A stretch of DNA of 64,000 bases from Acholeplasmatales bacterium (GTDB taxonomy: Bacteria; Bacillota_I; Bacilli_A; Acholeplasmatales; Anaeroplasmataceae). The DNA is taken from assembly GCA_017449215.1 (NCBI GenBank), contig JAFSJY010000022.1:1-64000 (forward strand), in the 5' to 3' direction. Positions 1 through 64,000 of the stretch are shown piece by piece. The position numbers and the translations under genes are program-made. Position 1 is the stretch's first letter. Each line of letters starts with the position of its first letter. Below the pieces are notes generated by a model. That model made no database searches. It saw only the letters and a program-made list of their open reading frames with translations, and was not told the DNA's origin.

Positions 1-635
1 GACACTTTCTTAAAATCAATATCATTCTTAGCTTTTTCTAGTTTCATTTCATCATCAGAATACTTAATATATTTTAGTACAAATCTCATTTCAGTAGTTA
101 ATTTACTAAAATCTTCATTTTTGATTTCATATGGTGAAATAAGATGTAATTTATAATCATATATTCTATCTTTAATGAATTGATATTTTTCCATATCCAA
201 CATTTCATATAAGGATTTAGGTCCATTCCACTCACCATTACCTAAGTATAATACTAAAGTAATAACTGGTTTCAATTTTATTTTATCATTTTTATTAGGC
301 TTTTCAATATTATCCAGCTGTTTTAAATATGATAATGCATCATATATCATACACCTAAAAACCATCTTATTATCTATTTCAGATTGATTCTCAATCCCAA
401 AGATAATATATGTGTTATTACTATCCTCCTTGATACAAGCTTCTTTTACTAAATCACGATATCTTTGAATTTGTTTTTTCTCTTTTAAAGTGACTACTGA
501 TGTAGTATCCAATTCTTTTAAATCTGAATCTATTACTTTCTTTTCGCCATCAAAAAAATAGAAATTAATTAAATCGACAAATATAGCATTATCGCTTATA
601 TATTCTTTTGCCAAGCTATCTTTATTCTTTCTCAT
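1..635 (-). CDS. Rpn family (PD-(D/E)XK, YhgA-like transposase_31) nuclease, 3' end outside window
   Basis: I translated this open frame by hand; it starts at an ATG (complement of 633-635) behind a strong AGGAGG site (641-648) and runs off the left edge, so about 211 residues are visible. The N-terminus (NAIFVDLINFYFFDGEK), the nuclease core motif IIFGIENQSEID with an E-x-Q in place of E-x-K, and the later KPVITLVLYLGNGEWNGP are typical of the Rpn recombination-promoting nuclease / putative transposase family common in Bacillota. Known members are DNA endonucleases that promote RecA-independent recombination. The C-terminal variable part is not visible. The gene is monocistronic here, with a possible -10 TATAAT (complement of 658-663). 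It is the only mobile-type gene in the window, and no terminal repeats or target duplication were seen. Confidence 0.85.
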   Translation of the reverse strand, partial: MRKNKDSLAKEYISDNAIFVDLINFYFFDGEKKVIDSDLKELDTTSVVTLKEKKQIQRYRDLVKEACIKEDSNNTYIIFGIENQSEIDNKMVFRCMIYDALSYLKQLDNIEKPNKNDKIKLKPVITLVLYLGNGEWNGPKSLYEMLDMEKYQFIKDRIYDYKLHLISPYEIKNEDFSKLTTEMRFVLKYIKYSDDEMKLEKAKNDIDFKKV

Positions 636-697
636 GCACATTCCTCCTACAACAAAAATTATAGGGTATAAGAATATATAGATTAATAGTTTTCGTG

Positions 698-777
698 TTT
701 TCTCAAAAAAAGTTTTTAATCTCCCGCGCATTGTCACTTTTGGCTATTTTTTAGGGGGTTTTTGAGAAAAAAATAGC
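698..777. repeat. Overlapping inverted repeats upstream of the Rpn gene
   Basis: A 12-bp perfect inverted repeat (698-709 with 759-770) overlaps a second 10-bp inverted repeat (743-752 with 768-777), so the two stems cannot form together. The region between holds a G5 run. It lies upstream of the Rpn gene and downstream of the ilv terminator. Function is unknown; it may be a leader with alternative folds or a remnant repeat. Confidence 0.5.
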
Positions 778-797
778 AATTTTTTCCAAAAATAAAA

Positions 798-823
798 GAT
801 AGGCCACAATTTGTGAGCCTATC
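798..823 (-). terminator. Rho-independent terminator of the ilv operon
   Basis: Stem GATAGGC/GCCTATC (798-804 with 817-823) is extended by CACAA/TTGTG inside and followed on the minus strand by TTTTATTTTT. It lies 8 nt past the ilvB stop codon. Confidence 0.9.
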
Positions 824-830
824 TATTATT

Positions 831-2510
831 TTACTTCATTAACATATCATCAATTGGCTTACCAGGAGCTACCATTGGTAATACCTTTTCATCTGTTTCT
901 ACTATTGCATTTATTAATGCAGGCTTTCTATTCTTAACTGCCTTTGTAACAGCTTCTAAATAAGAAGCTCTTGTGTCGGCATAATAATAATCAATACCTA
1001 CAGCCTTAGCTAATGCTTCATAATCTAATACAGTATCAAGAATTGTATTAGAATATCTCTTTCCATAGAAAGCAGTTTGCCATTGACGTACCATACCTAA
1101 AACGCCGTTATTTGCTACTACTACGACGATAGGTAAATTATATTTAGATACAGTTAATAATTCATTAAAATTCATTCTAAATGAACCATCACCTGAAATA
1201 TTAAATACAACTGAATCAGGATTACCGATTTGAGTACCAATTGAAGCGCCCATACCATAACCCATTGTTCCTAAACCACCAGATGTAATTAATCTATTTG
1301 GCTTAGTATACTTAAAATATTGTGCAGCCCATAATTGATGCTGGCCTACCTCTGTACAAATGAAGCAATCTCCATTTGTAATTTCATCAATAGCCTCCAT
1401 AAAATATCTAGGCTTTAGACTAGATGAAATCTGGTTTTCAGAGAAGATATTCTTCCATGAATCAACTAATTGAGTCCAAGCAGGATTCTTCTTTGGAACT
1501 AAGTACTTCTTTACTCTTGTAAAGAATTCCTTTAAATCCATTACAGCGGCTACATCATCCTTAATATTCTTATCAATTTCAGCTTGATCAATATCAACAT
1601 GAACGATAGTTGCATTTTCAGCGAAATGCTTATGATTTGATAATACTCTATCTGAGAATCTTACACCTAATGCTAATAATAAATCACAATCAACAACACA
1701 TCGATTAGAAGCTACTGTACCATGCATACCAATTAATCCTGTTGATAGTGGATTCTTTTGGTCAAAGGCACCAATACCCATTAATGATGTAGATGTAGGA
1801 ATATCCATCATATTAGCAAATTCATTTAAATCCTCTGATGCGTTAGCACGAATGATACCACCACCAGCATAAATGAATGGCTTTGTAGATTCATTAATTA
1901 ATTTAGCTATATGCTGAATTACTTCCTCTGATACTGTTTCAATAGGCTTAACCTTATCCTTCTTATTTACATCAATATCAGCCTTTTCATAATCGTAAAG
2001 ATTATTAGGTGCAGTTACATCCTTTAGAATATCAATTAATACTGGACCAGGTCTACCTGATCTAGCAATTCTAAATGCTTCTCTAAATGTAGGAGCTAAA
2101 TCCTTGATATCCTTAACAATGTAATTATGCTTTGTAATAGGCATTGTAATACCAGCAATATCAATCTCTTGGAATGAATCTCTACCAAATAAATTATTTG
2201 GAACGTTACCAGTAATTGCAACCATAGGAACAGAATCCATATATGCAGTTGCGATACCTGTTACTAAATTTGTCGCACCAGGGCCTGATGTAGCTAGACA
2301 TACACCAACCTTACCAGTTGATCTTGCATAACCATCGGCAGCGTGTGAAGCACCCTGCTCATGGCTTGTTAAAATATGTCTTATTCTATCAGAATTCTTA
2401 TATAATTCATCATAAATGTTTAATACAGCTCCACCTGGATAGCCAAAGATTGTGTCAACGCCTTGCTCTACAAGACATTCAACAATGATTTGTGAACCAG
2501 AAAGTTTCAT
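831..2510 (-). CDS. ilvB: Acetolactate synthase large subunit
   Basis: 559 residues, full length for the catalytic subunit of acetohydroxyacid synthase, which condenses two pyruvates (valine branch) or pyruvate plus 2-oxobutyrate (isoleucine branch) using thiamine diphosphate. The catalytic glutamate is E51 in LTSHEQGASHAADGYA, and the ThDP/Mg motif starts at GDGS 440-443 and ends with NN about 27 residues later. It is the last gene of the branched-chain operon, 20 nt after ilvD, while its regulatory partner ilvN is the first gene about 7 kb away. Subunit stoichiometry may therefore be set by distance from the promoter. The ATG is preceded by an AAGGGG-type site. Nothing looks truncated. Confidence 0.97.
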   Translation of the reverse strand: MKLSGSQIIVECLVEQGVDTIFGYPGGAVLNIYDELYKNSDRIRHILTSHEQGASHAADGYARSTGKVGVCLATSGPGATNLVTGIATAYMDSVPMVAITGNVPNNLFGRDSFQEIDIAGITMPITKHNYIVKDIKDLAPTFREAFRIARSGRPGPVLIDILKDVTAPNNLYDYEKADIDVNKKDKVKPIETVSEEVIQHIAKLINESTKPFIYAGGGIIRANASEDLNEFANMMDIPTSTSLMGIGAFDQKNPLSTGLIGMHGTVASNRCVVDCDLLLALGVRFSDRVLSNHKHFAENATIVHVDIDQAEIDKNIKDDVAAVMDLKEFFTRVKKYLVPKKNPAWTQLVDSWKNIFSENQISSSLKPRYFMEAIDEITNGDCFICTEVGQHQLWAAQYFKYTKPNRLITSGGLGTMGYGMGASIGTQIGNPDSVVFNISGDGSFRMNFNELLTVSKYNLPIVVVVANNGVLGMVRQWQTAFYGKRYSNTILDTVLDYEALAKAVGIDYYYADTRASYLEAVTKAVKNRKPALINAIVETDEKVLPMVAPGKPIDDMLMK

Positions 2511-2530
2511 ATTAAAACACCCCTTTCAAA

Positions 2531-4189
2531 TTAGTCTTTAAATACTGCACCTGTTGAAGCAGATGTTACAAGCTTTGCATATCTCTTTAGGTAGCCTGTA
2601 ACTTCCTTCTTAGGCATTTGGAATTCAGCCTTACGCTTTGCAATTTCTTCTTCAGATACCTTTAAATTAATTGTACAGCCAATGATATCAATTTCGATTA
2701 AATCTCCATCCTTAACTAATCCAATTAAACCACCTTCTGCAGCCTCAGGTGATACGTGACCAATAGATGCACCACGTGTAGCACCAGAGAATCTACCATC
2801 AGTGATTAAAGCACAATCCTTATCAAGACCCATACCAGCAATTCTTGAAGTTGGAGCTAGCATTTCTCTCATACCAGGGCCACCCTTAGGGCCTTCATAA
2901 CGAATAACAACAACATCACCCTTATTGATCTTACCACCATCAATTGCGGCAATAGCCTCTTCCTCTGAGTTATAGCACTTTGCAGGACCTGTATGCTTTA
3001 ACATTTCAGGAGCTACGGCACCACGCTTAACAACACAGCCATTTAATGCTAGGTTACCCTTTAATACGGCAATACCACCAATCTTAGAATATGGATTATC
3101 AATAGTTCTAATGATTTCAGGGTTCTTATTGAATGCGAATTCAATATTTTCTCTAATAGTTTTACCTGTTACTGTAGGTAAATCTAATTCTAATGCATTA
3201 ATCTTAGATAATTCCTTCATTACTGCAGGAACACCACCAGCCTCATTTAAATCCTCCATATATGTAGGACCTGCTGGAGCTAGGTGACATAGATTTGGAG
3301 TATGAGATGAAATCTCATTTGCGATATCTAAGTCGATATGAACACCAGCCTCATGTGCTATAGCAGGTAAATGAAGCATTGTGTTAGTTGAGCAACCAAG
3401 TGCCATATCCATAGTTAAAGCATTTCTAAATGCCTTTTCAGTTAAGATATCACGAATCTTAATATTCTTCTTTACCATATCCATAATAGCCATACCAGAA
3501 TATTTTGCATTTCTAATACGAGCTGCATATACTGCTGGAATAGTACCATTACCAGGTAAAGCGATACCTAATACCTCACACATACAATTCATTGAGTTAG
3601 CTGTATACATACCAGAGCATGAACCACAGCCAGGACATGAATTATTTTCCCATTCCTTTAATTCCTTCTCATCAATCTTACCTGAATTGAATTTACCAAC
3701 AGCCTCAAATGTTGAAGATAATGAAGTCTTATGACCATTCATTCTACCTGCAAGCATTGGACCACCAGAGCATACAACAGTTGGAAGATTGATACGACAA
3801 GCACCCATTAGCATACCTGGGACAATCTTGTCACAGTTAGGAATTAATACTAAACCATCAAGTGCGTGTGCTAAAGCCATGCATTCAACAGAGTCAGCAA
3901 TTAATTCTCTTGTTACTAATGAATACTTCATTCCGACGTGGCCCATAGCAATACCATCACAAACGCCTATTGCAGGAATTTCAATTGGTGTACCACCAGC
4001 CATTAAAATTCCTCTTTTAACAGCATCTGCAATCTTATCTAGCCACATATGTCCTGGTACTATTTCTGACTTAGCACAAACAACACCAATCAATGGTCTA
4101 TCAATTTCTTCATCAGTTAATCCTAATGCCTTAAATAAGCTTCTGTTAGGTACTCTTTCAAAGCCCTTCTTTACTGCATCACTTCTCAT
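2531..4189 (-). CDS. ilvD: Dihydroxy-acid dehydratase
   Basis: 552 residues, the normal length for IlvD, the iron-sulfur enzyme that dehydrates 2,3-dihydroxy-isovalerate and -methylvalerate to the 2-oxo acids of valine and isoleucine synthesis. Cluster cysteine motifs are visible at PNCDK (C119) and SCPGCGSC (C185-C191), with the C-terminal [11 protein letters not shown] active-site segment. It sits between leuB and ilvB in the branched-chain operon, 43 nt after leuB. Two long open frames on the opposite strand inside it are codon shadows. Confidence 0.97.
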
Positions 4190-4232
4190 ACAAACACCTC
4201 ATTTTTTAAAAATTTTATAAACTAAATAATTA

Positions 4233-5330
4233 TTACTTTAAAGCAGCAACTACTAGGTCGCCCATTTCCTTTGTTCCAACAATCTTGTCAGCTGGAGTAT
4301 CCTTAGACTTAATATCACCAGTTCTCCAACCAGCATCTAATACGGCATTAACAGCCTTATCGATAGCATCAGCTTCCTTCATTAAGCCTAAAGAATATCT
4401 AAACATCATAGGTACAGATAAGATTGTAGCTAATGGGTTAGCAATATTCTTACCAGCGATATCTGGAGCTGAACCATGAATTGGCTCATATAAACCTAAC
4501 TTTGAAGCACCAAGTGATGCTGAAGCTAGCATACCAATTGAACCAGCAACCTGAGATGCCTCATCAGTTAAAATATCACCGAAGATATTAGATGTAACGA
4601 TAACATCGAATTGACGAGGATTTCTAACTAATTGCATAGCTGCATTATCAACATACATATCAGATGTTTCTACATCAGGATATTCAGTCTTAATTCTTTC
4701 AAATACTGCTCTCCATAATCTTGAAGACTCTAATACGTTAGCCTTATGAACGCAGCATAATCTCTTTTGTCTCTTTTGTGCAGCTTCGAAGCCTGTACGT
4801 AAAATTCTTTCGATTTCGAATACATAGTACTTCTCTAAATCTGAAGCCCAGCAATCAGGCTTAGTTGGGTTATAAGCAGGTGAATTAGCCTTTTCACCAA
4901 AATACATACCACCAGTTAATTCACGAACAACTAGGATATCTAAGCCTTCACCAATGATTTCAGGCTTTAAAGGTGAAGTATGCTGTAATTGCTTATATAA
5001 TACAGCAGGTCTTAGGTTAGCATATAGCTTTAAAGCACCACGAATACCTAATAAGCCCTTTTCAGGTCTATCACCATTTGTTAAATGATCCCACTTAGGA
5101 CCACCAACAGCACCTAATAAAACTGCATCAGATGCTAATGCTGCATCAATTGTATCTTGAGGAAGTGAAGTACCATCCATATCAATAGCGATACCACCCA
5201 TTCTCTTTTCAATTATATTGAACTTATGACCATAGATTTCACCAATCTTGTTCATAACCTTTACTGCTTCTCTAACGATATCTGGACCAATACCATCGCC
5301 AGGTAAAGTTACAATATTAAACTCTGCCAT
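4233..5330 (-). CDS. leuB: 3-isopropylmalate / 3-methylmalate dehydrogenase
   Basis: 365 residues, family-typical. It carries the metal and substrate motifs VRELTGGMYFGE and DNAAMQLVRNP, and the NAD-binding region YEPIHGSAPDIAGKN. LeuB oxidatively decarboxylates 3-isopropylmalate in leucine synthesis, and in the citramalate route the same enzyme class converts 3-methylmalate to 2-oxobutyrate. Because this operon has cimA but no leuA, the second role is at least as likely here. It begins 1 nt after the leuD stop, which implies translational coupling. Confidence 0.95.
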   Translation of the reverse strand: MAEFNIVTLPGDGIGPDIVREAVKVMNKIGEIYGHKFNIIEKRMGGIAIDMDGTSLPQDTIDAALASDAVLLGAVGGPKWDHLTNGDRPEKGLLGIRGALKLYANLRPAVLYKQLQHTSPLKPEIIGEGLDILVVRELTGGMYFGEKANSPAYNPTKPDCWASDLEKYYVFEIERILRTGFEAAQKRQKRLCCVHKANVLESSRLWRAVFERIKTEYPDVETSDMYVDNAAMQLVRNPRQFDVIVTSNIFGDILTDEASQVAGSIGMLASASLGASKLGLYEPIHGSAPDIAGKNIANPLATILSVPMMFRYSLGLMKEADAIDKAVNAVLDAGWRTGDIKSKDTPADKIVGTKEMGDLVVAALK

Positions 5331-5331
5331 A

Positions 5332-5844
5332 TTACTTTAATTCTCCTTTAATCTTATTAATTAAGCCACCCTTAGCAATAATGTTTTGCATAAATGGTGG
5401 GAATGGTGCTGCTTGGAATGAATGACCAGTTGATTCATTTGTAATAACACCTGTATCAAAATTAACTGATACTACATCACCATCTTTAATATCATCAACA
5501 GCCTCAGGGCATTCCATAATAGGAAGACCGATGTTGATTGAATTACGATAGAAAATTCTTGCGAATGTCTTTGCAATAACGCATGATACACCACAAGTCT
5601 TAATAGCTAGTGGAGCATGCTCTCTAGATGAACCACATCCAAAGTTCTTGTCAGCAACTAAAATGTCACCAACCTGTACTCTTTGTGCGAAAGGCTTCTT
5701 ACCAGCATTAATATCTTGCTTAGAATCCTCCATACAGTGAGATGCTAATTCCTTTGGATCTGATGTATTTAAATATCTTGCTGGAATGATAACGTCAGTA
5801 TCGATATCAGAACCATACTTTAAAACTGTACCCTTAGCGTTCAT
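5332..5844 (-). CDS. leuD: 3-isopropylmalate/citramalate dehydratase small subunit
   Basis: 170 residues with the chosen ATG at 5844; an upstream extension into leuC is rejected because a GGAGGAG site lies just before this ATG, inside the last codons of leuC. Swivel-domain motifs are clear ([19 protein letters not shown] near the start, [11 protein letters not shown] in the middle). Together with LeuC it forms the aconitase-type hydro-lyase that isomerises isopropylmalate or citramalate. The leuC stop is separated from this start by a single base. Confidence 0.95.
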
Positions 5845-5845
5845 C

Positions 5846-7123
5846 TTACTTCTCCTCCATATAATCTCTTGGATCTGCGATATAACCAGCAATTGCAGAT
5901 GCAGCTGCTGTTGCAGGTGAAGCTAAATAAACCTCACTATCAACATGACCCATACGTCCTACGAAATTACGATTTGTAGTTGAAACACATCTTTCGCCTG
6001 CAGCTAAGATACCCATATGACCACCTAAGCATGGACCACAAGTTGGAGTAGATACTGCACAACCAGCCTCAACTAAATCTTGAACGATATTTTCCATAAT
6101 TGCTTGTAAATAAATCTTTTGAGTACCAGGTAATACGATACAACGAACATTCTTATTAACCTTCTTACCCTTTAAGATATCACGAGCAATTCTTAAATCT
6201 TCCATACGACCATTTGTACAAGAACCAATTACAACCTGGTCAATCTTTGTTTCCTTACATACCTTTTCATCAACAGTATGTGCATTTTCAGGTAAATGAG
6301 GGAATGCAACTGTTGGCTTAATCTTTGAAAGATCAATATCATAAACTGCATCATACTTAGCATCTGCATCAGCCTCATAAACTCTAGGAGTCTTTGTTGA
6401 ATGCTCCTTGCAGTAAGCTAATGTTAATTCATCTACAGCAAAGATTCCATTCTTAGCACCAGCCTCAATTGCCATGTTAGCCATTGAGAATCTAGAATCC
6501 ATAGAAAGATACTTTAAGCCATCTCCTGAGAATTCCATAGACTTATATAATGCTCCATCTACACCAATCATACCAATGATGTGTAAGATTACATCCTTAC
6601 CAGAAATACCAAATGCTGGCTTACCAGTTAAGTTAAACTTTAATGCAGTTGGAACCTTAAACCAAGCCTTACCTGTAGCCATACCACAAGCTAGGTCAGT
6701 TGAACCAACACCAGTTGAGAAAGCACCAAGTGCACCATATGTACAAGTATGAGAGTCAGCACCAATAGTTAAATCACCAGTAACAACTAAACCCTTTTCT
6801 GGAATAATTGCATGCTCAATACCCATTTGACCAACTTCCATATAATTTGTTAAATCCTGTGCATGAGCAAATTCTCTAATGAACTTGCATTGCTCTGCAG
6901 ACTTAATATCCTTATTAGGTGTGAAATGATCTGGTACGATAACTACCTTATCCTTATCAAATACCTTATCAACACCGATTTTATTGAACTCCTTAATAGC
7001 AACTGGAGTTGTAATATCATTACCATGAACTAAGTCAAGGTTTGCTTCAATAAGCTGTCCTGCTTCTACGTGATCTAAACCAGCATGTGCTGCTAAGATC
7101 TTTTGACTCATTGTCATTCCCAT
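5846..7123 (-). CDS. leuC: 3-isopropylmalate/citramalate dehydratase large subunit
   Basis: 425 residues, the compact HacA/LeuC2-type large subunit. The three [4Fe-4S] cysteines are in [12 protein letters not shown] and [11 protein letters not shown], and the N-terminal [18 protein letters not shown] is typical. It works with LeuD downstream and CimA upstream on the citramalate-to-methylmalate step, and possibly on isopropylmalate. The exact start may be the first, second or third Met (MGMTMSQ). Only 3 nt separate it from cimA. Confidence 0.95.
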
Positions 7124-7126
7124 AAT

Positions 7127-8698
7127 TTATTTATCCCCCTTTAATAATTTATATTCTATTGAATCAATCAAAGCCTTAAATGAGGCTTCAATTATATCTC
7201 TTGATACACCTACAGTAGACCAAGTATTTGATCCATCAGTAGATTCGATAATAACTCTTGTTAAGGCAGCTGTCGCTGATTCCTTACCATCTAAAATTCT
7301 TACCTTATAATCTGATAATGTAATACTATTAAGTATTGGATAGAATTTACCAATAGCCTTTCTTAATGCTTCATTTAAAGCATCGACAGGTCCATCACCA
7401 TTTGCGGCTGTAACCTCAACTACATCACCAACACTTACCTTAATGATTGCTGAAGATGAATACTTTTCTTCCTCACTAGGACCCTCACCAATAGTTTTAA
7501 AGTCCTCAACCTCAAAGTAAGATTTAAAATTACCAAATGCCTTATGGACAATTAATTCAAATGATGCATCCGCACCCTCGAATTGATATCCGGCATATTC
7601 TAATTCCTTAATTGTATTAATGATTGAAGAAATTCTAGAATCATTTTTATCAACATCTGGATAAAGCTTAGCAATTTTTGCAAGCACAGTAGATTTGCCT
7701 GCAACCTCACTTATTAAGAATCTTCTTTCGTTTCCAACAAGTGATGGATTTACGTGTTCAAATGAGTGTGAATCCTTAATAACACCATCAATATGCATAC
7801 CAGCCTTATGAGCAAATGCTGAAGCACCGACATAAGGTAGCTGATAATTAAGCTTAACATTTGATATTTCAGCTACACGCTTTGCAATATCAGTCAAAGA
7901 TGAAAGATTACCCTTAGGTAAACATTCAAAGCCACATTTTAACTCTAAATTAGGAATAATAGCTGAAAGATTAGCATTACCACATCTTTCACCATAACCT
8001 AGGAATGTACCTTGAACATGACTGCATCCATTCATAACAGCAATTACGCTTAAAGCAACTGCCATACCAGAATCATTGTGAGTATGAATACCTAAAGGAA
8101 TATTAATATTCTTTTTAACATCCTCTAATATCTTAACTAATTCATCTGGGAATGTACCACCATTTGTATCACATAATATTAAGGTAATAGCACCTGCCTC
8201 CTCGGCAGTCTTTAATGATTCTATAGCATAATCTCTATCTAGCTTATAGCCATCAAAGAAATGCTCAGCATCAAACATTACCTTCTTACCCATGCTCTTT
8301 AAAAACTTAATACTATCAGAAATCATATTTAGGTTTTCTTCTTTAGATACACCTATAATCTTTTCTGTATGGAAGCTTGATGATTTACCAAAGATACAAA
8401 CATATTCTGTTTCTGCATCTAATAAAGCATTTAAGTTTGAATCATCCTTAGCCTCAATACCTTTTCTTCTAGTACTTCCAAATGCGACAAGCTTTGAATT
8501 ATTAAATTTTATATCTTTAGCTTCCTTAAAGAATTCTAGATCCTTCTGATTTGAGCCTGGGTTACCAGCCTCAACAAAATCAACTCCAAGCTCATCTAAA
8601 GCTTTAGCAATTTTGATTTTGTCGCCAACCGAAAAACTTATACCTTCGGCTTGTGCACCATCACGAAGGGTTGAGTCAAAAATTTGAATTTTTTTCAT
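7127..8698 (-). CDS. cimA: (R)-citramalate synthase
   Basis: 523 residues from the ATG at 8698, which has an AAAGGGG ribosome site; a longer reading is rejected. The TIM-barrel start (QIFDSTLRDGAQAEGISFS) and GNPGSNQKD are characteristic of the CimA family that condenses acetyl-CoA and pyruvate to citramalate, rather than of LeuA or homocitrate synthase. Other motifs include GIHTHNDSGMA and the C-terminal regulatory LeuA dimer domain with GDGPVDALN. With LeuCD and LeuB it would supply 2-oxobutyrate for isoleucine without threonine deaminase. The upstream gap holds a hairpin. A cimA versus leuA misassignment is possible but unlikely on these motifs. Confidence 0.9.
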   Translation of the reverse strand: MKKIQIFDSTLRDGAQAEGISFSVGDKIKIAKALDELGVDFVEAGNPGSNQKDLEFFKEAKDIKFNNSKLVAFGSTRRKGIEAKDDSNLNALLDAETEYVCIFGKSSSFHTEKIIGVSKEENLNMISDSIKFLKSMGKKVMFDAEHFFDGYKLDRDYAIESLKTAEEAGAITLILCDTNGGTFPDELVKILEDVKKNINIPLGIHTHNDSGMAVALSVIAVMNGCSHVQGTFLGYGERCGNANLSAIIPNLELKCGFECLPKGNLSSLTDIAKRVAEISNVKLNYQLPYVGASAFAHKAGMHIDGVIKDSHSFEHVNPSLVGNERRFLISEVAGKSTVLAKIAKLYPDVDKNDSRISSIINTIKELEYAGYQFEGADASFELIVHKAFGNFKSYFEVEDFKTIGEGPSEEEKYSSSAIIKVSVGDVVEVTAANGDGPVDALNEALRKAIGKFYPILNSITLSDYKVRILDGKESATAALTRVIIESTDGSNTWSTVGVSRDIIEASFKALIDSIEYKLLKGDK

Positions 8699-8728
8699 AA
8701 AAACAACCCCTTTAAAATAGACAAATTC

Positions 8729-8750
8729 GGAAGTGCATAAAAGCACTTCC
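8729..8750 (-). other. Intercistronic hairpin between ilvC and cimA
   Basis: GGAAGTGC (8729-8736) pairs with GCACTTCC (8743-8750) around a 6-nt loop in the 89-nt gap. The minus-strand downstream tract is only GAATTTGTC, too weak for an efficient terminator, so an mRNA-processing, stability or partial-attenuation role is more likely. Confidence 0.55.
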
Positions 8751-8787
8751 TCATGTCAAAAAAATTTTAAATTAATAATCAATAATA

Positions 8788-9837
<1,050 letters not shown>

Positions 9838-9851
9838 CTATTATTTTTTTA

Positions 9852-10349
9852 TTACTTCTTTAATTCGCTTGAGCCTCTAGCGATAGCAATAGCTCCTGTT
9901 CGGATAACTTCCTTAACACCGAACTCATTTAACATAGAAATGATAGCTGATATCTTTGAAGAATCACCTGTTATTTCTATCATCAATGTGTCACTCGTAA
10001 CATCAAGTACATGTCCTCTAAATATGTTAACAAGCTCAAGGATTTGACTTCTCTTATCATTCTTAGAATCAATCTTAATAAGAGCAAGCTCACGTACGAC
10101 TGAATCAACCTTATCAGCCTCATGGATTTTTACAACATCCATAAGCTTACCAAGCTGAGTCTTAATCTGATTGTAAGTTTCATCATCAACATCTGATGTA
10201 ACAATCGTCATACGAGAATAGTTTGGATCTTCAGTTTCACCTACTGCTAGGCTTTCAATATTGAAGCCACGTCTAGAGAATAATCCAGCCACCCTTGAAA
10301 GGACACCCATGTGATTATTAACTAATACAGATAATGTATGTCTAGCCAT
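9852..10349 (-). CDS. ilvN: Acetolactate synthase small (regulatory) subunit
   Basis: 165 residues, typical for the IlvN/IlvH regulatory subunit. It has an N-terminal ACT domain (about residues 3-75; HTLSVLVNNHMGVLSRVAGLF) that binds feedback amino acids and a C-terminal ALS_ss domain. It is the first gene after the operon promoter, with a strong AAAGGGGTGGTGA ribosome site. Its separation from ilvB, which is usually adjacent, is unusual. Confidence 0.95.
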   Translation of the reverse strand: MARHTLSVLVNNHMGVLSRVAGLFSRRGFNIESLAVGETEDPNYSRMTIVTSDVDDETYNQIKTQLGKLMDVVKIHEADKVDSVVRELALIKIDSKNDKRSQILELVNIFRGHVLDVTSDTLMIEITGDSSKISAIISMLNEFGVKEVIRTGAIAIARGSSELKK

Positions 10350-10375
10350 TAATTCACCACCCCTTTTGATTCCTA

Positions 10376-10395
10376 CTATATAATAAATTATATAG
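10376..10395. promoter_or_regulatory. Perfect 20-bp palindrome in the ilv leader
   Basis: CTATATAA-TAAA-TTATATAG lies between the predicted transcription start and the ilvN ribosome site. It could be an operator or a short mRNA hairpin. No matching regulator is encoded in the window. Confidence 0.45.
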
Positions 10396-10421
10396 ACAGA
10401 ATTTTTACGAATTTCCCTTTA

Positions 10422-10449
10422 ATTATATCATGTACAGAAAATAAGTCAA
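10422..10449 (-). promoter_or_regulatory. Promoter of the ilv-cimA-leu operon
   Basis: On the minus strand, -35 TTGACT (10444-10449), a 16-bp spacer and -10 TATAAT (10422-10427) predict a short leader of about 65 nt. No T-box or leader peptide fits in that length. Confidence 0.8.
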
Positions 10450-10505
10450 CGAAGAAATGGTTATTTTTTTGTTTGTTTTTTTGCATTATTTCAAAAATAA
10501 AAAAC

Positions 10506-10591
10506 AAAATTCGAAAGTTTTAAATAAAATTCGAATTTTGTTCTATTATATTTGATACATTTTAAACTTTTTATATAAAATTCGAGAATTT
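10506..10591. repeat. Three copies of AAAATTCGA upstream of the ilv promoter
   Basis: Copies lie at 10506-10516, 10526-10539 (a perfect 14-bp palindrome AAAATTCGAATTTT) and 10577-10591. The first two are 20 bp apart, about two helical turns. They sit 60-140 bp upstream of the -35 box, where an activator or repressor could bind. The 266-bp gap 10350-10615 holds nothing else recognisable apart from a possible weak long-range stem (10564-10572 with 10609-10617). Confidence 0.5.
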
Positions 10592-10615
10592 GAAAACGTT
10601 TTTTCTAAAAAAGTT

Positions 10616-10942
10616 TTATAAAGCGATATAAATTACGCCGTTGTTGCGCTCTTTTTGGACATTATAAAACCTAGGGGCCGATTTTAGAAAGGCGATGTAT
10701 TTCTCACCATAGTCTATATCTCCACCCAATATAAAGGCTTTAATTCTATTGATTTCCTTATATTCAGATAACTTATCTAATATAGCAGTCCTAATCTTAT
10801 GAGTACCACCCTTAGAGCCATATCCAGTAATTAAGCATAATATCTTATCCTTATCTCTTTTAGCTTCTTTTATATATAAATCTAATAGATATAAAGCATC
10901 ATTAACTGTTTCCTTATTTGAATGAATATCCTTAGTTATCAT
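10616..10942 (-). CDS. Small Smr-like domain protein
   Basis: 108 residues. The centre (LITGYGSKGGTHKIRTAI, 37-54) resembles the HGKGTG...LR..V core of Smr (small MutS-related) domains, which are nucleic-acid-binding or nicking modules. The classic HGxG histidine is replaced by GYGSKGG, so nuclease activity is doubtful. It overlaps the 3' end of the aminopeptidase gene by 11 nt and is the last gene of a three-gene operon with that gene and a cytidylate-kinase-like gene. The role is unknown, and the family assignment rests on this motif only. Confidence 0.5.
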   Translation of the reverse strand: MITKDIHSNKETVNDALYLLDLYIKEAKRDKDKILCLITGYGSKGGTHKIRTAILDKLSEYKEINRIKAFILGGDIDYGEKYIAFLKSAPRFYNVQKERNNGVIYIAL

Positions 10943-11972
10943 ATACTACTAATCCTGAATTTTTAAATACAGCCTTCAAATTATCATCCTTATCGTAGAA
11001 TGATATTTCTATTGTTCCATCATCAATAGGTAAATCTATATGATGTTGTGATGAATTTAGCTTTCCTCTTTCCTTCTTCTTTACACCCATATAATAAGAA
11101 TTACCTAATGCTATATGAGTAGATAGGTTTTCATCTAATAATGTATTATAAAATAGAAAGTCAGAATAATATGCAATTCCTAACTCTCCACAATAAAATA
11201 ATGATGGATCATTTAATAGTGAATCTAAGCCTACAGATGATACAATTTCACCATCTATAAAATCAATACTAAATCTTCTTATTATTCTTCCATTAATGTA
11301 GACAGGCTTACTACCCTCTACATGACCTCTTAGGCTTGTTTTAATTGGAGATGTAAATATTTCAAGGCATGGAATATTTGCCTTAAATGGAATTCCATTT
11401 TCAGTTTTAATGAAGCCATCATTAAAAATAAAGCCATCTGTAAATTCCATATATAGATTAGTACCTATAGAGCTTTTAATTCTTGCATATTTAATATCAC
11501 AATTATATAAATCATCAATATGCTTAGATAATGGATTACCACGTAGTGCCATATCAATGATTCTATTTTTTAATTCTAAATATGTTATACCTAATCTTTT
11601 AGCCCAAATCTCATTTTGGTATGCGACCACAGTTCTTTGGCTATGACTAGAATATAAATAATTTCTTACCTTCATAGATTGGGTTTCTAAATAATTTTTA
11701 GATTTAGGCTCTGTGAATGATGATATAACAGATATTCTAACAAATTGAGATTCAATCAATTTGTCATAATAATCATCACCCTTAGCTAAATAATATTCAT
11801 CACATTCATTATTATATGTTATTGAAACATTAACAAAAGAGCGTACCAAAACATCTCTCAATGCCTCAGCAAGCTCTTTACATTCTAGTGGTGTAACAAT
11901 TTCAACACATTGGCCTACACCAAGATTTAAATTTCTAACAATTAATAATGAATAATCAAGTAGACTACTCAA
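10932..11972 (-). CDS. M29-type metalloaminopeptidase (AmpS/aminopeptidase T-like), short form
   Basis: 346 residues, shorter than the usual ~410 of M29 enzymes. The C-terminal metal-ligand region is well preserved: LEIFTSP (Glu), the GELGIAYYSDFLFYNTLLDE stretch (Glu), THIALGN (His) and HHIDLPI (His and Asp). These enzymes are dinuclear metal aminopeptidases of the cytoplasm. The N-terminal domain is divergent (LDYSLLIVRNLNLGVGQ). It overlaps the gene on either side by 8 and 11 nt, so the three genes are translationally coupled. Confidence 0.8.
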   Translation of the reverse strand: MSSLLDYSLLIVRNLNLGVGQCVEIVTPLECKELAEALRDVLVRSFVNVSITYNNECDEYYLAKGDDYYDKLIESQFVRISVISSFTEPKSKNYLETQSMKVRNYLYSSHSQRTVVAYQNEIWAKRLGITYLELKNRIIDMALRGNPLSKHIDDLYNCDIKYARIKSSIGTNLYMEFTDGFIFNDGFIKTENGIPFKANIPCLEIFTSPIKTSLRGHVEGSKPVYINGRIIRRFSIDFIDGEIVSSVGLDSLLNDPSLFYCGELGIAYYSDFLFYNTLLDENLSTHIALGNSYYMGVKKKERGKLNSSQHHIDLPIDDGTIEISFYDKDDNLKAVFKNSGLVVYDN

Positions 11973-12561
11973 GATTAAATCTTTCCTTTACATATTGAAC
12001 AATTAAATTAACACATTGCTCAATTCCTAGCTTAGAGTTAATACACATATCATAATTAGCAGCCTTACCCCAATCTAAATCAGTATAGTAATTATAATAT
12101 GATCTTCTCTTCTTATCCTTCTTAGAAATTGTACTAATTGCCTTTTCTGGCTTTACACCATAATAATCAGTTACTCTCTTTACCTTTTCATCCATAGGTG
12201 CGCATACAAAAATACTAACTAGATTTTCGTTATCCTTTAACACATAATCAGCACATCTACCAACAATGACGCATGATTCATTTTCAGCAATTCTCTTAAT
12301 TGCGTCAAATTGTGCTAAAAATACCTTTTGTGATAAGCTCATATCATAGCTATACATACCAGCAACACTAAAGAAACCATCAGTCTTTTCATCATATGTT
12401 TCTAAGATTGCAGGAGATAAGCCAGATTCCTTACAAGCCTCAGTGATTAGCTCATTATCATAAAAAGCAATGCCTAATCTTTCAGCTACTAATTTAGCAA
12501 TAAATCTTCCTCCGCTTCCGTATTCTCTACCAACAGTAATTACATATTTCATATCAATCAT
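11965..12561 (-). CDS. Cytidylate kinase-like family protein
   Basis: 198 residues of the cytidylate kinase-like family (PF13189-type). The nucleotide-binding loop is GREYGSGGRFIA (11-22), followed by LVAERLGIAFYDNELI, VIVGRCADYVL and the lid-like RRSYYNYYTDLDWG. Family members bind ATP and a nucleotide or similar substrate, but few have a proven substrate, so calling it Cmk is not justified. It is the first gene of the operon with the aminopeptidase and Smr-like genes. The start could be ATG 12561 or ATG 12552; a GGAAGG site favours 12561. A -10 TATAAT lies at 12579-12584 with no clear -35. Confidence 0.85.
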   Translation of the reverse strand: MIDMKYVITVGREYGSGGRFIAKLVAERLGIAFYDNELITEACKESGLSPAILETYDEKTDGFFSVAGMYSYDMSLSQKVFLAQFDAIKRIAENESCVIVGRCADYVLKDNENLVSIFVCAPMDEKVKRVTDYYGVKPEKAISTISKKDKKRRSYYNYYTDLDWGKAANYDMCINSKLGIEQCVNLIVQYVKERFNLE

Positions 12562-12628
12562 CGTCCTTCCTTTTTATAATTATAGCATATAATTATTAAT
12601 TTTAAATATAAATATAAAACTTTTGTCC

Positions 12629-13501
12629 CTAAACAGTCTTATTATCCTGTTTTTTTGGATTAATATAATATTTTTGGATTATCATTATTAATCCCTCAAT
12701 TAATATTAATGTACCAGCTACTAAACCACCTATTAGCTCATACACTAATGCCTTTTTATAATCATCAGAAAACTGATTTAATAAAGAAACCATAAGTACA
12801 TACATAGAAAAGATAGCACCTGATAATTTAATTAGGAAATATCTTTTTCTTATTTTATTATTTTTATTATTAATCTTAGCCGCTCTAATAAATGAATATA
12901 TCGCAGTAATTAAAGCGTAGAATGCATAAAATGCATATGCATATACTAGGAAGCTATATTTATTGAATGTACCTTCCTCACCCATAATTAATATTGAACA
13001 GGATAAAATTAAGATAGATGAGAATACTAAATGGACAATAATACATACATCTATTTTATCCTTCTTTTCATTAAAACTATTTGTATTTAATATTAAATAT
13101 ATTTTTATTAGGGCAATAGAAATATATATTTCTTCCATAAATATATAAAATATAGAGTTCGCAAAGAATATCATAAAATGAGAGAATATTGCATATAGGA
13201 AGGCATATGCTGCGCTAAATACATTAGCTATAAATACTCTAAATACACTATCAGTCTTCCACTTTTCAATTAATGATGTTTCTTTTTTGATTTCCTTTAA
13301 ATATCTTTTTAATAAATATAAATATCCAACAATTATATAAACAAAATAAATTAATACAACAACCGAAAAGCCAATTAAAAAGCCTAATCTATAATCTTCA
13401 TTTATTTTTACTGTAATAGCCGATAAAATAAATGAAAGAATTATAAATAGAATCGTATGGGTCATTATTAATTTATTGTTATACTTAATATATTTCAACA
13501 T
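12629..13501 (-). CDS. Polytopic membrane protein, unknown function
   Basis: 290 residues, mostly hydrophobic, with about eight predicted transmembrane segments (around 13-31, 40-66, 89-115, 117-138, 152-172, 183-207, 226-245 and 254-276). A charged loop (KKETSLIEKWKTD) follows the second segment and the C-terminus is basic. I recognise no transporter or enzyme motif. It stands alone with its own promoter, divergent from uppS. Confidence 0.8.
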   Translation of the reverse strand: MLKYIKYNNKLIMTHTILFIILSFILSAITVKINEDYRLGFLIGFSVVVLIYFVYIIVGYLYLLKRYLKEIKKETSLIEKWKTDSVFRVFIANVFSAAYAFLYAIFSHFMIFFANSIFYIFMEEIYISIALIKIYLILNTNSFNEKKDKIDVCIIVHLVFSSILILSCSILIMGEEGTFNKYSFLVYAYAFYAFYALITAIYSFIRAAKINNKNNKIRKRYFLIKLSGAIFSMYVLMVSLLNQFSDDYKKALVYELIGGLVAGTLILIEGLIMIIQKYYINPKKQDNKTV

Positions 13502-13525
13502 AAATTTTGCCCTCTATATAATATC

Positions 13526-13555
13526 ATTATATAACAAATAATATTTAATTAACAA
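13526..13555 (-). promoter_or_regulatory. Promoter of the 290-aa membrane protein gene
   Basis: On the minus strand, -35 TTGTTA (13550-13555), an 18-bp spacer and -10 TATAAT (13526-13531). Confidence 0.6.
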
Positions 13556-13565
13556 ATCATTATGG

Positions 13566-13571
13566 TATAAT
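13566..13571 (+). promoter_or_regulatory. -10 box for uppS-ispH
   Basis: TATAAT 25 nt before the uppS ATG on the plus strand. The -35 (near ATTTAA at 13543) is poor. Confidence 0.5.
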
Positions 13572-13595
13572 CTAGGTAGAAACGAGGAATTAGAA

Positions 13596-14327
13596 ATGAA
13601 AGATTTAGATAATACAAGAATTCCAGCCCACGTGGCAATTATTTGTGATGGAAATGGTAGATGGGCTAAAAAGCGTGGATTGCCTAGAACATTTGGACAT
13701 CGTAAGGGTGGATTTAATATAAAAGATATTGCAAGAAGCTGTGATAAGCTAGGTATTAAGGCTGTAACATTCTTCTGCTTCTCAACAGAGAATTGGAATA
13801 GACCTGAATCTGAGGTTAAATATTTAATGACAGCTCCTTTAAGATTTATAAAGAGATTCTATAAGGATATCGTTAATGGTAATGGTCAAATAAGATTAAT
13901 TGGAAGACGAGATAGATTACCAAAGGAATTCCTAGATACATTTGATAAGCTAACAGAGGAAACTAAGAATCATAAGGGTGTAATAGTTAATCTATGCGTT
14001 GATTATGGTTCTTATGATGAAATCACTACTGCTGTTAAGAAAATAGCAACTATGTATAAGAATGATGAAATTAAGCTAGATGATATAACACCAAAGCTAA
14101 TTGAAAATAATTTATTTACAAAGGATTTACCTCCACTAGATTTACTAATTAGAACTTCTGGTGAGGTTAGAATATCTAATTTTTTATTATGGCAGCTAGG
14201 ATATGCTGAATTATATTTTACAGATGTATTATGGCCAGACTTCAATGAAAAGGAATTAATAAAAGCAATTATAGATTACCAAGGTCGAGATAGAAGATTT
14301 GGTGGTATCAAAAATGATAATAAATAG
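13596..14327 (+). CDS. uppS: Isoprenyl (undecaprenyl diphosphate) synthase
   Basis: 243 residues, a cis-prenyltransferase that builds the C55 lipid carrier for cell-wall synthesis. The catalytic Asp is D18 in HVAIICDGNGRWAKK, where a Cys replaces the usual Met before it. Other signatures are STENW (63-67), RTSGEVRISNFLLWQ and the final RDRRFGG. An ACGAGGAAT site precedes the ATG. It overlaps ispH by 14 nt, so the two isoprenoid genes are coupled. Confidence 0.95.
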   Translation: MKDLDNTRIPAHVAIICDGNGRWAKKRGLPRTFGHRKGGFNIKDIARSCDKLGIKAVTFFCFSTENWNRPESEVKYLMTAPLRFIKRFYKDIVNGNGQIRLIGRRDRLPKEFLDTFDKLTEETKNHKGVIVNLCVDYGSYDEITTAVKKIATMYKNDEIKLDDITPKLIENNLFTKDLPPLDLLIRTSGEVRISNFLLWQLGYAELYFTDVLWPDFNEKELIKAIIDYQGRDRRFGGIKNDNK

Positions 14328-15168
14328 GATTGAACCACAAGGATATTGCCAGGGTGTAACTAATGCCTTAAGGATTATTAATGAGGCATTAAAATCAAAT
14401 AATAATATTTATTCATTAGGCTCTATTATTCATAATGATCATGTAATAAATGATTTAAAGGAAAAGGGCGTTACTACTATTGAGGAAAAGGGTAAATCTC
14501 GATTAGAGCTATTAGATAAAATAAATAGTGGTACTGTAGTATTTTCAGCTCATGGTGTTTCTCCTTTAGTTTATGAAAAGGCAAAGAATAAAGGATTAAA
14601 TATAATAGATGCGACATGTCCTATGGTTCATTTAGTTCATAAGAAAATGAATGAGCATTTAAGCTTAGGCTTTGATTGTATCTATATTGGAGCTAAGGGT
14701 CATCCTGAATGTGAGGGTGTACTTGGTATATCAGATAAAATACATTTTATTTCTAATATAGATGATATTAAATTATTAAATATTAATAATGATAAAATCT
14801 ATGTAACTAATCAAACTACATTATCTATTTATGATATTCTGGATTTATTTAATGAATTAAAGAATAAATATCCTAATATCAAAATAGATGATAAGATTTG
14901 TAATGCCACAACAATTAGACAAAAAGCCTTAGCTAATCAGCCTAAATGTGATTTATGTATAATTGTTGGAGATAAAAAAAGCTCTAATTCATTAAAGCTT
15001 TTTAAGGTATCTACTCTAATAGCAAAGGTAAATACAATATTCGTAGATAATGTTAATTCATTAAATAAGGATATGTTTAATGGAATTAATGTAGTTAATA
15101 TTTCAAGTGGTGCTTCTACTCCTTCAATCCTAGTAGATGAAATAATTGAATACTTAAAGACATTATAA
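14314..15168 (+). CDS. ispH: 4-hydroxy-3-methylbut-2-enyl diphosphate reductase
   Basis: 284 residues from the ATG at 14314, chosen over an in-frame TTG 15 nt upstream because it puts the first cluster cysteine at position 12. All [4Fe-4S] ligands are present (C12, C102, C196), with the substrate-pocket residues H40, H80, H130, E132 and the TNQTT segment. IspH makes IPP and DMAPP in the last MEP step. It is translationally coupled to uppS and faces dxs, the first MEP enzyme, across a shared terminator. The full MEP pathway is implied to exist elsewhere. Confidence 0.95.
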   Translation: MIINRIEPQGYCQGVTNALRIINEALKSNNNIYSLGSIIHNDHVINDLKEKGVTTIEEKGKSRLELLDKINSGTVVFSAHGVSPLVYEKAKNKGLNIIDATCPMVHLVHKKMNEHLSLGFDCIYIGAKGHPECEGVLGISDKIHFISNIDDIKLLNINNDKIYVTNQTTLSIYDILDLFNELKNKYPNIKIDDKICNATTIRQKALANQPKCDLCIIVGDKKSSNSLKLFKVSTLIAKVNTIFVDNVNSLNKDMFNGINVVNISSGASTPSILVDEIIEYLKTL

Positions 15169-15193
15169 AAGAGCGACCGAGTCGCTCTTTTTA
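15167..15193. terminator. Bidirectional terminator between ispH and dxs
   Basis: AAAAGAGCGAC (15167-15177), loop CGA and GTCGCTCTTTTT (15181-15192) form a GC-rich stem with T runs on both strands. It overlaps the ispH stop and the dxs end. Confidence 0.92.
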
Positions 15194-17020
15194 CATTTTC
15201 TCTTTAATTGTTTCTAATAATTCGTTATCAGATAATCCAAAATGAGCATAAACATCATTTAATGAACCATGAGGAATTAATGTTTCTGAATCAAATGTAT
15301 GCTTATATACCTTTGATTTAAAATTATTTATTTCCTTATATTCTAATACCTTATGGTACAGGGTACCACTTGATACAGCTTGTTCAAATACGATAATTGG
15401 TAATTCATTATTAAATACATTATTTAATGTTTTTTCATCAATTGGCTTTATTGATTTACAATCATAAACATTAATATCTAAATTATTATCTAAAGCTATT
15501 TTATTGATTCTTTCAATATCAGAGCCATAGCCTAAAACATTTAGCTTATTACCTGATTTTAATAATTCCCAATCTAGTGTTGTATTATATGTATAATCTA
15601 ATGATTTAACACATTCTGATTTTCTTGGATATCTTACTACAATTGGATGTTTAGATGTAAAAGCATAATTAAATAATCCAATTAGCTCCTGTTCATTTCT
15701 TGGCATTGTAATAATGATATTAGGCATTAGTGAGAACATAGCTACATCATAGATACCCTGATGTGTAATTCCATCCTCTCCTACTATACCAGCTCTATCA
15801 ATACCAATAATAACAGGTAAATCCTGACGACATATGTCATTTAGGAATTCATCAAATGCTCGTTGAGCAAATGTTGAATACATTAATAAAACAACCTTTT
15901 TATTATTTAAGGCTACACCAGCACTCATTACTGTCGCGTGCTCTTCTGCGATACCAACATCAAAGATATCCTTAGGATATTTGGCTTGAAAGTCTTGAAG
16001 CTTCGCACCAGCTATCATGGCAGGTGTAATAACAATAAAATCATTGTACTTTTTCTTTTCAATTAAATAATTTGAAACTGCTTGGCTATAGCCAATGCCA
16101 TTACATTTCTTTAATGGTTCTCCTGTTTTAGGATCAAATGGTGATACTCCATGGAAATCACCATTCTTATCCTCCTCACTCAACTTATAGCCCTTACCCT
16201 TAATTGTATTTAGGTGTAATACTACTGGAGAATCAGTATGAGTCTTTATTCTTTCAAATAATTTAATTAATGTTTTAATGTTATTTCCATCATATGGTCC
16301 ATAATAATCAAAGCCCATATCCTCAAACATGTTATCATACTGGATTAAGGCCTTTAGGCTTCGTTTTACTCTATGGAACATTCTAACTACTACCTTTGGT
16401 AGAATATGGATTAATAAGGCTTTAAATCCACGATAAAAGCGAGTACTTCTCATTCTAGAGAACATCTTTGAAAATGCACCTACAGACTTAGAAATACCCA
16501 TCTTATTATCATTTAGGATAATAATAGCTCTTTTATCTCTCTTTTCACCAATATAATTTAAGCCCTCGATTGCTATACCATTAGTAATTGATGAATCACC
16601 AATTACTGTAATAATCTTTTCATCACTAGGATTATTTGTTAGCATACCTGCCATAGCTGAAATTGATGTTGAAGAATGCCCTGATTCCCAGATGTCATAT
16701 TTAGATTCAGTTTTTGAAATATATCCTGACAAGCCACCATATTGTCTTAATGTTTTAAAATCCTTAGCTCTTCCTGTTAGGATTTTATGTACATATGATT
16801 GATGACCTACATCAAATAGGAATTTATCCTTTTCAGGGTCAAATACATAATACATAGCTATAGTAATTTCAACAACACCAAGATTACTAGATAAGTGTCC
16901 TCCTGTTTTAGAAATATTATCTATTAGGAATTGTCTAATATCCTCTGCTAGAGCATTCAATTCTTTAATAGATAATTTCTTTATAAAGGAAGGGTCAGTG
17001 ATAGATTCTAAATCGAACAT
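15191..17020 (-). CDS. dxs: 1-deoxy-D-xylulose-5-phosphate synthase
   Basis: 609 residues, a little short of the ~620 usual. It is the ThDP enzyme that joins pyruvate and glyceraldehyde-3-phosphate as the first MEP step. Motifs are H42 in KTGGHLSSNLGVVE, the ThDP/Mg site GDSS (141-144) followed by DNKMGIS, and the catalytic Glu segment DVGIAEEHATVMSAG. GDSSITNG in place of GDGALTGG is a variant also seen in other lineages. It begins 79 nt after pyrE and may share readthrough from the pyr operon; the gap holds only a 10-bp inverted repeat. Confidence 0.95.
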   Translation of the reverse strand: MFDLESITDPSFIKKLSIKELNALAEDIRQFLIDNISKTGGHLSSNLGVVEITIAMYYVFDPEKDKFLFDVGHQSYVHKILTGRAKDFKTLRQYGGLSGYISKTESKYDIWESGHSSTSISAMAGMLTNNPSDEKIITVIGDSSITNGIAIEGLNYIGEKRDKRAIIILNDNKMGISKSVGAFSKMFSRMRSTRFYRGFKALLIHILPKVVVRMFHRVKRSLKALIQYDNMFEDMGFDYYGPYDGNNIKTLIKLFERIKTHTDSPVVLHLNTIKGKGYKLSEEDKNGDFHGVSPFDPKTGEPLKKCNGIGYSQAVSNYLIEKKKYNDFIVITPAMIAGAKLQDFQAKYPKDIFDVGIAEEHATVMSAGVALNNKKVVLLMYSTFAQRAFDEFLNDICRQDLPVIIGIDRAGIVGEDGITHQGIYDVAMFSLMPNIIITMPRNEQELIGLFNYAFTSKHPIVVRYPRKSECVKSLDYTYNTTLDWELLKSGNKLNVLGYGSDIERINKIALDNNLDINVYDCKSIKPIDEKTLNNVFNNELPIIVFEQAVSSGTLYHKVLEYKEINNFKSKVYKHTFDSETLIPHGSLNDVYAHFGLSDNELLETIKEKM

Positions 17021-17033
17021 TTTATCACCATTT

Positions 17034-17070
17034 CATTTTAATTTACTTAATCTCTACTGTAATTAAAATG
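17034..17070. repeat. Inverted repeat in the pyrE-dxs gap
   Basis: CATTTTAATT (17034-17043) and AATTAAAATG (17061-17070) flank a 17-nt loop. There is no T tract, so this is not a terminator; it is a possible mRNA hairpin or operator before dxs. Confidence 0.4.
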
Positions 17071-17099
17071 CATATAATTTAATACTTTAATAACAATAT

Positions 17100-17747
17100 T
17101 TAAGCTTCCATCCAAGAAGGATCACTTGGATTAGATTGGAATTTTAATACCTTTTTAATATCAGATTCTGAAATGTACTTTTCTTGTGCAGCTACATTAA
17201 CTAATGTTTCAAAGTTAGATAATGAATGATTTTCGCAATTTGCAGCGGCTAATCTTTCAACACCCTTCTTTAAGCCATAAGTGAAGATTGATACGATACC
17301 TAATACGTTCGCACCAGCTTCCTTTAATACATCAACAACCTCTAAAGATGAGCCAGCTGTAGAAATTAAATCCTCAACAACTACAACCTTCTTGCCCTCT
17401 GGTACGATACCTTCGATTTGGTTTCCTCTACCATGGTCCTTAGCTCCACCTCTTACATAGCCCATAGGTAAGCCTAGGATTTCAGCTACCATAGCTGCGT
17501 GAGCGATACCTGCAGTTGAAGTACCTTCGATTACCTCAACATCTGGATAATACTTCTTAATAGTATCAGCTAAGCCTTGCTCAACTACCTTTCTTACATC
17601 TGGATATGATAATGTTAATCTATTATCACAATAAATTGGTGACTTAATACCAGATGCCCAAGTAAATGGATCATTTGGCTTTAAGAATACAGCCTTAATC
17701 TTTAATAAATTCTTTGCAACCTCAATTGCTAATTCCTTTTCATTCAT
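17100..17747 (-). CDS. pyrE: Orotate phosphoribosyltransferase
   Basis: 215 residues. The PRPP-binding motif is VVVVEDLISTAGSSLEVV, and the N-terminal KPNDPFTWASGIKSPIYCDNR is typical of PyrE. It adds ribose-phosphate to orotate to make OMP. It is last in the pyr operon, 1 nt after pyrF. Confidence 0.97.
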   Translation of the reverse strand: MNEKELAIEVAKNLLKIKAVFLKPNDPFTWASGIKSPIYCDNRLTLSYPDVRKVVEQGLADTIKKYYPDVEVIEGTSTAGIAHAAMVAEILGLPMGYVRGGAKDHGRGNQIEGIVPEGKKVVVVEDLISTAGSSLEVVDVLKEAGANVLGIVSIFTYGLKKGVERLAAANCENHSLSNFETLVNVAAQEKYISESDIKKVLKFQSNPSDPSWMEA

Positions 17748-17748
17748 T

Positions 17749-18435
17749 TTAACAAAACTCCTTTACACATCTCTTATATGCAGCTACTGGATCCTCTGCC
17801 TTAGTAATACTTCTACCTACAACAATATATGTCGAGCCTAATTCCTTTGCAAGTGCTGGTGTTGCAACTCTCTTTTGGTCATCTACTGAATTATCAGCAA
17901 ATCTAATACCAGGAGTTACAGATAATAATCCAAGCTCCTTAATAATAGGTGCCTCAAGTGCACTACATACAACACCATCTAAGCCTGCAGCCTTAGCATT
18001 TAAAGCATATTGCTTAACTACATCTGCAAGGTTTTCCTTGATTAATAATTCATTCTCTAATGTTTCTTGAGAAATTGAAGTTAATTGGGTAACAGCAATA
18101 AGCTTAGTCTTCTTACCAGACTCTGTAGCGTCTAAGCCACGTCTTGCTGCCTCCATCATCTTAATACCACCTGCAGCGTGAACATTAGTGATTTCAACAC
18201 CAAGCTCACCTAAATTTCTCATTGCAGATTCAACAGTATTTGGAATATCATGACACTTTAAATCTAAGAAAATCTTAAATCCCTTTGCGTGTAAATCCTT
18301 AACTAATTGTGGTCCTTCCTTATAGAAGATTTCCATACCTACCTTTAAGTATGGATTTAAGCCATCAAACGGCTTTAAGAATTCATATAAGTCTTCCTTG
18401 TTCTTAAAATCACAAGCTATAATAACGTCTCTCAT
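17749..18435 (-). CDS. pyrF: Orotidine 5'-phosphate decarboxylase
   Basis: 228 residues of the standard TIM-barrel decarboxylase that converts OMP to UMP. The catalytic charge network is visible in FLDLKCHDIPNT, and the phosphate-binding end is VTPGIRF...VVGRSITKAEDP. It sits between pyrD and pyrE, 1 nt from each. Confidence 0.97.
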   Translation of the reverse strand: MRDVIIACDFKNKEDLYEFLKPFDGLNPYLKVGMEIFYKEGPQLVKDLHAKGFKIFLDLKCHDIPNTVESAMRNLGELGVEITNVHAAGGIKMMEAARRGLDATESGKKTKLIAVTQLTSISQETLENELLIKENLADVVKQYALNAKAAGLDGVVCSALEAPIIKELGLLSVTPGIRFADNSVDDQKRVATPALAKELGSTYIVVGRSITKAEDPVAAYKRCVKEFC

Positions 18436-18436
18436 C

Positions 18437-19348
18437 TTACTTTGCCTTTCCTATAATTGTTTTTAAATCTTCAATATTAAATTCATTCATTACTCTAGGT
18501 AAATCATTGATAATATCTCTACATGCATATGGATTTACTAAATTCTCAGAGCCAATCATAACTAGTGAAGCACCAGCCATCATCATTTCTAATACCTCAT
18601 ATGCATTTGATATACCACCCATACCAATTACAGGAATTGATACTGCATGTGATACCTCATATACCATTCTAAGTGCGACAGGGAAAATACCAGGTCCTGA
18701 ATATCCACCCTTCTTAACTGCGATAATAGGTTGACCAGTTCTTAAGCTTATTCTCATACCTACTAAGGTATTAATTAGGCTTATAGCATCCGCACCAGCC
18801 TCTTCTACAGCCTTAGCCATTTTAACAATGTCAGTTACATTTGGAGATAGCTTTACGATAATAGGCTTATTCTTACAAGCCTTCTTTACAGCCTTTACTA
18901 ATGTATAAGCAGTATCAGGGTCAACACCAAATGCCATACCTCCACCCTCAACATTAGGGCAAGAGATATTTAATTCAATTGCGAAAACCTTATCACATTT
19001 AGCTAATCGTTTGCATGTTTCAACATATTCATATTGTGAATGTCCACCAACATTTGCGATTATTTGGTCACTATAAACCTTATCTAGCTTAGGTAACTCC
19101 TCTGAGATAACCTTATCTACACCAGGATTTTGAAGACCAATTGAATTAATTAATCCAGCTGGACATTCTGCAATTCTTGGTAATGGGTTACCATATCTTG
19201 GAGCTAATGTAGTACCTTTACAAGATATAGAGCCTAAGATATTAATATCATATAATTCAGCAAATTCATAACCAAATCCAAATGTACCAGATGCAGGAAT
19301 AATTGGATTTTTAAATTCCTTACCTAAAAAGTTAATTTTAGTATTCAT
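18437..19348 (-). CDS. pyrD: Dihydroorotate dehydrogenase, type 1B catalytic subunit
   Basis: 303 residues, FMN TIM barrel. The active-site loop is ELNISCPNVEGGG, with the catalytic Cys in SCPN and the FMN phosphate site in IPVIGMGGISNAYEVLEMM. The adjacent pyrK identifies it as the NAD-dependent heterotetrameric PyrDB type. Its ATG overlaps the pyrK stop as TAATG. Confidence 0.97.
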   Translation of the reverse strand: MNTKINFLGKEFKNPIIPASGTFGFGYEFAELYDINILGSISCKGTTLAPRYGNPLPRIAECPAGLINSIGLQNPGVDKVISEELPKLDKVYSDQIIANVGGHSQYEYVETCKRLAKCDKVFAIELNISCPNVEGGGMAFGVDPDTAYTLVKAVKKACKNKPIIVKLSPNVTDIVKMAKAVEEAGADAISLINTLVGMRISLRTGQPIIAVKKGGYSGPGIFPVALRMVYEVSHAVSIPVIGMGGISNAYEVLEMMMAGASLVMIGSENLVNPYACRDIINDLPRVMNEFNIEDLKTIIGKAK

Positions 19349-20076
19349 TAAAATTCCACCTCACTCGCATTAAATACTGGACCATCCTTACATACTCTCT
19401 TTGGTCCATTAGTTGTCTTAATTGAGCAACCCATACAAGCACCAAAGCCACAGCCCATTCTAGCCTCTAATGAAACCTCTCCATTAGGGAATTCATGAGC
19501 TAATGCCTCAAGCATTCTATATGGTCCACAAGAATAATAATAATCAATACTTAAATTATCATTCTTAATTAAATCAATTACAGTACCCTTAAAGCCATAA
19601 GAACCATCATCAGTACAAACATGTAAATCAGTTAATTCTGAAAGCTTATCTAATAATACTAAATCATCCTTACTTCTAGCACCATAAATCATTTGAGGCT
19701 TAATACCCTTTTCATTATACATTCTAATTACTGAAAACATTGGAGCAACTCCAATACCACCAGCAATTAATGTTGGCTTATTTGTTTTATCTAAGTTAAA
19801 GCCTTGGCCTAAACCAACTAAACAGTTAAGCTTAGAGCCAACCTCTAATACTGTCATATCCTTAGTACCTAGACCAATAACCTTAAATAAAATATCAACA
19901 TAGCCAGGACCAAAATCAGATACAGATATTGGTCTTCTTAAATAGTGAGAAGGTAAAGTTATATTAATGAACTCACCACAGTTCTTAATCTCGCTTACAT
20001 CTCCCTCAAGTCTCATAAGATAAATATCTTTAGATACCTTTTCGTTTTTTGTAATTGTTAACTCTACTTCTTTCAT
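19348..20076 (-). CDS. pyrK: Dihydroorotate dehydrogenase electron transfer subunit
   Basis: 242 residues. An FAD/NAD-binding ferredoxin-reductase fold (LRRPISVSDF for FAD, GGIGVAPMFSVIRMY for NAD) is followed by a C-terminal [2Fe-2S] site in MGCGFGACMGCSIKT and RVCKDGPVF. It passes electrons from PyrD to NAD. It is coupled to pyrD by a shared TAATG and lies 7 nt after carB. Confidence 0.97.
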   Translation of the reverse strand: MKEVELTITKNEKVSKDIYLMRLEGDVSEIKNCGEFINITLPSHYLRRPISVSDFGPGYVDILFKVIGLGTKDMTVLEVGSKLNCLVGLGQGFNLDKTNKPTLIAGGIGVAPMFSVIRMYNEKGIKPQMIYGARSKDDLVLLDKLSELTDLHVCTDDGSYGFKGTVIDLIKNDNLSIDYYYSCGPYRMLEALAHEFPNGEVSLEARMGCGFGACMGCSIKTTNGPKRVCKDGPVFNASEVEF

Positions 20077-20083
20077 TTATTAT

Positions 20084-23000
20084 CTACTCCTTATCAATTA
20101 CAGAAATTCCCATTGTTACTTCTTCAAGTACATCTAATAATACCTTTACAGTATCAAGACATGTAAATACAGTAACATTATTATCAATTGCGGCACGTCT
20201 AATTAGCTTACCATCAATATTTTGAGTAATACCCTCAGTTGAAGTATTAATAACGTAAGTTACATAACCCTTTCTAATTGAATCTAGGATTTCCTCACTA
20301 CCCTCTGATATCTTCTTCTTAGCACGAGTCTTAATACCGTTCTTCTTTAAGAAATCAGCAGTACCAGATGTAGCCTCAATATTAAATCCTAGCTTATAGA
20401 ATCTTCTAATTAGAGGTAAAGCCGCTTCCTTATCAGCATCAGCGATAGTAGCTAAAATAGTACCATAATTAGATACTCTTGTATTAGAAGCCTTTAATGA
20501 TTTATATAAGGCTCTATTTAAAGAATAATCATAACCAATTGCTTCACCTGTAGATTTCATTTCAGGTGATAATACAACATCTAATCCTGTAAGCTTTGTA
20601 AATGAGAATGTAGGTGTCTTAACATACCATCTCTTACGAGGCTTACCTAAACCTACATATCCTAAATCCTTAAGCTTAGCACCTAGCATTACCTTAGTTG
20701 CGATATTAGCAATAGGTGTATCAGTAGATTTAGCTAGGAATGGTACTGTTCTAGATGATCTTGGGTTAACCTCAATAATAGATACATTATTGTTCTTATC
20801 AACAATGAACTGTATATTGAATAAACCAATCATCTTTAGCTTAATACCAATTCTATTAGTATAATCTACAATAGTCTTCTTTGCCTCTTCACTTAATGAA
20901 TATGGAGGGTAAACACTCATTGAGTCTCCTGAATGAACACCAGTTCTTTCGATGTGCTCCATGATACCTGGGATAAATACATCATCACCATCACAGATAG
21001 CATCTACTTCACATTCTTGACCAAATACATATTTATCAACAAGTATTGGATGCTCGCTATCGAAAGCTACAGCTTCCTTAACCTTAGCCTTTAATACCTT
21101 CTCATCATAAACGATGTGCATCATTCTACCACCAAGTACGAATGAAGGTCTAACTAATACTGGATAACCAATTTCGTTAGCGGCCTTTACAGCCTCTTCA
21201 ACTGAGAATACACCATAACCCTTTGGCATTGGAATACCAATTTCATTCATAGCCTCTTCAAATAGCTTTCTATCCTCTGCTACATCAATAGCGTCAGCCT
21301 GTGTACCAAAAATCTTAATATTTTGAGCAGCTAGCTTATCTGCTAGGTTAATAGCTGTTTGACCACCTAAGGCAACTACTACACCCTCTGGCTTTTCATG
21401 GTCAATAACATTCATAACATCCTCAAATGTTAATGGCTCAAAATATAGCTTATCAGATACTGTATAGTCTGTTGATACAGTTTCTGGGTTACAGTTAATG
21501 ATAATTGCTTCATATCCAGCCTCTTGGATACCCCAAATTGCATGAACTGTTGTATAGTCGAATTCTACACCTTGTCCAATTCTAATAGGACCAGAACCTA
21601 AAACTACAATCTTCTTTCTATCACTTCTTATAGATTCATTTTCATGTTCATAAGTTGAATATAAATATGGAACATCTGAAGAATATTCAGCACCACATGT
21701 ATCAACCTTCTTATATACTGGATATATATTATTTGCTTTTCTTAATTTATAAACATCAACGTAAGAAATACCCCAAGTTCTAGCAATATATGAATCAGAG
21801 AATCCCATTCTCTTTGCCTCATATAATACTTCTATATTCTTAGGATTATTCTTAATAACCTTTTCCATTTCAACGATATTATATAAATTTCTTAAGAATA
21901 ATCTATCAATCTTAGTTAAATCATATAAATCATCGATATCAGCATCTTTTCTTAATGCTTCACAAATTGCATAAATTCTTTCATCTGTTTCCTTAGAAAT
22001 GAATTCATATAATTCATCTAAAGTCTTATCCTTTAGGAATGGTAATTCTAAATGATCAACCTTATTCTCTAAGCTTCTTACAGATTTTAATAATGATTCC
22101 TCAATTGTTCTACCAATTGACATTACCTCACCAGTTGCCTTCATTTGAGTTGAAAGCTTACGGTTTGCATCTTGGAATTTATCAAATGGGAATCTAGGGA
22201 ACTTACATACTACATAGTCAATTGTAGGTTCAAATGAAGCTACAGTAGCGGCAATTCTAATTTCATCTAATGTTAAGCCTACTGCTATCTTAGAGGATAC
22301 TCTAGCGATAGGGAAGCCTGATGCCTTAGATGCTAAAGCACTTGATCTAGATACTCTTGGATTCACTTCAATTAAATAATATTTAAATGAATAAGGGTCA
22401 AGAGCGAATTGGATATTACATCCACCCTCTAAATCTAAGGCTCTCATTAGCTTTACTGCAGATGCCTTAAGCATTGCAAATTCCTTTAAAGTTAATGTTT
22501 GAGCAGGTGCTAATACGATTGAATCACCTGTATGAACACCAACTGGGTCAATATTTTCCATTGAGCAGATAGCAATGACAGTGTCATTCTTATCTCTCAT
22601 CATTTCAAATTCAATTTCCTTATAGCCCTTAATAGACTTTTCAACTAATACCTGAGATACAGGAGATAGCTTTAAGGCATTCTTTGCTAAAGGTAATAAT
22701 TCCTCATCATTATTAGCAAAGCCTCCACCTGTACCACCTAATGTAAATGCAGGTCTTAAAATTACTGGGAATCCAATATCATGAGCTGCCTTAAAGATTT
22801 CATCTAAATTATTAGCAATCTCAGATTCAATAACTGGCTCACCAACACTTAAGCATAATTCCTTAAATAGCTCTCTATCCTCAGCCTTATCAATAGTGTC
22901 AGCCTTAATACCTAATAATTCAACACCACATTCGTCTAGAATACCCTTCTTAGCTAATTGCATACCTAGATTTAATCCTGTTTGGCCACCCATAGATGCG

Positions 23001-23260
23001 ATTAATCCATCAGGACGCTCATATCTAATAATCTTAGCTACATGCTCAAGATCTAGTGGTTCCATATAAATCTTATCAGCGATATTAGGGTCTGTCATAA
23101 TAGTTGCTGGATTTGAGTTAACTAAGATTACCTCATATCCTTCTTCCTTTAATGAAAGACAAGCTTGAGTACCAGCGTAGTCGAATTCAGCTGCCTGGCC
23201 AATAACAATTGGACCAGAGCCGATAACCATAATCTTTTTAATATCAGTACGTTTAGGCAT
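20084..23260 (-). CDS. carB: Carbamoyl phosphate synthase large subunit
   Basis: 1058 residues, about full length. It has two ATP-grasp halves (N-terminal GSGPIVIGQAAEFDYAGTQA, second half GSGPIRIGQGVEFDYTTVHA) and a C-terminal MGS-like allosteric domain (FNIEATSGTADFL). It makes carbamoyl phosphate from bicarbonate, ammonia and two ATP. It overlaps carA by 8 nt. Its partner CarA lacks glutaminase residues (see carA), so this enzyme may run on free ammonia. I see no obvious loss of CarB motifs. Confidence 0.97.
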   Translation of the reverse strand: MPKRTDIKKIMVIGSGPIVIGQAAEFDYAGTQACLSLKEEGYEVILVNSNPATIMTDPNIADKIYMEPLDLEHVAKIIRYERPDGLIASMGGQTGLNLGMQLAKKGILDECGVELLGIKADTIDKAEDRELFKELCLSVGEPVIESEIANNLDEIFKAAHDIGFPVILRPAFTLGGTGGGFANNDEELLPLAKNALKLSPVSQVLVEKSIKGYKEIEFEMMRDKNDTVIAICSMENIDPVGVHTGDSIVLAPAQTLTLKEFAMLKASAVKLMRALDLEGGCNIQFALDPYSFKYYLIEVNPRVSRSSALASKASGFPIARVSSKIAVGLTLDEIRIAATVASFEPTIDYVVCKFPRFPFDKFQDANRKLSTQMKATGEVMSIGRTIEESLLKSVRSLENKVDHLELPFLKDKTLDELYEFISKETDERIYAICEALRKDADIDDLYDLTKIDRLFLRNLYNIVEMEKVIKNNPKNIEVLYEAKRMGFSDSYIARTWGISYVDVYKLRKANNIYPVYKKVDTCGAEYSSDVPYLYSTYEHENESIRSDRKKIVVLGSGPIRIGQGVEFDYTTVHAIWGIQEAGYEAIIINCNPETVSTDYTVSDKLYFEPLTFEDVMNVIDHEKPEGVVVALGGQTAINLADKLAAQNIKIFGTQADAIDVAEDRKLFEEAMNEIGIPMPKGYGVFSVEEAVKAANEIGYPVLVRPSFVLGGRMMHIVYDEKVLKAKVKEAVAFDSEHPILVDKYVFGQECEVDAICDGDDVFIPGIMEHIERTGVHSGDSMSVYPPYSLSEEAKKTIVDYTNRIGIKLKMIGLFNIQFIVDKNNNVSIIEVNPRSSRTVPFLAKSTDTPIANIATKVMLGAKLKDLGYVGLGKPRKRWYVKTPTFSFTKLTGLDVVLSPEMKSTGEAIGYDYSLNRALYKSLKASNTRVSNYGTILATIADADKEAALPLIRRFYKLGFNIEATSGTADFLKKNGIKTRAKKKISEGSEEILDSIRKGYVTYVINTSTEGITQNIDGKLIRRAAIDNNVTVFTCLDTVKVLLDVLEEVTMGISVIDKE

Positions 23261-24329
23261 TCTTCTTACCTCCCATTAATTTAACAAATCTATCAAATAC
23301 ATAATCATCATCACCTGTAGGAGCTGGATTATATTGAACAGCAATAACCTTATTATCTAAATCAGCTACACCTGTGATAATTCCATCAATAACATTTTGA
23401 TGTGTAGGCTTTAAAGCAGTCTTCTTTAATGATTCAATATCAACTGCATATTGATCATTTTGGCTTGTAATTTCAATCTTATTGTTAGCTAAATTTCTAA
23501 CAGGGATATTACAGCCATTATGGCCTACCTTTTGCTTATAAAGCTTAGCACCATAAGCAAGCTCTATAATTTCTTGACCTAATCCTACACCTAGGATTGG
23601 CATTTTACCCTTTAATGTATTGATAGTTTCAATTACATTTTCAATATCATATGGGCTAGATGGACCATCTGAAATAAATAATCCATTTGGCTTATATTTC
23701 ATAATAGTTTCAATTGATGAATTATAAGGAAGCACAACAACGTTACAAGATAGATCCTTAAGCATCTTAATTAAGCTCTTCTTTAAGCCTAAATCTATAC
23801 AAGCAACTGTATATTTATAATTTAGTGTACGAGAATACCAAACCTTCTTAGTAGAAATTCTAGCTACTACATCCTTTGGTAATGAGAATTCCTTAATCTT
23901 CTTTAAGCATTCTTTAGTTGGAGTATCGATATTAGCAATCATAGCTCTCATAGAGCCCTTTTCCTTAATGATTCTTACAATCTCTCTAGTATCAACACCC
24001 ATAATACCAGGAACATTAGTTTCATCCATTCTCTCGCTTAATTCATGAGTATATCTAAAATTAGATGGATACTTAGAATATTCTCTAACAACTAATCCAG
24101 AAATAGTTAGGTTTTCAGATTCATAATCCTCATCAGTTAAGCCATAGCTACCAATTACAGGATAACCCATAACCATAATGTACTCTAAATTAGATGGATC
24201 AGATAATGCTTCTTGATATCCAACTACTGCAGTATTATAAACTAATTCTGCAACCTTTTCAGTGTCAGCACCAAAGCCAACACCCTCAAAAACCTCTCCT
24301 GTTTCTAACACAAGCTTCTTATTATTCAT
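23253..24329 (-). CDS. carA: Carbamoyl phosphate synthase small subunit with a degenerate glutaminase site
   Basis: 358 residues. The N-terminal CarA domain is well conserved (LVYNTAVVGYQEALSDPS, VPGIMGVDTREIVRII). The class I glutamine amidotransferase half keeps its length and fold signatures but not its catalysis. The usual GICLGHQ is GVGLGQE (247-253), so the nucleophile Cys is Gly249. VQYHPEA is VQYNPAP (331-337), so the His-Glu pair is Asn334/Ala336. SQNHG is SQNDQ and GPGDP is GPSSP. It should be unable to hydrolyse glutamine; a structural or regulatory role for ammonia-dependent CarB is inferred. It lies in frame in the normal operon position, between pyrC and carB, with no frameshift. 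Confidence 0.93.
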   Translation of the reverse strand: MNNKKLVLETGEVFEGVGFGADTEKVAELVYNTAVVGYQEALSDPSNLEYIMVMGYPVIGSYGLTDEDYESENLTISGLVVREYSKYPSNFRYTHELSERMDETNVPGIMGVDTREIVRIIKEKGSMRAMIANIDTPTKECLKKIKEFSLPKDVVARISTKKVWYSRTLNYKYTVACIDLGLKKSLIKMLKDLSCNVVVLPYNSSIETIMKYKPNGLFISDGPSSPYDIENVIETINTLKGKMPILGVGLGQEIIELAYGAKLYKQKVGHNGCNIPVRNLANNKIEITSQNDQYAVDIESLKKTALKPTHQNVIDGIITGVADLDNKVIAVQYNPAPTGDDDYVFDRFVKLMGGKKNA

Positions 24330-24344
24330 GCATTTTTCCTCTTT

Positions 24345-25559
24345 CTACTTTTTATAAACAACTTTTCCATTAACAATTGTCAATGTATTAAAACCATATA
24401 ATGTTCTTCCAATAAATGGACTGTTCTTGCTTAAAGATTGAATCTCACTATATGAATATACATGTGAGTGATTAGTATCAACTGCGATAACATCAGCAAT
24501 CATACCAGGCTTTAAGTCTCTCTTTGGCAATTCGAATATTTTGATTGGATTATATACCATTAATTCTAGCATTCTTTCATATGATATTAATCCAGGCATA
24601 ACAAATTCTGTATAAATTAGTGGAAGCATTGTTTCAATTCCAATTATTCCGTTTGGAGCATTTAAGAATTCTAATGCTTTTTCAGCCTCACTATGAGGCG
24701 CATGGTCTGTTGCAATACAATCACAAGTACCATCAAGTAGTGCCTCAACACAAGCTAATCTATCATCCTCTGCTCTTAGTGGAGGATTCATTTTATAATT
24801 TGTATTAAGATTTACTAAAGTTTTATTTAAAACTAAGTGATGAGGAGCTATTTCACAGGTAATATTTGTATAACCCTCAGCCTTAGCCTTTCTTACTAAT
24901 TCAATAGATTTTCTAGTTGATAAATGACAGAAATGATATTTACAACCAATCTTCTTAGCTAATTCTATTTCTCTATCAACTGCGATTATTTCTCCTTCTG
25001 GTTCTTTAGATTTAACATAATTTAAATCCTCAGAGTGAGATGCTATTACAATATTATATTTCTTAGCTAATCTCATTTGATCCTCTAAAATTGCTAAATT
25101 ATGATTACCCATACCATCATCAGATATAGCATGAACTAAATCATAAAATTCATCTAGCTTAGAAGGCTCCTTGCCTTGCTCTCCAACTGTTATAGAACCA
25201 TATGGGTAGCAATTAACAATCGCGTCTTTCTTAATTATTTCTAATTCCTTTAATACATTTTCTCGATTATCAGGTGTAGGCTTTAAATTAGGCATTGGCA
25301 TACATGTAGTAACACCACCCTTAGCTGCACCAAGTGTACCAGTCTTAATAGTTTCCTTATATTCATAGCCTGGTTCTCTAAAATGAACATGAACATCTAC
25401 AAGGCCTGGCATAACTAATAAATCAGTACAATCTATTACCTCTGCATTTTCCTTATTGATTTCATCCTCTATTTCAGCGATTACATCATCTACTATTAAA
25501 ATGTCCTTTTTAACTAATTGATTATTCTCAATTATTTTTCCATTCTTTAATAATATCAT
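24345..25559 (-). CDS. pyrC: Dihydroorotase
   Basis: 404 residues, type I amidohydrolase. Zinc ligands are in DVHVHFREPG, ASHSED and HFCHLS, with the catalytic Asp in IATDHAPHS. It closes carbamoyl aspartate to dihydroorotate. The ATG overlaps the pyrB stop as TAATG, and carA follows 15 nt later. Confidence 0.97.
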   Translation of the reverse strand: MILLKNGKIIENNQLVKKDILIVDDVIAEIEDEINKENAEVIDCTDLLVMPGLVDVHVHFREPGYEYKETIKTGTLGAAKGGVTTCMPMPNLKPTPDNRENVLKELEIIKKDAIVNCYPYGSITVGEQGKEPSKLDEFYDLVHAISDDGMGNHNLAILEDQMRLAKKYNIVIASHSEDLNYVKSKEPEGEIIAVDREIELAKKIGCKYHFCHLSTRKSIELVRKAKAEGYTNITCEIAPHHLVLNKTLVNLNTNYKMNPPLRAEDDRLACVEALLDGTCDCIATDHAPHSEAEKALEFLNAPNGIIGIETMLPLIYTEFVMPGLISYERMLELMVYNPIKIFELPKRDLKPGMIADVIAVDTNHSHVYSYSEIQSLSKNSPFIGRTLYGFNTLTIVNGKVVYKK

Positions 25560-26431
25560 TATAAATTACCATCTAGTGAATCAGAGATTACAGCCATTCT
25601 TACATAAACGCCATTAGTCATTTGTTCAAAAATTCTAGACTTCTCGCATTCAGCAACCTCACCAGCAATTTCAACACCTCTATTAAATGGTGCTGGATGC
25701 ATAATGATAGCCTTCTCCTTCATTCTCTTCATCCTTTCTACTGTCATACCATATTTTTGATGGTATTCCTCAACAGTCATACTCATCTTTTCCTGATGAC
25801 GTTCAAATTGAACACGAAGTAACATGATAATATCCATTTCATCAATAGCTTGGTCTAATGGAATATATGGAGCGGAATTATCATTGAATTCCTCTGGTCC
25901 AGAAATAAATACCTCCATACCAAGTCTTTGCATAATCTCAATATTTGTGTGGGCAACTCTTGAATGAGAAATATCTCCAACAATACAGCACTTTAAGCCC
26001 TTGAATTTTCCATATTCCTCATGAATAGTCATTAAATCTAATAATGATTGAGTAGGGTGATTAGCCTTTCCATCACCACCATTAAAGATAGGGATTTTAA
26101 TATTTTCTAATTCCTTATAATAATCATCTTTAGAATGTCTTATTACAATACCATCAACACCTAATGCTTCTAATGTTCTAACAGTATCATATAATGATTC
26201 ACCCTTATTAACACTAGAATGTGATGTATCAACATCGATAATCTTAATACCTAAATTCATTAAAGCACATTGGAATGAATAATGTGTTCTAGTTGAATTC
26301 TCAAAAAATACAGTTGCGATCTTCTTATCAGGATATTGAATTCTAAATCCCTTCTTAAGCTTCTCTGCATACTTGATTAATTCTAAAATCTTCTCTGTTG
26401 ATAAATCCTTTAAATTTAATAATCCTCTCAT
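25559..26431 (-). CDS. pyrB: Aspartate carbamoyltransferase catalytic subunit
   Basis: 290 residues from ATG 26431, which has a GAGGTG site; the upstream TTG at 26443 would overlap the terminator T tract and is rejected. The carbamoyl-phosphate loop is FFENSTRTHYSF, and the aspartate-side motif is HPAPFNRGVEIAG. It starts the pyr operon, 19 nt after the attenuator stem. No pyrI regulatory chain is present, as is usual in Bacillota. Confidence 0.96.
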   Translation of the reverse strand: MRGLLNLKDLSTEKILELIKYAEKLKKGFRIQYPDKKIATVFFENSTRTHYSFQCALMNLGIKIIDVDTSHSSVNKGESLYDTVRTLEALGVDGIVIRHSKDDYYKELENIKIPIFNGGDGKANHPTQSLLDLMTIHEEYGKFKGLKCCIVGDISHSRVAHTNIEIMQRLGMEVFISGPEEFNDNSAPYIPLDQAIDEMDIIMLLRVQFERHQEKMSMTVEEYHQKYGMTVERMKRMKEKAIIMHPAPFNRGVEIAGEVAECEKSRIFEQMTNGVYVRMAVISDSLDGNL

Positions 26432-26449
26432 GCCACACCTCAAAAAAAA

Positions 26450-26480
26450 TAGTTTTCCAGTCCAAAGAACTAGAAAACTA
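26450..26480 (-). terminator. PyrR-controlled attenuator terminator
   Basis: TAGTTTTC...GAAAACTA forms a strong stem followed on the minus strand by T8. The 3' arm contains CTTTGGACT (complement of 26459-26467), which can instead pair with the AGTCCAGAG of the PyrR-binding loop as an antiterminator. Confidence 0.9.
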
Positions 26481-26515
26481 GTAATAGCATAATAATATCA
26501 ACCATCAGTAATCTT

Positions 26516-26532
26516 GTTAGCCTCTCTGGACT
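26516..26532 (-). promoter_or_regulatory. PyrR-binding loop (anti-antiterminator)
   Basis: The minus strand reads AGTCCAGAGAGGCTAAC, matching the conserved ARUCCAGAGAGGYU recognition loop of the UMP-sensing RNA-binding protein PyrR. pyrR itself is not in the window. Confidence 0.92.
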
Positions 26533-26552
26533 ATCTTAAAGTATTCTTACCT

Positions 26553-26581
26553 ATATTATCATAAATGATAATAAGTTTCAA
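26553..26581 (-). promoter_or_regulatory. Promoter of the pyr operon
   Basis: On the minus strand, -35 TTGAAA (26576-26581), a 17-bp spacer and -10 TAATAT (26553-26558), followed directly by the attenuator leader. Confidence 0.8.
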
Positions 26582-26598
26582 GTGAGAATACATTAATC

Positions 26599-27192
26599 TT
26601 AAATTTTTATAATCAATGAATTTTCCACAAATTCAACTGATTCATTAACTATTTCATCAAATAAATCTATATCAACAATATCACTATCATAATCAATTGT
26701 TTTAAATCCAATAATTTTAATATCGAAATTATTCATTTTAAAATATTTAGCTATACCAGTAAATATTCCAAATCTAATTTCTAGATATAATGTATCTTCC
26801 TTAAATGATTCATAAATATCTTTAGAATTTTTAAAATAAGCAGAAACAGCCTTTTTCTCCTTAAAAAGGTTTATTAATAAGCTGTTATCAATATCTAATT
26901 TAATATCCTCTGCCATTAATATTAATTCTTCTATATCAAGACTAGCTGGTATAGTAATTAATTCATGACCATTATTATTAATGATATCTTTAATTTCATC
27001 ATTAATATCGTTTTTAGCAATAACAATTAATTTCTTATTTCTTAATAGATTTGATATAGAAATAATATCCATATCTAATCCAGGATAGATAATTGTTGTT
27101 TCATCATTTAATTTATTTTCTCTTTTATATTCATCAAAAATATAATTAAAAACTAAATCATATGGATTATTTTGGAATTTATAAATTCTCAT
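26599..27192 (-). CDS. PLP fold-type II (cysteine synthase-like) pseudoenzyme
   Basis: 197 residues. By eye the protein aligns along most of its length to cysteine synthase, without the catalytic elements. GIFTGIAKYFK...IKIIGF (142-163) parallels the GTGGTITGVGRYLK...IKVVGVEP block. IKDIINNNGHELITIPAS parallels the RRKILKALGAELVLTPG block. TTIIYPGLDMDI replaces TIIEPTSGNTGI, and no SxKDR lysine exists near the N-terminus. So the PLP lysine, the SGNTG substrate loop and the GTGGT phosphate cup all appear to be gone. It starts inside the end of pepF (14-nt overlap) and should be co-expressed with it. The assignment rests on manual alignment only. Confidence 0.55.
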   Translation of the reverse strand: MRIYKFQNNPYDLVFNYIFDEYKRENKLNDETTIIYPGLDMDIISISNLLRNKKLIVIAKNDINDEIKDIINNNGHELITIPASLDIEELILMAEDIKLDIDNSLLINLFKEKKAVSAYFKNSKDIYESFKEDTLYLEIRFGIFTGIAKYFKMNNFDIKIIGFKTIDYDSDIVDIDLFDEIVNESVEFVENSLIIKI

Positions 27193-28939
27193 TTAATAAT
27201 TCCTCTAAGCGATTTACTAAATTCTCAAGCTTTCTAACTACACTTAGGAATGGCTCACTAGATGTTAAATCACAGCCACCCTTCTTTAATAATTCGATAG
27301 GGTAATCTGAACCACCACTCTTAAGCATATTTAAATATGCATCTAAGGCTTCCTTATCTCCACTCTTTACCTTTTCGTAAATAGCACTAGAGGCTGAGTA
27401 GCTTGTCGCATATTGATATACATAATATGGAGAATGATAGAAATGAGGAATATAAGCCCAAACAAATTGTTTATACTTTTCACTCTTTATATTAATTCCA
27501 TAATATGTCTTATATAATTTAATGAATATATCACTTAAGATTTCTGAATCTAATGTCTTTCCTTCTTCTTTTAGCTTATGTGCCTGATATTCAAAATCAG
27601 CAAATAGGCTTTGTCTATAATATGTAGCAAGTATTCCATCAATAGCTTCCTGCAATAAACAAATCTTTTCATCCTTATCATTTGTATTATCTAATAAATA
27701 ATCTAAGAATAAGGCTTCATTAAATGTAGATGCTACTTCAGCAACGAAGATTGTATAATCTGCAGTTTCAGGTGCTTGATTACTATTTGCATATAATGTA
27801 TGAATTGAATGTCCACATTCATGAGCTACAGTAAATGCTGAATTTAAATCATCAGTATGGTTAAGTAGGATAAATGAACCTCTATCATAAGCACCAGTTG
27901 AATAAGCACCATTATATTTACCATCTACTGGATAAACATCAACACGACCATCCTCTAAGGCTTGCTTTGCCATATTAGCATATTCATCTGAAATTCTCTT
28001 TGTTGCCTCTAATACCATTCTCTTAGATTCATCATATGTATATTTAACCTTTGATTCTCTAAATTTTAAGAATCTATCATATGTATGATGAGACTTTAAA
28101 TTAAAATATTTCTTTCTTAATTCATAATATTTCTTTATAGGAGCTGTATTCTTCTTTGTTGTTTTAATTAAAGATAAATAAACATCCTCAGGAATATTAT
28201 TTGAATCTAAATGAGAAGATAAAATATTTTTATAATCCTTTGATTTAGCATATGCTAATTCTGCAGATGCCATACCATCATAGATTGATGCGTATGTTTC
28301 CTTATGATTATCAAAATATTTATAGATAGCTTCAAATACCTTCTTTCTATCTTTTTGATTCTTTAATGTTGCTAGATAGAAAGTTAGTAATTGCTTAGTT
28401 ACTTCAATAGTAGTACCATCAGATAGCTTAACCTTAACAGGCTTACAATCTACTATTGATAAATTATCATATAGTCTAGAAAAGGCATTTGATACAGAAT
28501 TATAATTTGCTATAACTCCTTCTACCTCTTCACTCTTAATATGCTTCTTTGAATCAAACATCTTCTTTAATGAAAATCTAATTGGTTCAAGTTCTTCATC
28601 AATTAAACCCATAATCTTCTTTTCATCATAGCTCATAATTTCTGGTTCAATAAAGCTTAATTCAGAAATAACCTCATAATACTTATTTAATATAGTAGAA
28701 TATAATCTAACATTTTCTTGATTCTTCTGATTCATATCCTTTTGCATAGCATAATAAGAATATAATCTAGATAGATTTAAGTTTAATTCTCTAGATGCAT
28801 ACATATAATTCTTTAATCCATCATATGTAGAAAGCTTACCCTTTAAATTCTTAATAGCCTTTAAGCTTTCATCTAAAGACTCAAAATCACGCTTTAAATC
28901 TTCTTCATTATCATATAATAATTTTAAATTCCAATTCAT
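27179..28939 (-). CDS. pepF: Oligoendopeptidase F (M3B)
   Basis: 586 residues from ATG 28939; a TTG 9 nt upstream lies too near the GAGG site. The gluzincin motif is TVAHECGHSIHT, with the downstream Glu in the FVAEVASTFNEALF helix. PepF cleaves oligopeptides of about 7-17 residues in the cytoplasm. The long N-terminal helical region and final YPIELLKKGGCDL segment are typical. It is the first gene of a two-gene operon with the cysteine-synthase-like pseudoenzyme. Confidence 0.95.
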   Translation of the reverse strand: MNWNLKLLYDNEEDLKRDFESLDESLKAIKNLKGKLSTYDGLKNYMYASRELNLNLSRLYSYYAMQKDMNQKNQENVRLYSTILNKYYEVISELSFIEPEIMSYDEKKIMGLIDEELEPIRFSLKKMFDSKKHIKSEEVEGVIANYNSVSNAFSRLYDNLSIVDCKPVKVKLSDGTTIEVTKQLLTFYLATLKNQKDRKKVFEAIYKYFDNHKETYASIYDGMASAELAYAKSKDYKNILSSHLDSNNIPEDVYLSLIKTTKKNTAPIKKYYELRKKYFNLKSHHTYDRFLKFRESKVKYTYDESKRMVLEATKRISDEYANMAKQALEDGRVDVYPVDGKYNGAYSTGAYDRGSFILLNHTDDLNSAFTVAHECGHSIHTLYANSNQAPETADYTIFVAEVASTFNEALFLDYLLDNTNDKDEKICLLQEAIDGILATYYRQSLFADFEYQAHKLKEEGKTLDSEILSDIFIKLYKTYYGINIKSEKYKQFVWAYIPHFYHSPYYVYQYATSYSASSAIYEKVKSGDKEALDAYLNMLKSGGSDYPIELLKKGGCDLTSSEPFLSVVRKLENLVNRLEELLNENL

Positions 28940-29046
28940 AAATCCCAAAACCTCACTTAAAACAATTATATCATCAAAGCACTAGAATTACTATTTCTTT
29001 ATTTAATTTATTAAATAATAATGTATAATTAGATTAGGTGATAGTC

Positions 29047-30132
29047 TTGAAAATAGTAGGATTGATTGTTGAATATAATCCATTACATAATGGCCATATT
29101 CATCATATAAATGAAGTAAAAGCTAGATCTAATGCTGATTTATTAGTGGCAGTTATGTCATCTTCTTTTACTATGCGTGGAGATTTATCATTATTTAATA
29201 AATTCGAAAAGACTAAACAGGCTCTAACATCTGGTATAGATCTAGTAATTGAATTACCTTTAGTATATTCAATTGAAAGAGCTGATATCTTTTCAGATAA
29301 TGCAGTTAAGATATTAAATTTATTAAATGTTAATGAAATCTGGATTGGTAGTGAAAATAATGATTTATCAATTTATGAGGATTATTATAAGAAAGAAAAT
29401 GAAATAGATAATAAAGAGGATTATTCTAATTCATATAAGAATAAATCTAATATTGATTTATTACCAAATGACTTATTAGGTTATTTTTATTTCAAATCAA
29501 TTAAAAATAATAATTTTAATATCGAGTTAAAAACAATTAAAAGAATTAATTCAAATTATTTAGATGAAAAGCCAAGTGATAAATTTATTACTTCTTCTTT
29601 ATCTATAAGAAATGATATTTCTTTATTAGATGAATATACACCCAAATATGTATCAGATAATAAAAACAATATATTAGATGAAAATAATTTATTTAAATAT
29701 TTAAAATATAGAATATTATCAACTGATATAAAAGAATTAAAGGACATCTTCTTTGTTGATGAAGGATTAGAAAATAAATTAGAAACAATAAAGAATTATC
29801 CTGACTTAAATTCATTTATTAATTCATTAGTATCAAAAAGATATACTAAAACAAGAATAAAAAGAATGCTAGTATATATTCTTCTTAATATTAAGAAAAA
29901 TGATATTAATGAAATATATAGTAATGATATAGATTTTATAAGAGTACTTGGATATAGTGATAATGGTAAAAATTATTTAAGTGAAATAAAAAAGAATTTA
30001 AATATTTATACTAATATTAAAGAAGGAATTAATAAAGCATTAGATATAGAATTAAAATCATCTAAAATATTAGATGCTATCTATAATAATGATTTATTTA
30101 AGTTAGAACAAAAGGGTCCAGTTAAAATTTAA
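29047..30132 (+). CDS. tmcAL: tRNA(Met) cytidine acetate ligase
   Basis: 361 residues if the TTG at 29047 is used, which gives the family-standard start MKIVGLIVEYNPLHNGH with an AGGTGAT site; a GTG 9 nt earlier overlaps that site. The HNGH nucleotidyltransferase motif, SSSFTMRGDLSLFNKFEKT and DLVIELPLVYS match TmcAL (YlbM), which acetylates C34 of elongator tRNA-Met using acetate and ATP. The C-terminal half is divergent and Asn/Lys-rich. A -10 TATAAT is at 29024-29029. Confidence 0.9.
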   Translation: MKIVGLIVEYNPLHNGHIHHINEVKARSNADLLVAVMSSSFTMRGDLSLFNKFEKTKQALTSGIDLVIELPLVYSIERADIFSDNAVKILNLLNVNEIWIGSENNDLSIYEDYYKKENEIDNKEDYSNSYKNKSNIDLLPNDLLGYFYFKSIKNNNFNIELKTIKRINSNYLDEKPSDKFITSSLSIRNDISLLDEYTPKYVSDNKNNILDENNLFKYLKYRILSTDIKELKDIFFVDEGLENKLETIKNYPDLNSFINSLVSKRYTKTRIKRMLVYILLNIKKNDINEIYSNDIDFIRVLGYSDNGKNYLSEIKKNLNIYTNIKEGINKALDIELKSSKILDAIYNNDLFKLEQKGPVKI

Positions 30133-30140
30133 GACGAAAT

Positions 30141-30173
30141 AAAAAACTTTAGAATCAAATCTAAAGTTTTTTT
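30141..30173. terminator. Bidirectional terminator between tmcAL and the lipoprotein gene
   Basis: AAAAAACTTTAG (30141-30152) and CTAAAGTTTTTTT (30161-30173) pair, with T runs on both strands. Confidence 0.9.
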
Positions 30174-30177
30174 AATC

Positions 30178-31548
30178 TTATAATTCTATCCAACAAGCAG
30201 GTCTTACACCATTATAAGTCCATTTAGTATCGGTATTTCCTTTCGTTCCATCTTCTTTTACTAATACAACAGATTTTGGAGTTGTTTTACTAAATGAACC
30301 TGGAGAACGCAATAGCCAAGAGCTTGTTTTTGAGCTTCCTGAATCTGTACTAACAAATAAATTCTGACATAATGCATAATCAGTACCTGTAGCTTTTATA
30401 ATTGGATTAATTTCTGAGTAAATGGCTAATTCTTGAACTGATAATAAGAAAATATTATCATTTGTATCATCACATGCATATGAATTAGTAGTATAACCAG
30501 TAGAATATGCATCATTCTTTACTTCTGTTTCTTCAATTTTAGCTTTTTGAATAGAATTAAATGAAGTATTATAGAAATTATTATTTAACCATAATCTTAT
30601 ACTAGATAATTCATAATTGTTGTCACATCCTGATTTACCATTATGTACAAATGAAGATCCCTCATCACTTGGATTAAACTCCTGAGCATCTAATATTGGA
30701 TTAGCAACAATTAATGCTTTACCATTTTCCTCAGATAATATATTCCATTCAATAGGCTCATATTTAAACCAATATTTTACGTATGTTGTGTAACCATATA
30801 GAGATTGACGTGTGTTAATATCATATGATGCTGCTAAGCAATTACTTGCTCTAAAATCAGTAAAATATACTCCTCTATAATCATATGTACCATTATCATC
30901 AATATCAATATCCTTATAATACATATAATCAGCTACCTTACCATATAGATAATATCTATAGCTAGTCCATGTATTATCAAATGAAATTGATGATAATCCA
31001 TTTTCAGCTGTAGCTTCTACCTTGGTCTGTGGATATGTACCAAAATATACCTTATTTTCTACTCTTTCAAAATTCTTCATTGGAATTTCAAATGTGACAT
31101 TCCTACTTTGCTTTGTAAATGCACTATTTGTAAAATTAGCAACAGTTTTACCAGTACCAGCCTTTAAAAATGTAGGTTCAGTTATTGCTTCTGTAGTTGA
31201 ATTAACTGTTTCTTCTAATACATGACTACTATCTCTTTTACAAACTGCACGAGCTGTACATGTTGAATCATCAGCTGCCCATGTATATGTAATTTCATAA
31301 TCATGATCTAGCTTAGCAATTTCTTCTGTTACCTTATCTCCACATACGGTACAAGTCTTTTCTCTAGAACCCTTTTCAGATTCAGTTGCCTCTTTAGTTG
31401 TTGTCCAATCACCATATGTATGTGTATGATCACTACCAGTATTTGTTTGTGAATCATTATTAGTATCAGTTTCTGAACCACATGATGCTAAAGCAAATCC
31501 CACTACACCTAAAGTGAAAATAGGTAATATAATTCTTTTAAGTTTCAT
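30178..31548 (-). CDS. Surface lipoprotein with a DUF6273-type C-terminal domain
   Basis: 456 residues. A lipoprotein signal peptide ends in the lipobox LASC with Cys23. A Ser/Thr/Asn-rich linker and a HTHTYGDW segment with a CTVCGD pair follow, a type of surface linker seen in many gut Bacillota. The C-terminal region (about 175-456) has IEWNILSEENGKALIVA, SSIRLWLNNNFYN, IFLLSVQELAIY, WLLRSPGS and a final GVRPACWIEL. These are hallmarks of DUF6273, which looks related to the formylglycine-generating-enzyme / C-type-lectin fold. The ligand is unknown. The gene is monocistronic, between two terminators. Confidence 0.8.
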   Translation of the reverse strand: MKLKRIILPIFTLGVVGFALASCGSETDTNNDSQTNTGSDHTHTYGDWTTTKEATESEKGSREKTCTVCGDKVTEEIAKLDHDYEITYTWAADDSTCTARAVCKRDSSHVLEETVNSTTEAITEPTFLKAGTGKTVANFTNSAFTKQSRNVTFEIPMKNFERVENKVYFGTYPQTKVEATAENGLSSISFDNTWTSYRYYLYGKVADYMYYKDIDIDDNGTYDYRGVYFTDFRASNCLAASYDINTRQSLYGYTTYVKYWFKYEPIEWNILSEENGKALIVANPILDAQEFNPSDEGSSFVHNGKSGCDNNYELSSIRLWLNNNFYNTSFNSIQKAKIEETEVKNDAYSTGYTTNSYACDDTNDNIFLLSVQELAIYSEINPIIKATGTDYALCQNLFVSTDSGSSKTSSWLLRSPGSFSKTTPKSVVLVKEDGTKGNTDTKWTYNGVRPACWIEL

Positions 31549-31604
31549 TTATTTATCCTTTCCCATTTTATTAATAGAATGTTTACTTCTTAAACCCGAA
31601 AATG

Positions 31605-31633
31605 ATTTTAACATTTATAAATATCATCTTCAA
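31605..31633 (-). promoter_or_regulatory. Promoter of the lipoprotein gene
   Basis: On the minus strand, -35 TTGAAG (31628-31633), a 17-bp spacer and -10 TAAAAT (31605-31610). Confidence 0.7.
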
Positions 31634-31669
31634 GTAAAATTGATACATTTGTTTCAATATAGAAAAAAA

Positions 31670-31700
31670 TAGACTTTAGAAACTCAATCTCTAAAGTCTA
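31670..31700 (-). terminator. Terminator of ddh
   Basis: TAGACTTTAGA (31670-31680) pairs with TCTAAAGTCTA (31690-31700), followed on the minus strand by a T7 run. The stem resembles the terminator at 30141-30173 on the other side of the lipoprotein gene. Confidence 0.88.
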
Positions 31701-31712
31701 CTTAATATCATA

Positions 31713-32687
31713 TTATAATGTATGCTTTAATAATTCTTCATAAGAGCACTTTGCAATGTCTCTTGGTGCGAAATCAAATACTGTTCTAGCACCACATTCA
31801 CCACGCTTTGCAGCACGGTAAGCAGCTCTTGCATAAGCAATAATTACAGAACCTGTGAATTCTGGATTTGAATCTAGCTTTAAGCTATATTCAATAACAT
31901 GCTTAACACCATCAGATGTTTCACCAGTTCTAATTACAAATCCACCATGAGGTAATCCCTTATGGTTCTTATCTAATTCCTCTTGAGAAATGAAATTAAC
32001 TGTTGTGTCATAATCACTGAAGTAATCTGGCATAGACTTAATTTCCTTTTCAATTCTATCATAATCCTTTGGATCAGCTACAACATAGCATAAACGAGTA
32101 TGCTTCTCTCTTGTAGTCAATTCTGGATTCTTACCACTTCTAACTGCATCTAATGCAGATTGAACTGGGCAAGTATATTGTCTTGCGTCCTTAACACCCT
32201 TAATTCTTCTAATTGCGTCTGAATGTCCTTGAGATACACCTTTACCCCAGAATGTATAATCATTTCCATCAGGTAAGATAGCATTCATAATTGCTCTATT
32301 TAAAGAGAACATACCTGGGTCCCAACCCATAGAGATAACACCGATGTGCTTTGTTTCAAATGCATTCTTTTCAACATTTGCGAAATGCTCAGCAACATGA
32401 GCGTGAGTATCAAATGAATCAATTACATTGAAGTTCTTTACTAATTCAGGAGTTTGAACAGGTAAATCAGTTCTTGAGCCTCCACCAATTACTAATACAT
32501 CAATTTCATCCTTAAACTTTAATACATCCTCAGACTTAGCTACCTTTACATTAGGTGTATTAACCTTAACTGTATTTGGATCTCTTCTTGTGAATACTGC
32601 GACTAATTGCATATCGTCATTTTTCTTAATTGCAGCTTCAACACCACGAGATAAATTACCATATCCATAAATACCAATTCTAATCAT
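31713..32687 (-). CDS. ddh: meso-Diaminopimelate dehydrogenase
   Basis: 324 residues, the normal length. It has an N-terminal NADPH Rossmann motif (IGIYGYGNLSRGVEAAI) and the substrate-domain segments SMGWDPGMFSLNRAIM and GKGVSQGHSDAIRRIKGV that typify Ddh. The enzyme aminates tetrahydrodipicolinate to meso-DAP in one step, giving a one-enzyme, ammonia-using route to the peptidoglycan amino acid. It is monocistronic with its own promoter and terminator. Confidence 0.95.
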   Translation of the reverse strand: MIRIGIYGYGNLSRGVEAAIKKNDDMQLVAVFTRRDPNTVKVNTPNVKVAKSEDVLKFKDEIDVLVIGGGSRTDLPVQTPELVKNFNVIDSFDTHAHVAEHFANVEKNAFETKHIGVISMGWDPGMFSLNRAIMNAILPDGNDYTFWGKGVSQGHSDAIRRIKGVKDARQYTCPVQSALDAVRSGKNPELTTREKHTRLCYVVADPKDYDRIEKEIKSMPDYFSDYDTTVNFISQEELDKNHKGLPHGGFVIRTGETSDGVKHVIEYSLKLDSNPEFTGSVIIAYARAAYRAAKRGECGARTVFDFAPRDIAKCSYEELLKHTL

Positions 32688-32719
32688 TTCAAAAATCCTC
32701 CAATTTCAATACAATACAA

Positions 32720-32748
32720 ATTTTATTACACAAATTCGCGTTTGTAAA
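32720..32748 (-). promoter_or_regulatory. Promoter of ddh
   Basis: On the minus strand, -35 TTTACA (32743-32748), a 17-bp spacer and -10 TAAAAT (32720-32725). The spacer contains CGCGAATTTG. Confidence 0.7.
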
Positions 32749-32765
32749 GTATTTTATTCGACAAA

Positions 32766-33188
32766 TTAGCCTATTTTACAAAATTTTGTTAGAAAGTCGT
32801 TGATTTCATCGATCTTATTCAATAAATTAGTTAGTTTTTCCTTACTAAGTGGATATTCTTTCTTTACTATCCTCTTCTTTTTAGATAATCTCATCTTACC
32901 TAAGGATGCCTCAGTTTTGATTTCTAAAAGCTCAATAGACATTAAAGTTACATCTCTTAGCTTTTTAGCAAATTCAAGCTTATCCTCTACTATTGCATAA
33001 AATTTTTCAAATGTATTAAAGGAATTTAATAATGTATTAGCTAAATTAGCCATATTATATTCTTTACCATAATTAATAGTATATTCATTATATAAAAGAC
33101 CTATCTTATTCTTATTCTCATGATATTCATTCATGATAATATTAATTTCATCGACAGTCTTTTCAACCTCTGTAATATCCTTTTCCAT
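32766..33188 (-). CDS. Small helical protein downstream of the SNF2 gene, unknown
   Basis: 140 residues, charged and mostly helical, with heptad-like Leu/Ile spacing at both ends (MEKDITEVEKTVDEINIIM and LTNLLNKIDEINDFL) and a basic patch KMRLSKKKRIVKKEY near 105-119. There is no signal peptide, membrane segment or enzyme motif. The ATG lies 1 nt past the SNF2 ATPase stop, so it is translationally coupled and a likely partner of that protein. I do not recognise a family. Confidence 0.75.
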   Translation of the reverse strand: MEKDITEVEKTVDEINIIMNEYHENKNKIGLLYNEYTINYGKEYNMANLANTLLNSFNTFEKFYAIVEDKLEFAKKLRDVTLMSIELLEIKTEASLGKMRLSKKKRIVKKEYPLSKEKLTNLLNKIDEINDFLTKFCKIG

Positions 33189-33189
33189 A

Positions 33190-36100
33190 TTAGCTTAAAA
33201 TGAACTTCAAATCATCTAAAGTAAATCCAGTTATAGATTTATCATTATCAGAAATAATATCCTCAATAACCTTCTTCTTAATATTTTGAAGCTCTATTAC
33301 CCTTTCTTCAATAGATTCTGATGCCACAAGCTTAATAACCTCGACATTTCTAGTTTGACCAATTCTATGTGCTCTATCAGATGCTTGATTTTCTGCACTT
33401 ACATTCCACCAAGGATCTAGATGAATTACAGTATCGGCTCCAACTAAATTTAAGCCTGTACCTCCTGCCTTAAGTGATATTAAATAAACCTTAATATCAT
33501 CATTTTTATTAAATTCATCTGTTTCAAGCTTTCTTTGCTCAAGCTTAGTGTCACCAGTAAGCATGAAATATTTAATATCTAATTCCTTTAATAAATCAGC
33601 TATTAAATTTAAGCCACCTACAAATGATGAGAATATTAATATTTTATGACCATCATTTATATATGAAGGAATTAATTCCCTTAAATAATCAAGCTTACCT
33701 GAATCAGGCGCGCATTCCTCTATAAATAATTTAGGAGCGACACAAATCTGTCTTAATCTAGTTAGATAAGCAAGCACCTCAATGCTAGAGCCTGAATCTA
33801 GCTTAGTTTTAGCATCATTGATATGAGCATCATAAATCTTTCTTTGATTCTTGCTCATATCACAAGATACAATTCTTTCATATTTTTCAGGTAAATCCTT
33901 TAATACCTCTTCCTTTGTTCTTCTTAATATAAAAGGAGCTACCTTCTTTTTAATAATTTCATTAAATGCTTCATTATTTAAATATCTTGCCTTAAATATA
34001 TTTAAATCCTGTAAATAGCCTGGCATAACAAAATCAAAAATACTCCATAAATCAATTATGTTATTTTCAATAGGTGTACCAGTTAGGGCAAATCTATGAT
34101 TTGCATCTATAGATTTAACAGCGACACTCTTTAAGGCAGTAACATTCTTAATGTTTTGGGCCTCATCTAATATTAAATAATTGAAATTAATATTTTGATA
34201 TAATTCAATATCATTTCTTAAAGAATCATAGGCAGTAATATAAATAACCTTTTTTTCAGGATTAATACCTAAAATTCTATTTTTTCTAATATCAGAATTA
34301 CCATAAATCATTCTAACATCAGTTTCACCATCAAACTTTTCAAACTCAGTATACCAGTTAAATAATAAGCTCTTTGGACATACAATTAATGAAGGTAATT
34401 CATTCATATCTGCTTTAATAGATGTAATAACCTCTAATGTCTTACCTAAACCCATATCATCAGCTAAAATACCACCCATATGATATTTAGATAATATAGA
34501 TATCCATTTATAGGCTTCCTTTTGATATTTTCTTAATCTAGTACCCTCACTTAAATTAGGTAGCTTAATATCTAATGATTTAAAATTCTTAATATCTAAT
34601 ACCATCTTAGAAATATAATCATCTATACTACAATTATCTAAATAAGCATATGCCTTTAAGGCATCATATGTTTCTATTCTTTGCTTCTTATATAGATTTT
34701 TAATATCTAATCTTAAATCATCTACTGCCTCATAGAATTCATTAGATTCATTATCATTTAAATCAATGATTCTATCATTATCTAATAAGACAAAGTTTTT
34801 CTTTTGTCTTATTGCCTTCATAATTAAGGTAAGCTCATCCTCTGAATATTCAGATTCCTCTAAAAATGCCTCCATTATATTATTCTCATATTGAATCCTA
34901 ATAGATGGAGTAACAAGCTTAGCTACAGTCTTATTTTGAATAGTATCAGATAAATATACATCACAAATTCTTCTTAATTCAGAAAAATCTAAATTGAAGA
35001 ATTGTAATATTAATCTTTGATCTATTAATTCATTTAATTCAACAAAGCCTAAGTCTGTTAAATAATTAGTATATCTAATAAATTTAGCCTTATCAGATGA
35101 ATTCATAAATGTATCAGATGTTAATAAGGCATCCTTTTTATATACCTTAGTATCACAAGTAATCTTCCCATTTTGATAATCAAAATAAGCTTCTATTCTA
35201 ATTAAATTATCTAAATATTCATTTCTAATAACATCAGGTACATTTATATAATCAATAAAATTAGGATAAATATCATCCATAAATTCCTTCTTTACAATTG
35301 ATAAATCCATATTGTTATTATCACCCGCAAAGCTAATTAAATCCTTACAATTATCATTAGATAATATTTTATCAATTATATGATTATTATTATCTATATA
35401 ATATAAATCCTTTAATTCTAATAAGTTATCCTTATCAATATTAGATTTTAAAATATAATTATCATCAATAGAAATATCTGGCTTTATTTCATCTAATCTA
35501 ACTAAATAATCATTACCATTATAATTAATATTTTTACCCTTTAATAAATTTAGGATAGCCTCAAATGCCTTCTTAGGTAATAATAATCTTCTATTATTAG
35601 AAATATCATAATCATCATATGGTAATGATAATAAATAATTTAATACATCCTTTTCATTATCATTAAAATTATCAATATTATGATTAAATTCTAATTCCTT
35701 ACCATATTGAAAATATGAATTATTATCAATATATAATAAGAATTCCTTGATATTTTTAACTATATAGTATTTATTAATACCAACTCTTAATCCCATTTCA
35801 AATGATGTTTTATAATTTCTATATGAAACTACCTTATTAAATTCATATTCAATAGATACCTTATTAACTAGAGATTTTATATTCTTATTTAAGATAGATT
35901 TAAAATCTCTAATTTTATTTAAATATTCCTTCTTCTTTACTCTTTCCTGAATAGTTCTAATCTCTTCATATTTAGAATTATATTCTTCTTCAAAATTAGG
36001 ATAATTTTCTTTAACAAATTGATAAATCTCATTTTCATATTTATCTAAAAATTGCTTATCATATCTAGATGAAAAAGTAAAATTACCATCATAATTTAAT

Positions 36101-37527
36101 GTTAAAACAATCATATTACGCAAGTATACTGTGATAGTTACTCTTACTTTACCTGTTTGTTGGTCATTAAATATTTTTACCTTATAATCATAATATCTAA
36201 AAAAGGCATAAGGATTAAATACAGTAAAATTTACTTTATTTCTATCTAATAAATAAGCTATATAAATAGATTCTTTATCCTTAGACATCAATTCTAATAT
36301 TTTATTCTTATCAAATTTAGTACCTAAATCATAATATATCAAAATTACTTCAAATAATCTTTTAGGATCTATATCATAATAAACATAATAGTTATTAATC
36401 AATAATTTCAAAGCATCTCTTGTTTCACCTAAACAACTTATGTAATCTAATTGCTTAGCATAAGGTAATAGACTAAAATCATCTAAATTTAAAAATGTCG
36501 GTTGATATTTTTCTATTATGTATATTTTTAAATCAGTGTCTACTCTTTCATACATATTTTTTTTAACTAAATCAAAAGACCAATAATTAGACATGTAACT
36601 AGAATATACAGAATCAATTAGTTTTTTATCTATTGTTATTTTATCTAATAAAAATTCAGAATATATATCTATATCTCTTGATGAGTTCATAGTCAAAGAA
36701 AACAATTTATTATATTTTTGATTGGCTATATAAGATATTATTCTTGACTGAAAACAATCTGTTTTTTTAAGATATTTATCATCATTTATTTCATAATAAA
36801 TATGCTCATCATTTTTTAATCGTCTTAATATAGAATTAATTCTTGGATAATTAAATAAAATATCATCAAAAATAATATGTGTATGCATATTAAAAAATAT
36901 CATTGAAACAATGATTTGTAATTTATTATTATCAGCTATTCTTTCTATATTATCTAATTCATTTTTTAAATCTAGGATATCACATTCAGTTAAATAATAG
37001 CTAAAGTTATCTAATATATTTAAATTATTTCTAGTATTTAATCTAGATTTAATTTCATCTACATATTCCTTTAATGATGAGCTTCTATTATCAATAGGCT
37101 TTAGCTTATTTAATCTATTAGATAATTCTATTAATGTCGCGGCAACATGCTTACAATTAGCAGTTTGAACAGGGCATGTACAATTACTTCTAAAGCCCTT
37201 TTGACTAAATGTAACTGTGACACGATATTTTTGAAGCTGTGAGCCATTTACAGTTGCCGATAAATTAGAATCCATAATAGCTATTTTTTCTATTCTATTT
37301 TGATCTAATATATTCTCAGCTCTTTCAATTGATATTTCTGGTAGCATATCATAAAAATCACCAGATTTAATTATATTAATAGCATTATCTGATATCTTAG
37401 TTAAATCATAAAAATTTTCTTCTATCTCTTCACCATTTTCATATAAAACAGTAGCGGTGTCTAAAACCATTTTTTTAATTATTCCAATTCCATTTATAAG
37501 GGAAAATACAAAATCATTTTCTTTCAT
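33190..37527 (-). CDS. SWIM zinc finger / SNF2-family DEAD-like ATPase
   Basis: 1445 residues from ATG 37527, with a GGAGGTG site; the TTG 15 nt upstream overlaps that site. An N-terminal SWIM finger has C116, C118, C125 and H127 (CxCx6CxH). A long middle region of about 850 residues, presumably the SNF2-associated domain, follows. The RecA-like motor lies in the last ~440 residues: ADDMGLGKT (Walker A), LILDEAQN (Walker B), ALTGTPIENN, and the C-terminal ASDRAHRIGQ arginine-finger motif. Bacterial SWIM-SNF2 proteins translocate on double-stranded DNA, and most are uncharacterised. It is flanked by the NYN-LOTUS gene upstream and a small coupled helical gene downstream. Confidence 0.92.
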   Translation of the reverse strand: MKENDFVFSLINGIGIIKKMVLDTATVLYENGEEIEENFYDLTKISDNAINIIKSGDFYDMLPEISIERAENILDQNRIEKIAIMDSNLSATVNGSQLQKYRVTVTFSQKGFRSNCTCPVQTANCKHVAATLIELSNRLNKLKPIDNRSSSLKEYVDEIKSRLNTRNNLNILDNFSYYLTECDILDLKNELDNIERIADNNKLQIIVSMIFFNMHTHIIFDDILFNYPRINSILRRLKNDEHIYYEINDDKYLKKTDCFQSRIISYIANQKYNKLFSLTMNSSRDIDIYSEFLLDKITIDKKLIDSVYSSYMSNYWSFDLVKKNMYERVDTDLKIYIIEKYQPTFLNLDDFSLLPYAKQLDYISCLGETRDALKLLINNYYVYYDIDPKRLFEVILIYYDLGTKFDKNKILELMSKDKESIYIAYLLDRNKVNFTVFNPYAFFRYYDYKVKIFNDQQTGKVRVTITVYLRNMIVLTLNYDGNFTFSSRYDKQFLDKYENEIYQFVKENYPNFEEEYNSKYEEIRTIQERVKKKEYLNKIRDFKSILNKNIKSLVNKVSIEYEFNKVVSYRNYKTSFEMGLRVGINKYYIVKNIKEFLLYIDNNSYFQYGKELEFNHNIDNFNDNEKDVLNYLLSLPYDDYDISNNRRLLLPKKAFEAILNLLKGKNINYNGNDYLVRLDEIKPDISIDDNYILKSNIDKDNLLELKDLYYIDNNNHIIDKILSNDNCKDLISFAGDNNNMDLSIVKKEFMDDIYPNFIDYINVPDVIRNEYLDNLIRIEAYFDYQNGKITCDTKVYKKDALLTSDTFMNSSDKAKFIRYTNYLTDLGFVELNELIDQRLILQFFNLDFSELRRICDVYLSDTIQNKTVAKLVTPSIRIQYENNIMEAFLEESEYSEDELTLIMKAIRQKKNFVLLDNDRIIDLNDNESNEFYEAVDDLRLDIKNLYKKQRIETYDALKAYAYLDNCSIDDYISKMVLDIKNFKSLDIKLPNLSEGTRLRKYQKEAYKWISILSKYHMGGILADDMGLGKTLEVITSIKADMNELPSLIVCPKSLLFNWYTEFEKFDGETDVRMIYGNSDIRKNRILGINPEKKVIYITAYDSLRNDIELYQNINFNYLILDEAQNIKNVTALKSVAVKSIDANHRFALTGTPIENNIIDLWSIFDFVMPGYLQDLNIFKARYLNNEAFNEIIKKKVAPFILRRTKEEVLKDLPEKYERIVSCDMSKNQRKIYDAHINDAKTKLDSGSSIEVLAYLTRLRQICVAPKLFIEECAPDSGKLDYLRELIPSYINDGHKILIFSSFVGGLNLIADLLKELDIKYFMLTGDTKLEQRKLETDEFNKNDDIKVYLISLKAGGTGLNLVGADTVIHLDPWWNVSAENQASDRAHRIGQTRNVEVIKLVASESIEERVIELQNIKKKVIEDIISDNDKSITGFTLDDLKFILS

Positions 37528-37554
37528 TTCAGGCACCTCCAAACATTTTATATT

Positions 37555-38403
37555 TTAAAATGGTAAATCATCATCGTCATCTAATTCTTCTCTAAATACT
37601 TCAACAAATTCATTCCCAAAATACTCATTTTCTTTTTTTGCTTTCTTCTTAGTTGAAGACTTTGCTTTTTTCTTTTTAGGCTCATTCTTGGCTTCAACTT
37701 TAGGTTGTGGCTTTGTTGGCTTAACATTAGAATCCCTAACAGCCAAGAAATAAGTATTCTTAATACCCTCAGATATATCTAATTCCTTAAATTCATTCTT
37801 GAAAAAATCAATTGATTTATTATATCCATAGCTTCTAACATCGAAGTCTGGATATGTTTTAATTAATGATTCACATACTAATGACATTTGACATCTTCCG
37901 TTATTAGCATCTAATACCTGGAGAGTAAATTTTTTAACTTTTTCTAAAGGTAAAGAACTACTCTTCTTTTCACTAGTTTTAGTAAATAGGTTTTCAATAT
38001 AAATAAATTTTGTACAAGAGGCTCTATAGGATTCAGGTGAATTAGACTTACCAATACCTATAACCTCTTTTCCCATACTTCTCCATTCACGACAAAGTGG
38101 AGTATAGTCTGAATCTGAGGCAACAATGATAATTCCATCTATATATGGTTTTTCATATAATATCTTCATTCCCTCAATAACAAGTGATATATCTAATGAA
38201 TTTTTACCATTAGTAAAATTCATAGTTTGCACACAGCTTATAGCGTGCTTTTGACATAATGAAATCCAAGGCTTAGTTTGGAATGTAGTAAAATCTCCAA
38301 TTAATAATCTAATTGGAGTATCACCATATTTTGAAATTTCTTGGAATATTTCATCTAATGCAGGCTTTGCATTTTCAGAATCTATTAATAATGCATATTT
38401 CAT
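37555..38403 (-). CDS. NYN (LabA-like) nuclease domain + OST-HTH/LOTUS protein with SSB-like C-terminal tip
   Basis: 282 residues in four parts. (1) NYN/PIN-like nuclease domain, about 1-140, with acidic active-site residues D8 and E10 (LLIDSEN), D71 (LDISLVIEGM) and D97/D99 (ASDSD). (2) An OST-HTH/LOTUS winged helix, about 150-215. (3) A Lys-rich, probably disordered linker, about 225-265. (4) A C-terminus ending EELDDDDDLPF. The last residues match the acidic tip of bacterial single-stranded DNA-binding protein (DDDIPF/DDDLPF), the docking peptide for RecO, RecQ, PriA and others. NYN-LOTUS proteins act on RNA; the SSB-like tip suggests recruitment to replication or repair machinery. It lies 5 nt after the pseudouridine synthase and 27 nt before the SNF2 gene. 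Confidence 0.9.
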   Translation of the reverse strand: MKYALLIDSENAKPALDEIFQEISKYGDTPIRLLIGDFTTFQTKPWISLCQKHAISCVQTMNFTNGKNSLDISLVIEGMKILYEKPYIDGIIIVASDSDYTPLCREWRSMGKEVIGIGKSNSPESYRASCTKFIYIENLFTKTSEKKSSSLPLEKVKKFTLQVLDANNGRCQMSLVCESLIKTYPDFDVRSYGYNKSIDFFKNEFKELDISEGIKNTYFLAVRDSNVKPTKPQPKVEAKNEPKKKKAKSSTKKKAKKENEYFGNEFVEVFREELDDDDDLPF

Positions 38404-38408
38404 TTTAT

Positions 38409-39335
38409 TTACTTCTCTTTCTTAAATAATGCTTTAAATGTAGAAGGCATATTAGCCTCAAACTTTAATATTTCTCCATTCTTGGGATTCTTAATTTCTA
38501 AGATTGAGGCATGAAGGCCTAATCTCTTTAAAGGATTTTTAGTATATCCATATTTTTCATCAAATACAATTGGATGTCCTAAATGATTCATATGAACTCT
38601 AATTTGATTCTTTCTTCCAGTATCAATTAATACTCTTAATAATGAATATTCATTATTTTCATTTAAAACCTTATAATTTGTAATTGCTAGCTGTCCACTC
38701 TTATCAGGAGATACATATACTAAATTATTTTTATTTTCCTTTAAATAGGTTTTAATTGTATCTTCCTTTTTAGGCATTTTACCTTCTACAACAGCATAAT
38801 ATTCTCTTTTAATTACATAATCATTCCAATTTAATCTTAAAATAGAATGAATATAAGGATTCTTTGTAAATATTAAAACACCAGATGTTTCCTTATCAAT
38901 TCTATGAACTATATAAGGTCTTATCTTTTTATCAGTCATCTCTAAATATTTAGAAACATATAGATAAGCAGATTCAGTATCATTATCTGATTCTACAGAT
39001 AATAAGCCAGCTGGCTTATCTATTGCAATAAAATCCTCATCCTCATAAATAATTTCAATCTTTGGTGGTCTTTTCTTAGGAGCACCATTTTTCTTATTAT
39101 TATCTCTTACAGGATTCTTAGCAATTTTAACCTCGTCCTCACGCCCAAGCATAAAATTAAATTGAGTAACTACATTACCATTAACTAATACCTGATGATT
39201 AGATAATATATTCTTTACATTATTTCTAGATGTATTCATCTTTTCTAATAGGAAGGATAATAATTCCTCACTCTTTTTAGCCTTAAAGCTTTGAGTATAT
39301 ATTATTTTTTCCTTTACTTCTTTATTTGGCTTCAC
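38409..39335 (-). CDS. RluA/RluD-family pseudouridine synthase
   Basis: 308 residues from a GTG start (39335) with a GGAGG site 9 nt away, inside the 3' end of glpK. An N-terminal S4-like RNA-binding domain (TSRNNVKNILSNHQVLVNG) precedes the catalytic domain, with the nucleophile Asp in VHRIDKETSG and LLIDTGRKNQIRVH (here VLIDTGRKNQIRVH) downstream. It isomerises uridines in rRNA or tRNA; the exact target cannot be read from sequence. It is part of the long operon with glpK and the NYN-SNF2 genes. Confidence 0.92.
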   Translation of the reverse strand: MKPNKEVKEKIIYTQSFKAKKSEELLSFLLEKMNTSRNNVKNILSNHQVLVNGNVVTQFNFMLGREDEVKIAKNPVRDNNKKNGAPKKRPPKIEIIYEDEDFIAIDKPAGLLSVESDNDTESAYLYVSKYLEMTDKKIRPYIVHRIDKETSGVLIFTKNPYIHSILRLNWNDYVIKREYYAVVEGKMPKKEDTIKTYLKENKNNLVYVSPDKSGQLAITNYKVLNENNEYSLLRVLIDTGRKNQIRVHMNHLGHPIVFDEKYGYTKNPLKRLGLHASILEIKNPKNGEILKFEANMPSTFKALFKKEK

Positions 39336-40806
39336 CTGAAAAAACCTCCACAGCCTTAATAGCTAAATGCCATTTATCATGATCAATTTCATATTTATTA
39401 TCTAATGGCTTATAGCTTCTTTTTAATTTATAATGGCTCTTAATATCATCTAATGATTCAAATAATCCCTTATTTAATCCAACTAAATAATAAACACCAA
39501 GTGACGTTGCCTCACTAATAGAAAGTGAATTTATAACACAACCAAATAAATCAGATTGTGTCTGCATAAGGATTTTATTTAGGGACGCACCACCATCGGC
39601 AGATACACTCTTAATCTTAGATCCTAAATCTCTTTCCATTAAGTTAAATACATCATAATTTAAATAAGCAACACCTAGGATTGTAGCGAATGCTAAATCT
39701 GATTTGGTAGTCGCTCTTGTTAAACCTAAAAATGCTCCTCTTGCTTCACTTTGCCAATATGGAGCTCCAAGTCCTGTTAATGCAGGAACAAAGATAGTGC
39801 CATTTGATTTACAAGATTCAAATTCACTATCAGATAATGTTTTAACTAATTCTAAATTATCTCTAATAAATTTAAATGCCGCACCAGCTATAAATACACT
39901 ACCCTCTAATGCGTAAGCTAAATTATTACCAATCTTATATCCAATAGTTGTTAATAAGCCACTTTGGCTTTTCTTTGGCTTATCACCAATATTTAATAGC
40001 ATAAAGCTTCCAGTACCATATGTTATTTTTAATTCATGTTCAGAAAAGCATGTATGACCAATTAATGATGCCTCTTGGTCACCTGCGACACCACAGATTT
40101 CTAGATCTAAAATATTTTTAATTCTTTCTTCTTTAATAATTCCATAAGATGAATCACAATCTAAAACAGTAGGTAGGATTGATTCATTAATACCGAATAT
40201 ATCTAATAAATCCTTATCCCATTTTAGAGTATGAATATTAAATAGCATTGTTCTTGAGGCATTAGTAATATCTGTATAATGATTACCTGTTAGCTTATAA
40301 ATTAGCCATGAATCGATAGTACCAAATAATAAATTACCACTATCCATTATTTCCTTTACACCAGCTACATTATCTAAAATCCATTTGATTTTAGACGCAG
40401 AAAAATATGGATTAATAATTAATCCTGTTTTTTTCTCAATTAATGTTTCTAAGCCCTTATTCTTTAAATCCTCACAAATAGAGGCTGACTGACCTGATTG
40501 CCAGCAAATTGCATTATAAACAGGTAAGCCTGTTCTTTTATCCCAAAGTACAGTAGTCTCTCTTTGATTTGTAATACCTAATCCCAATATTTCAGAATAA
40601 TCAATATTAATTCCCTTTAAAGCATGTGTAATTAAATCAACACAATCCTCATAAATTACCATAGGATTATGCTCAACATAGCCATTACTAGGATATAGCT
40701 GCTCAAATTCCTTTGATTTACTATAAATAATATTTGCTCTTTCATCAAAAACAATTACTCTAGATGAGGTAGTTCCTTGATCAAATGAAATAATATATTT
40801 TCCCAA
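39322..40806 (-). CDS. glpK: Glycerol kinase
   Basis: 494 residues if translation begins at the TTG at 40806, which gives the standard start MGKYIISFDQGTTSSR and a GGAG site 9 nt upstream; an earlier TTG overlaps that site. FGGY-kinase motifs are intact (FDQGTTSSR, GITNQRETTVLWDK, ICWQ, SADGGASLN). It phosphorylates glycerol to glycerol-3-phosphate. No glpF or glpD is nearby; it sits 17 nt after the membrane GGDEF-like gene and overlaps the pseudouridine synthase by 14 nt. Confidence 0.95.
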   Translation of the reverse strand: MGKYIISFDQGTTSSRVIVFDERANIIYSKSKEFEQLYPSNGYVEHNPMVIYEDCVDLITHALKGINIDYSEILGLGITNQRETTVLWDKRTGLPVYNAICWQSGQSASICEDLKNKGLETLIEKKTGLIINPYFSASKIKWILDNVAGVKEIMDSGNLLFGTIDSWLIYKLTGNHYTDITNASRTMLFNIHTLKWDKDLLDIFGINESILPTVLDCDSSYGIIKEERIKNILDLEICGVAGDQEASLIGHTCFSEHELKITYGTGSFMLLNIGDKPKKSQSGLLTTIGYKIGNNLAYALEGSVFIAGAAFKFIRDNLELVKTLSDSEFESCKSNGTIFVPALTGLGAPYWQSEARGAFLGLTRATTKSDLAFATILGVAYLNYDVFNLMERDLGSKIKSVSADGGASLNKILMQTQSDLFGCVINSLSISEATSLGVYYLVGLNKGLFESLDDIKSHYKLKRSYKPLDNKYEIDHDKWHLAIKAVEVFSGEAK

Positions 40807-40823
40807 TATAATCAGCTCCAATC

Positions 40824-41912
40824 CTAATCATCATAACGGTTAAATTCATCCTCATTATATACTCTATGAGGAAGCTTTCTTGCATAATCACAGCTTCTAG
40901 CATATACAATCTTTAATTCATCATCTACAGAGAAATTACTTCTACAAATAGTTACACCATATGATACATTAAATTTATCGTTTTTAAGCTTTTCGCAATA
41001 TTTCTTAAAGTCCTCTAAAATACCACTAATAATCTTATTAATTTCATCCTGGATTGTAATATATAATATCGCAACAAATTTTTGACCATCATATCTAGCA
41101 ACGATACCTCTTCCCTTTAATGCAGCGAATACTATATCAGCAAATTGAGCTAATACCTGGTCGCCAATTGAATATCCATATTTGATATTGATATATCCTA
41201 AATCAACAATATCAAATAAAACAATTGATAAGCCATTGTTAGTTCTTACATTACAATTTGTTTGTAAATAATCCATTAAGAACTTTCTATTATATGCAGG
41301 TGTTAATGAGTCATAATGATTCATTCTTTCTAATCTTTTATTTAATTCAATATATTCATTACTTTTATTTGTGTAATTATAAATCAATAAATTAATTGTT
41401 AAGCCCATAGAGATTGAGGCAATTATTGCACATACTATACCAGATATAATCATGGCTACATTTCCAGCCTCATTAATGATTGATTCATAATATTGTGGAT
41501 AAATAAATCCAGCCGCGATTGTAATAACATAGATAGCAATTAAAATAGATAATACTGCTATTTTACCTCTTCCCTTATAAATAATTGAGGCAGCGTAAAT
41601 ACCCAATACTAAATAAGAAATTGAAGAAATTCTATATGAAAAATATAAAAATGGAAATTCTATAGCCGCAATTAAAAATGCCATTATATAAATAGCTATA
41701 TCATATTTTTTAGTTATTCTAGCTAATATTGTCGCAATTAAAATCAAAACAGTAAATGCTATACATACTATTGTCGTTACAGATAATCCAAAAATAAAAA
41801 CATTTGATACAGCACCAATTATATTTGCGATTAATGCAGTTAAGTCAAATATCAAATATAGCTTTTGAGTTGTATTATCTGAATAATATTCTTTATCAAA
41901 TATATCTTCCAT
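40824..41912 (-). CDS. Membrane protein with degenerate GGDEF domain
   Basis: 362 residues from ATG 41912 (GAGGAAGTG site). The first ~190 residues hold six to seven hydrophobic segments. A short helical linker (NKRLERMNHYDSLTPAYNR) leads into a GGDEF-fold domain. The signature loop is YDGQKF rather than GGDEF, and the DIDxFK metal site is DIVDLGY, so diguanylate cyclase activity is very unlikely. It may bind nucleotide or act as a scaffold or sensor. It heads the operon with glpK, and a -10 TATAAT lies at 41933-41938. Confidence 0.85.
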   Translation of the reverse strand: MEDIFDKEYYSDNTTQKLYLIFDLTALIANIIGAVSNVFIFGLSVTTIVCIAFTVLILIATILARITKKYDIAIYIMAFLIAAIEFPFLYFSYRISSISYLVLGIYAASIIYKGRGKIAVLSILIAIYVITIAAGFIYPQYYESIINEAGNVAMIISGIVCAIIASISMGLTINLLIYNYTNKSNEYIELNKRLERMNHYDSLTPAYNRKFLMDYLQTNCNVRTNNGLSIVLFDIVDLGYINIKYGYSIGDQVLAQFADIVFAALKGRGIVARYDGQKFVAILYITIQDEINKIISGILEDFKKYCEKLKNDKFNVSYGVTICRSNFSVDDELKIVYARSCDYARKLPHRVYNEDEFNRYDD

Positions 41913-41964
41913 ATGAACCACTTCCTCATTTAATTATACTATATAAAATAATGCTTAAAAAGAA

Positions 41965-41990
41965 AAAATTGAGGACGAATCCTCAATTTT
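41965..41990 (-). terminator. Terminator after the flavin reductase gene
   Basis: AAAATTGAGGA (41965-41975), loop CGAA and TCCTCAATTTT (41980-41990) pair, followed on the minus strand by a T-rich tract. Confidence 0.9.
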
Positions 41991-42012
41991 ATTGATTTAT
42001 CAATAATATCAT

Positions 42013-42597
42013 TTATTTTTTCTTCTTTTTAGCTACAGAATAGCCAAATTTGCCTATATATTCACCTAGGGCATAATATTCACCATGTGAATATGAAATA
42101 AGTCCTGCCTTATCTAAATTAAATCTACCCTTTTCATCAATTAGCTCCTTATCAACTGTAACACCTAAGATATCAGCTAATATCATATGATGAGAATGTC
42201 TAACATCTGAATCACTAAAATCAATAATCTTATTAACTCTACATTCTATTGAAACAGGAGATTCTTTAATTGAAGGCGCAGATACATATTTAGATTCAAG
42301 CTTAGTTAATTTAGTTTCCTTAAATTTATCTACATCTTTTCCGCTTTTAACACCACAATAGTCACAAGCTAATGTCAAATCCTTAGTTACAAGATTAACT
42401 ACAAATTCCATTTTATTCTTAATAATATCGTAGCTATATCTTTCAGGCCTTAAAGATATATAAAGCATAGGTGGATTAGTACATACATTACCACACCAAG
42501 CGACTGTAACAATATTTGATTTATCCATATCACCACAGCTTACCATTACTGATGGGACAGGATTTAGCATATTACCGCCCTTAAAATATTCCTTCAT
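42013..42597 (-). CDS. Flavin reductase-like (FMN-binding) protein
   Basis: 194 residues from ATG 42597, with an AAGGTG site overlapping the mscS stop. The split-barrel flavin-binding core is visible: PVPSVMVSCGDMDKSNIVTVAW near the N-terminus, the NPPMLYISLRPERYSYDII phosphate-binding strand, and EFVVNLVTKDL. Such proteins bind FMN and reduce flavins or act as small oxidoreductases; the substrate is unknown. The tail is a run of five lysines. It is coupled to the mscS gene upstream. Confidence 0.85.
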   Translation of the reverse strand: MKEYFKGGNMLNPVPSVMVSCGDMDKSNIVTVAWCGNVCTNPPMLYISLRPERYSYDIIKNKMEFVVNLVTKDLTLACDYCGVKSGKDVDKFKETKLTKLESKYVSAPSIKESPVSIECRVNKIIDFSDSDVRHSHHMILADILGVTVDKELIDEKGRFNLDKAGLISYSHGEYYALGEYIGKFGYSVAKKKKK

Positions 42598-42598
42598 T

Positions 42599-43498
42599 TT
42601 AGGCACCTTGTTTATCATTTAAAATTGTAACATCCAATTGATTATAAGGAATTTCAATATTATTTTCATCTAATGCCTTTTTAAATTCCTTTAATAAGTA
42701 CCAATTAACTGTCCAATAATCAGGTCTTGAAACCCATACTCTAACAAAGATTTCAACAGCAGAATCACCATATTCACCAATTTCAGCAAATGGAGCTGGT
42801 GAATTATAAACTAAATCACATTCTCTACATACATCTAATAATACCTTCTTAGCTAAATCTAAGTCACTATTATAATGTACTGACATTTTAATGTCTAATC
42901 TTCTATCATCCTTAACAGACGCATTAACAATTACGTTATTAGCAAGTGTGCCATTTGGAATATAAATAACCTTATTATCAGTAGTTACAATTGTAGTATA
43001 GAATAGCTTAATATCCTCAACTGTACCACTTTGACCATTTGATGTAATAAAATCACCTAGCTTAAATGGTCTCATAACTACAATTATTACACCACCTGCA
43101 AAATTAGATAATGTACCCTGTACTGCAAGTGAAATACCAACACCTAGTGACGCAACAAGCGCTGTAATAGATGCAGTTTCAATACCAACATAACCAATTA
43201 ATGCAAGTACTACTAATACCTTTAATGCAACTCTAGCTGTTTGAACTAAAACCTTAGATAATGTAGCATCAGCCTTTCTCTTAGTTAATCTTTTATATAT
43301 TCTTTTACTTAAAAAGTTAATTAGCTTAAAGGCTACTACTATAATAATTAAAGAAATAAGTACTCTAATACCAGTTGTAGTACACCAATCAACAATAGTA
43401 TCTATAACCTTTTGCCAATCAATAGAAACATTCTCTTTAACATTTTGAGCTGCCTCTTCAACTTCTTCGGCAAATAATATCTTATCAGAACCTAGCAT
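42599..43498 (-). CDS. mscS: Small-conductance mechanosensitive channel
   Basis: 299 residues from ATG 43498; the upstream ATG overlaps its GGAGG site. There are three transmembrane segments; TM3 has the glycine/alanine packing pattern LVASLGVGISLAVQGTLSNF, followed by GGVIIVVMRPFKLGD and the IPNGTLANNVIVN beta domain of MscS. It opens on hypo-osmotic shock. The first ~30 residues are acidic and extracytoplasmic. It is followed directly by the flavin reductase gene. Confidence 0.93.
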   Translation of the reverse strand: MLGSDKILFAEEVEEAAQNVKENVSIDWQKVIDTIVDWCTTTGIRVLISLIIIVVAFKLINFLSKRIYKRLTKRKADATLSKVLVQTARVALKVLVVLALIGYVGIETASITALVASLGVGISLAVQGTLSNFAGGVIIVVMRPFKLGDFITSNGQSGTVEDIKLFYTTIVTTDNKVIYIPNGTLANNVIVNASVKDDRRLDIKMSVHYNSDLDLAKKVLLDVCRECDLVYNSPAPFAEIGEYGDSAVEIFVRVWVSRPDYWTVNWYLLKEFKKALDENNIEIPYNQLDVTILNDKQGA

Positions 43499-43525
43499 AT
43501 TTACCTCCATTCAATAAACATTATA

Positions 43526-43553
43526 ATTTTAACACTAAAAGTCTTAATTTCAA
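43526..43553 (-). promoter_or_regulatory. Promoter of mscS
   Basis: On the minus strand, -35 TTGAAA (43548-43553), a 16-bp spacer and -10 TAAAAT (43526-43531). Confidence 0.65.
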
Positions 43554-43579
43554 ATAATTTATTATTTGTAAAGGAAAAA

Positions 43580-43599
43580 GAGTGCTATTTCTAGCACTC
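43580..43599 (-). terminator. Terminator of the csoR-copA operon
   Basis: GAGTGCTA/TAGCACTC stem followed on the minus strand by TTTTT, 15 nt past the copA stop. Confidence 0.88.
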
Positions 43600-43613
43600 C
43601 TTGACCAAAATAA

Positions 43614-46106
43614 CTATGCCTTATATCCAGCTTGATTTATGCTTTCTTTCACCTTATTGATATCAATGTTATCTCCTTCTAAGGTAACATTCTTCTTATC
43701 TAAATCTACCTTTGCAGTCTTTACACCTTCAACCTTTAAGCAAGCATCCTCAACATGCTTAGCACAATGCATACACATCATTCCTTCTACATTAATTACA
43801 GTCTTTTCCATCTTTTCTTCTACCTTTCTTTCCTCTATTATTATTTCCTTTTTATTATTTTTTACCTTAAATAAATTAATTGTTAATGCTGTTAAAACAA
43901 CAGAAACACTTGATATAGACATCGCTATAGAACCATATATTGGAGTAATCTTAAATCCATTAATGTAATATAAGAATCCAGTTGCGAGTATTACGCAAAT
44001 GAAATTATAAAAGAATGCCCAGAATAAACATAATTTAATAGTATTTAGGATTCTTTTGGATAATCTAATTACATTAGGAATATCATTTAAATCATTATGT
44101 AATAATACAACATCACTTGAATTAATAGCTACATCACTACCACTTCCAACTGATATAGCAATATCTGAATTAGCTAAGGCTAGGGCATCATTAACACCAT
44201 CTCCAACCATAGCTACTAATCCATTAGTATTCTTTTCCTTTATCTCATTGATGATTCTTCCCTTATCGATAGGTAAAACCTCGGCTATTACCTCATCAAT
44301 TCCAACATCAGATGCTATTTTTAATCCTGATTCCTTATTATCACCAGTAAGCATTATAGTTTTAATACCCATCTTATTTAGATTAGAAATAGCTTCCCTT
44401 GAATTTTCTTTAGGCATATCCTTTAGGGCTATAATTCCTAATAAATTATCATTATCCATAATGATTAATACAGTTTTGCCATCTTGTTTTAATTTAGAAA
44501 TTATATTCTTCTTTTCATCATCTAAATTATAATTCTTATCATTACCTATAAAATAATTATGATCTGAATAATTTGCTTTTAATCCTTCACCTTCAATTAA
44601 AGTGACATCACCAAAGTCTTCTACTCTAGCATTATCCTTAGTATATTCAATAATAGCCTTTGCTAGAGGATGATTACTCTTAATTTCAATATTATATAAA
44701 ATAGAATTTAAATCATCATTATATGAAATATAATCTGTGACAATTGGCTTACCTATTGTAATAGTACCTGTCTTATCAAATACAATAGTTTTTATTTTAG
44801 ATGTATTTTCTAATACCTCACCATTTTTGATTAATAAGCCTAGTGAAGCACCCTTACCAGTACCAACCATTATAGCAACTGGTGTGGCAAGTCCAAGTGC
44901 ACAAGGACAAGCAATTACTACTACTGTTATTGCAAAATTTAGGGCTAGCGAATATACATTTAAATCTAAATCCATATTTACCGCAACTACTAAATTAATA
45001 TTAAATGTTAATATCGCAATAACTAAGATTATTGGAACAAATATTTTAGATATTCTATCTGCAATTCTAGAAATAGGAGCCTTACTATTAGATGCCTCAT
45101 CCACTAATTTAATAATCTTAGAAAATGATGTATCATCTCCTACCTTTTCAGCTTCTATTTTTAAATAGCCTGATTCTAATATAGTAGATGAATATAATTT
45201 ATCATTCTTATTCTTATATACAGGTATTGGCTCACCTGTAATATTAGATTCATTTACAGAACCACTTCCATCAACTACCTTACCATCTACAGGAATAATA
45301 TCTCCAGCCTTAACAATAACAATATCGCCAATTTTAACATCTTTAGCATCTATTATTATTTCTTCATCATCCTTTAATATTCTAGCCTTTGTAGGTGCCA
45401 TATTAACTAAAGCCTCAATAGCCTTAGTTGTTTTTCTTTTAGATAAGCCCTCTAAATATTTACCAAGTGATACTAATACTAATATCATACCTGCAGATTC
45501 AAAATATAAATCTTTATGATATGTTTCAATATATTTATCACCATTTACTCCACCTAGATAATATCCATAAGAAATCATAAATAGTGAGAATATTCCATAA
45601 ATTATTGAAGCTGTCGCTCCAATAGCTATTAATGAATCCATATTAGGCTCTAATTTAAATAATCTCTTAAAGCCTCTAATAAAGTATCCTCTATAAATAT
45701 AAACAATAGGTAACAATAAAATAAATTGAATTAACGCAAATCCCATCTTATTTTCATTCATATCAAAGATAGGAGGTAGTGGGAATCCCCACATCATATT
45801 ACCCATAGATACATACATTAATACTAAAAGTATTACACCACTAATAATTAAATTTCTTAAGGAATGATCCTTATTATCTAATTTTGTTTCCTTCTTTTCT
45901 CCACTAATATAAGCCTTATATCCTGATTCACTAACTGATTTTTCAATATCACCATCTTGATAGCTTTCATCTACCTCGACAGTCATATTATTATTTAGTA
46001 GGTTAACAGAACATGATATAACACCATTAACCTTCTTAGTGGCATTTTCAACATGGCTTTGACAAGCAGCACATGTCATTCCCTCAATATCATATTTTTT
46101 CTTCAT
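43614..46106 (-). CDS. copA: Copper-exporting P1B ATPase with HMA domains at both ends
   Basis: 830 residues. N-terminal HMA domain with metal site MTCAAC (C12, C15). Membrane and actuator domains include the TGEP loop in NESNITGEP. The Cu-binding CPC motif is in IACPCALGLATP (about residue 400), the phosphorylation site is FDKTGT, and the hinge is MVGDGVNDALA. After the last transmembrane helices an acidic/basic linker leads to a second HMA (766-830) with MMCMHC. A C-terminal HMA is unusual in bacterial CopA. It resembles a CopZ chaperone fused in frame, and an internal ATG (43811) could release it. Its start overlaps the csoR stop as TAATG. Confidence 0.95.
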   Translation of the reverse strand: MKKKYDIEGMTCAACQSHVENATKKVNGVISCSVNLLNNNMTVEVDESYQDGDIEKSVSESGYKAYISGEKKETKLDNKDHSLRNLIISGVILLVLMYVSMGNMMWGFPLPPIFDMNENKMGFALIQFILLLPIVYIYRGYFIRGFKRLFKLEPNMDSLIAIGATASIIYGIFSLFMISYGYYLGGVNGDKYIETYHKDLYFESAGMILVLVSLGKYLEGLSKRKTTKAIEALVNMAPTKARILKDDEEIIIDAKDVKIGDIVIVKAGDIIPVDGKVVDGSGSVNESNITGEPIPVYKNKNDKLYSSTILESGYLKIEAEKVGDDTSFSKIIKLVDEASNSKAPISRIADRISKIFVPIILVIAILTFNINLVVAVNMDLDLNVYSLALNFAITVVVIACPCALGLATPVAIMVGTGKGASLGLLIKNGEVLENTSKIKTIVFDKTGTITIGKPIVTDYISYNDDLNSILYNIEIKSNHPLAKAIIEYTKDNARVEDFGDVTLIEGEGLKANYSDHNYFIGNDKNYNLDDEKKNIISKLKQDGKTVLIIMDNDNLLGIIALKDMPKENSREAISNLNKMGIKTIMLTGDNKESGLKIASDVGIDEVIAEVLPIDKGRIINEIKEKNTNGLVAMVGDGVNDALALANSDIAISVGSGSDVAINSSDVVLLHNDLNDIPNVIRLSKRILNTIKLCLFWAFFYNFICVILATGFLYYINGFKITPIYGSIAMSISSVSVVLTALTINLFKVKNNKKEIIIEERKVEEKMEKTVINVEGMMCMHCAKHVEDACLKVEGVKTAKVDLDKKNVTLEGDNIDINKVKESINQAGYKA

Positions 46107-46402
46107 TATTGAAATCTCCTTACTAAATCACTGATTTCATCAATGATAGAATAATCTCCCTTTTCTATATGCTCAATTAAGCACGAATGCATATGATTAT
46201 CTAAAACGATATTAGATATAGCTCTTACTGATTTCTCTACAGCTAATAGCTGTATTAAAACATCCTCACAATATCTATCTTCCTCTATCATTGTCTTTAT
46301 TCCATTTATTTGACCAGATACTCTATTTAATCTAGTAATTAAATTCTTCTTTTCATCTTCACTTCTTTTTTTAGATTTAGTATTACACATTTCACAGCTC
46401 AT
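46106..46402 (-). CDS. csoR: Copper-sensing transcriptional repressor
   Basis: 98 residues, all-helical CsoR/RcnR family. The Cu(I) ligand set is visible: Cys in DRYCEDVLIQ, then His and Cys in DNHMHSCL. An N-terminal CEMC pair adds extra cysteines. It represses its own operon until Cu(I) binds. A tight copper-type operator lies in its promoter. Translation is coupled to copA. Confidence 0.95.
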   Translation of the reverse strand: MSCEMCNTKSKKRSEDEKKNLITRLNRVSGQINGIKTMIEEDRYCEDVLIQLLAVEKSVRAISNIVLDNHMHSCLIEHIEKGDYSIIDEISDLVRRFQ

Positions 46403-46425
46403 AATAACACCTCTATTTCATGTTC

Positions 46426-46454
46426 ATTATATACCCATAGGGGGTATATGTCAA
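46426..46454 (-). promoter_or_regulatory. csoR-copA promoter with CsoR operator in the spacer
   Basis: On the minus strand, perfect -35 TTGACA (46449-46454), a 17-bp spacer and perfect -10 TATAAT (46426-46431). The spacer is a G/C-tract pseudo-palindrome (ATACCCCCTATGGGTAT, 46431-46447), the classic CsoR site, so repressor binding would cover the whole promoter. Confidence 0.93.
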
Positions 46455-46464
46455 ATATAAAAAA

Positions 46465-46483
46465 TAGCATCACTTGGATGCTA
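46465..46483 (-). terminator. Terminator of the 333-aa GGDEF gene
   Basis: TAGCATC/GATGCTA stem (46465-46471 with 46477-46483) followed by TTTTTT on the minus strand. The stem contains the gene's own TAG stop codon. Confidence 0.85.
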
Positions 46484-47482
46484 TAAATTGAAAGATAAAT
46501 AATCAGATAGACATTGAGTTAATACAATATCATTTTCATTCCATGGCTTATTATGCTTTGAATAAACCATTAATAAGGCGTCTTCCTTCTTTATTTTCAT
46601 TTTAAATAGTAAGCAAGATTTCATTTCATTAGCTTTCATAAACTTAAATAAATAGCTTAAAACATCAAGTTCACTTATAGAATTAACTTTAATAATATCA
46701 TCATTATATTCTTGATTAATAACATCAATATCAATATTATCTAATGTCATAATGATATTATTAGCGTGACATATATTATTCTTAGAAAAGAATATAGCCC
46801 CATCTACATTTAATAAATCTTTTATTAAGGATAATGTATTATCTAATAATTCCTTTTTCTTTGAATTATTAAATACATTCTTTATCTTATTAATCTTTTC
46901 TACCATTGTAATCTCAGGCTTTAATGTTAAATCCTTATGTCTTGTATTACTATAAATGATATAACAATTTCCACCCTTGGATTTACCTCTATATAAGGCC
47001 TTATCTAATAGTTTTAATAATTCCTCTAAATTATTTGAATTTTCAGGATATGATACTAAGCCAGATGTTAAGGTTACTAGATAGCTTTTATCATTTATGA
47101 TAATAGGCTTTCTAGTTTCCTGATGAATTGATCTAAGTAATGACCACTTCTCATCATATGAATATTCACCCTTAATTACAATAGATATTTCATCACCATC
47201 TAATTTACCAATAATACTATTCTTTGGTAATAAAGGTAAAATAATATCTATTAATTTTTTTATTAATAAATCTCCGTTTAAATGACCATTATCACTATTA
47301 AAAAGCTTAAGCTTATCAATATCAAAGGATATTAAATTAAAAGGAATATTATTATCAATTAAATAAGACATATATTTTAATAAATATTGTCTATTTATTG
47401 AGCCTGTTAAGGAATCCTTTATTTCATCATATGAGAAATTATTAAAGAATTCTTCCTTTAAATTAAAGTCCTCGAATGTCAT
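46481..47482 (-). CDS. GGDEF-GAF-type protein with altered signature
   Basis: 333 residues. The GGDEF domain (about 20-180) keeps the metal-binding FDIDKLKLF but has LDGDEIS in place of GGDEF, which makes cyclase activity uncertain. It ends in LDKALYRGKSKGGNCYIIY, and a GAF-like domain follows (about 200-333; DGAIFFSKNN, CLLFKMKI). The order GGDEF then GAF is the reverse of the usual sensor-output order. The architecture and the DKALYRGKxKGxNCxIIY junction are shared with the gene at 52296-53348, so the two look like paralogs. It follows hom past a terminator, with an AAGGAGGGG site. Confidence 0.85.
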   Translation of the reverse strand: MTFEDFNLKEEFFNNFSYDEIKDSLTGSINRQYLLKYMSYLIDNNIPFNLISFDIDKLKLFNSDNGHLNGDLLIKKLIDIILPLLPKNSIIGKLDGDEISIVIKGEYSYDEKWSLLRSIHQETRKPIIINDKSYLVTLTSGLVSYPENSNNLEELLKLLDKALYRGKSKGGNCYIIYSNTRHKDLTLKPEITMVEKINKIKNVFNNSKKKELLDNTLSLIKDLLNVDGAIFFSKNNICHANNIIMTLDNIDIDVINQEYNDDIIKVNSISELDVLSYLFKFMKANEMKSCLLFKMKIKKEDALLMVYSKHNKPWNENDIVLTQCLSDYLSFNL

Positions 47483-47506
47483 TTAAATCCCCTCCTTAGG
47501 AAAATA

Positions 47507-47530
47507 AACTACCACTCGAAAGTGGTAGTT
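47507..47530 (-). terminator. Terminator of hom
   Basis: AACTACCACT (47507-47516), loop CGAA and AGTGGTAGTT (47521-47530) pair, followed on the minus strand by TATTTTCC. The T tract is modest, so some readthrough into the GGDEF gene is possible. Confidence 0.8.
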
Positions 47531-47535
47531 AATAA

Positions 47536-48624
47536 TTAATCTAATACTCTAGCGTAGAATAAAGCCTCTGCTAATTCCTCGTCGCTTACACGCTCACGGA
47601 ATTTACCTTTACCATCTTCTCCTACGATATAGTAAGAATATGTATTTGTAGAATTAGCATTAACAACTAGCTTATTCTCATTCTTATAACCAATATAGCT
47701 TCTATTTTCTAAAATAGATACTAAATCAGAAACGATTGCTGTGGCAGTTGGAATTGAACCAGCACCCTTACCATAGAACATTAAATCGCCATTTGTTGAG
47801 CCTGTAAATAATACAGCATTGAACTCATTCTTAATTGAAGCGAATGGGTGATTTAATTTAACCATAGTTGGTTCTACTCTGATTGTTACATCGTTGCCAA
47901 CCTTTCTAGATGAGGCAACAAATTTTAAAGCATAGCCTAATGATTTAATGTTATCTAAGATAGCCTTATTAACACCAGTAATACCATAATGATAAATATC
48001 ATCATTAGAGATATTTCCCTTGAATGCTAAAGATGATAGGATATTAATCTTTCTAACGATATCTAATCCCTCTAAATCAGCTGTTGGATTAGCCTCTGCG
48101 AAGCCATTCTTTTGAGCAAGCTTTAAAGCCTCATCAAAAGATAATCCATCCTCATCCATTCTAGTTAATATATAATTTGTAGTACCATTTAGGATACCAT
48201 AAATATCATTTACATCATTTACCTTAATGTTATCAATTAAAGTTCTAATTACAGGAATTCCTCCACCTGCAGATGCCTCAAAGCAGAATGAAGCATTATT
48301 CTCATGTGCTAAATTAATGAATTCCTCTAAATGGTTACTAACAACCTCTTTATTAGCAGTGATAACACTCTTACCACTCTTTAAGCACTTAGTAATAACC
48401 TCATATGGAACATCATGTCCACCTAAAACCTCTACTACTGCCTCAATCTCGTTATCATTGATGATATCGTTGATATCACAAACAAGCTTATCGCCTAGTA
48501 AGTCCTTCTTAATTGGTAAATCAAATACCTTCTTAATCTCGCAATTATATGACTTATCTAATTGCTCAATTAATGTGTAAACACCTCTACCAATTGTTCC
48601 ATAGCCAAACAATCCTAATTTCAT
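47536..48624 (-). CDS. hom: Homoserine dehydrogenase
   Basis: 362 residues. The NAD(P) motif is LFGYGTIGRGVYTLIEQL, and the catalytic-domain motifs are TANKEVVSNH, FEASAGGGIPVIRTL, GILNGTTNYILT and ANPTADLEGLD. The C-terminal ACT domain of many Hom proteins is reduced or absent. It reduces aspartate semialdehyde to homoserine for threonine and methionine. It is monocistronic or leads weakly into a GGDEF gene. No thrB, thrC or aspartokinase is nearby. Confidence 0.95.
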   Translation of the reverse strand: MKLGLFGYGTIGRGVYTLIEQLDKSYNCEIKKVFDLPIKKDLLGDKLVCDINDIINDNEIEAVVEVLGGHDVPYEVITKCLKSGKSVITANKEVVSNHLEEFINLAHENNASFCFEASAGGGIPVIRTLIDNIKVNDVNDIYGILNGTTNYILTRMDEDGLSFDEALKLAQKNGFAEANPTADLEGLDIVRKINILSSLAFKGNISNDDIYHYGITGVNKAILDNIKSLGYALKFVASSRKVGNDVTIRVEPTMVKLNHPFASIKNEFNAVLFTGSTNGDLMFYGKGAGSIPTATAIVSDLVSILENRSYIGYKNENKLVVNANSTNTYSYYIVGEDGKGKFRERVSDEELAEALFYARVLD

Positions 48625-48657
48625 AAATAAATCTCCCCTTTATTTAATACAATTTTG

Positions 48658-48686
48658 ATTTTAACAAAATTCTATATTGTTTTCAA
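48658..48686 (-). promoter_or_regulatory. Promoter of hom
   Basis: On the minus strand, -35 TTGAAA (48681-48686), a 17-bp spacer and -10 TAAAAT (48658-48663). Confidence 0.75.
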
Positions 48687-48732
48687 TTATTTTAATTATT
48701 ATTTTAAATAATTAATAAAAGTTCGAATAAAA

Positions 48733-48975
48733 TTAATCAAAAGTTATCATTTCACCGATTAAATCTATTTTTAATGTATCAAATATTTCCTTATCTCCAT
48801 CAAATTTAATTCTAATACCATTAACAAATAGATCTGAATCACTATTTAAATAACCAATATGAATACCATAACCTCCACTACAGCAGGATGTAGATATTTT
48901 AAATTCTACAGTATTTAAATTTAATTCATTTAAATTCTTAATGAAATAATCCTTTGCCTTATCACTAATTATCAT
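48733..48975 (-). CDS. HesB/IscA-like CC-motif protein
   Basis: 80 residues. KISTSCCSGGYGIHIGY resembles the first cysteine region of HesB/IscA-type proteins. A vicinal Cys-Cys replaces the single Cys, and the C-terminal CxC is missing. This matches the small HesB-related family with a CC (or Cys-Sec) motif. It is probably a redox or metal-handling protein rather than a classic A-type Fe-S carrier. Its ATG is 2 nt after the M16 protease stop, so the two are coupled. Confidence 0.6.
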   Translation of the reverse strand: MIISDKAKDYFIKNLNELNLNTVEFKISTSCCSGGYGIHIGYLNSDSDLFVNGIRIKFDGDKEIFDTLKIDLIGEMITFD

Positions 48976-48977
48976 AA

Positions 48978-51860
48978 TTAATCCTTAATTAAATTTCTAA
49001 ATGAATCAAACTTAATTTCTGACTTATCTAATAAATTAGCATTACCTAAAACAACTACTGAGCTATCAGCTAAAGCTTCCTTATACCACTTAGACATATT
49101 CTTTAAGTCATCGGCAGTTGCCTCTAATAATTCTTTTCTTACATTCTTTCTATAATCGTAAGTAGCGCCCTTAAAATATAGCATAGCGGCAGTCTTACTC
49201 ATATCTCTTACATGCTCAACGCTTTGAGAGTTACCAATAGCACCAATCTTAAATTCTAATAAATCCTCTTCTGTTATATCCATCTCATCAATGAATTTAG
49301 GAGTTTCAGAATATACATTATTAGTTCTATCAATATTAGGGTCTCTATATGATGTAAATCCAATTCCGCCCTGTGGCATTACCTGTAGCATACATCCATA
49401 TGCTCCACCTAATACTCTTACATTTTGCCATAAATAATCTAATGATAAGGCATTTTCTAGTACTAAAGAAGCACCAGTATATTTATCACTAAATTTACCA
49501 CATCTAGCAACATAATTTACATTATATGTAGTCTTAATAGCCTCACTCTTATTTTGTGGCATAAATACATCACGATTATATTTAGCTTCTAAATCTAATT
49601 CATTATAGAATTTATCAACACTTGCCTTTGCTAGAGTAAAGATTTCTTCATTACCTGTAATAGACACAGTGAAATTATTCTTAGCAAATACATTCTTCAT
49701 ATTTTCTAAATCCTTAATAAGATCCTTCTTATATGAATCAAAATTCTTATAAACATCCTCAATATAATCTAAATATGCAATACCACCGATATTATCTCTT
49801 ATATTAAATTGTAAGTCTGTAAATGATGCCGCACGTGTTATAGCAACAACATGACCTCTACCTACAATACTATTTTCAATAGCGTTCTTTAATTCTGCTA
49901 GTCTCTTATATAATCTATCTGTATCACTAAAATCAGTTTTCTTAATGATATTTAATAATAAATCATTAGCGAAATCTATCTTATCCTTTAAGCATGAAAC
50001 AGATAATACTAAATAGCATTTAACATTCTTATTAACATCAGTAACTGGTACTATTTCAGCTCCAATACCACCTAATTCATTTAAAATCATTTGATTGATT
50101 TCAAAATATGAATATTTATCAGTATTCATTTGTCTAATTAATGCAGTATATAAGGATAAAGCATTTAAATCACCATTTGAAATATTAGTTATATCAAATA
50201 CATATCTAATATAAGCTATATCATTTGTATGATAATTAGAATATAAAACCTTATAATTATCACTAAATACATCTAGCTTATATTCCTTTGGATTTGGATT
50301 TAAATCATCTAATGATAATCTAGGTAATGTATTTAATGCTTCTTCTGAATCCTCTTCACTTTGATACTTTTCTAAATCAGCATTTAGCTTAATTAAATCA
50401 TCTAATTCCTTATCAGACAAAGACTTCTTATATTCAGCTAGCTTTTCCTTTAAGCATTCATCCTTCTTATCCTGATAATCTAATGTAGGAATAAGCTTTA
50501 CAAATGATTTATGATTATTATTTAAAATATATTCATCAATTAAATCCTCAAAATATCTAGAATTTAATAAATCATTCTTTAATTCCTTATATATTTCTAA
50601 TGATTCTAATCCCTTAAATGGCTCATTATCATCATATAACCATGTAGAAATACCTGAAATTTGAATCATTAAGCCCTTAGGCCAAGATGCAGAGAACATC
50701 TTTTCTCTATTTTCAAATTCAGTATGATTAATTAATGATAAAATTGAATCCTTATCTACACCATTCTTTACTAAATCATATAAATATGAATCAATAACAT
50801 CAATTAGCTTCTCTTCCTTATCAGCATTAGAGCCTTGAACAACAATTGATAAGAAAGGCTCATATAAATCAGTTTCAAAAATTGCATTTACTGATGAACC
50901 AATACCTGCCTGTTGAATCTTCTCCTTTAGCTTCGCACCAGGAATATTAAATAATGCATCAATTAATATACCAGCGGCTACAATCTTCTTTGAATCTAAA
51001 ATTGAAGGTAAAACTGTATTATAAGAAAGGAATGTCTTATTATCTAAATTACCATCTGTTTGATAATATTCTGTTACATATTTTGCCTCATCAAATGCCT
51101 TTTGTGGCTTAATAGATGAATCAAAATCTACAACATCAAACTTAGATAAATATTCCTTATCTAGCCAATCTAATCTTTCCTCCATATCACAGTTACCGTA
51201 GATATAGATATATGAATTAGATGGAGAATAATACTTCTTATGGAAATTAATGAATTCCTCATATGATAAATCAGGAATATAATCAGGGTCTCCTCCTGAT
51301 TCTAAGCCATAGGCAGTATTAGGATATAATGAATGCATGATATGACGAGTTAAAGTCTCCTCAGGATTAGAGAAGGCACCCTTCATTTCGTTATAAACAA
51401 CACCGTTGATCTTAATTTCATCATTCTTATCCTTTAATTCATAATGCCATCCCTCTTGATAAAAGATTTCCTTGTACTTATAAATATTTGGATAGAATAC
51501 AGCATCCATATAAACGCTCATTAAATTCTTAAAATCCTTATCATTTAAGCTAGCACATGGATACATTGTTTTATCAGGGAATGTAAATGCATTTATAAAT
51601 GTATTTAAGCTTGATTTTAATAATGAAACAAATGGATCCTTTACTGGATATTTCTTAGAGCCACATAATACTGAATGCTCTAGGATATGCGTTAATCCAC
51701 AATTGTTGATTGCTGGAGTTCTAAATGCGATAGAGAATACCTTATTCTCATCATCATTTTCCATAACACAGATTCTAGCACCACTCTTATTGTGCTTATA
51801 AATTTTCACATTAGAATCTATTTCATCAATATATTTTTCTTTTATAAACGTATACTTCAT
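48978..51860 (-). CDS. Insulinase-family (M16C, PreP-like) metalloprotease
   Basis: 960 residues from ATG 51860, with a GAGGTG site; an upstream TTG is rejected. The inverted zinc motif HxxEH is in LTHILEHSVLCGS, and the second zinc-ligand region is NEMKGAFSNPEETL. The four homologous domains and length match PreP/falcilysin-type clamshell peptidases, which degrade unfolded peptides. There is no signal peptide, so it should act in the cytoplasm. It is the first gene of a pair with the HesB-like CC protein. Confidence 0.93.
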   Translation of the reverse strand: MKYTFIKEKYIDEIDSNVKIYKHNKSGARICVMENDDENKVFSIAFRTPAINNCGLTHILEHSVLCGSKKYPVKDPFVSLLKSSLNTFINAFTFPDKTMYPCASLNDKDFKNLMSVYMDAVFYPNIYKYKEIFYQEGWHYELKDKNDEIKINGVVYNEMKGAFSNPEETLTRHIMHSLYPNTAYGLESGGDPDYIPDLSYEEFINFHKKYYSPSNSYIYIYGNCDMEERLDWLDKEYLSKFDVVDFDSSIKPQKAFDEAKYVTEYYQTDGNLDNKTFLSYNTVLPSILDSKKIVAAGILIDALFNIPGAKLKEKIQQAGIGSSVNAIFETDLYEPFLSIVVQGSNADKEEKLIDVIDSYLYDLVKNGVDKDSILSLINHTEFENREKMFSASWPKGLMIQISGISTWLYDDNEPFKGLESLEIYKELKNDLLNSRYFEDLIDEYILNNNHKSFVKLIPTLDYQDKKDECLKEKLAEYKKSLSDKELDDLIKLNADLEKYQSEEDSEEALNTLPRLSLDDLNPNPKEYKLDVFSDNYKVLYSNYHTNDIAYIRYVFDITNISNGDLNALSLYTALIRQMNTDKYSYFEINQMILNELGGIGAEIVPVTDVNKNVKCYLVLSVSCLKDKIDFANDLLLNIIKKTDFSDTDRLYKRLAELKNAIENSIVGRGHVVAITRAASFTDLQFNIRDNIGGIAYLDYIEDVYKNFDSYKKDLIKDLENMKNVFAKNNFTVSITGNEEIFTLAKASVDKFYNELDLEAKYNRDVFMPQNKSEAIKTTYNVNYVARCGKFSDKYTGASLVLENALSLDYLWQNVRVLGGAYGCMLQVMPQGGIGFTSYRDPNIDRTNNVYSETPKFIDEMDITEEDLLEFKIGAIGNSQSVEHVRDMSKTAAMLYFKGATYDYRKNVRKELLEATADDLKNMSKWYKEALADSSVVVLGNANLLDKSEIKFDSFRNLIKD

Positions 51861-51924
51861 TTTCAAACACCTCGTTTTAAATTATAATTTATTTTTTATA
51901 AAAATAAAAGGTAAAAGAAAAATA

Positions 51925-51945
51925 ATCCCATACGATGTATGGGAT
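51925..51945 (-). terminator. Terminator after the ArsC/Spx-like gene
   Basis: ATCCCATAC/GTATGGGAT stem with loop GAT, followed on the minus strand by TATTTTTCTTTT. Confidence 0.85.
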
Positions 51946-51946
51946 A

Positions 51947-52294
51947 CTATAATATAGTTTTTAATAATTCTTCCTTAAATCCAAAGAATACCTTATCTTC
52001 TAATACTATTATTGGTCTTTTAACTAGCATTCCATTAGATGCTAATAGATCATATTTTTCATCTAATGTAATTTCCTTTAATTTTTCTTTTAGATTTAAT
52101 TCCTTATATAATAATCCACTTGTATTAAATAATTTATTAATATCTAAATTACTTAATTGATGAAATTTAATAATTTCTTCCTTTGTTGGATTATTTTCCT
52201 TAATATTTCTTTCATTAAAATTTATATTATTCGCAATAAGCCAATTTCTTGCCTTAATGCAAGTAGTACATTTAGGATAACAAATAAATTCCAT
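51947..52294 (-). CDS. ArsC/Spx-family protein
   Basis: 115 residues, thioredoxin-like ArsC fold with CxxC in YPKCTTCIKARNWL, NERNIKENNP, and SNGMLVKRPIIV near the C-terminus. These features place it in the Spx/MgsR/YffB-like group rather than with true arsenate reductases. It could be a redox-sensing RNA-polymerase-binding regulator or a small thiol reductase. It is 1 nt after the GGDEF-GAF gene, at the end of the degradation/regulation gene run. Confidence 0.85.
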   Translation of the reverse strand: MEFICYPKCTTCIKARNWLIANNINFNERNIKENNPTKEEIIKFHQLSNLDINKLFNTSGLLYKELNLKEKLKEITLDEKYDLLASNGMLVKRPIIVLEDKVFFGFKEELLKTIL

Positions 52295-52295
52295 C

Positions 52296-53348
52296 TTATT
52301 TAATACCTCTTTCTAATTCAATTGCGTATAGGCTTGCTAGAGTTTGGAATATAATTTTAACATCAGAATTCCATATCGTTTCTCTAAATTTATCTAATCT
52401 TAAATAGCCATATTTATTAGAATGTGTTTTAATTCTTACAACCATTTGGGCATTTGAATTATTATCCTCTAACATCTTAAAGAATTCAGGATCTGTTTGT
52501 TCATAATGAATTCTAAAATTAATTGCAAGAATCATATTATTCTTATATCCAACCTCATTATATTTTTCAATTGGAATTGGATAGCATTCACCTAACATAT
52601 CTTCATTTTTATATAAAACATCAAATTTATCATCAAGCTTTATACATACTCTATCAATTGAATAAAGAGGCGCTAGCTCTGTAACTAAATCAATTAATAT
52701 TTTATCTACATCTAAATTAAATTCATTACTAAATTTATCATAAATTAATTCTAGCTGCTTAGATAAATTATTTTGTGAATCACTATCAATCTTTAGCTTT
52801 TCATGCTTTGCCTTATCATAAATGATAAAGCAATTTCTTCCCTTCTGCTTACCTCTATATAAGGCCTTATCTGCTGTAATAATTAAATCATTAAAATTAT
52901 TCGCATCAGCTGGGAATGATGAAACACCAATTGTTATTGATGTAGTTTGATTTACATAGTCTACTCCAAAATTATATTCTAGATTTGATACAGAAAGACA
53001 AATCTTTCTTGCCATTTGCCATTTAGTATCATAATCAGTTACACCCTTTTGAACAACTATAAATTCATCTCCACCAAATCTACCTAAAATTGAATTTTCA
53101 TCTAATGAAGAATTTATAGCATTAGCTATAGTCATTAAAACATTATCACCAATATGGTGACCATATGTATCATTGATTACCTTAAAATAATCAATATCCA
53201 TAAAATAAACAGAAAAAGGCTCGTTCTTCTCGATTAATTCTTTGATGTAGCCTAAAATTTCACTCTTGATAAGTGCTTTAGTTAAAGCATCAACGATGTA
53301 CTGTCTATTTTTCTTTTTAAAAAAATCAATACTTCTTAAATCGTTCAT
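52296..53348 (-). CDS. Diguanylate cyclase (GGDEF) with C-terminal GAF-like domain
   Basis: 350 residues. It has an intact GGDEF signature (GRFGGDEFIVV) and metal site (MDIDYFKVINDTYGHHIGD) in the N-terminal domain (about 20-180), then a GAF-like domain (about 200-350; SIDRVCIKLDDKFDV, YGYLRLDKF). It should make cyclic di-GMP, and of the three GGDEF genes in the window it alone has a normal active site. There is no RxxD inhibitory site before GGDEF. It is cytoplasmic, 17 nt after def and 1 nt before the ArsC/Spx-like gene. It is paralogous to 46481-47482. Confidence 0.92.
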   Translation of the reverse strand: MNDLRSIDFFKKKNRQYIVDALTKALIKSEILGYIKELIEKNEPFSVYFMDIDYFKVINDTYGHHIGDNVLMTIANAINSSLDENSILGRFGGDEFIVVQKGVTDYDTKWQMARKICLSVSNLEYNFGVDYVNQTTSITIGVSSFPADANNFNDLIITADKALYRGKQKGRNCFIIYDKAKHEKLKIDSDSQNNLSKQLELIYDKFSNEFNLDVDKILIDLVTELAPLYSIDRVCIKLDDKFDVLYKNEDMLGECYPIPIEKYNEVGYKNNMILAINFRIHYEQTDPEFFKMLEDNNSNAQMVVRIKTHSNKYGYLRLDKFRETIWNSDVKIIFQTLASLYAIELERGIK

Positions 53349-53365
53349 AACAAACCTCTAAATAC

Positions 53366-53779
53366 TTAAATTATTATTCCACTAAAATGATCAATTTCAT
53401 GTTGAATAATTTCTGCCTCAAAATCATTAAATACCTTTAATCTTTTTTGAAACTTATTATTATAATATTCAACCTTAATCTTCTTATATCTTTTAGTTTC
53501 CCTTTGGCCTTCTAAGGAAAGACATCCTTCCTTTACCAAATATTCATCCTCACATTTAATGATGGTTGGATTTATCATATATTCAATTTTTTCATTTTTA
53601 TTTATGTAAACTAATATGCATTTATTATATCCAATCATATTAGCTGCCATACCAACACAATGCTCTCGATTAGCATCTAATGTATCAATTAAATCATCTA
53701 GGATATATAAATCATCGCTATTTGCTAATTCGGATTTTAGCATCAATGATTTTTGATTCTTAACTATTTCTTTTACCAT
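53366..53779 (-). CDS. def: Peptide deformylase (short variant form)
   Basis: 137 residues. Metal motifs II and III are intact: EGCLSLEG with the zinc/iron Cys and QHEIDHFSG with two His and the catalytic Glu. Motif I is REHCVGMAANMIG instead of GxGxAAxQ, so the oxyanion Gln is Met. This variant is known in short deformylases of Bacillota, usually alongside a canonical copy. It removes N-formyl groups or serves a related role. It lies 1 nt after the orphan FakA-domain gene. Confidence 0.88.
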   Translation of the reverse strand: MVKEIVKNQKSLMLKSELANSDDLYILDDLIDTLDANREHCVGMAANMIGYNKCILVYINKNEKIEYMINPTIIKCEDEYLVKEGCLSLEGQRETKRYKKIKVEYYNNKFQKRLKVFNDFEAEIIQHEIDHFSGIII

Positions 53780-53780
53780 C

Positions 53781-54092
53781 TTAGCCCTTTAAGCCATCAG
53801 ATTGACGTTGCATATTTTCAACAACAACATCATAAATATCTCCCATTTCCTGACCCTTAGCTAATACAAGCCATGGCTCATTAGTATGGAAATGAACCTT
53901 GATGAAGTTTTCAGGGTTACCATACTTATCTTCGCCTTCAACTGAAGCTAAAACTAATGAATCACCCTTTAGCTCATTTAAGATATAATCTCTTAATTCA
54001 TCCTCTGCGTCATCTACATCTTTATCTGCAATATCAATTAATAATTGAGTATCAAATTTAAATTCAACTAAACTCTTGTGTTCTTTTACCAT
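53781..54092 (-). CDS. Stand-alone FakA C-terminal (DAK phosphatase-like) domain protein
   Basis: 103 residues. FKFDTQLLIDI, LKGDSLVLASVEGEDK, FIKVHFHTNEPWLVL and VVVENMQRQ match the C-terminal domain of the fatty acid kinase FakA (VKVHVHTNEPGKVL...KIENMREQ). The kinase (Dak2) and middle domains are absent, and the gene begins cleanly at an ATG with GGGAGG, so it is not a visible truncation. The neighbour upstream is degV, the FakB-type fatty-acid-binding partner family. A role in fatty-acid or DegV-linked signalling is inferred only from these two facts. Confidence 0.75.
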   Translation of the reverse strand: MVKEHKSLVEFKFDTQLLIDIADKDVDDAEDELRDYILNELKGDSLVLASVEGEDKYGNPENFIKVHFHTNEPWLVLAKGQEMGDIYDVVVENMQRQSDGLKG

Positions 54093-54119
54093 ATTTAATT
54101 ACCTCCCGATATGAAAAAC

Positions 54120-54158
54120 CACTGATGTAATTATATTACATTCAGTGATTAAAGTAAA
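54120..54158 (-). promoter_or_regulatory. Promoter with overlapping inverted repeat for the FakA-domain/def/GGDEF/ArsC run
   Basis: On the minus strand, -35 TTTACT (54153-54158), a 17-bp spacer and -10 TATAAT (54130-54135). The -10 is centred in an inverted repeat (54120-54147; CACTGA/TCAGTG plus TGTAA/TTACA). It could be an operator, or the repeat could be a weak terminator for degV. Confidence 0.65.
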
Positions 54159-54189
54159 GTTTAATATACATTTTAATAATTTTAAATTA

Positions 54190-55053
54190 TTATTTTGCTA
54201 TATGACATAAAGCAACTGTGCCAGGTCCTGAATGGCATCCAATAACTGGGCATATTTGAGAAATATGAATAGTTACTGTATTATCCTTCTCTAATATTAA
54301 TCTTTTAATTATATTAGCACTTTCAATATCATCACCATGGCTAATATATAAAAAGTTATAATTTGGATCTCTTGTTTCAAAATATTTTTCTACTACAGCC
54401 ATCGCAGCTCTTTTAGTTCCTATCTTTTTACCAATAGCAATTAGCTTACCTTCCTCACTAGTACACATAATAGGCTTAATATTTAAGGTTGCGGCAATTA
54501 AGGCCTTAGAACTTGATACTCTACCACCTCTTTTTAAATATTTTAAGTCATCAACAAAGAACCAGTGTCTTAGCTTATGTCTTATCTCATCCATAAATTT
54601 AAAATTTTCCTCTAAAGACATTCCACTTTCTCTATTGATGGCAGCTATTTGAGCAAGCACTCCAATACCACCTGTGGCACCTAAAGAATCAACTACCATC
54701 ATTTTAAAGCCTGGATATGTTTCTTCTAATTCCTGTTTAGCAAGTAAGGCACTATTATGAGTATTAGATAGACCACTAGATAAAACTATATATAAAACAT
54801 TTTCTCCTTTTTTAGCATATTCTTCTAAGAATTCAACATATTTAAATGGAGTGATTTGGGATGTTTTAGTAATCTTACCATTTCTCATTTCATCATAAAA
54901 ATGCTTCATTTCACTTTCCTTTAAATATGAATTTGAAATATATTCCTTATCATCAATTGAATAATTCATAGGAATAAATTTTATATTATATTTATCAATT
55001 ATTTCACTATCTATATCCGCAGCTAAATCTACGAAAATATTATAATTTTCCAT
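54190..55053 (-). CDS. DegV family fatty-acid-binding protein
   Basis: 287 residues from ATG 55053 with a GGAGG site. DegV motifs are ADIDSEIIDKYNIKFIPM, the TSQITP fatty-acid headgroup segment, LSSGLSNTHNSALLA, DSLGATGGIGVL and the SHGDD region. DegV/FakB proteins hold a fatty acid for phosphorylation by FakA. It is divergent from a TetR regulator and upstream of an orphan FakA C-terminal domain gene. Confidence 0.93.
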   Translation of the reverse strand: MENYNIFVDLAADIDSEIIDKYNIKFIPMNYSIDDKEYISNSYLKESEMKHFYDEMRNGKITKTSQITPFKYVEFLEEYAKKGENVLYIVLSSGLSNTHNSALLAKQELEETYPGFKMMVVDSLGATGGIGVLAQIAAINRESGMSLEENFKFMDEIRHKLRHWFFVDDLKYLKRGGRVSSSKALIAATLNIKPIMCTSEEGKLIAIGKKIGTKRAAMAVVEKYFETRDPNYNFLYISHGDDIESANIIKRLILEKDNTVTIHISQICPVIGCHSGPGTVALCHIAK

Positions 55054-55073
55054 GATTATTTCCTCCAAAATTT

Positions 55074-55114
55074 ACACACATGCGTATTATATGGTATAAT
55101 AACTTGGTTATCAA
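55074..55114 (-). promoter_or_regulatory. degV promoter with a degenerate regulator site
   Basis: On the minus strand, -35 TTGATA (55109-55114), a 17-bp spacer and -10 TATAAT (55086-55091). Just past the -10 is ACACACATGCGTA (55075-55087), whose half-sites resemble those of the palindrome at 55134-55149. Confidence 0.75.
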
Positions 55115-55133
55115 TTACCAATATGACATTACC

Positions 55134-55149
55134 TGTGTATTAATACACA
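55134..55149. promoter_or_regulatory. Perfect 16-bp palindrome, likely TetR operator
   Basis: TGTGTATTAATACACA lies in the degV-tetR divergent region, about 36 bp before the tetR ATG. It is the best candidate binding site for the adjacent TetR-type protein. Confidence 0.7.
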
Positions 55150-55184
55150 ATATGTATATTAGTGAGTTTTAAATGGAGGATTTT

Positions 55185-55751
55185 ATGGATAAAAGAATAA
55201 TAAAAACTAAGGAAAGGATCTGTGATGCTTTATTACAATTAATGAAGGAAAAGAAATCTAGTAAAATTACAGTATCTGAAATAACTAAAATATCTAATAT
55301 AGAAAGAAAGACATTCTATCTTCATTATAATTGTATCGAGGATGTATACGCAGATATAGAAACATCTATAATTGAGCAATTAGAAAATGAAATTAATAAA
55401 TATATAGAAAATCCAAATTATCAAATTAAGAATATTTATTATAATTTAAACACTGTAATAAATAATAATATGACTTTCTTTAAATCAGTATCTGTAAATG
55501 ATTCATATTCATATCTTCTTCACTCATTTGAAAAGGCATTATCTATAATAATTATTAAAATAGCTAAGGAAATTTGTCATGTAGATAGTAAAAATTTACA
55601 ATATTACACAGACTTCTACGCAGCTGGAATTGTTAAATTATATTTAGAATGGCTAAGAGGAGAAACCGATTTAACATTAGATGAATTAACAATTATACTA
55701 ACAAGAGCTTCTTTTTTCTCTGTTGATGAGCTAATAAATAATAAACGCTAA
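55185..55751 (+). CDS. TetR/AcrR-family regulator (DhaS-like)
   Basis: 188 residues from ATG 55185 with GGAGG. The N-terminal helix-turn-helix is SKITVSEITKISNIERKTFYLHY, and the C-terminal all-helical domain ends in GIVKLYLEWLRGETDLTLDEL, typical of the TetR_C_8 (DhaS/YcgE-like) group. It probably autoregulates and controls degV through the palindromes between them, and the downstream CDF gene by co-transcription. The inducer is unknown. Confidence 0.9.
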   Translation: MDKRIIKTKERICDALLQLMKEKKSSKITVSEITKISNIERKTFYLHYNCIEDVYADIETSIIEQLENEINKYIENPNYQIKNIYYNLNTVINNNMTFFKSVSVNDSYSYLLHSFEKALSIIIIKIAKEICHVDSKNLQYYTDFYAAGIVKLYLEWLRGETDLTLDELTIILTRASFFSVDELINNKR

Positions 55752-55806
55752 TGTTACAATTGACTAACCATTACTATAAGTAATAAACTTTTAATAGGTG
55801 GTTATC

Positions 55807-56991
55807 ATGATTACTTTTTTAAGAAAAAAATTCATAAAGAATTATGAAAATGTTAATGATACAAATGTAAGAGCATCACATGGTAAGCTAGCTGCCTTAT
55901 TTGGTATATTTTCTAACCTATTTCTATTTTGTATAAAAATTACAGTAGGTATATTAACAGCTAATGTATCAGTATTCGCAGACTCTATCAATAACCTATC
56001 TGATATGGCATCATGTGTTATTATTCTAATAGGCTTCCATTATTCTAAAATGCCAGCTGATCAAGAACATCCATTTGGTCATGAAAGAGTTGAATATATT
56101 GCAGGATTAATAGTATCTATTCTAATTATCGCATCAGGAATTGGAATGACATATTCTTCTATTAGCTCAATAATAAATTATGAGGCTAAGGAATTAAATG
56201 TTAAAATAACTATTATTTCATTATGCTTATTATTCATATCTATATTAGTTAAATTATATCAATCACATGTTAATAGACATATTGCTAAATTAATTAAATC
56301 TGATGCCCTAAGGGCAACAGCTCAGGATTCATTAAATGACTCTATTTCTACTACATTAGTACTTATAGTATTATTAGTATCGTTATTAATTCAATTAAAT
56401 GGTTCTACTTTAACATTCTCACTAGATGGTATATTAGGTACAATGATTTCTATCTATGTTATTTTATCTGGAGGCTTTATATTAAAGGATGAAATCAATC
56501 ATTTAATTGGTTATAAAAATGAATACGATAAGCAAGATGAAATATTAGAATATATTAAATCAAATGATAAGGTATTAGGTGTTCATGATTGTATCTGTCA
56601 TACATATGGACCTACTAAAATATTTATGACAGCACATATTGAAATTGATTCTAAAACCTCTATTGTTGAAAGCCATGATATCGCAGATACAATTGAGCAT
56701 TATGTTAAGAATCAATATAATGTTGATTTAACTATTCATGTTGATCCAGTAGATTTAGATAATAATGAATTAATTGAAATAAGAAAAATATTTGATTCAT
56801 TATTACCTGAAAGCATTACATATCATGATTTAAGAATTGCTAAATGCAATAATGAATCTATCATTGAGGTAGATATAGCAGTTAACTTTAAAGAGGAATT
56901 TGATATAGAAGCTTTTAAAGAAAATGCTAAGAATAAGCTAAAAGAAATAAATATTAATTATGATATAGATTTATCATTAGATAGAAAATAA
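55807..56991 (+). CDS. Cation diffusion facilitator family transporter
   Basis: 394 residues from ATG 55807 (AGGTGG site). Six transmembrane segments precede a cytoplasmic C-terminal domain. Zn/Mn-site residues are in ADSINNLSDMAS (TM2) and TAQDSLNDSIS (TM5), with HPFGHERVEYI between. The C-terminal domain is longer than usual, with an extra ~75 residues after the IHVDPVD end of the standard dimerisation fold. This pattern is shared with MntE-like Mn/Fe/Zn exporters. It is 55 nt after tetR and likely co-transcribed. Confidence 0.92.
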   Translation: MITFLRKKFIKNYENVNDTNVRASHGKLAALFGIFSNLFLFCIKITVGILTANVSVFADSINNLSDMASCVIILIGFHYSKMPADQEHPFGHERVEYIAGLIVSILIIASGIGMTYSSISSIINYEAKELNVKITIISLCLLFISILVKLYQSHVNRHIAKLIKSDALRATAQDSLNDSISTTLVLIVLLVSLLIQLNGSTLTFSLDGILGTMISIYVILSGGFILKDEINHLIGYKNEYDKQDEILEYIKSNDKVLGVHDCICHTYGPTKIFMTAHIEIDSKTSIVESHDIADTIEHYVKNQYNVDLTIHVDPVDLDNNELIEIRKIFDSLLPESITYHDLRIAKCNNESIIEVDIAVNFKEEFDIEAFKENAKNKLKEININYDIDLSLDRK

Positions 56992-57034
56992 AGAAGCTTT
57001 ATTTTGACTAGATTAGTCATTTAAAGCTTCTTTT
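56990..57034. terminator. Bidirectional terminator between CDF and PAP2 genes
   Basis: AAAGAAGCTTTA (56990-57001) pairs with TAAAGCTTCTTT (57022-57033), with an inner TGACTA/TAGTCA stem and a T run beyond. It includes the last codons of the PAP2 gene. Confidence 0.85.
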
Positions 57035-57714
57035 TCTTCTCTTTTTAATTTCTTATCAATTAATGGTCTAAGTCCATCAAAATTAGTTTTATCCTCTAAT
57101 ATTTCAACAATTAATATAGATAATGTTAAAAACAATAATCCATTAGTAATTCCACCAATTATATCTGAAAAATAATGTACACTTAGCATTAATCTACTAA
57201 TATAAATTAAGATTGGAATAAATGCTGTTATTGGAATAAATATCATTTTATATTTCTTATTTATATTTGATTTTAAAATAAGATAAATAATTGAACCATA
57301 TACTATTGTTGATATATTAGAATGACCTGATGGATAGGAATGAGAATTTTCAACCTGCCATCTTATTAATTCATTTGGTCTTTCTCTTTTATAAGCATTC
57401 TTTATTGATTCATTAAATAGAGCAGCAAGCCCCATTCCAGTTCCTAATACTAAGGATTTCATATTACATCTAAAGATAATTAATAATATGATTACTATAG
57501 CAATTACAGCATATGTATAACCAAATTCAGTTATTATTCTATTGAAGTAATATAGGAAATTACCCTTTTCTCCTCTTATATCAATAAAGAATTCTAATAC
57601 GCTATTATCTAATTTATTTGTATATCCCTTTAATACAATAATAGTCCAAGATATATAAAATGAAACTAAAATTATTAAAGCTAAAATTAAAATAATATAT
57701 TTATATTTTTTCAT
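57013..57714 (-). CDS. PAP2-family membrane phosphatase
   Basis: 233 residues with six hydrophobic segments. The three phosphatase motifs are complete: KNAYKRERP (KxxxxxxRP), YPSGHS (PSGH) and SRLMLSVHYFSD (SRxxxxxHxxxD). Likely substrates are phosphatidic acid, phosphatidylglycerophosphate or undecaprenyl pyrophosphate. The start is 2 nt after the FAD oxidoreductase stop. The C-terminal ~30 residues are charged and cytoplasmic. Confidence 0.93.
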   Translation of the reverse strand: MKKYKYIILILALIILVSFYISWTIIVLKGYTNKLDNSVLEFFIDIRGEKGNFLYYFNRIITEFGYTYAVIAIVIILLIIFRCNMKSLVLGTGMGLAALFNESIKNAYKRERPNELIRWQVENSHSYPSGHSNISTIVYGSIIYLILKSNINKKYKMIFIPITAFIPILIYISRLMLSVHYFSDIIGGITNGLLFLTLSILIVEILEDKTNFDGLRPLIDKKLKREEKEALND

Positions 57715-57716
57715 TT

Positions 57717-59129
57717 TTACTTTATTTTATTAACAATTTCCCTAGCTACAAATACACCATTCGCACCAGCTTGAGCTAAGCCTCTAGTTAAGCCAGCACC
57801 ATCTCCACCTACATATAAGCCCTTAATCTTTGTTTCAAACTTATTATCGATTTCAGGTCTAGCTGAATAGAATTTAGCCTCAACACCATAGAATAATGTA
57901 TGCTCATTAGCAATACCAGGTGTAACATGGTCTAATGCCTCTATCATTTCAATTAATGACTTCATTGTATTATATGGTAATACTAAGCCTAAATCTCCAG
58001 GAACTGCTTCCTTTAATGTAGGTCTTACAAAGCCCTCATCAATTCTCTTTTGAGTAGATCTTCTACCCTTACAAATATCACCATATGATTGAACAATGAT
58101 TGAACCACAAGATAATTCATTAGCAAGTCTAGATACCTGATGAGCATATTCATTAGGTAAATTAAATGGCTCTGAGAATTTATGTGAAACTAATAATGCA
58201 AAGTTTGTATTTGTAGAGCCTAGCTTAGCATCTGCGTAGGCATGACCATTAGCAAGCATAGTACCTGAATGGTTTTCAACAACGACATGACCAGAAGGAT
58301 TTGAACAGAATGTTCTTACTGTTGTTCCTACAGATGTTCTATAAATAAATTTACCTTCATATAAATTCTTATTTATTTCTTCCATTACGATATCATTTGT
58401 TTCAACTCTAACACCGATATCTACCTGGTTATTCTTCATTTGGATATCATTCTTCTTACAGATTTCCTCTAACCATGTAGAGCCATCACGTCCAACACCT
58501 AGGAATACGAAATCAGATTCAAGCTTTTCACCATTCTTAAGCTCAACACCAGCAACCTTACCATCCTTAACTAAAACATCAGAAACCTCAGTTTTAAATC
58601 TCATTTCTACTCTAGTCTTTAAATGCTCAAAGATTTTCTTTAGGATTTCTAAATTATTTTCAGTACCTAAATGTCTAACCTGGCTTCTTAATAGCTTTAA
58701 GCCCGCACCTAGTGCTCTTCTTTCAATTTCTCTAATCTTATCTGTAGTTGGGTCTGTAATAACCTCTGTAGCTCCAAACTTTAAGTTAATAGAATCTACA
58801 TACTTAATTAAATCTAAAACTTCATCGTCATCTAGATAATCTGTCATCCAGCCTCCAAATTCAGTTGTAATATTAAATTTGCCATCTGAATAAGCTCCAG
58901 CACCACCAAATCCATTAGTGATTGAGCATGCAGGTAAGCATCCTGAATGTCCATCCTTATTGATAGGGCATTTAGCTAGCTTATGCTCATTTACTGGACA
59001 TCTTCTAGAATAGATATCATTTCCCTTATCTATTAATAAAACCTTTATATTTGGATTTTTTTCAACTAATTCATAGGCACAAAATGTTCCGGCAGGACCA
59101 GCACCTACGATAATGCAATCATACTTCAT
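57717..59129 (-). CDS. FAD-dependent oxidoreductase
   Basis: 470 residues from ATG 59129, the first residue before the dinucleotide-binding motif DCIIVGAGPAGTFCAYEL; the longer frame upstream runs through the promoter. Other marks are the C-rich segment CPVNEHKLAKCPI, GFGGAGAYSDGKFN, GVGRDGSTWLEE and the C-terminal FAD motif GLYVGGDGAGLTRGLAQAG. It belongs to the large uncharacterised NAD(P)/FAD-dependent oxidoreductase family of anaerobes. The substrate is unknown. It is the first gene of a pair with the PAP2 phosphatase. Confidence 0.88.
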   Translation of the reverse strand: MKYDCIIVGAGPAGTFCAYELVEKNPNIKVLLIDKGNDIYSRRCPVNEHKLAKCPINKDGHSGCLPACSITNGFGGAGAYSDGKFNITTEFGGWMTDYLDDDEVLDLIKYVDSINLKFGATEVITDPTTDKIREIERRALGAGLKLLRSQVRHLGTENNLEILKKIFEHLKTRVEMRFKTEVSDVLVKDGKVAGVELKNGEKLESDFVFLGVGRDGSTWLEEICKKNDIQMKNNQVDIGVRVETNDIVMEEINKNLYEGKFIYRTSVGTTVRTFCSNPSGHVVVENHSGTMLANGHAYADAKLGSTNTNFALLVSHKFSEPFNLPNEYAHQVSRLANELSCGSIIVQSYGDICKGRRSTQKRIDEGFVRPTLKEAVPGDLGLVLPYNTMKSLIEMIEALDHVTPGIANEHTLFYGVEAKFYSARPEIDNKFETKIKGLYVGGDGAGLTRGLAQAGANGVFVAREIVNKIK

Positions 59130-59154
59130 AATATCGCTTCTCCTTAACAAAGTT

Positions 59155-59183
59155 ATTTTATAACTTTTTAGCTTTTCATTCAA
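59155..59183 (-). promoter_or_regulatory. Promoter of the FAD oxidoreductase gene
   Basis: On the minus strand, -35 TTGAAT (59178-59183), a 17-bp spacer and -10 TAAAAT (59155-59160). Confidence 0.7.
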
Positions 59184-59199
59184 GTGATTAAGAAGAAAA

Positions 59200-59219
59200 T
59201 GCCTATCAAAGGATAGGCA
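59200..59219 (-). terminator. Hairpin upstream of the FAD gene promoter
   Basis: TGCCTATC/GATAGGCA followed on the minus strand by TTTTCTTCTT. It is probably a second terminator behind pfp or the end of a short transcript from 59220-59330. Confidence 0.65.
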
Positions 59220-59333
59220 AATTAATTGACATCCAAGCATTTCGAACCCAATATATAAAATAGTCTATTCTGTGAGACTGTGAATTTCATGAGAAACATT
59301 TTGATATTTTTTTCACATTAGAAAAACCAAAAA

Positions 59334-59353
59334 GGCCGTCATAATTGACAGCC
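59334..59353 (-). terminator. Terminator of pfp
   Basis: On the minus strand GGCTGTC and GACGGCC pair (one G-U), followed by TTTTTGG. It is 11 nt past the pfp stop. Confidence 0.85.
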
Positions 59354-59363
59354 CAATTCATAA

Positions 59364-61037
59364 TTAATTCTCTTTGAATGTACCCTTTTCTAAAGCAAGT
59401 GTTCTAGTTGTTAAATCACATACCTCAGATGGTCCAAAGTATTGAATAGCACCTGGATATAAGTAGCAAGTTTCAACAGCCCACTTATTTCTATTAGCTT
59501 CAAAATACTTAAATGGAGCGCCATCTAATTCAACTAAAGCCTTTCTAATAACTGGCTTATCCTCACCATGACGTCTTTCAATATTCATCATCTTAGTAAT
59601 AGGCATACCACCAGCTACCCACTCATCTGCAGGTCTAGATAGATTAGATACCTTTGATAAATATCCATTATATCCATATTGGATTAGCATAAATGCATTA
59701 TAACCTAAAGAGTAGCAATAATCTGCATCGAAGTTAGAAGGGAATGCACATCTTCCTTCATAGCCAAAGAAATGATGTAATGCACTGAACTTACCATTGT
59801 ATTGACCTTTCTTTCTTCTTTCCTCTAATACATCCTTAACTAATGCACTAAATAGCTTTTCAGATTCAATTAATGAAACCTGAACATTACCATGTGGATC
59901 TCTTTCTAGGAATAATTGTTGTTGAATTGTAACAGGTAGGATTGCAAATACTGCCATAGATTCCTTAGATAGACCCTTTTCAATAAATGCGTACTTATCT
60001 GCCCATGTAGCTAGTTTATTAAATGCCTCAGCCTTTTCACCAGCTAATAATTCATTAATTTCAGCGATTAGCTTAGAGAATTCAGGAACGAATTCAACTA
60101 CACCCTCTGGAATAATAGCAACACCGAAGTTCATGCCCTTTGCAGCTCTAGCAACTACGCTATCAGCGATATAATTTGCAATTTGAGATAAAGACATCTT
60201 CTTAGCAGCTACCTCTTCAGATACTAAACAGATATTAGGCTGAGTCTCTAAAGCACACTCTAATGCAACATGAGATGCACTTCTTCCCATTACCTTAATA
60301 AAATGCCAATACTTCTTAGCTGAATTACAGTCACGTTGAATGTTACCAATTAATTCACTATAAGTCTTTGTTGCTGTATCGAAACCAAATGAGCATTCAA
60401 TATCCTCATTCTTTAAGTCACCATCGATAGTCTTAGGACAACCAATAACCTGAACACCAGTATTATTTTGAGCAAAGTACTCAGCTAATACAGCTGCGTT
60501 TGTATTAGAGTCATCACCACCGATGATTACAACTGCAGTAATACCATGCTTCTTACAAGTTTCTGCAGCCATCTTGAATTGCTCTGGAGTTTCAATCTTA
60601 GTTCTACCAGAACCAATAATATCGAAACCACCAGTATTTCTAAATTCATTAATATATTCGTCATCAAATACTAAAAATTTATCGTCAGTTAATCCTGAAG
60701 GTCCACCCTTAAAGCCAATTAATACATTGTCCTTATTAGTTGCCTTTAATGCATCATATAAGCCTGAAACAACGTTGTGTCCACCAGGTGCTTGTCCACC
60801 TGATAAAATAACACCAACAACCTGCTTCTTAGCAGTTGATGTATTCTTACCCTTTTGGAAAGTGATTTCCTTCTTACCATATGTATTTGGGAATAAAGCC
60901 TTAATCTTTGCTTGATCTGCAACTGATTCAGTAGTTTCTCCTTCCTTAACACAAATTTCATTGATACCATTTCTTAACATTCCAGGTAATTTTGGAACAT
61001 ATTGATATCTTACCTTTTGAAGAGGTGATAATTTCAT
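59364..61037 (-). CDS. pfp: Pyrophosphate-dependent phosphofructokinase (long form)
   Basis: 557 residues from ATG 61037; upstream TTG codons are too near the AAGGAG site. The long PFP clade is recognised by [19 protein letters not shown] and [10 protein letters not shown]. The Asp after GGD (GGDDS rather than GGDGS) is the known determinant for pyrophosphate over ATP. It phosphorylates fructose-6-phosphate reversibly, saving ATP in glycolysis, common in anaerobes. It is monocistronic with its own promoter and terminator. Confidence 0.95.
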
Positions 61038-61085
61038 AGTTTTCAAATCTCCTTTTTTTAACAATAAATTAGCATAAGAAATTTA

Positions 61086-61103
61086 TTTATTAAGTTTAAT
61101 AAA
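61086..61103. promoter_or_regulatory. Palindrome in the pfp leader
   Basis: TTTATTAA-GT-TTAATAAA, perfect 8+8, lies between the pfp promoter and ribosome site. It is a possible operator or mRNA hairpin, resembling in placement the palindrome in the ilv leader. Confidence 0.4.
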
Positions 61104-61126
61104 TAGTTTTCGCGCCACTTAAATTT

Positions 61127-61154
61127 ATTATATCAAAAATTAAAAAAAGTGCAA
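61127..61154 (-). promoter_or_regulatory. Promoter of pfp
   Basis: On the minus strand, -35 TTGCAC (61149-61154), a 16-bp spacer and -10 TATAAT (61127-61132). Confidence 0.7.
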
Positions 61155-61174
61155 TATCATTACAATATCACACT
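61148..61174 (-). terminator. Weak terminator of the que operon
   Basis: AGTG/CACT with inner ATAT/ATAT pairs forms an imperfect stem, followed on the minus strand by a T7 run. It overlaps the pfp -35 box. Confidence 0.4.
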
Positions 61175-61183
61175 TAATAGATT

Positions 61184-61957
61184 TTACTCTATATCATTCT
61201 TATATTTTGAGCATAGGAATCTTTCCTTACCCTTAGTAATTTCACCATATTCAATAGCTTCCTTAGGGCAGTTAGATACGCATGCCATACAATGAGTACA
61301 ATCAGTTAATCCCCATACTGGCTTTTTGTCTTTTATTTCAATGTTGTTAAAAGGACAAACTAAAGCACATTTGCCACATCCTATACATTCATTAGTTGAA
61401 TAGAATTTATCTGACCTTAGTTTTACCTTTATCCAAATTGGAGTAAATGGCTTAATGATTAAATATTCAAATTGCCATACATATCTAGACTTAATTTTTT
61501 TGCCTTCCTTTATTCTTTCTATTACAGGTGGAAGTTTGCTAATAGAATCCTTTAATCTTTGAACATTTTCTTCATGAGATAATAAAGGATAAGCATTTGA
61601 TGCTATATAATTTCTAGGCATCTTAAAATCAGTTGTGCCCATATATTTCATCTTTTGCTTTCTAGCTATTCTCTTACAATAGTGCTTACCAATTCCACTA
61701 TAGCCGCCACTAGTTAGAATAAAATAGATTTGCTTAGTACCAGTAAGCTTAACATTCTTTAAGTACTTATATAAGAAATTAGGAATTTCACATACATAAA
61801 TTGGTGCACAAATAATAAATGGCTTATCAGAATGAATCTCACTATAATCATGATTCTTAATTCTTTTTAATAAATTAAGAGATTCATCATTTAATCCATT
61901 AGCTATTCTTTTAGCTATAAATTCTGTATTACCAGTTGCTGAAAAATATAAAACCAT
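61184..61957 (-). CDS. EFR1-family flavodoxin-ferredoxin protein
   Basis: 257 residues. A flavodoxin-like domain starts with the FMN-phosphate loop YFSATGNTEFIA (about 4-15) and has the ILTSGGYSG loop. A C-terminal bacterial ferredoxin has two [4Fe-4S] motifs, CIGCGKCALVCPF and CTHCMACVSNCPK. Such EFR1 proteins transfer single electrons in anaerobes. It is the last gene of the que operon, 2 nt after queF. It could supply electrons to a radical-SAM enzyme such as QueE, but that is inference from position. Confidence 0.9.
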   Translation of the reverse strand: MVLYFSATGNTEFIAKRIANGLNDESLNLLKRIKNHDYSEIHSDKPFIICAPIYVCEIPNFLYKYLKNVKLTGTKQIYFILTSGGYSGIGKHYCKRIARKQKMKYMGTTDFKMPRNYIASNAYPLLSHEENVQRLKDSISKLPPVIERIKEGKKIKSRYVWQFEYLIIKPFTPIWIKVKLRSDKFYSTNECIGCGKCALVCPFNNIEIKDKKPVWGLTDCTHCMACVSNCPKEAIEYGEITKGKERFLCSKYKNDIE

Positions 61958-61959
61958 AA

Positions 61960-62442
61960 TTATCTATTATCTACCTTTTCTAAATATAAATCATGATTCA
62001 TAAGCCTATAATTTGCCATTTCCTCGTACTTTGTGTTAGGTCTACCATAATTTGCATATGGGTCGATAGAAATGCCGCCACGTGGCAAGAATTTACCCCA
62101 TACCTCAATATATCTAGGATTTAATAGCTTAATTAAGTCTTTCATAATGATATTTACACAGTCCTCATGGAAATCACCATGATTTCTAAATGAGAATAAA
62201 TATAGCTTTAATGATTTAGATTCTACACAATATTCATCTGCGATATATGAAATATAAATTGTTGCGAAGTCAGGCTGACCTGTGATAGGGCATAAAGATG
62301 TAAATTCAGGACAATTGAATTTAATAAAATAATCATTTTCCTTATGCTTATTAGAGAATTTCTCTAATAGATTAGGATTATAATCAAAATTATAATCTGT
62401 TTTCTTTCCTAATGTTTTTAATCCTTCTTTTTCTCTTTCCAT
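61960..62442 (-). CDS. queF: NADPH-dependent 7-cyano-7-deazaguanine reductase
   Basis: 160 residues, the short unimodular (YkvM-type) QueF. The catalytic Cys lies in [15 protein letters not shown] and the substrate Glu in [22 protein letters not shown] follows. It reduces preQ0 to preQ1. It lies 1 nt after queC. Confidence 0.96.
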
Positions 62443-62443
62443 G

Positions 62444-63130
62444 TTAATCTTCCTCGTATTCTATAGGATCCTTTAATCCATTAATTTCAAATGCTTTCTT
62501 TCTATCAATACATGTACCACATTTACCACATGCCTTATCATGACCCTCATAACAAGACCAAGTTAAATTATAAGGAACATTTAATTTAGTACCAAGCTTA
62601 ACAATGTCACTCTTGTGAAGTCCTACAAATGGACCTTCTACTCTAACCTGCTTACCACTACCTATATAAATTGCTTGATTAATAGCATTTGTAAATTCTG
62701 GTGAGCAATCTGGATAAGCAACAGATGAATCATCTGAATGAGCACCATAATATATTAAATCACAGCCCTTAGAAATAGCTATAGCGGCCGCGCTAGATAG
62801 GAATAAGCCATTTCTAAATGGTACATATGTAGATAGAGGCTTACCATCATTATTTTCTAATTGCTCACTATAATCACCTAGTGGAACATCCTTAGATGAA
62901 TGAGATAATAATGAGCAATCTGAATATTCAAATATTTTAGATAAATCTAAAAATAAATGCTCAACTCCATAATATGAAGCCACATTATTACTTGCCTCAA
63001 TTTCCTTTAAATGCTTCTGTCCATATGAAATGGATAAAGCAACTACATTATCCTTACCATATTCATCTATAGCCTTAGCTAAGGCTGTTGTAGAATCTAA
63101 TCCACCTGAAAATAAAACTAATACTTTCAT
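62444..63130 (-). CDS. queC: 7-cyano-7-deazaguanine synthase
   Basis: 228 residues. The PP-loop is [14 protein letters not shown] at the N-terminus, and the C-terminal zinc site has four cysteines in [15 protein letters not shown]. It converts 7-carboxy-7-deazaguanine to preQ0 with ATP and ammonia. It lies 2 nt after the acetyltransferase gene. Confidence 0.96.
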
Positions 63131-63132
63131 AC

Positions 63133-63717
63133 TTACTCCTCATAAAAAGGATATTTATATTTATCCTTTTCTTCTATCTTTCTTAATACCTTACATGGAT
63201 TTCCTACTGCTATAACATTAGAAGGTATATCCTTATTAACTACTGAACCAGCACCTATTACAGCACCATCTCCAATAGTTACACCTGCTAAAATAGTTAC
63301 ATTCGCACCTATCCATACATTATTTCCTATACAGATAGGGAATGCTACCTCTAGACCTTCATTTCTCATTTCATAATCTAAAGGGTGTTCAGCACATGCT
63401 ATACAGCAATTAGGTCCAATAAATACATTATTACCAATAGTAACATCATTACAATCTAAAATAATTAAATTATAATTTGAATAAAAATTATCTCCAATAG
63501 AAATATTATATCCATAATCTACATGAAGTGGAGGTGTAATAAAATAATTGTCACCTATTTTATTAAATAGATTTTTTAATAATGCCTTTCCTTCATCAAA
63601 GCCTAAATCATTATATTTTTTACAAATATTATAAGAATTTCTTCTTTCATCACATAAATCCTTATCATAATTTGCATTATATAAATAACCTAGCTTAGCC
63701 TTTTCCTTTTCAGTCAT
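63133..63717 (-). CDS. Sugar/maltose O-acetyltransferase-like hexapeptide protein
   Basis: 194 residues of the left-handed beta-helix acetyltransferase family (Maa/LacA type). The N-terminal Maa segment is LGYLYNANYDKDLCDERR, and the hexapeptide repeats (IGDNFYSNYN, VTIGNNVFIGPN, ICIGNNVWIGANVTIL, VTIGDGAVIGAGSVV) follow, with the catalytic His in CAEHPLDYEMR. It transfers acetyl from acetyl-CoA, probably to a sugar or glycoside. Its place between folE and queC is odd; its start overlaps the folE stop as TAATG. Confidence 0.93.
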   Translation of the reverse strand: MTEKEKAKLGYLYNANYDKDLCDERRNSYNICKKYNDLGFDEGKALLKNLFNKIGDNYFITPPLHVDYGYNISIGDNFYSNYNLIILDCNDVTIGNNVFIGPNCCIACAEHPLDYEMRNEGLEVAFPICIGNNVWIGANVTILAGVTIGDGAVIGAGSVVNKDIPSNVIAVGNPCKVLRKIEEKDKYKYPFYEE

Positions 63718-64000
63718 TATCTAAATACCTCAACATCTATATCACCAATCTTTGATACAGTTGTTGTCTTACTTTTCTTTTTAATACCTCTTGCTGTAAC
63801 ACAGCTATGGCATCCCTCGATTCTTACACAAATTGCATCTGACTTAGTAATCTTTTGCATAATATATAAAATATCGTTACCAATCTTTTCCTGTAATTGT
63901 AATCTCTTAGCTACCATATCAGCAATTCTTGCAATCTTAGATAAGCCAATTACTCTTCCATTTGGAACATATGCAATATCTACAGTCATGTCATACATTA
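63717..64000 (-). CDS. folE: GTP cyclohydrolase I, 5' end outside window
   Basis: About 94 C-terminal residues. IAYVPNGRVIGLSKIARIADM, KRLQLQEKIGNDI and the zinc-site EGCHSCVTARGIKKKS are the FolE core; the frame stays open to the right edge, so the start and first zinc ligands are missing. FolE makes dihydroneopterin triphosphate, the entry to folate and, in operons with QueC/QueF, to queuosine. queD and queE probably lie to the right. Confidence 0.9.
   Translation of the reverse strand, partial: MYDMTVDIAYVPNGRVIGLSKIARIADMVAKRLQLQEKIGNDILYIMQKITKSDAICVRIEGCHSCVTARGIKKKSKTTTVSKIGDIDVEVFR

Follow-up and report, generated by a model that had tools for sequence, protein, structure and literature searches.

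Bacterial genome maintenance has its central docking signal in the C-terminal tip of SSB (DDDIPF or DDDLPF), a signal that SSB normally shares with no other protein. In the 64,000-nucleotide stretch of Acholeplasmatales DNA analysed here (the window), a predicted NYN-LOTUS nuclease ends in the same residues, which raises the question of whether a protein of this kind carries a mimic of the SSB tip and, if so, what such a tip might do for it.

Architecture of the nuclease and its SSB-like end

The gene, the parts of its product and the two flanking genes lie as follows:

37555..38403, minus strand: NYN-LOTUS protein gene (282 aa, ATG start, TAA stop)
37993..38397, minus strand: NYN (PIN-like/LK) nuclease domain, residues 3–137 (Pfam PF01936, invariant columns, likeness of the model to the MARF1 NYN domain 5yaa)
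37798..37944, minus strand: OST-HTH/LOTUS domain (Pfam PF12872 match to residues 154–202; predicted model folded to about residue 225)
37591..37728, minus strand: Lys/Pro-rich disordered linker, residues 226–271 (low pLDDT, K+R content)
37558..37590, minus strand: acidic C-terminal tip EELDDDDDLPF, residues 272–282 (last six identical to the genome's own SSB tip)
38409..39335, minus strand: RluA-type pseudouridine synthase, the upstream gene (Pfam)
33190..37527, minus strand: SNF2-family helicase with SWIM zinc finger and SNF2_assoc domain, the next gene downstream (Pfam)

The translated reading frame ends in ...FREELDDDDDLPF, preceded by the Lys-rich linker, exactly as an initial annotation had read it from the ORF at 37555–38403 (EELDDDDDLPF past a Lys-rich linker). 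The NYN plus OST-HTH architecture given there is borne out by Pfam, in which both domains score above the curated cut-offs (PF01936, 85.7 bits against 24.2, E = 5.7e-24; PF12872, 27.8 bits against 23.8, E = 2.4e-6), and the acidic D/E site that it called intact is indeed so, in that D8, D71, D97 and D99, together with N11, are invariant across seven homologs. AlphaFold2 predicted residues 1–141 and 150–225 to be folded (pLDDT mostly 70–90) and residues 226–282 to be disordered (pLDDT below 50, and 31–39 over residues 231–282); Lys and Arg make up 31% of residues 221–272. The top solved-structure match to the predicted model was the NYN domain of MARF1 (5yaa), and the profile of the nuclease also matched a bacterial OST-HTH structure, 2kpm, with the winged-helix layout present. 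NYN-LOTUS proteins are regarded as RNases in the domain literature (PMC2848206), and the protein is probably, judging from its sequence, a single-strand RNase with a LOTUS RNA-binding domain.

The genome that contains the window (G000; 2.05 Mb, 98.7% complete) belongs to the genus Anaeroplasma of the Acholeplasmatales. The C-terminus of its own SSB reads ESFNVQVADDDLPF and ends in VADDDLPF, so the last six residues of the nuclease match those of the host exactly; the comparison with the genome's own SSB that the annotation had suggested thus gave identity over DDDLPF. SSB and the nuclease were the only genes with DDLPF found in this genome. A second, short SSB-like protein adjoins thymidylate synthase and is without the acidic tip, and a 387-aa protein (L021, C20:2074), which by eye we take to resemble a replication initiation factor, ends in KQEEVPF.

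A pattern scan of 55 genomes of the family for DD[ILVFM]PF followed by a stop returned 43 sites, comprising 37 full-length SSB proteins, two contig-edge pieces with SSB-type tails, two NYN-LOTUS nucleases (those of G000 and G003) and two other small proteins. At the amino-acid composition of the window, about 0.14 such ends would be expected per 85,000 proteins, an approximate figure for the genes of all 55. In this family the ending occurs far more often than composition would give and belongs almost entirely to SSB, so that the nuclease stands out as a true exception.

Conservation of the tail among orthologs

Among 27 genomes of Anaeroplasma, a genus of rumen bacteria, the nuclease is present in five, where its tips read REELDDDDDLPF (G000), REEIDDDDLPF (G003), REEIDDILDL (G016), TIMDDDLSI (G001) and TIVEDDLAL (G022). 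The Pro-Phe end is present only in G000 and G003 and absent from the other three (DDILDL, DDDLSI and EDDLAL). Conservation of the last six residues, by which the initial annotation had proposed to judge the tip, therefore breaks down in three of the five orthologs, and strict SSB mimicry kept genus-wide was rejected, the exact tip being found in two orthologs only. Loss of the tip through a frameshift in G016 was rejected as well, there being no LPF-coding remnant past the stop. Common to all five orthologs are a C-terminal acidic-acidic-x-Leu-x-hydrophobic end and, ahead of the last ten residues, a basic linker with 31–40% K+R over 42–70 residues. Between G000 and its nearest ortholog, G003 (78% identical overall), the tip is identical at 10 of 11 positions and the linker at 16 of 34, with a further 11 linker residues unaligned.

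No tail of the Anaeroplasma type was found outside the genus among about 105 distinct NYN-LOTUS C-termini, nearly all of them from Bacilli, and in many NYN-LOTUS relatives a second LOTUS domain stands in place of the tail. Phage and plasmid homologs exist but are distant only; the survey of their tails took in the three viral-contig matches, which have none of this type, and a wider search of the phylum returned mostly the same class of homologs. The best reading of these sequences is that the tail is Anaeroplasma-specific. Literature searches on NYN with LOTUS and SSB, or on Anaeroplasma with NYN, found no report. At the level of sequence the NYN-LOTUS protein with an SSB-style tail is real, unusual and lineage-restricted.

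SSB itself ends in VADDDLPF in G000, G003 and G016 and has an altered tip in G001 (...DDDSDTLPWL) and G022 (...DDDNDTLPWL). The nuclease tip equals the SSB tip in G000 and G003 only: in G016 the SSB retains DDDLPF and the nuclease ends in DDILDL, and adoption of LPWL by the nuclease was not seen in G001 or G022, whose nucleases end in DDDLSI and EDDLAL. The other LPWL or FPWL matches translated in these two genomes were short spurious frames, SSB excepted. Covariation of the two tips was rejected, the nuclease departing from SSB in G016, G001 and G022. Because the match is limited to G000 and G003, any true mimicry would belong to a single branch, unless a looser tip binds too. The exact tip probably reflects one evolutionary event, since it is supported by two related species only; by our own estimate, the chance that a tail already acidic and Leu-x-hydrophobic would arrive once at LPF is perhaps a few per cent.

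In A. bactoclasticum and two relatives (L062 of G001, L061 of G022 and L063 of G013) the main SSB ends in LDDD[SN]DTLPWL and not in the near-universal DDDLPF, and G013 has a second SSB, with a canonical tip, besides its LPWL-ended one. At a contig end of G016 (C104), about 1.5 kb from that genome's own SSB, lies an SSB fragment (L195) whose last 22 residues are the same as in the SSB of G052/G053, which represent a different genus of the family; it is a possible assembly chimera or transfer.

Readings of the tip

We favour, at a probability of about 0.42, the reading that in the window's species and its nearest relative the nuclease tip fits into the pocket by which SSB-interacting proteins hold the SSB tip, which would bring the nuclease to ssDNA, R-loops or stalled forks or let it compete there. 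Under this proposal, an NYN-LOTUS RNase would have gained, within Anaeroplasma, an SSB-style appendage consisting of a flexible basic linker and an acidic, hydrophobic-ended tip, and in at least two species (the window's and its nearest relative) that tip reproduces the SSB tip faithfully. The tip would dock on SSB partners, RecO among them, with PriA, RecG and others as candidates; as the carrier of the tip, the nuclease would be expected to bind the partners of SSB and not SSB itself, and once docked it would be recruited to SSB-coated DNA or would rival SSB there. The nuclease shares the layout of SSB, a disordered linker and then a terminal acidic tip, and a RecO gene is present in all five nuclease-bearing genomes. 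We infer that the tip binds, what it binds, where the nuclease works and that it has RNase activity, and likewise its recruitment to replication forks. Since NYN-LOTUS proteins are regarded as RNases (PMC2848206), nascent RNA or R-loops would be likelier targets than fork DNA. More tentatively still, we suggest that an NYN-LOTUS RNase may have arrived at the SSB hub signal by convergence and may occupy the pockets of SSB partners, which would seat an RNA cutter at ssDNA, R-loops or forks.

The initial annotation had proposed that the nuclease uses an SSB mimic to join or compete at replication forks. In its favour are the identity of the tip with that of the host SSB, the retention of the tip in G003 as the linker diverges, and the encoded RecO; what did not hold is conservation of the exact tip, which three of the five orthologs lack, and about 100 other Bacilli homologs have no such tail. 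If SSB-tip docking is the true account, the nuclease could join or displace SSB partners, tying an RNase family to replication or R-loop repair.

Almost as likely is that the tail is a general acidic, hydrophobic-ended one, [DE]D[DI]Lx[FLI]-COOH, which either regulates its own protein, mimicking nucleic acid as it folds back onto the Lys-rich linker, the LOTUS domain or the nuclease surface, or binds a non-SSB partner, with LPF in two species as a chance variant. The loose consensus and the Lys-rich linker are kept by all five orthologs and Pro-Phe by only two, the nuclease tip does not track the SSB tip between species, and the acidic tip of SSB itself folds back on the nucleic-acid-binding domain (PMC7145534). 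Such a tail does not, however, account on its own for the exact identity with the host SSB or for the preservation of the tip between G000 and G003.

An acidic low-complexity end that finishes in LPF by accident and has no selected function is unlikely. Non-SSB cases do exist, in that two unrelated DDxPF-ended proteins occur in the 55 genomes, and the exact tip is backed by one evolutionary event only, but this account sits poorly with the 0.14 or so such ends that composition predicts among some 85,000 proteins, with a tip far better conserved than the neighbouring linker, and with an acidic Leu-x-hydrophobic end kept throughout the orthologs.

A role of the LPF end in marking the protein for ClpXP, as shown for SsbA of certain Streptococcus mutans strains, is very improbable. 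We rejected it on the ground that ClpP did not turn up in G001, G003, G016 or the window's genome, which is 98.7% complete. In S. mutans UA159, ClpXP degrades GFP that ends in LPF or DDDLPF, but the signal is strain-specific and goes unrecognised in E. coli and the other streptococci tested (PMC5143411). ClpP is patchy in Anaeroplasma, the same search having found it in G021, G022 and G026 and not in G007 or in any nuclease-bearing genome besides G022. Least probable of all is a sliding-clamp-binding motif of the QLxLF or QLxLxL type: all five tails close in Leu-x-hydrophobic, much as that hexapeptide does, but the defining Gln and first Leu are absent from all five, with acidic residues in their place.

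Related systems and gene neighbourhood

MARF1 is not known to carry an SSB-like tail. That NYN-LOTUS ribonuclease (PDB 5yaa, 6fdl) provides the nearest solved NYN fold and likewise joins NYN to LOTUS, but it is eukaryotic and has several LOTUS domains. The bacterial LK-nuclease (DUF88/NYN) plus OST-HTH proteins (PMC2848206; PF01936 plus PF12872) have the same domain order, an intact acidic site and a stand-alone gene; the Anaeroplasma nuclease has, in addition, a disordered Lys-rich linker that leads into an acidic tip. About 100 other Bacilli homologs are without this tail, and relatives often have the second LOTUS domain in its place. With the SSB C-terminus (DDDIPF/DDDLPF) the nuclease has in common its last six residues, identical to those of the host SSB, their position at the extreme C-terminus and the disordered linker before them; unlike SSB, it has no OB-fold, its linker is basic where that of SSB is Gln/Asn/Pro-rich, and Pro-Phe is not conserved among its orthologs.

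A precedent for an RNase at work near SSB is E. coli RNase HI, which the SSB tail brings to the replisome and which is likewise proposed to act at SSB-coated DNA and forks (PMC11253446), but the polarity is opposite, since RNase HI binds the tip whereas the Anaeroplasma nuclease carries it. Non-SSB proteins with LPF ends are on record in S. mutans, namely an EbfC-family and an AbiC-family protein (PMC5143411). The LPF-ended ClpXP substrates of that species have the same LPF or DDDLPF end as the nuclease, but the role of the end there is degradation, and ClpP was not found in the window's genome.

The RluA-type gene adjoins the nuclease gene in G000, G003 and G016 and lies one gene off in G001 and G022; the SNF2 helicase gene is directly downstream of the nuclease in the same three genomes and is not beside it in the other two. 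An adjoining SNF2 helicase would fit nucleic-acid remodelling. The helicase in the window likely starts at the ATG at 37527 rather than at the TTG at 37542, because its orthologs in L025 and L026 begin MKENDF or MKANDF.

SSB-tip mimicry could extend to a broader class of non-SSB proteins, since two more unrelated DDxPF-ended proteins occur in the same family; a DDxPF end on a non-SSB protein would serve as a simple search rule for other users of the SSB hub.

One of these two proteins (L186:101–397, minus strand) is 98 aa long, ends in YKDDDLPF and overlaps, at its end, an AAA ATPase gene (Pfam AAA_22) that we take, by eye, to be ExeA/TnsC-like; it is a second candidate SSB-tip mimic, possibly of mobile-element origin. 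The other (L185:534–1070, plus strand), which brings to three the non-SSB proteins of the family with an SSB-like tip, is a 178-aa protein with no Pfam match that has CxxC-like motifs and ends in IEDDDIPF.
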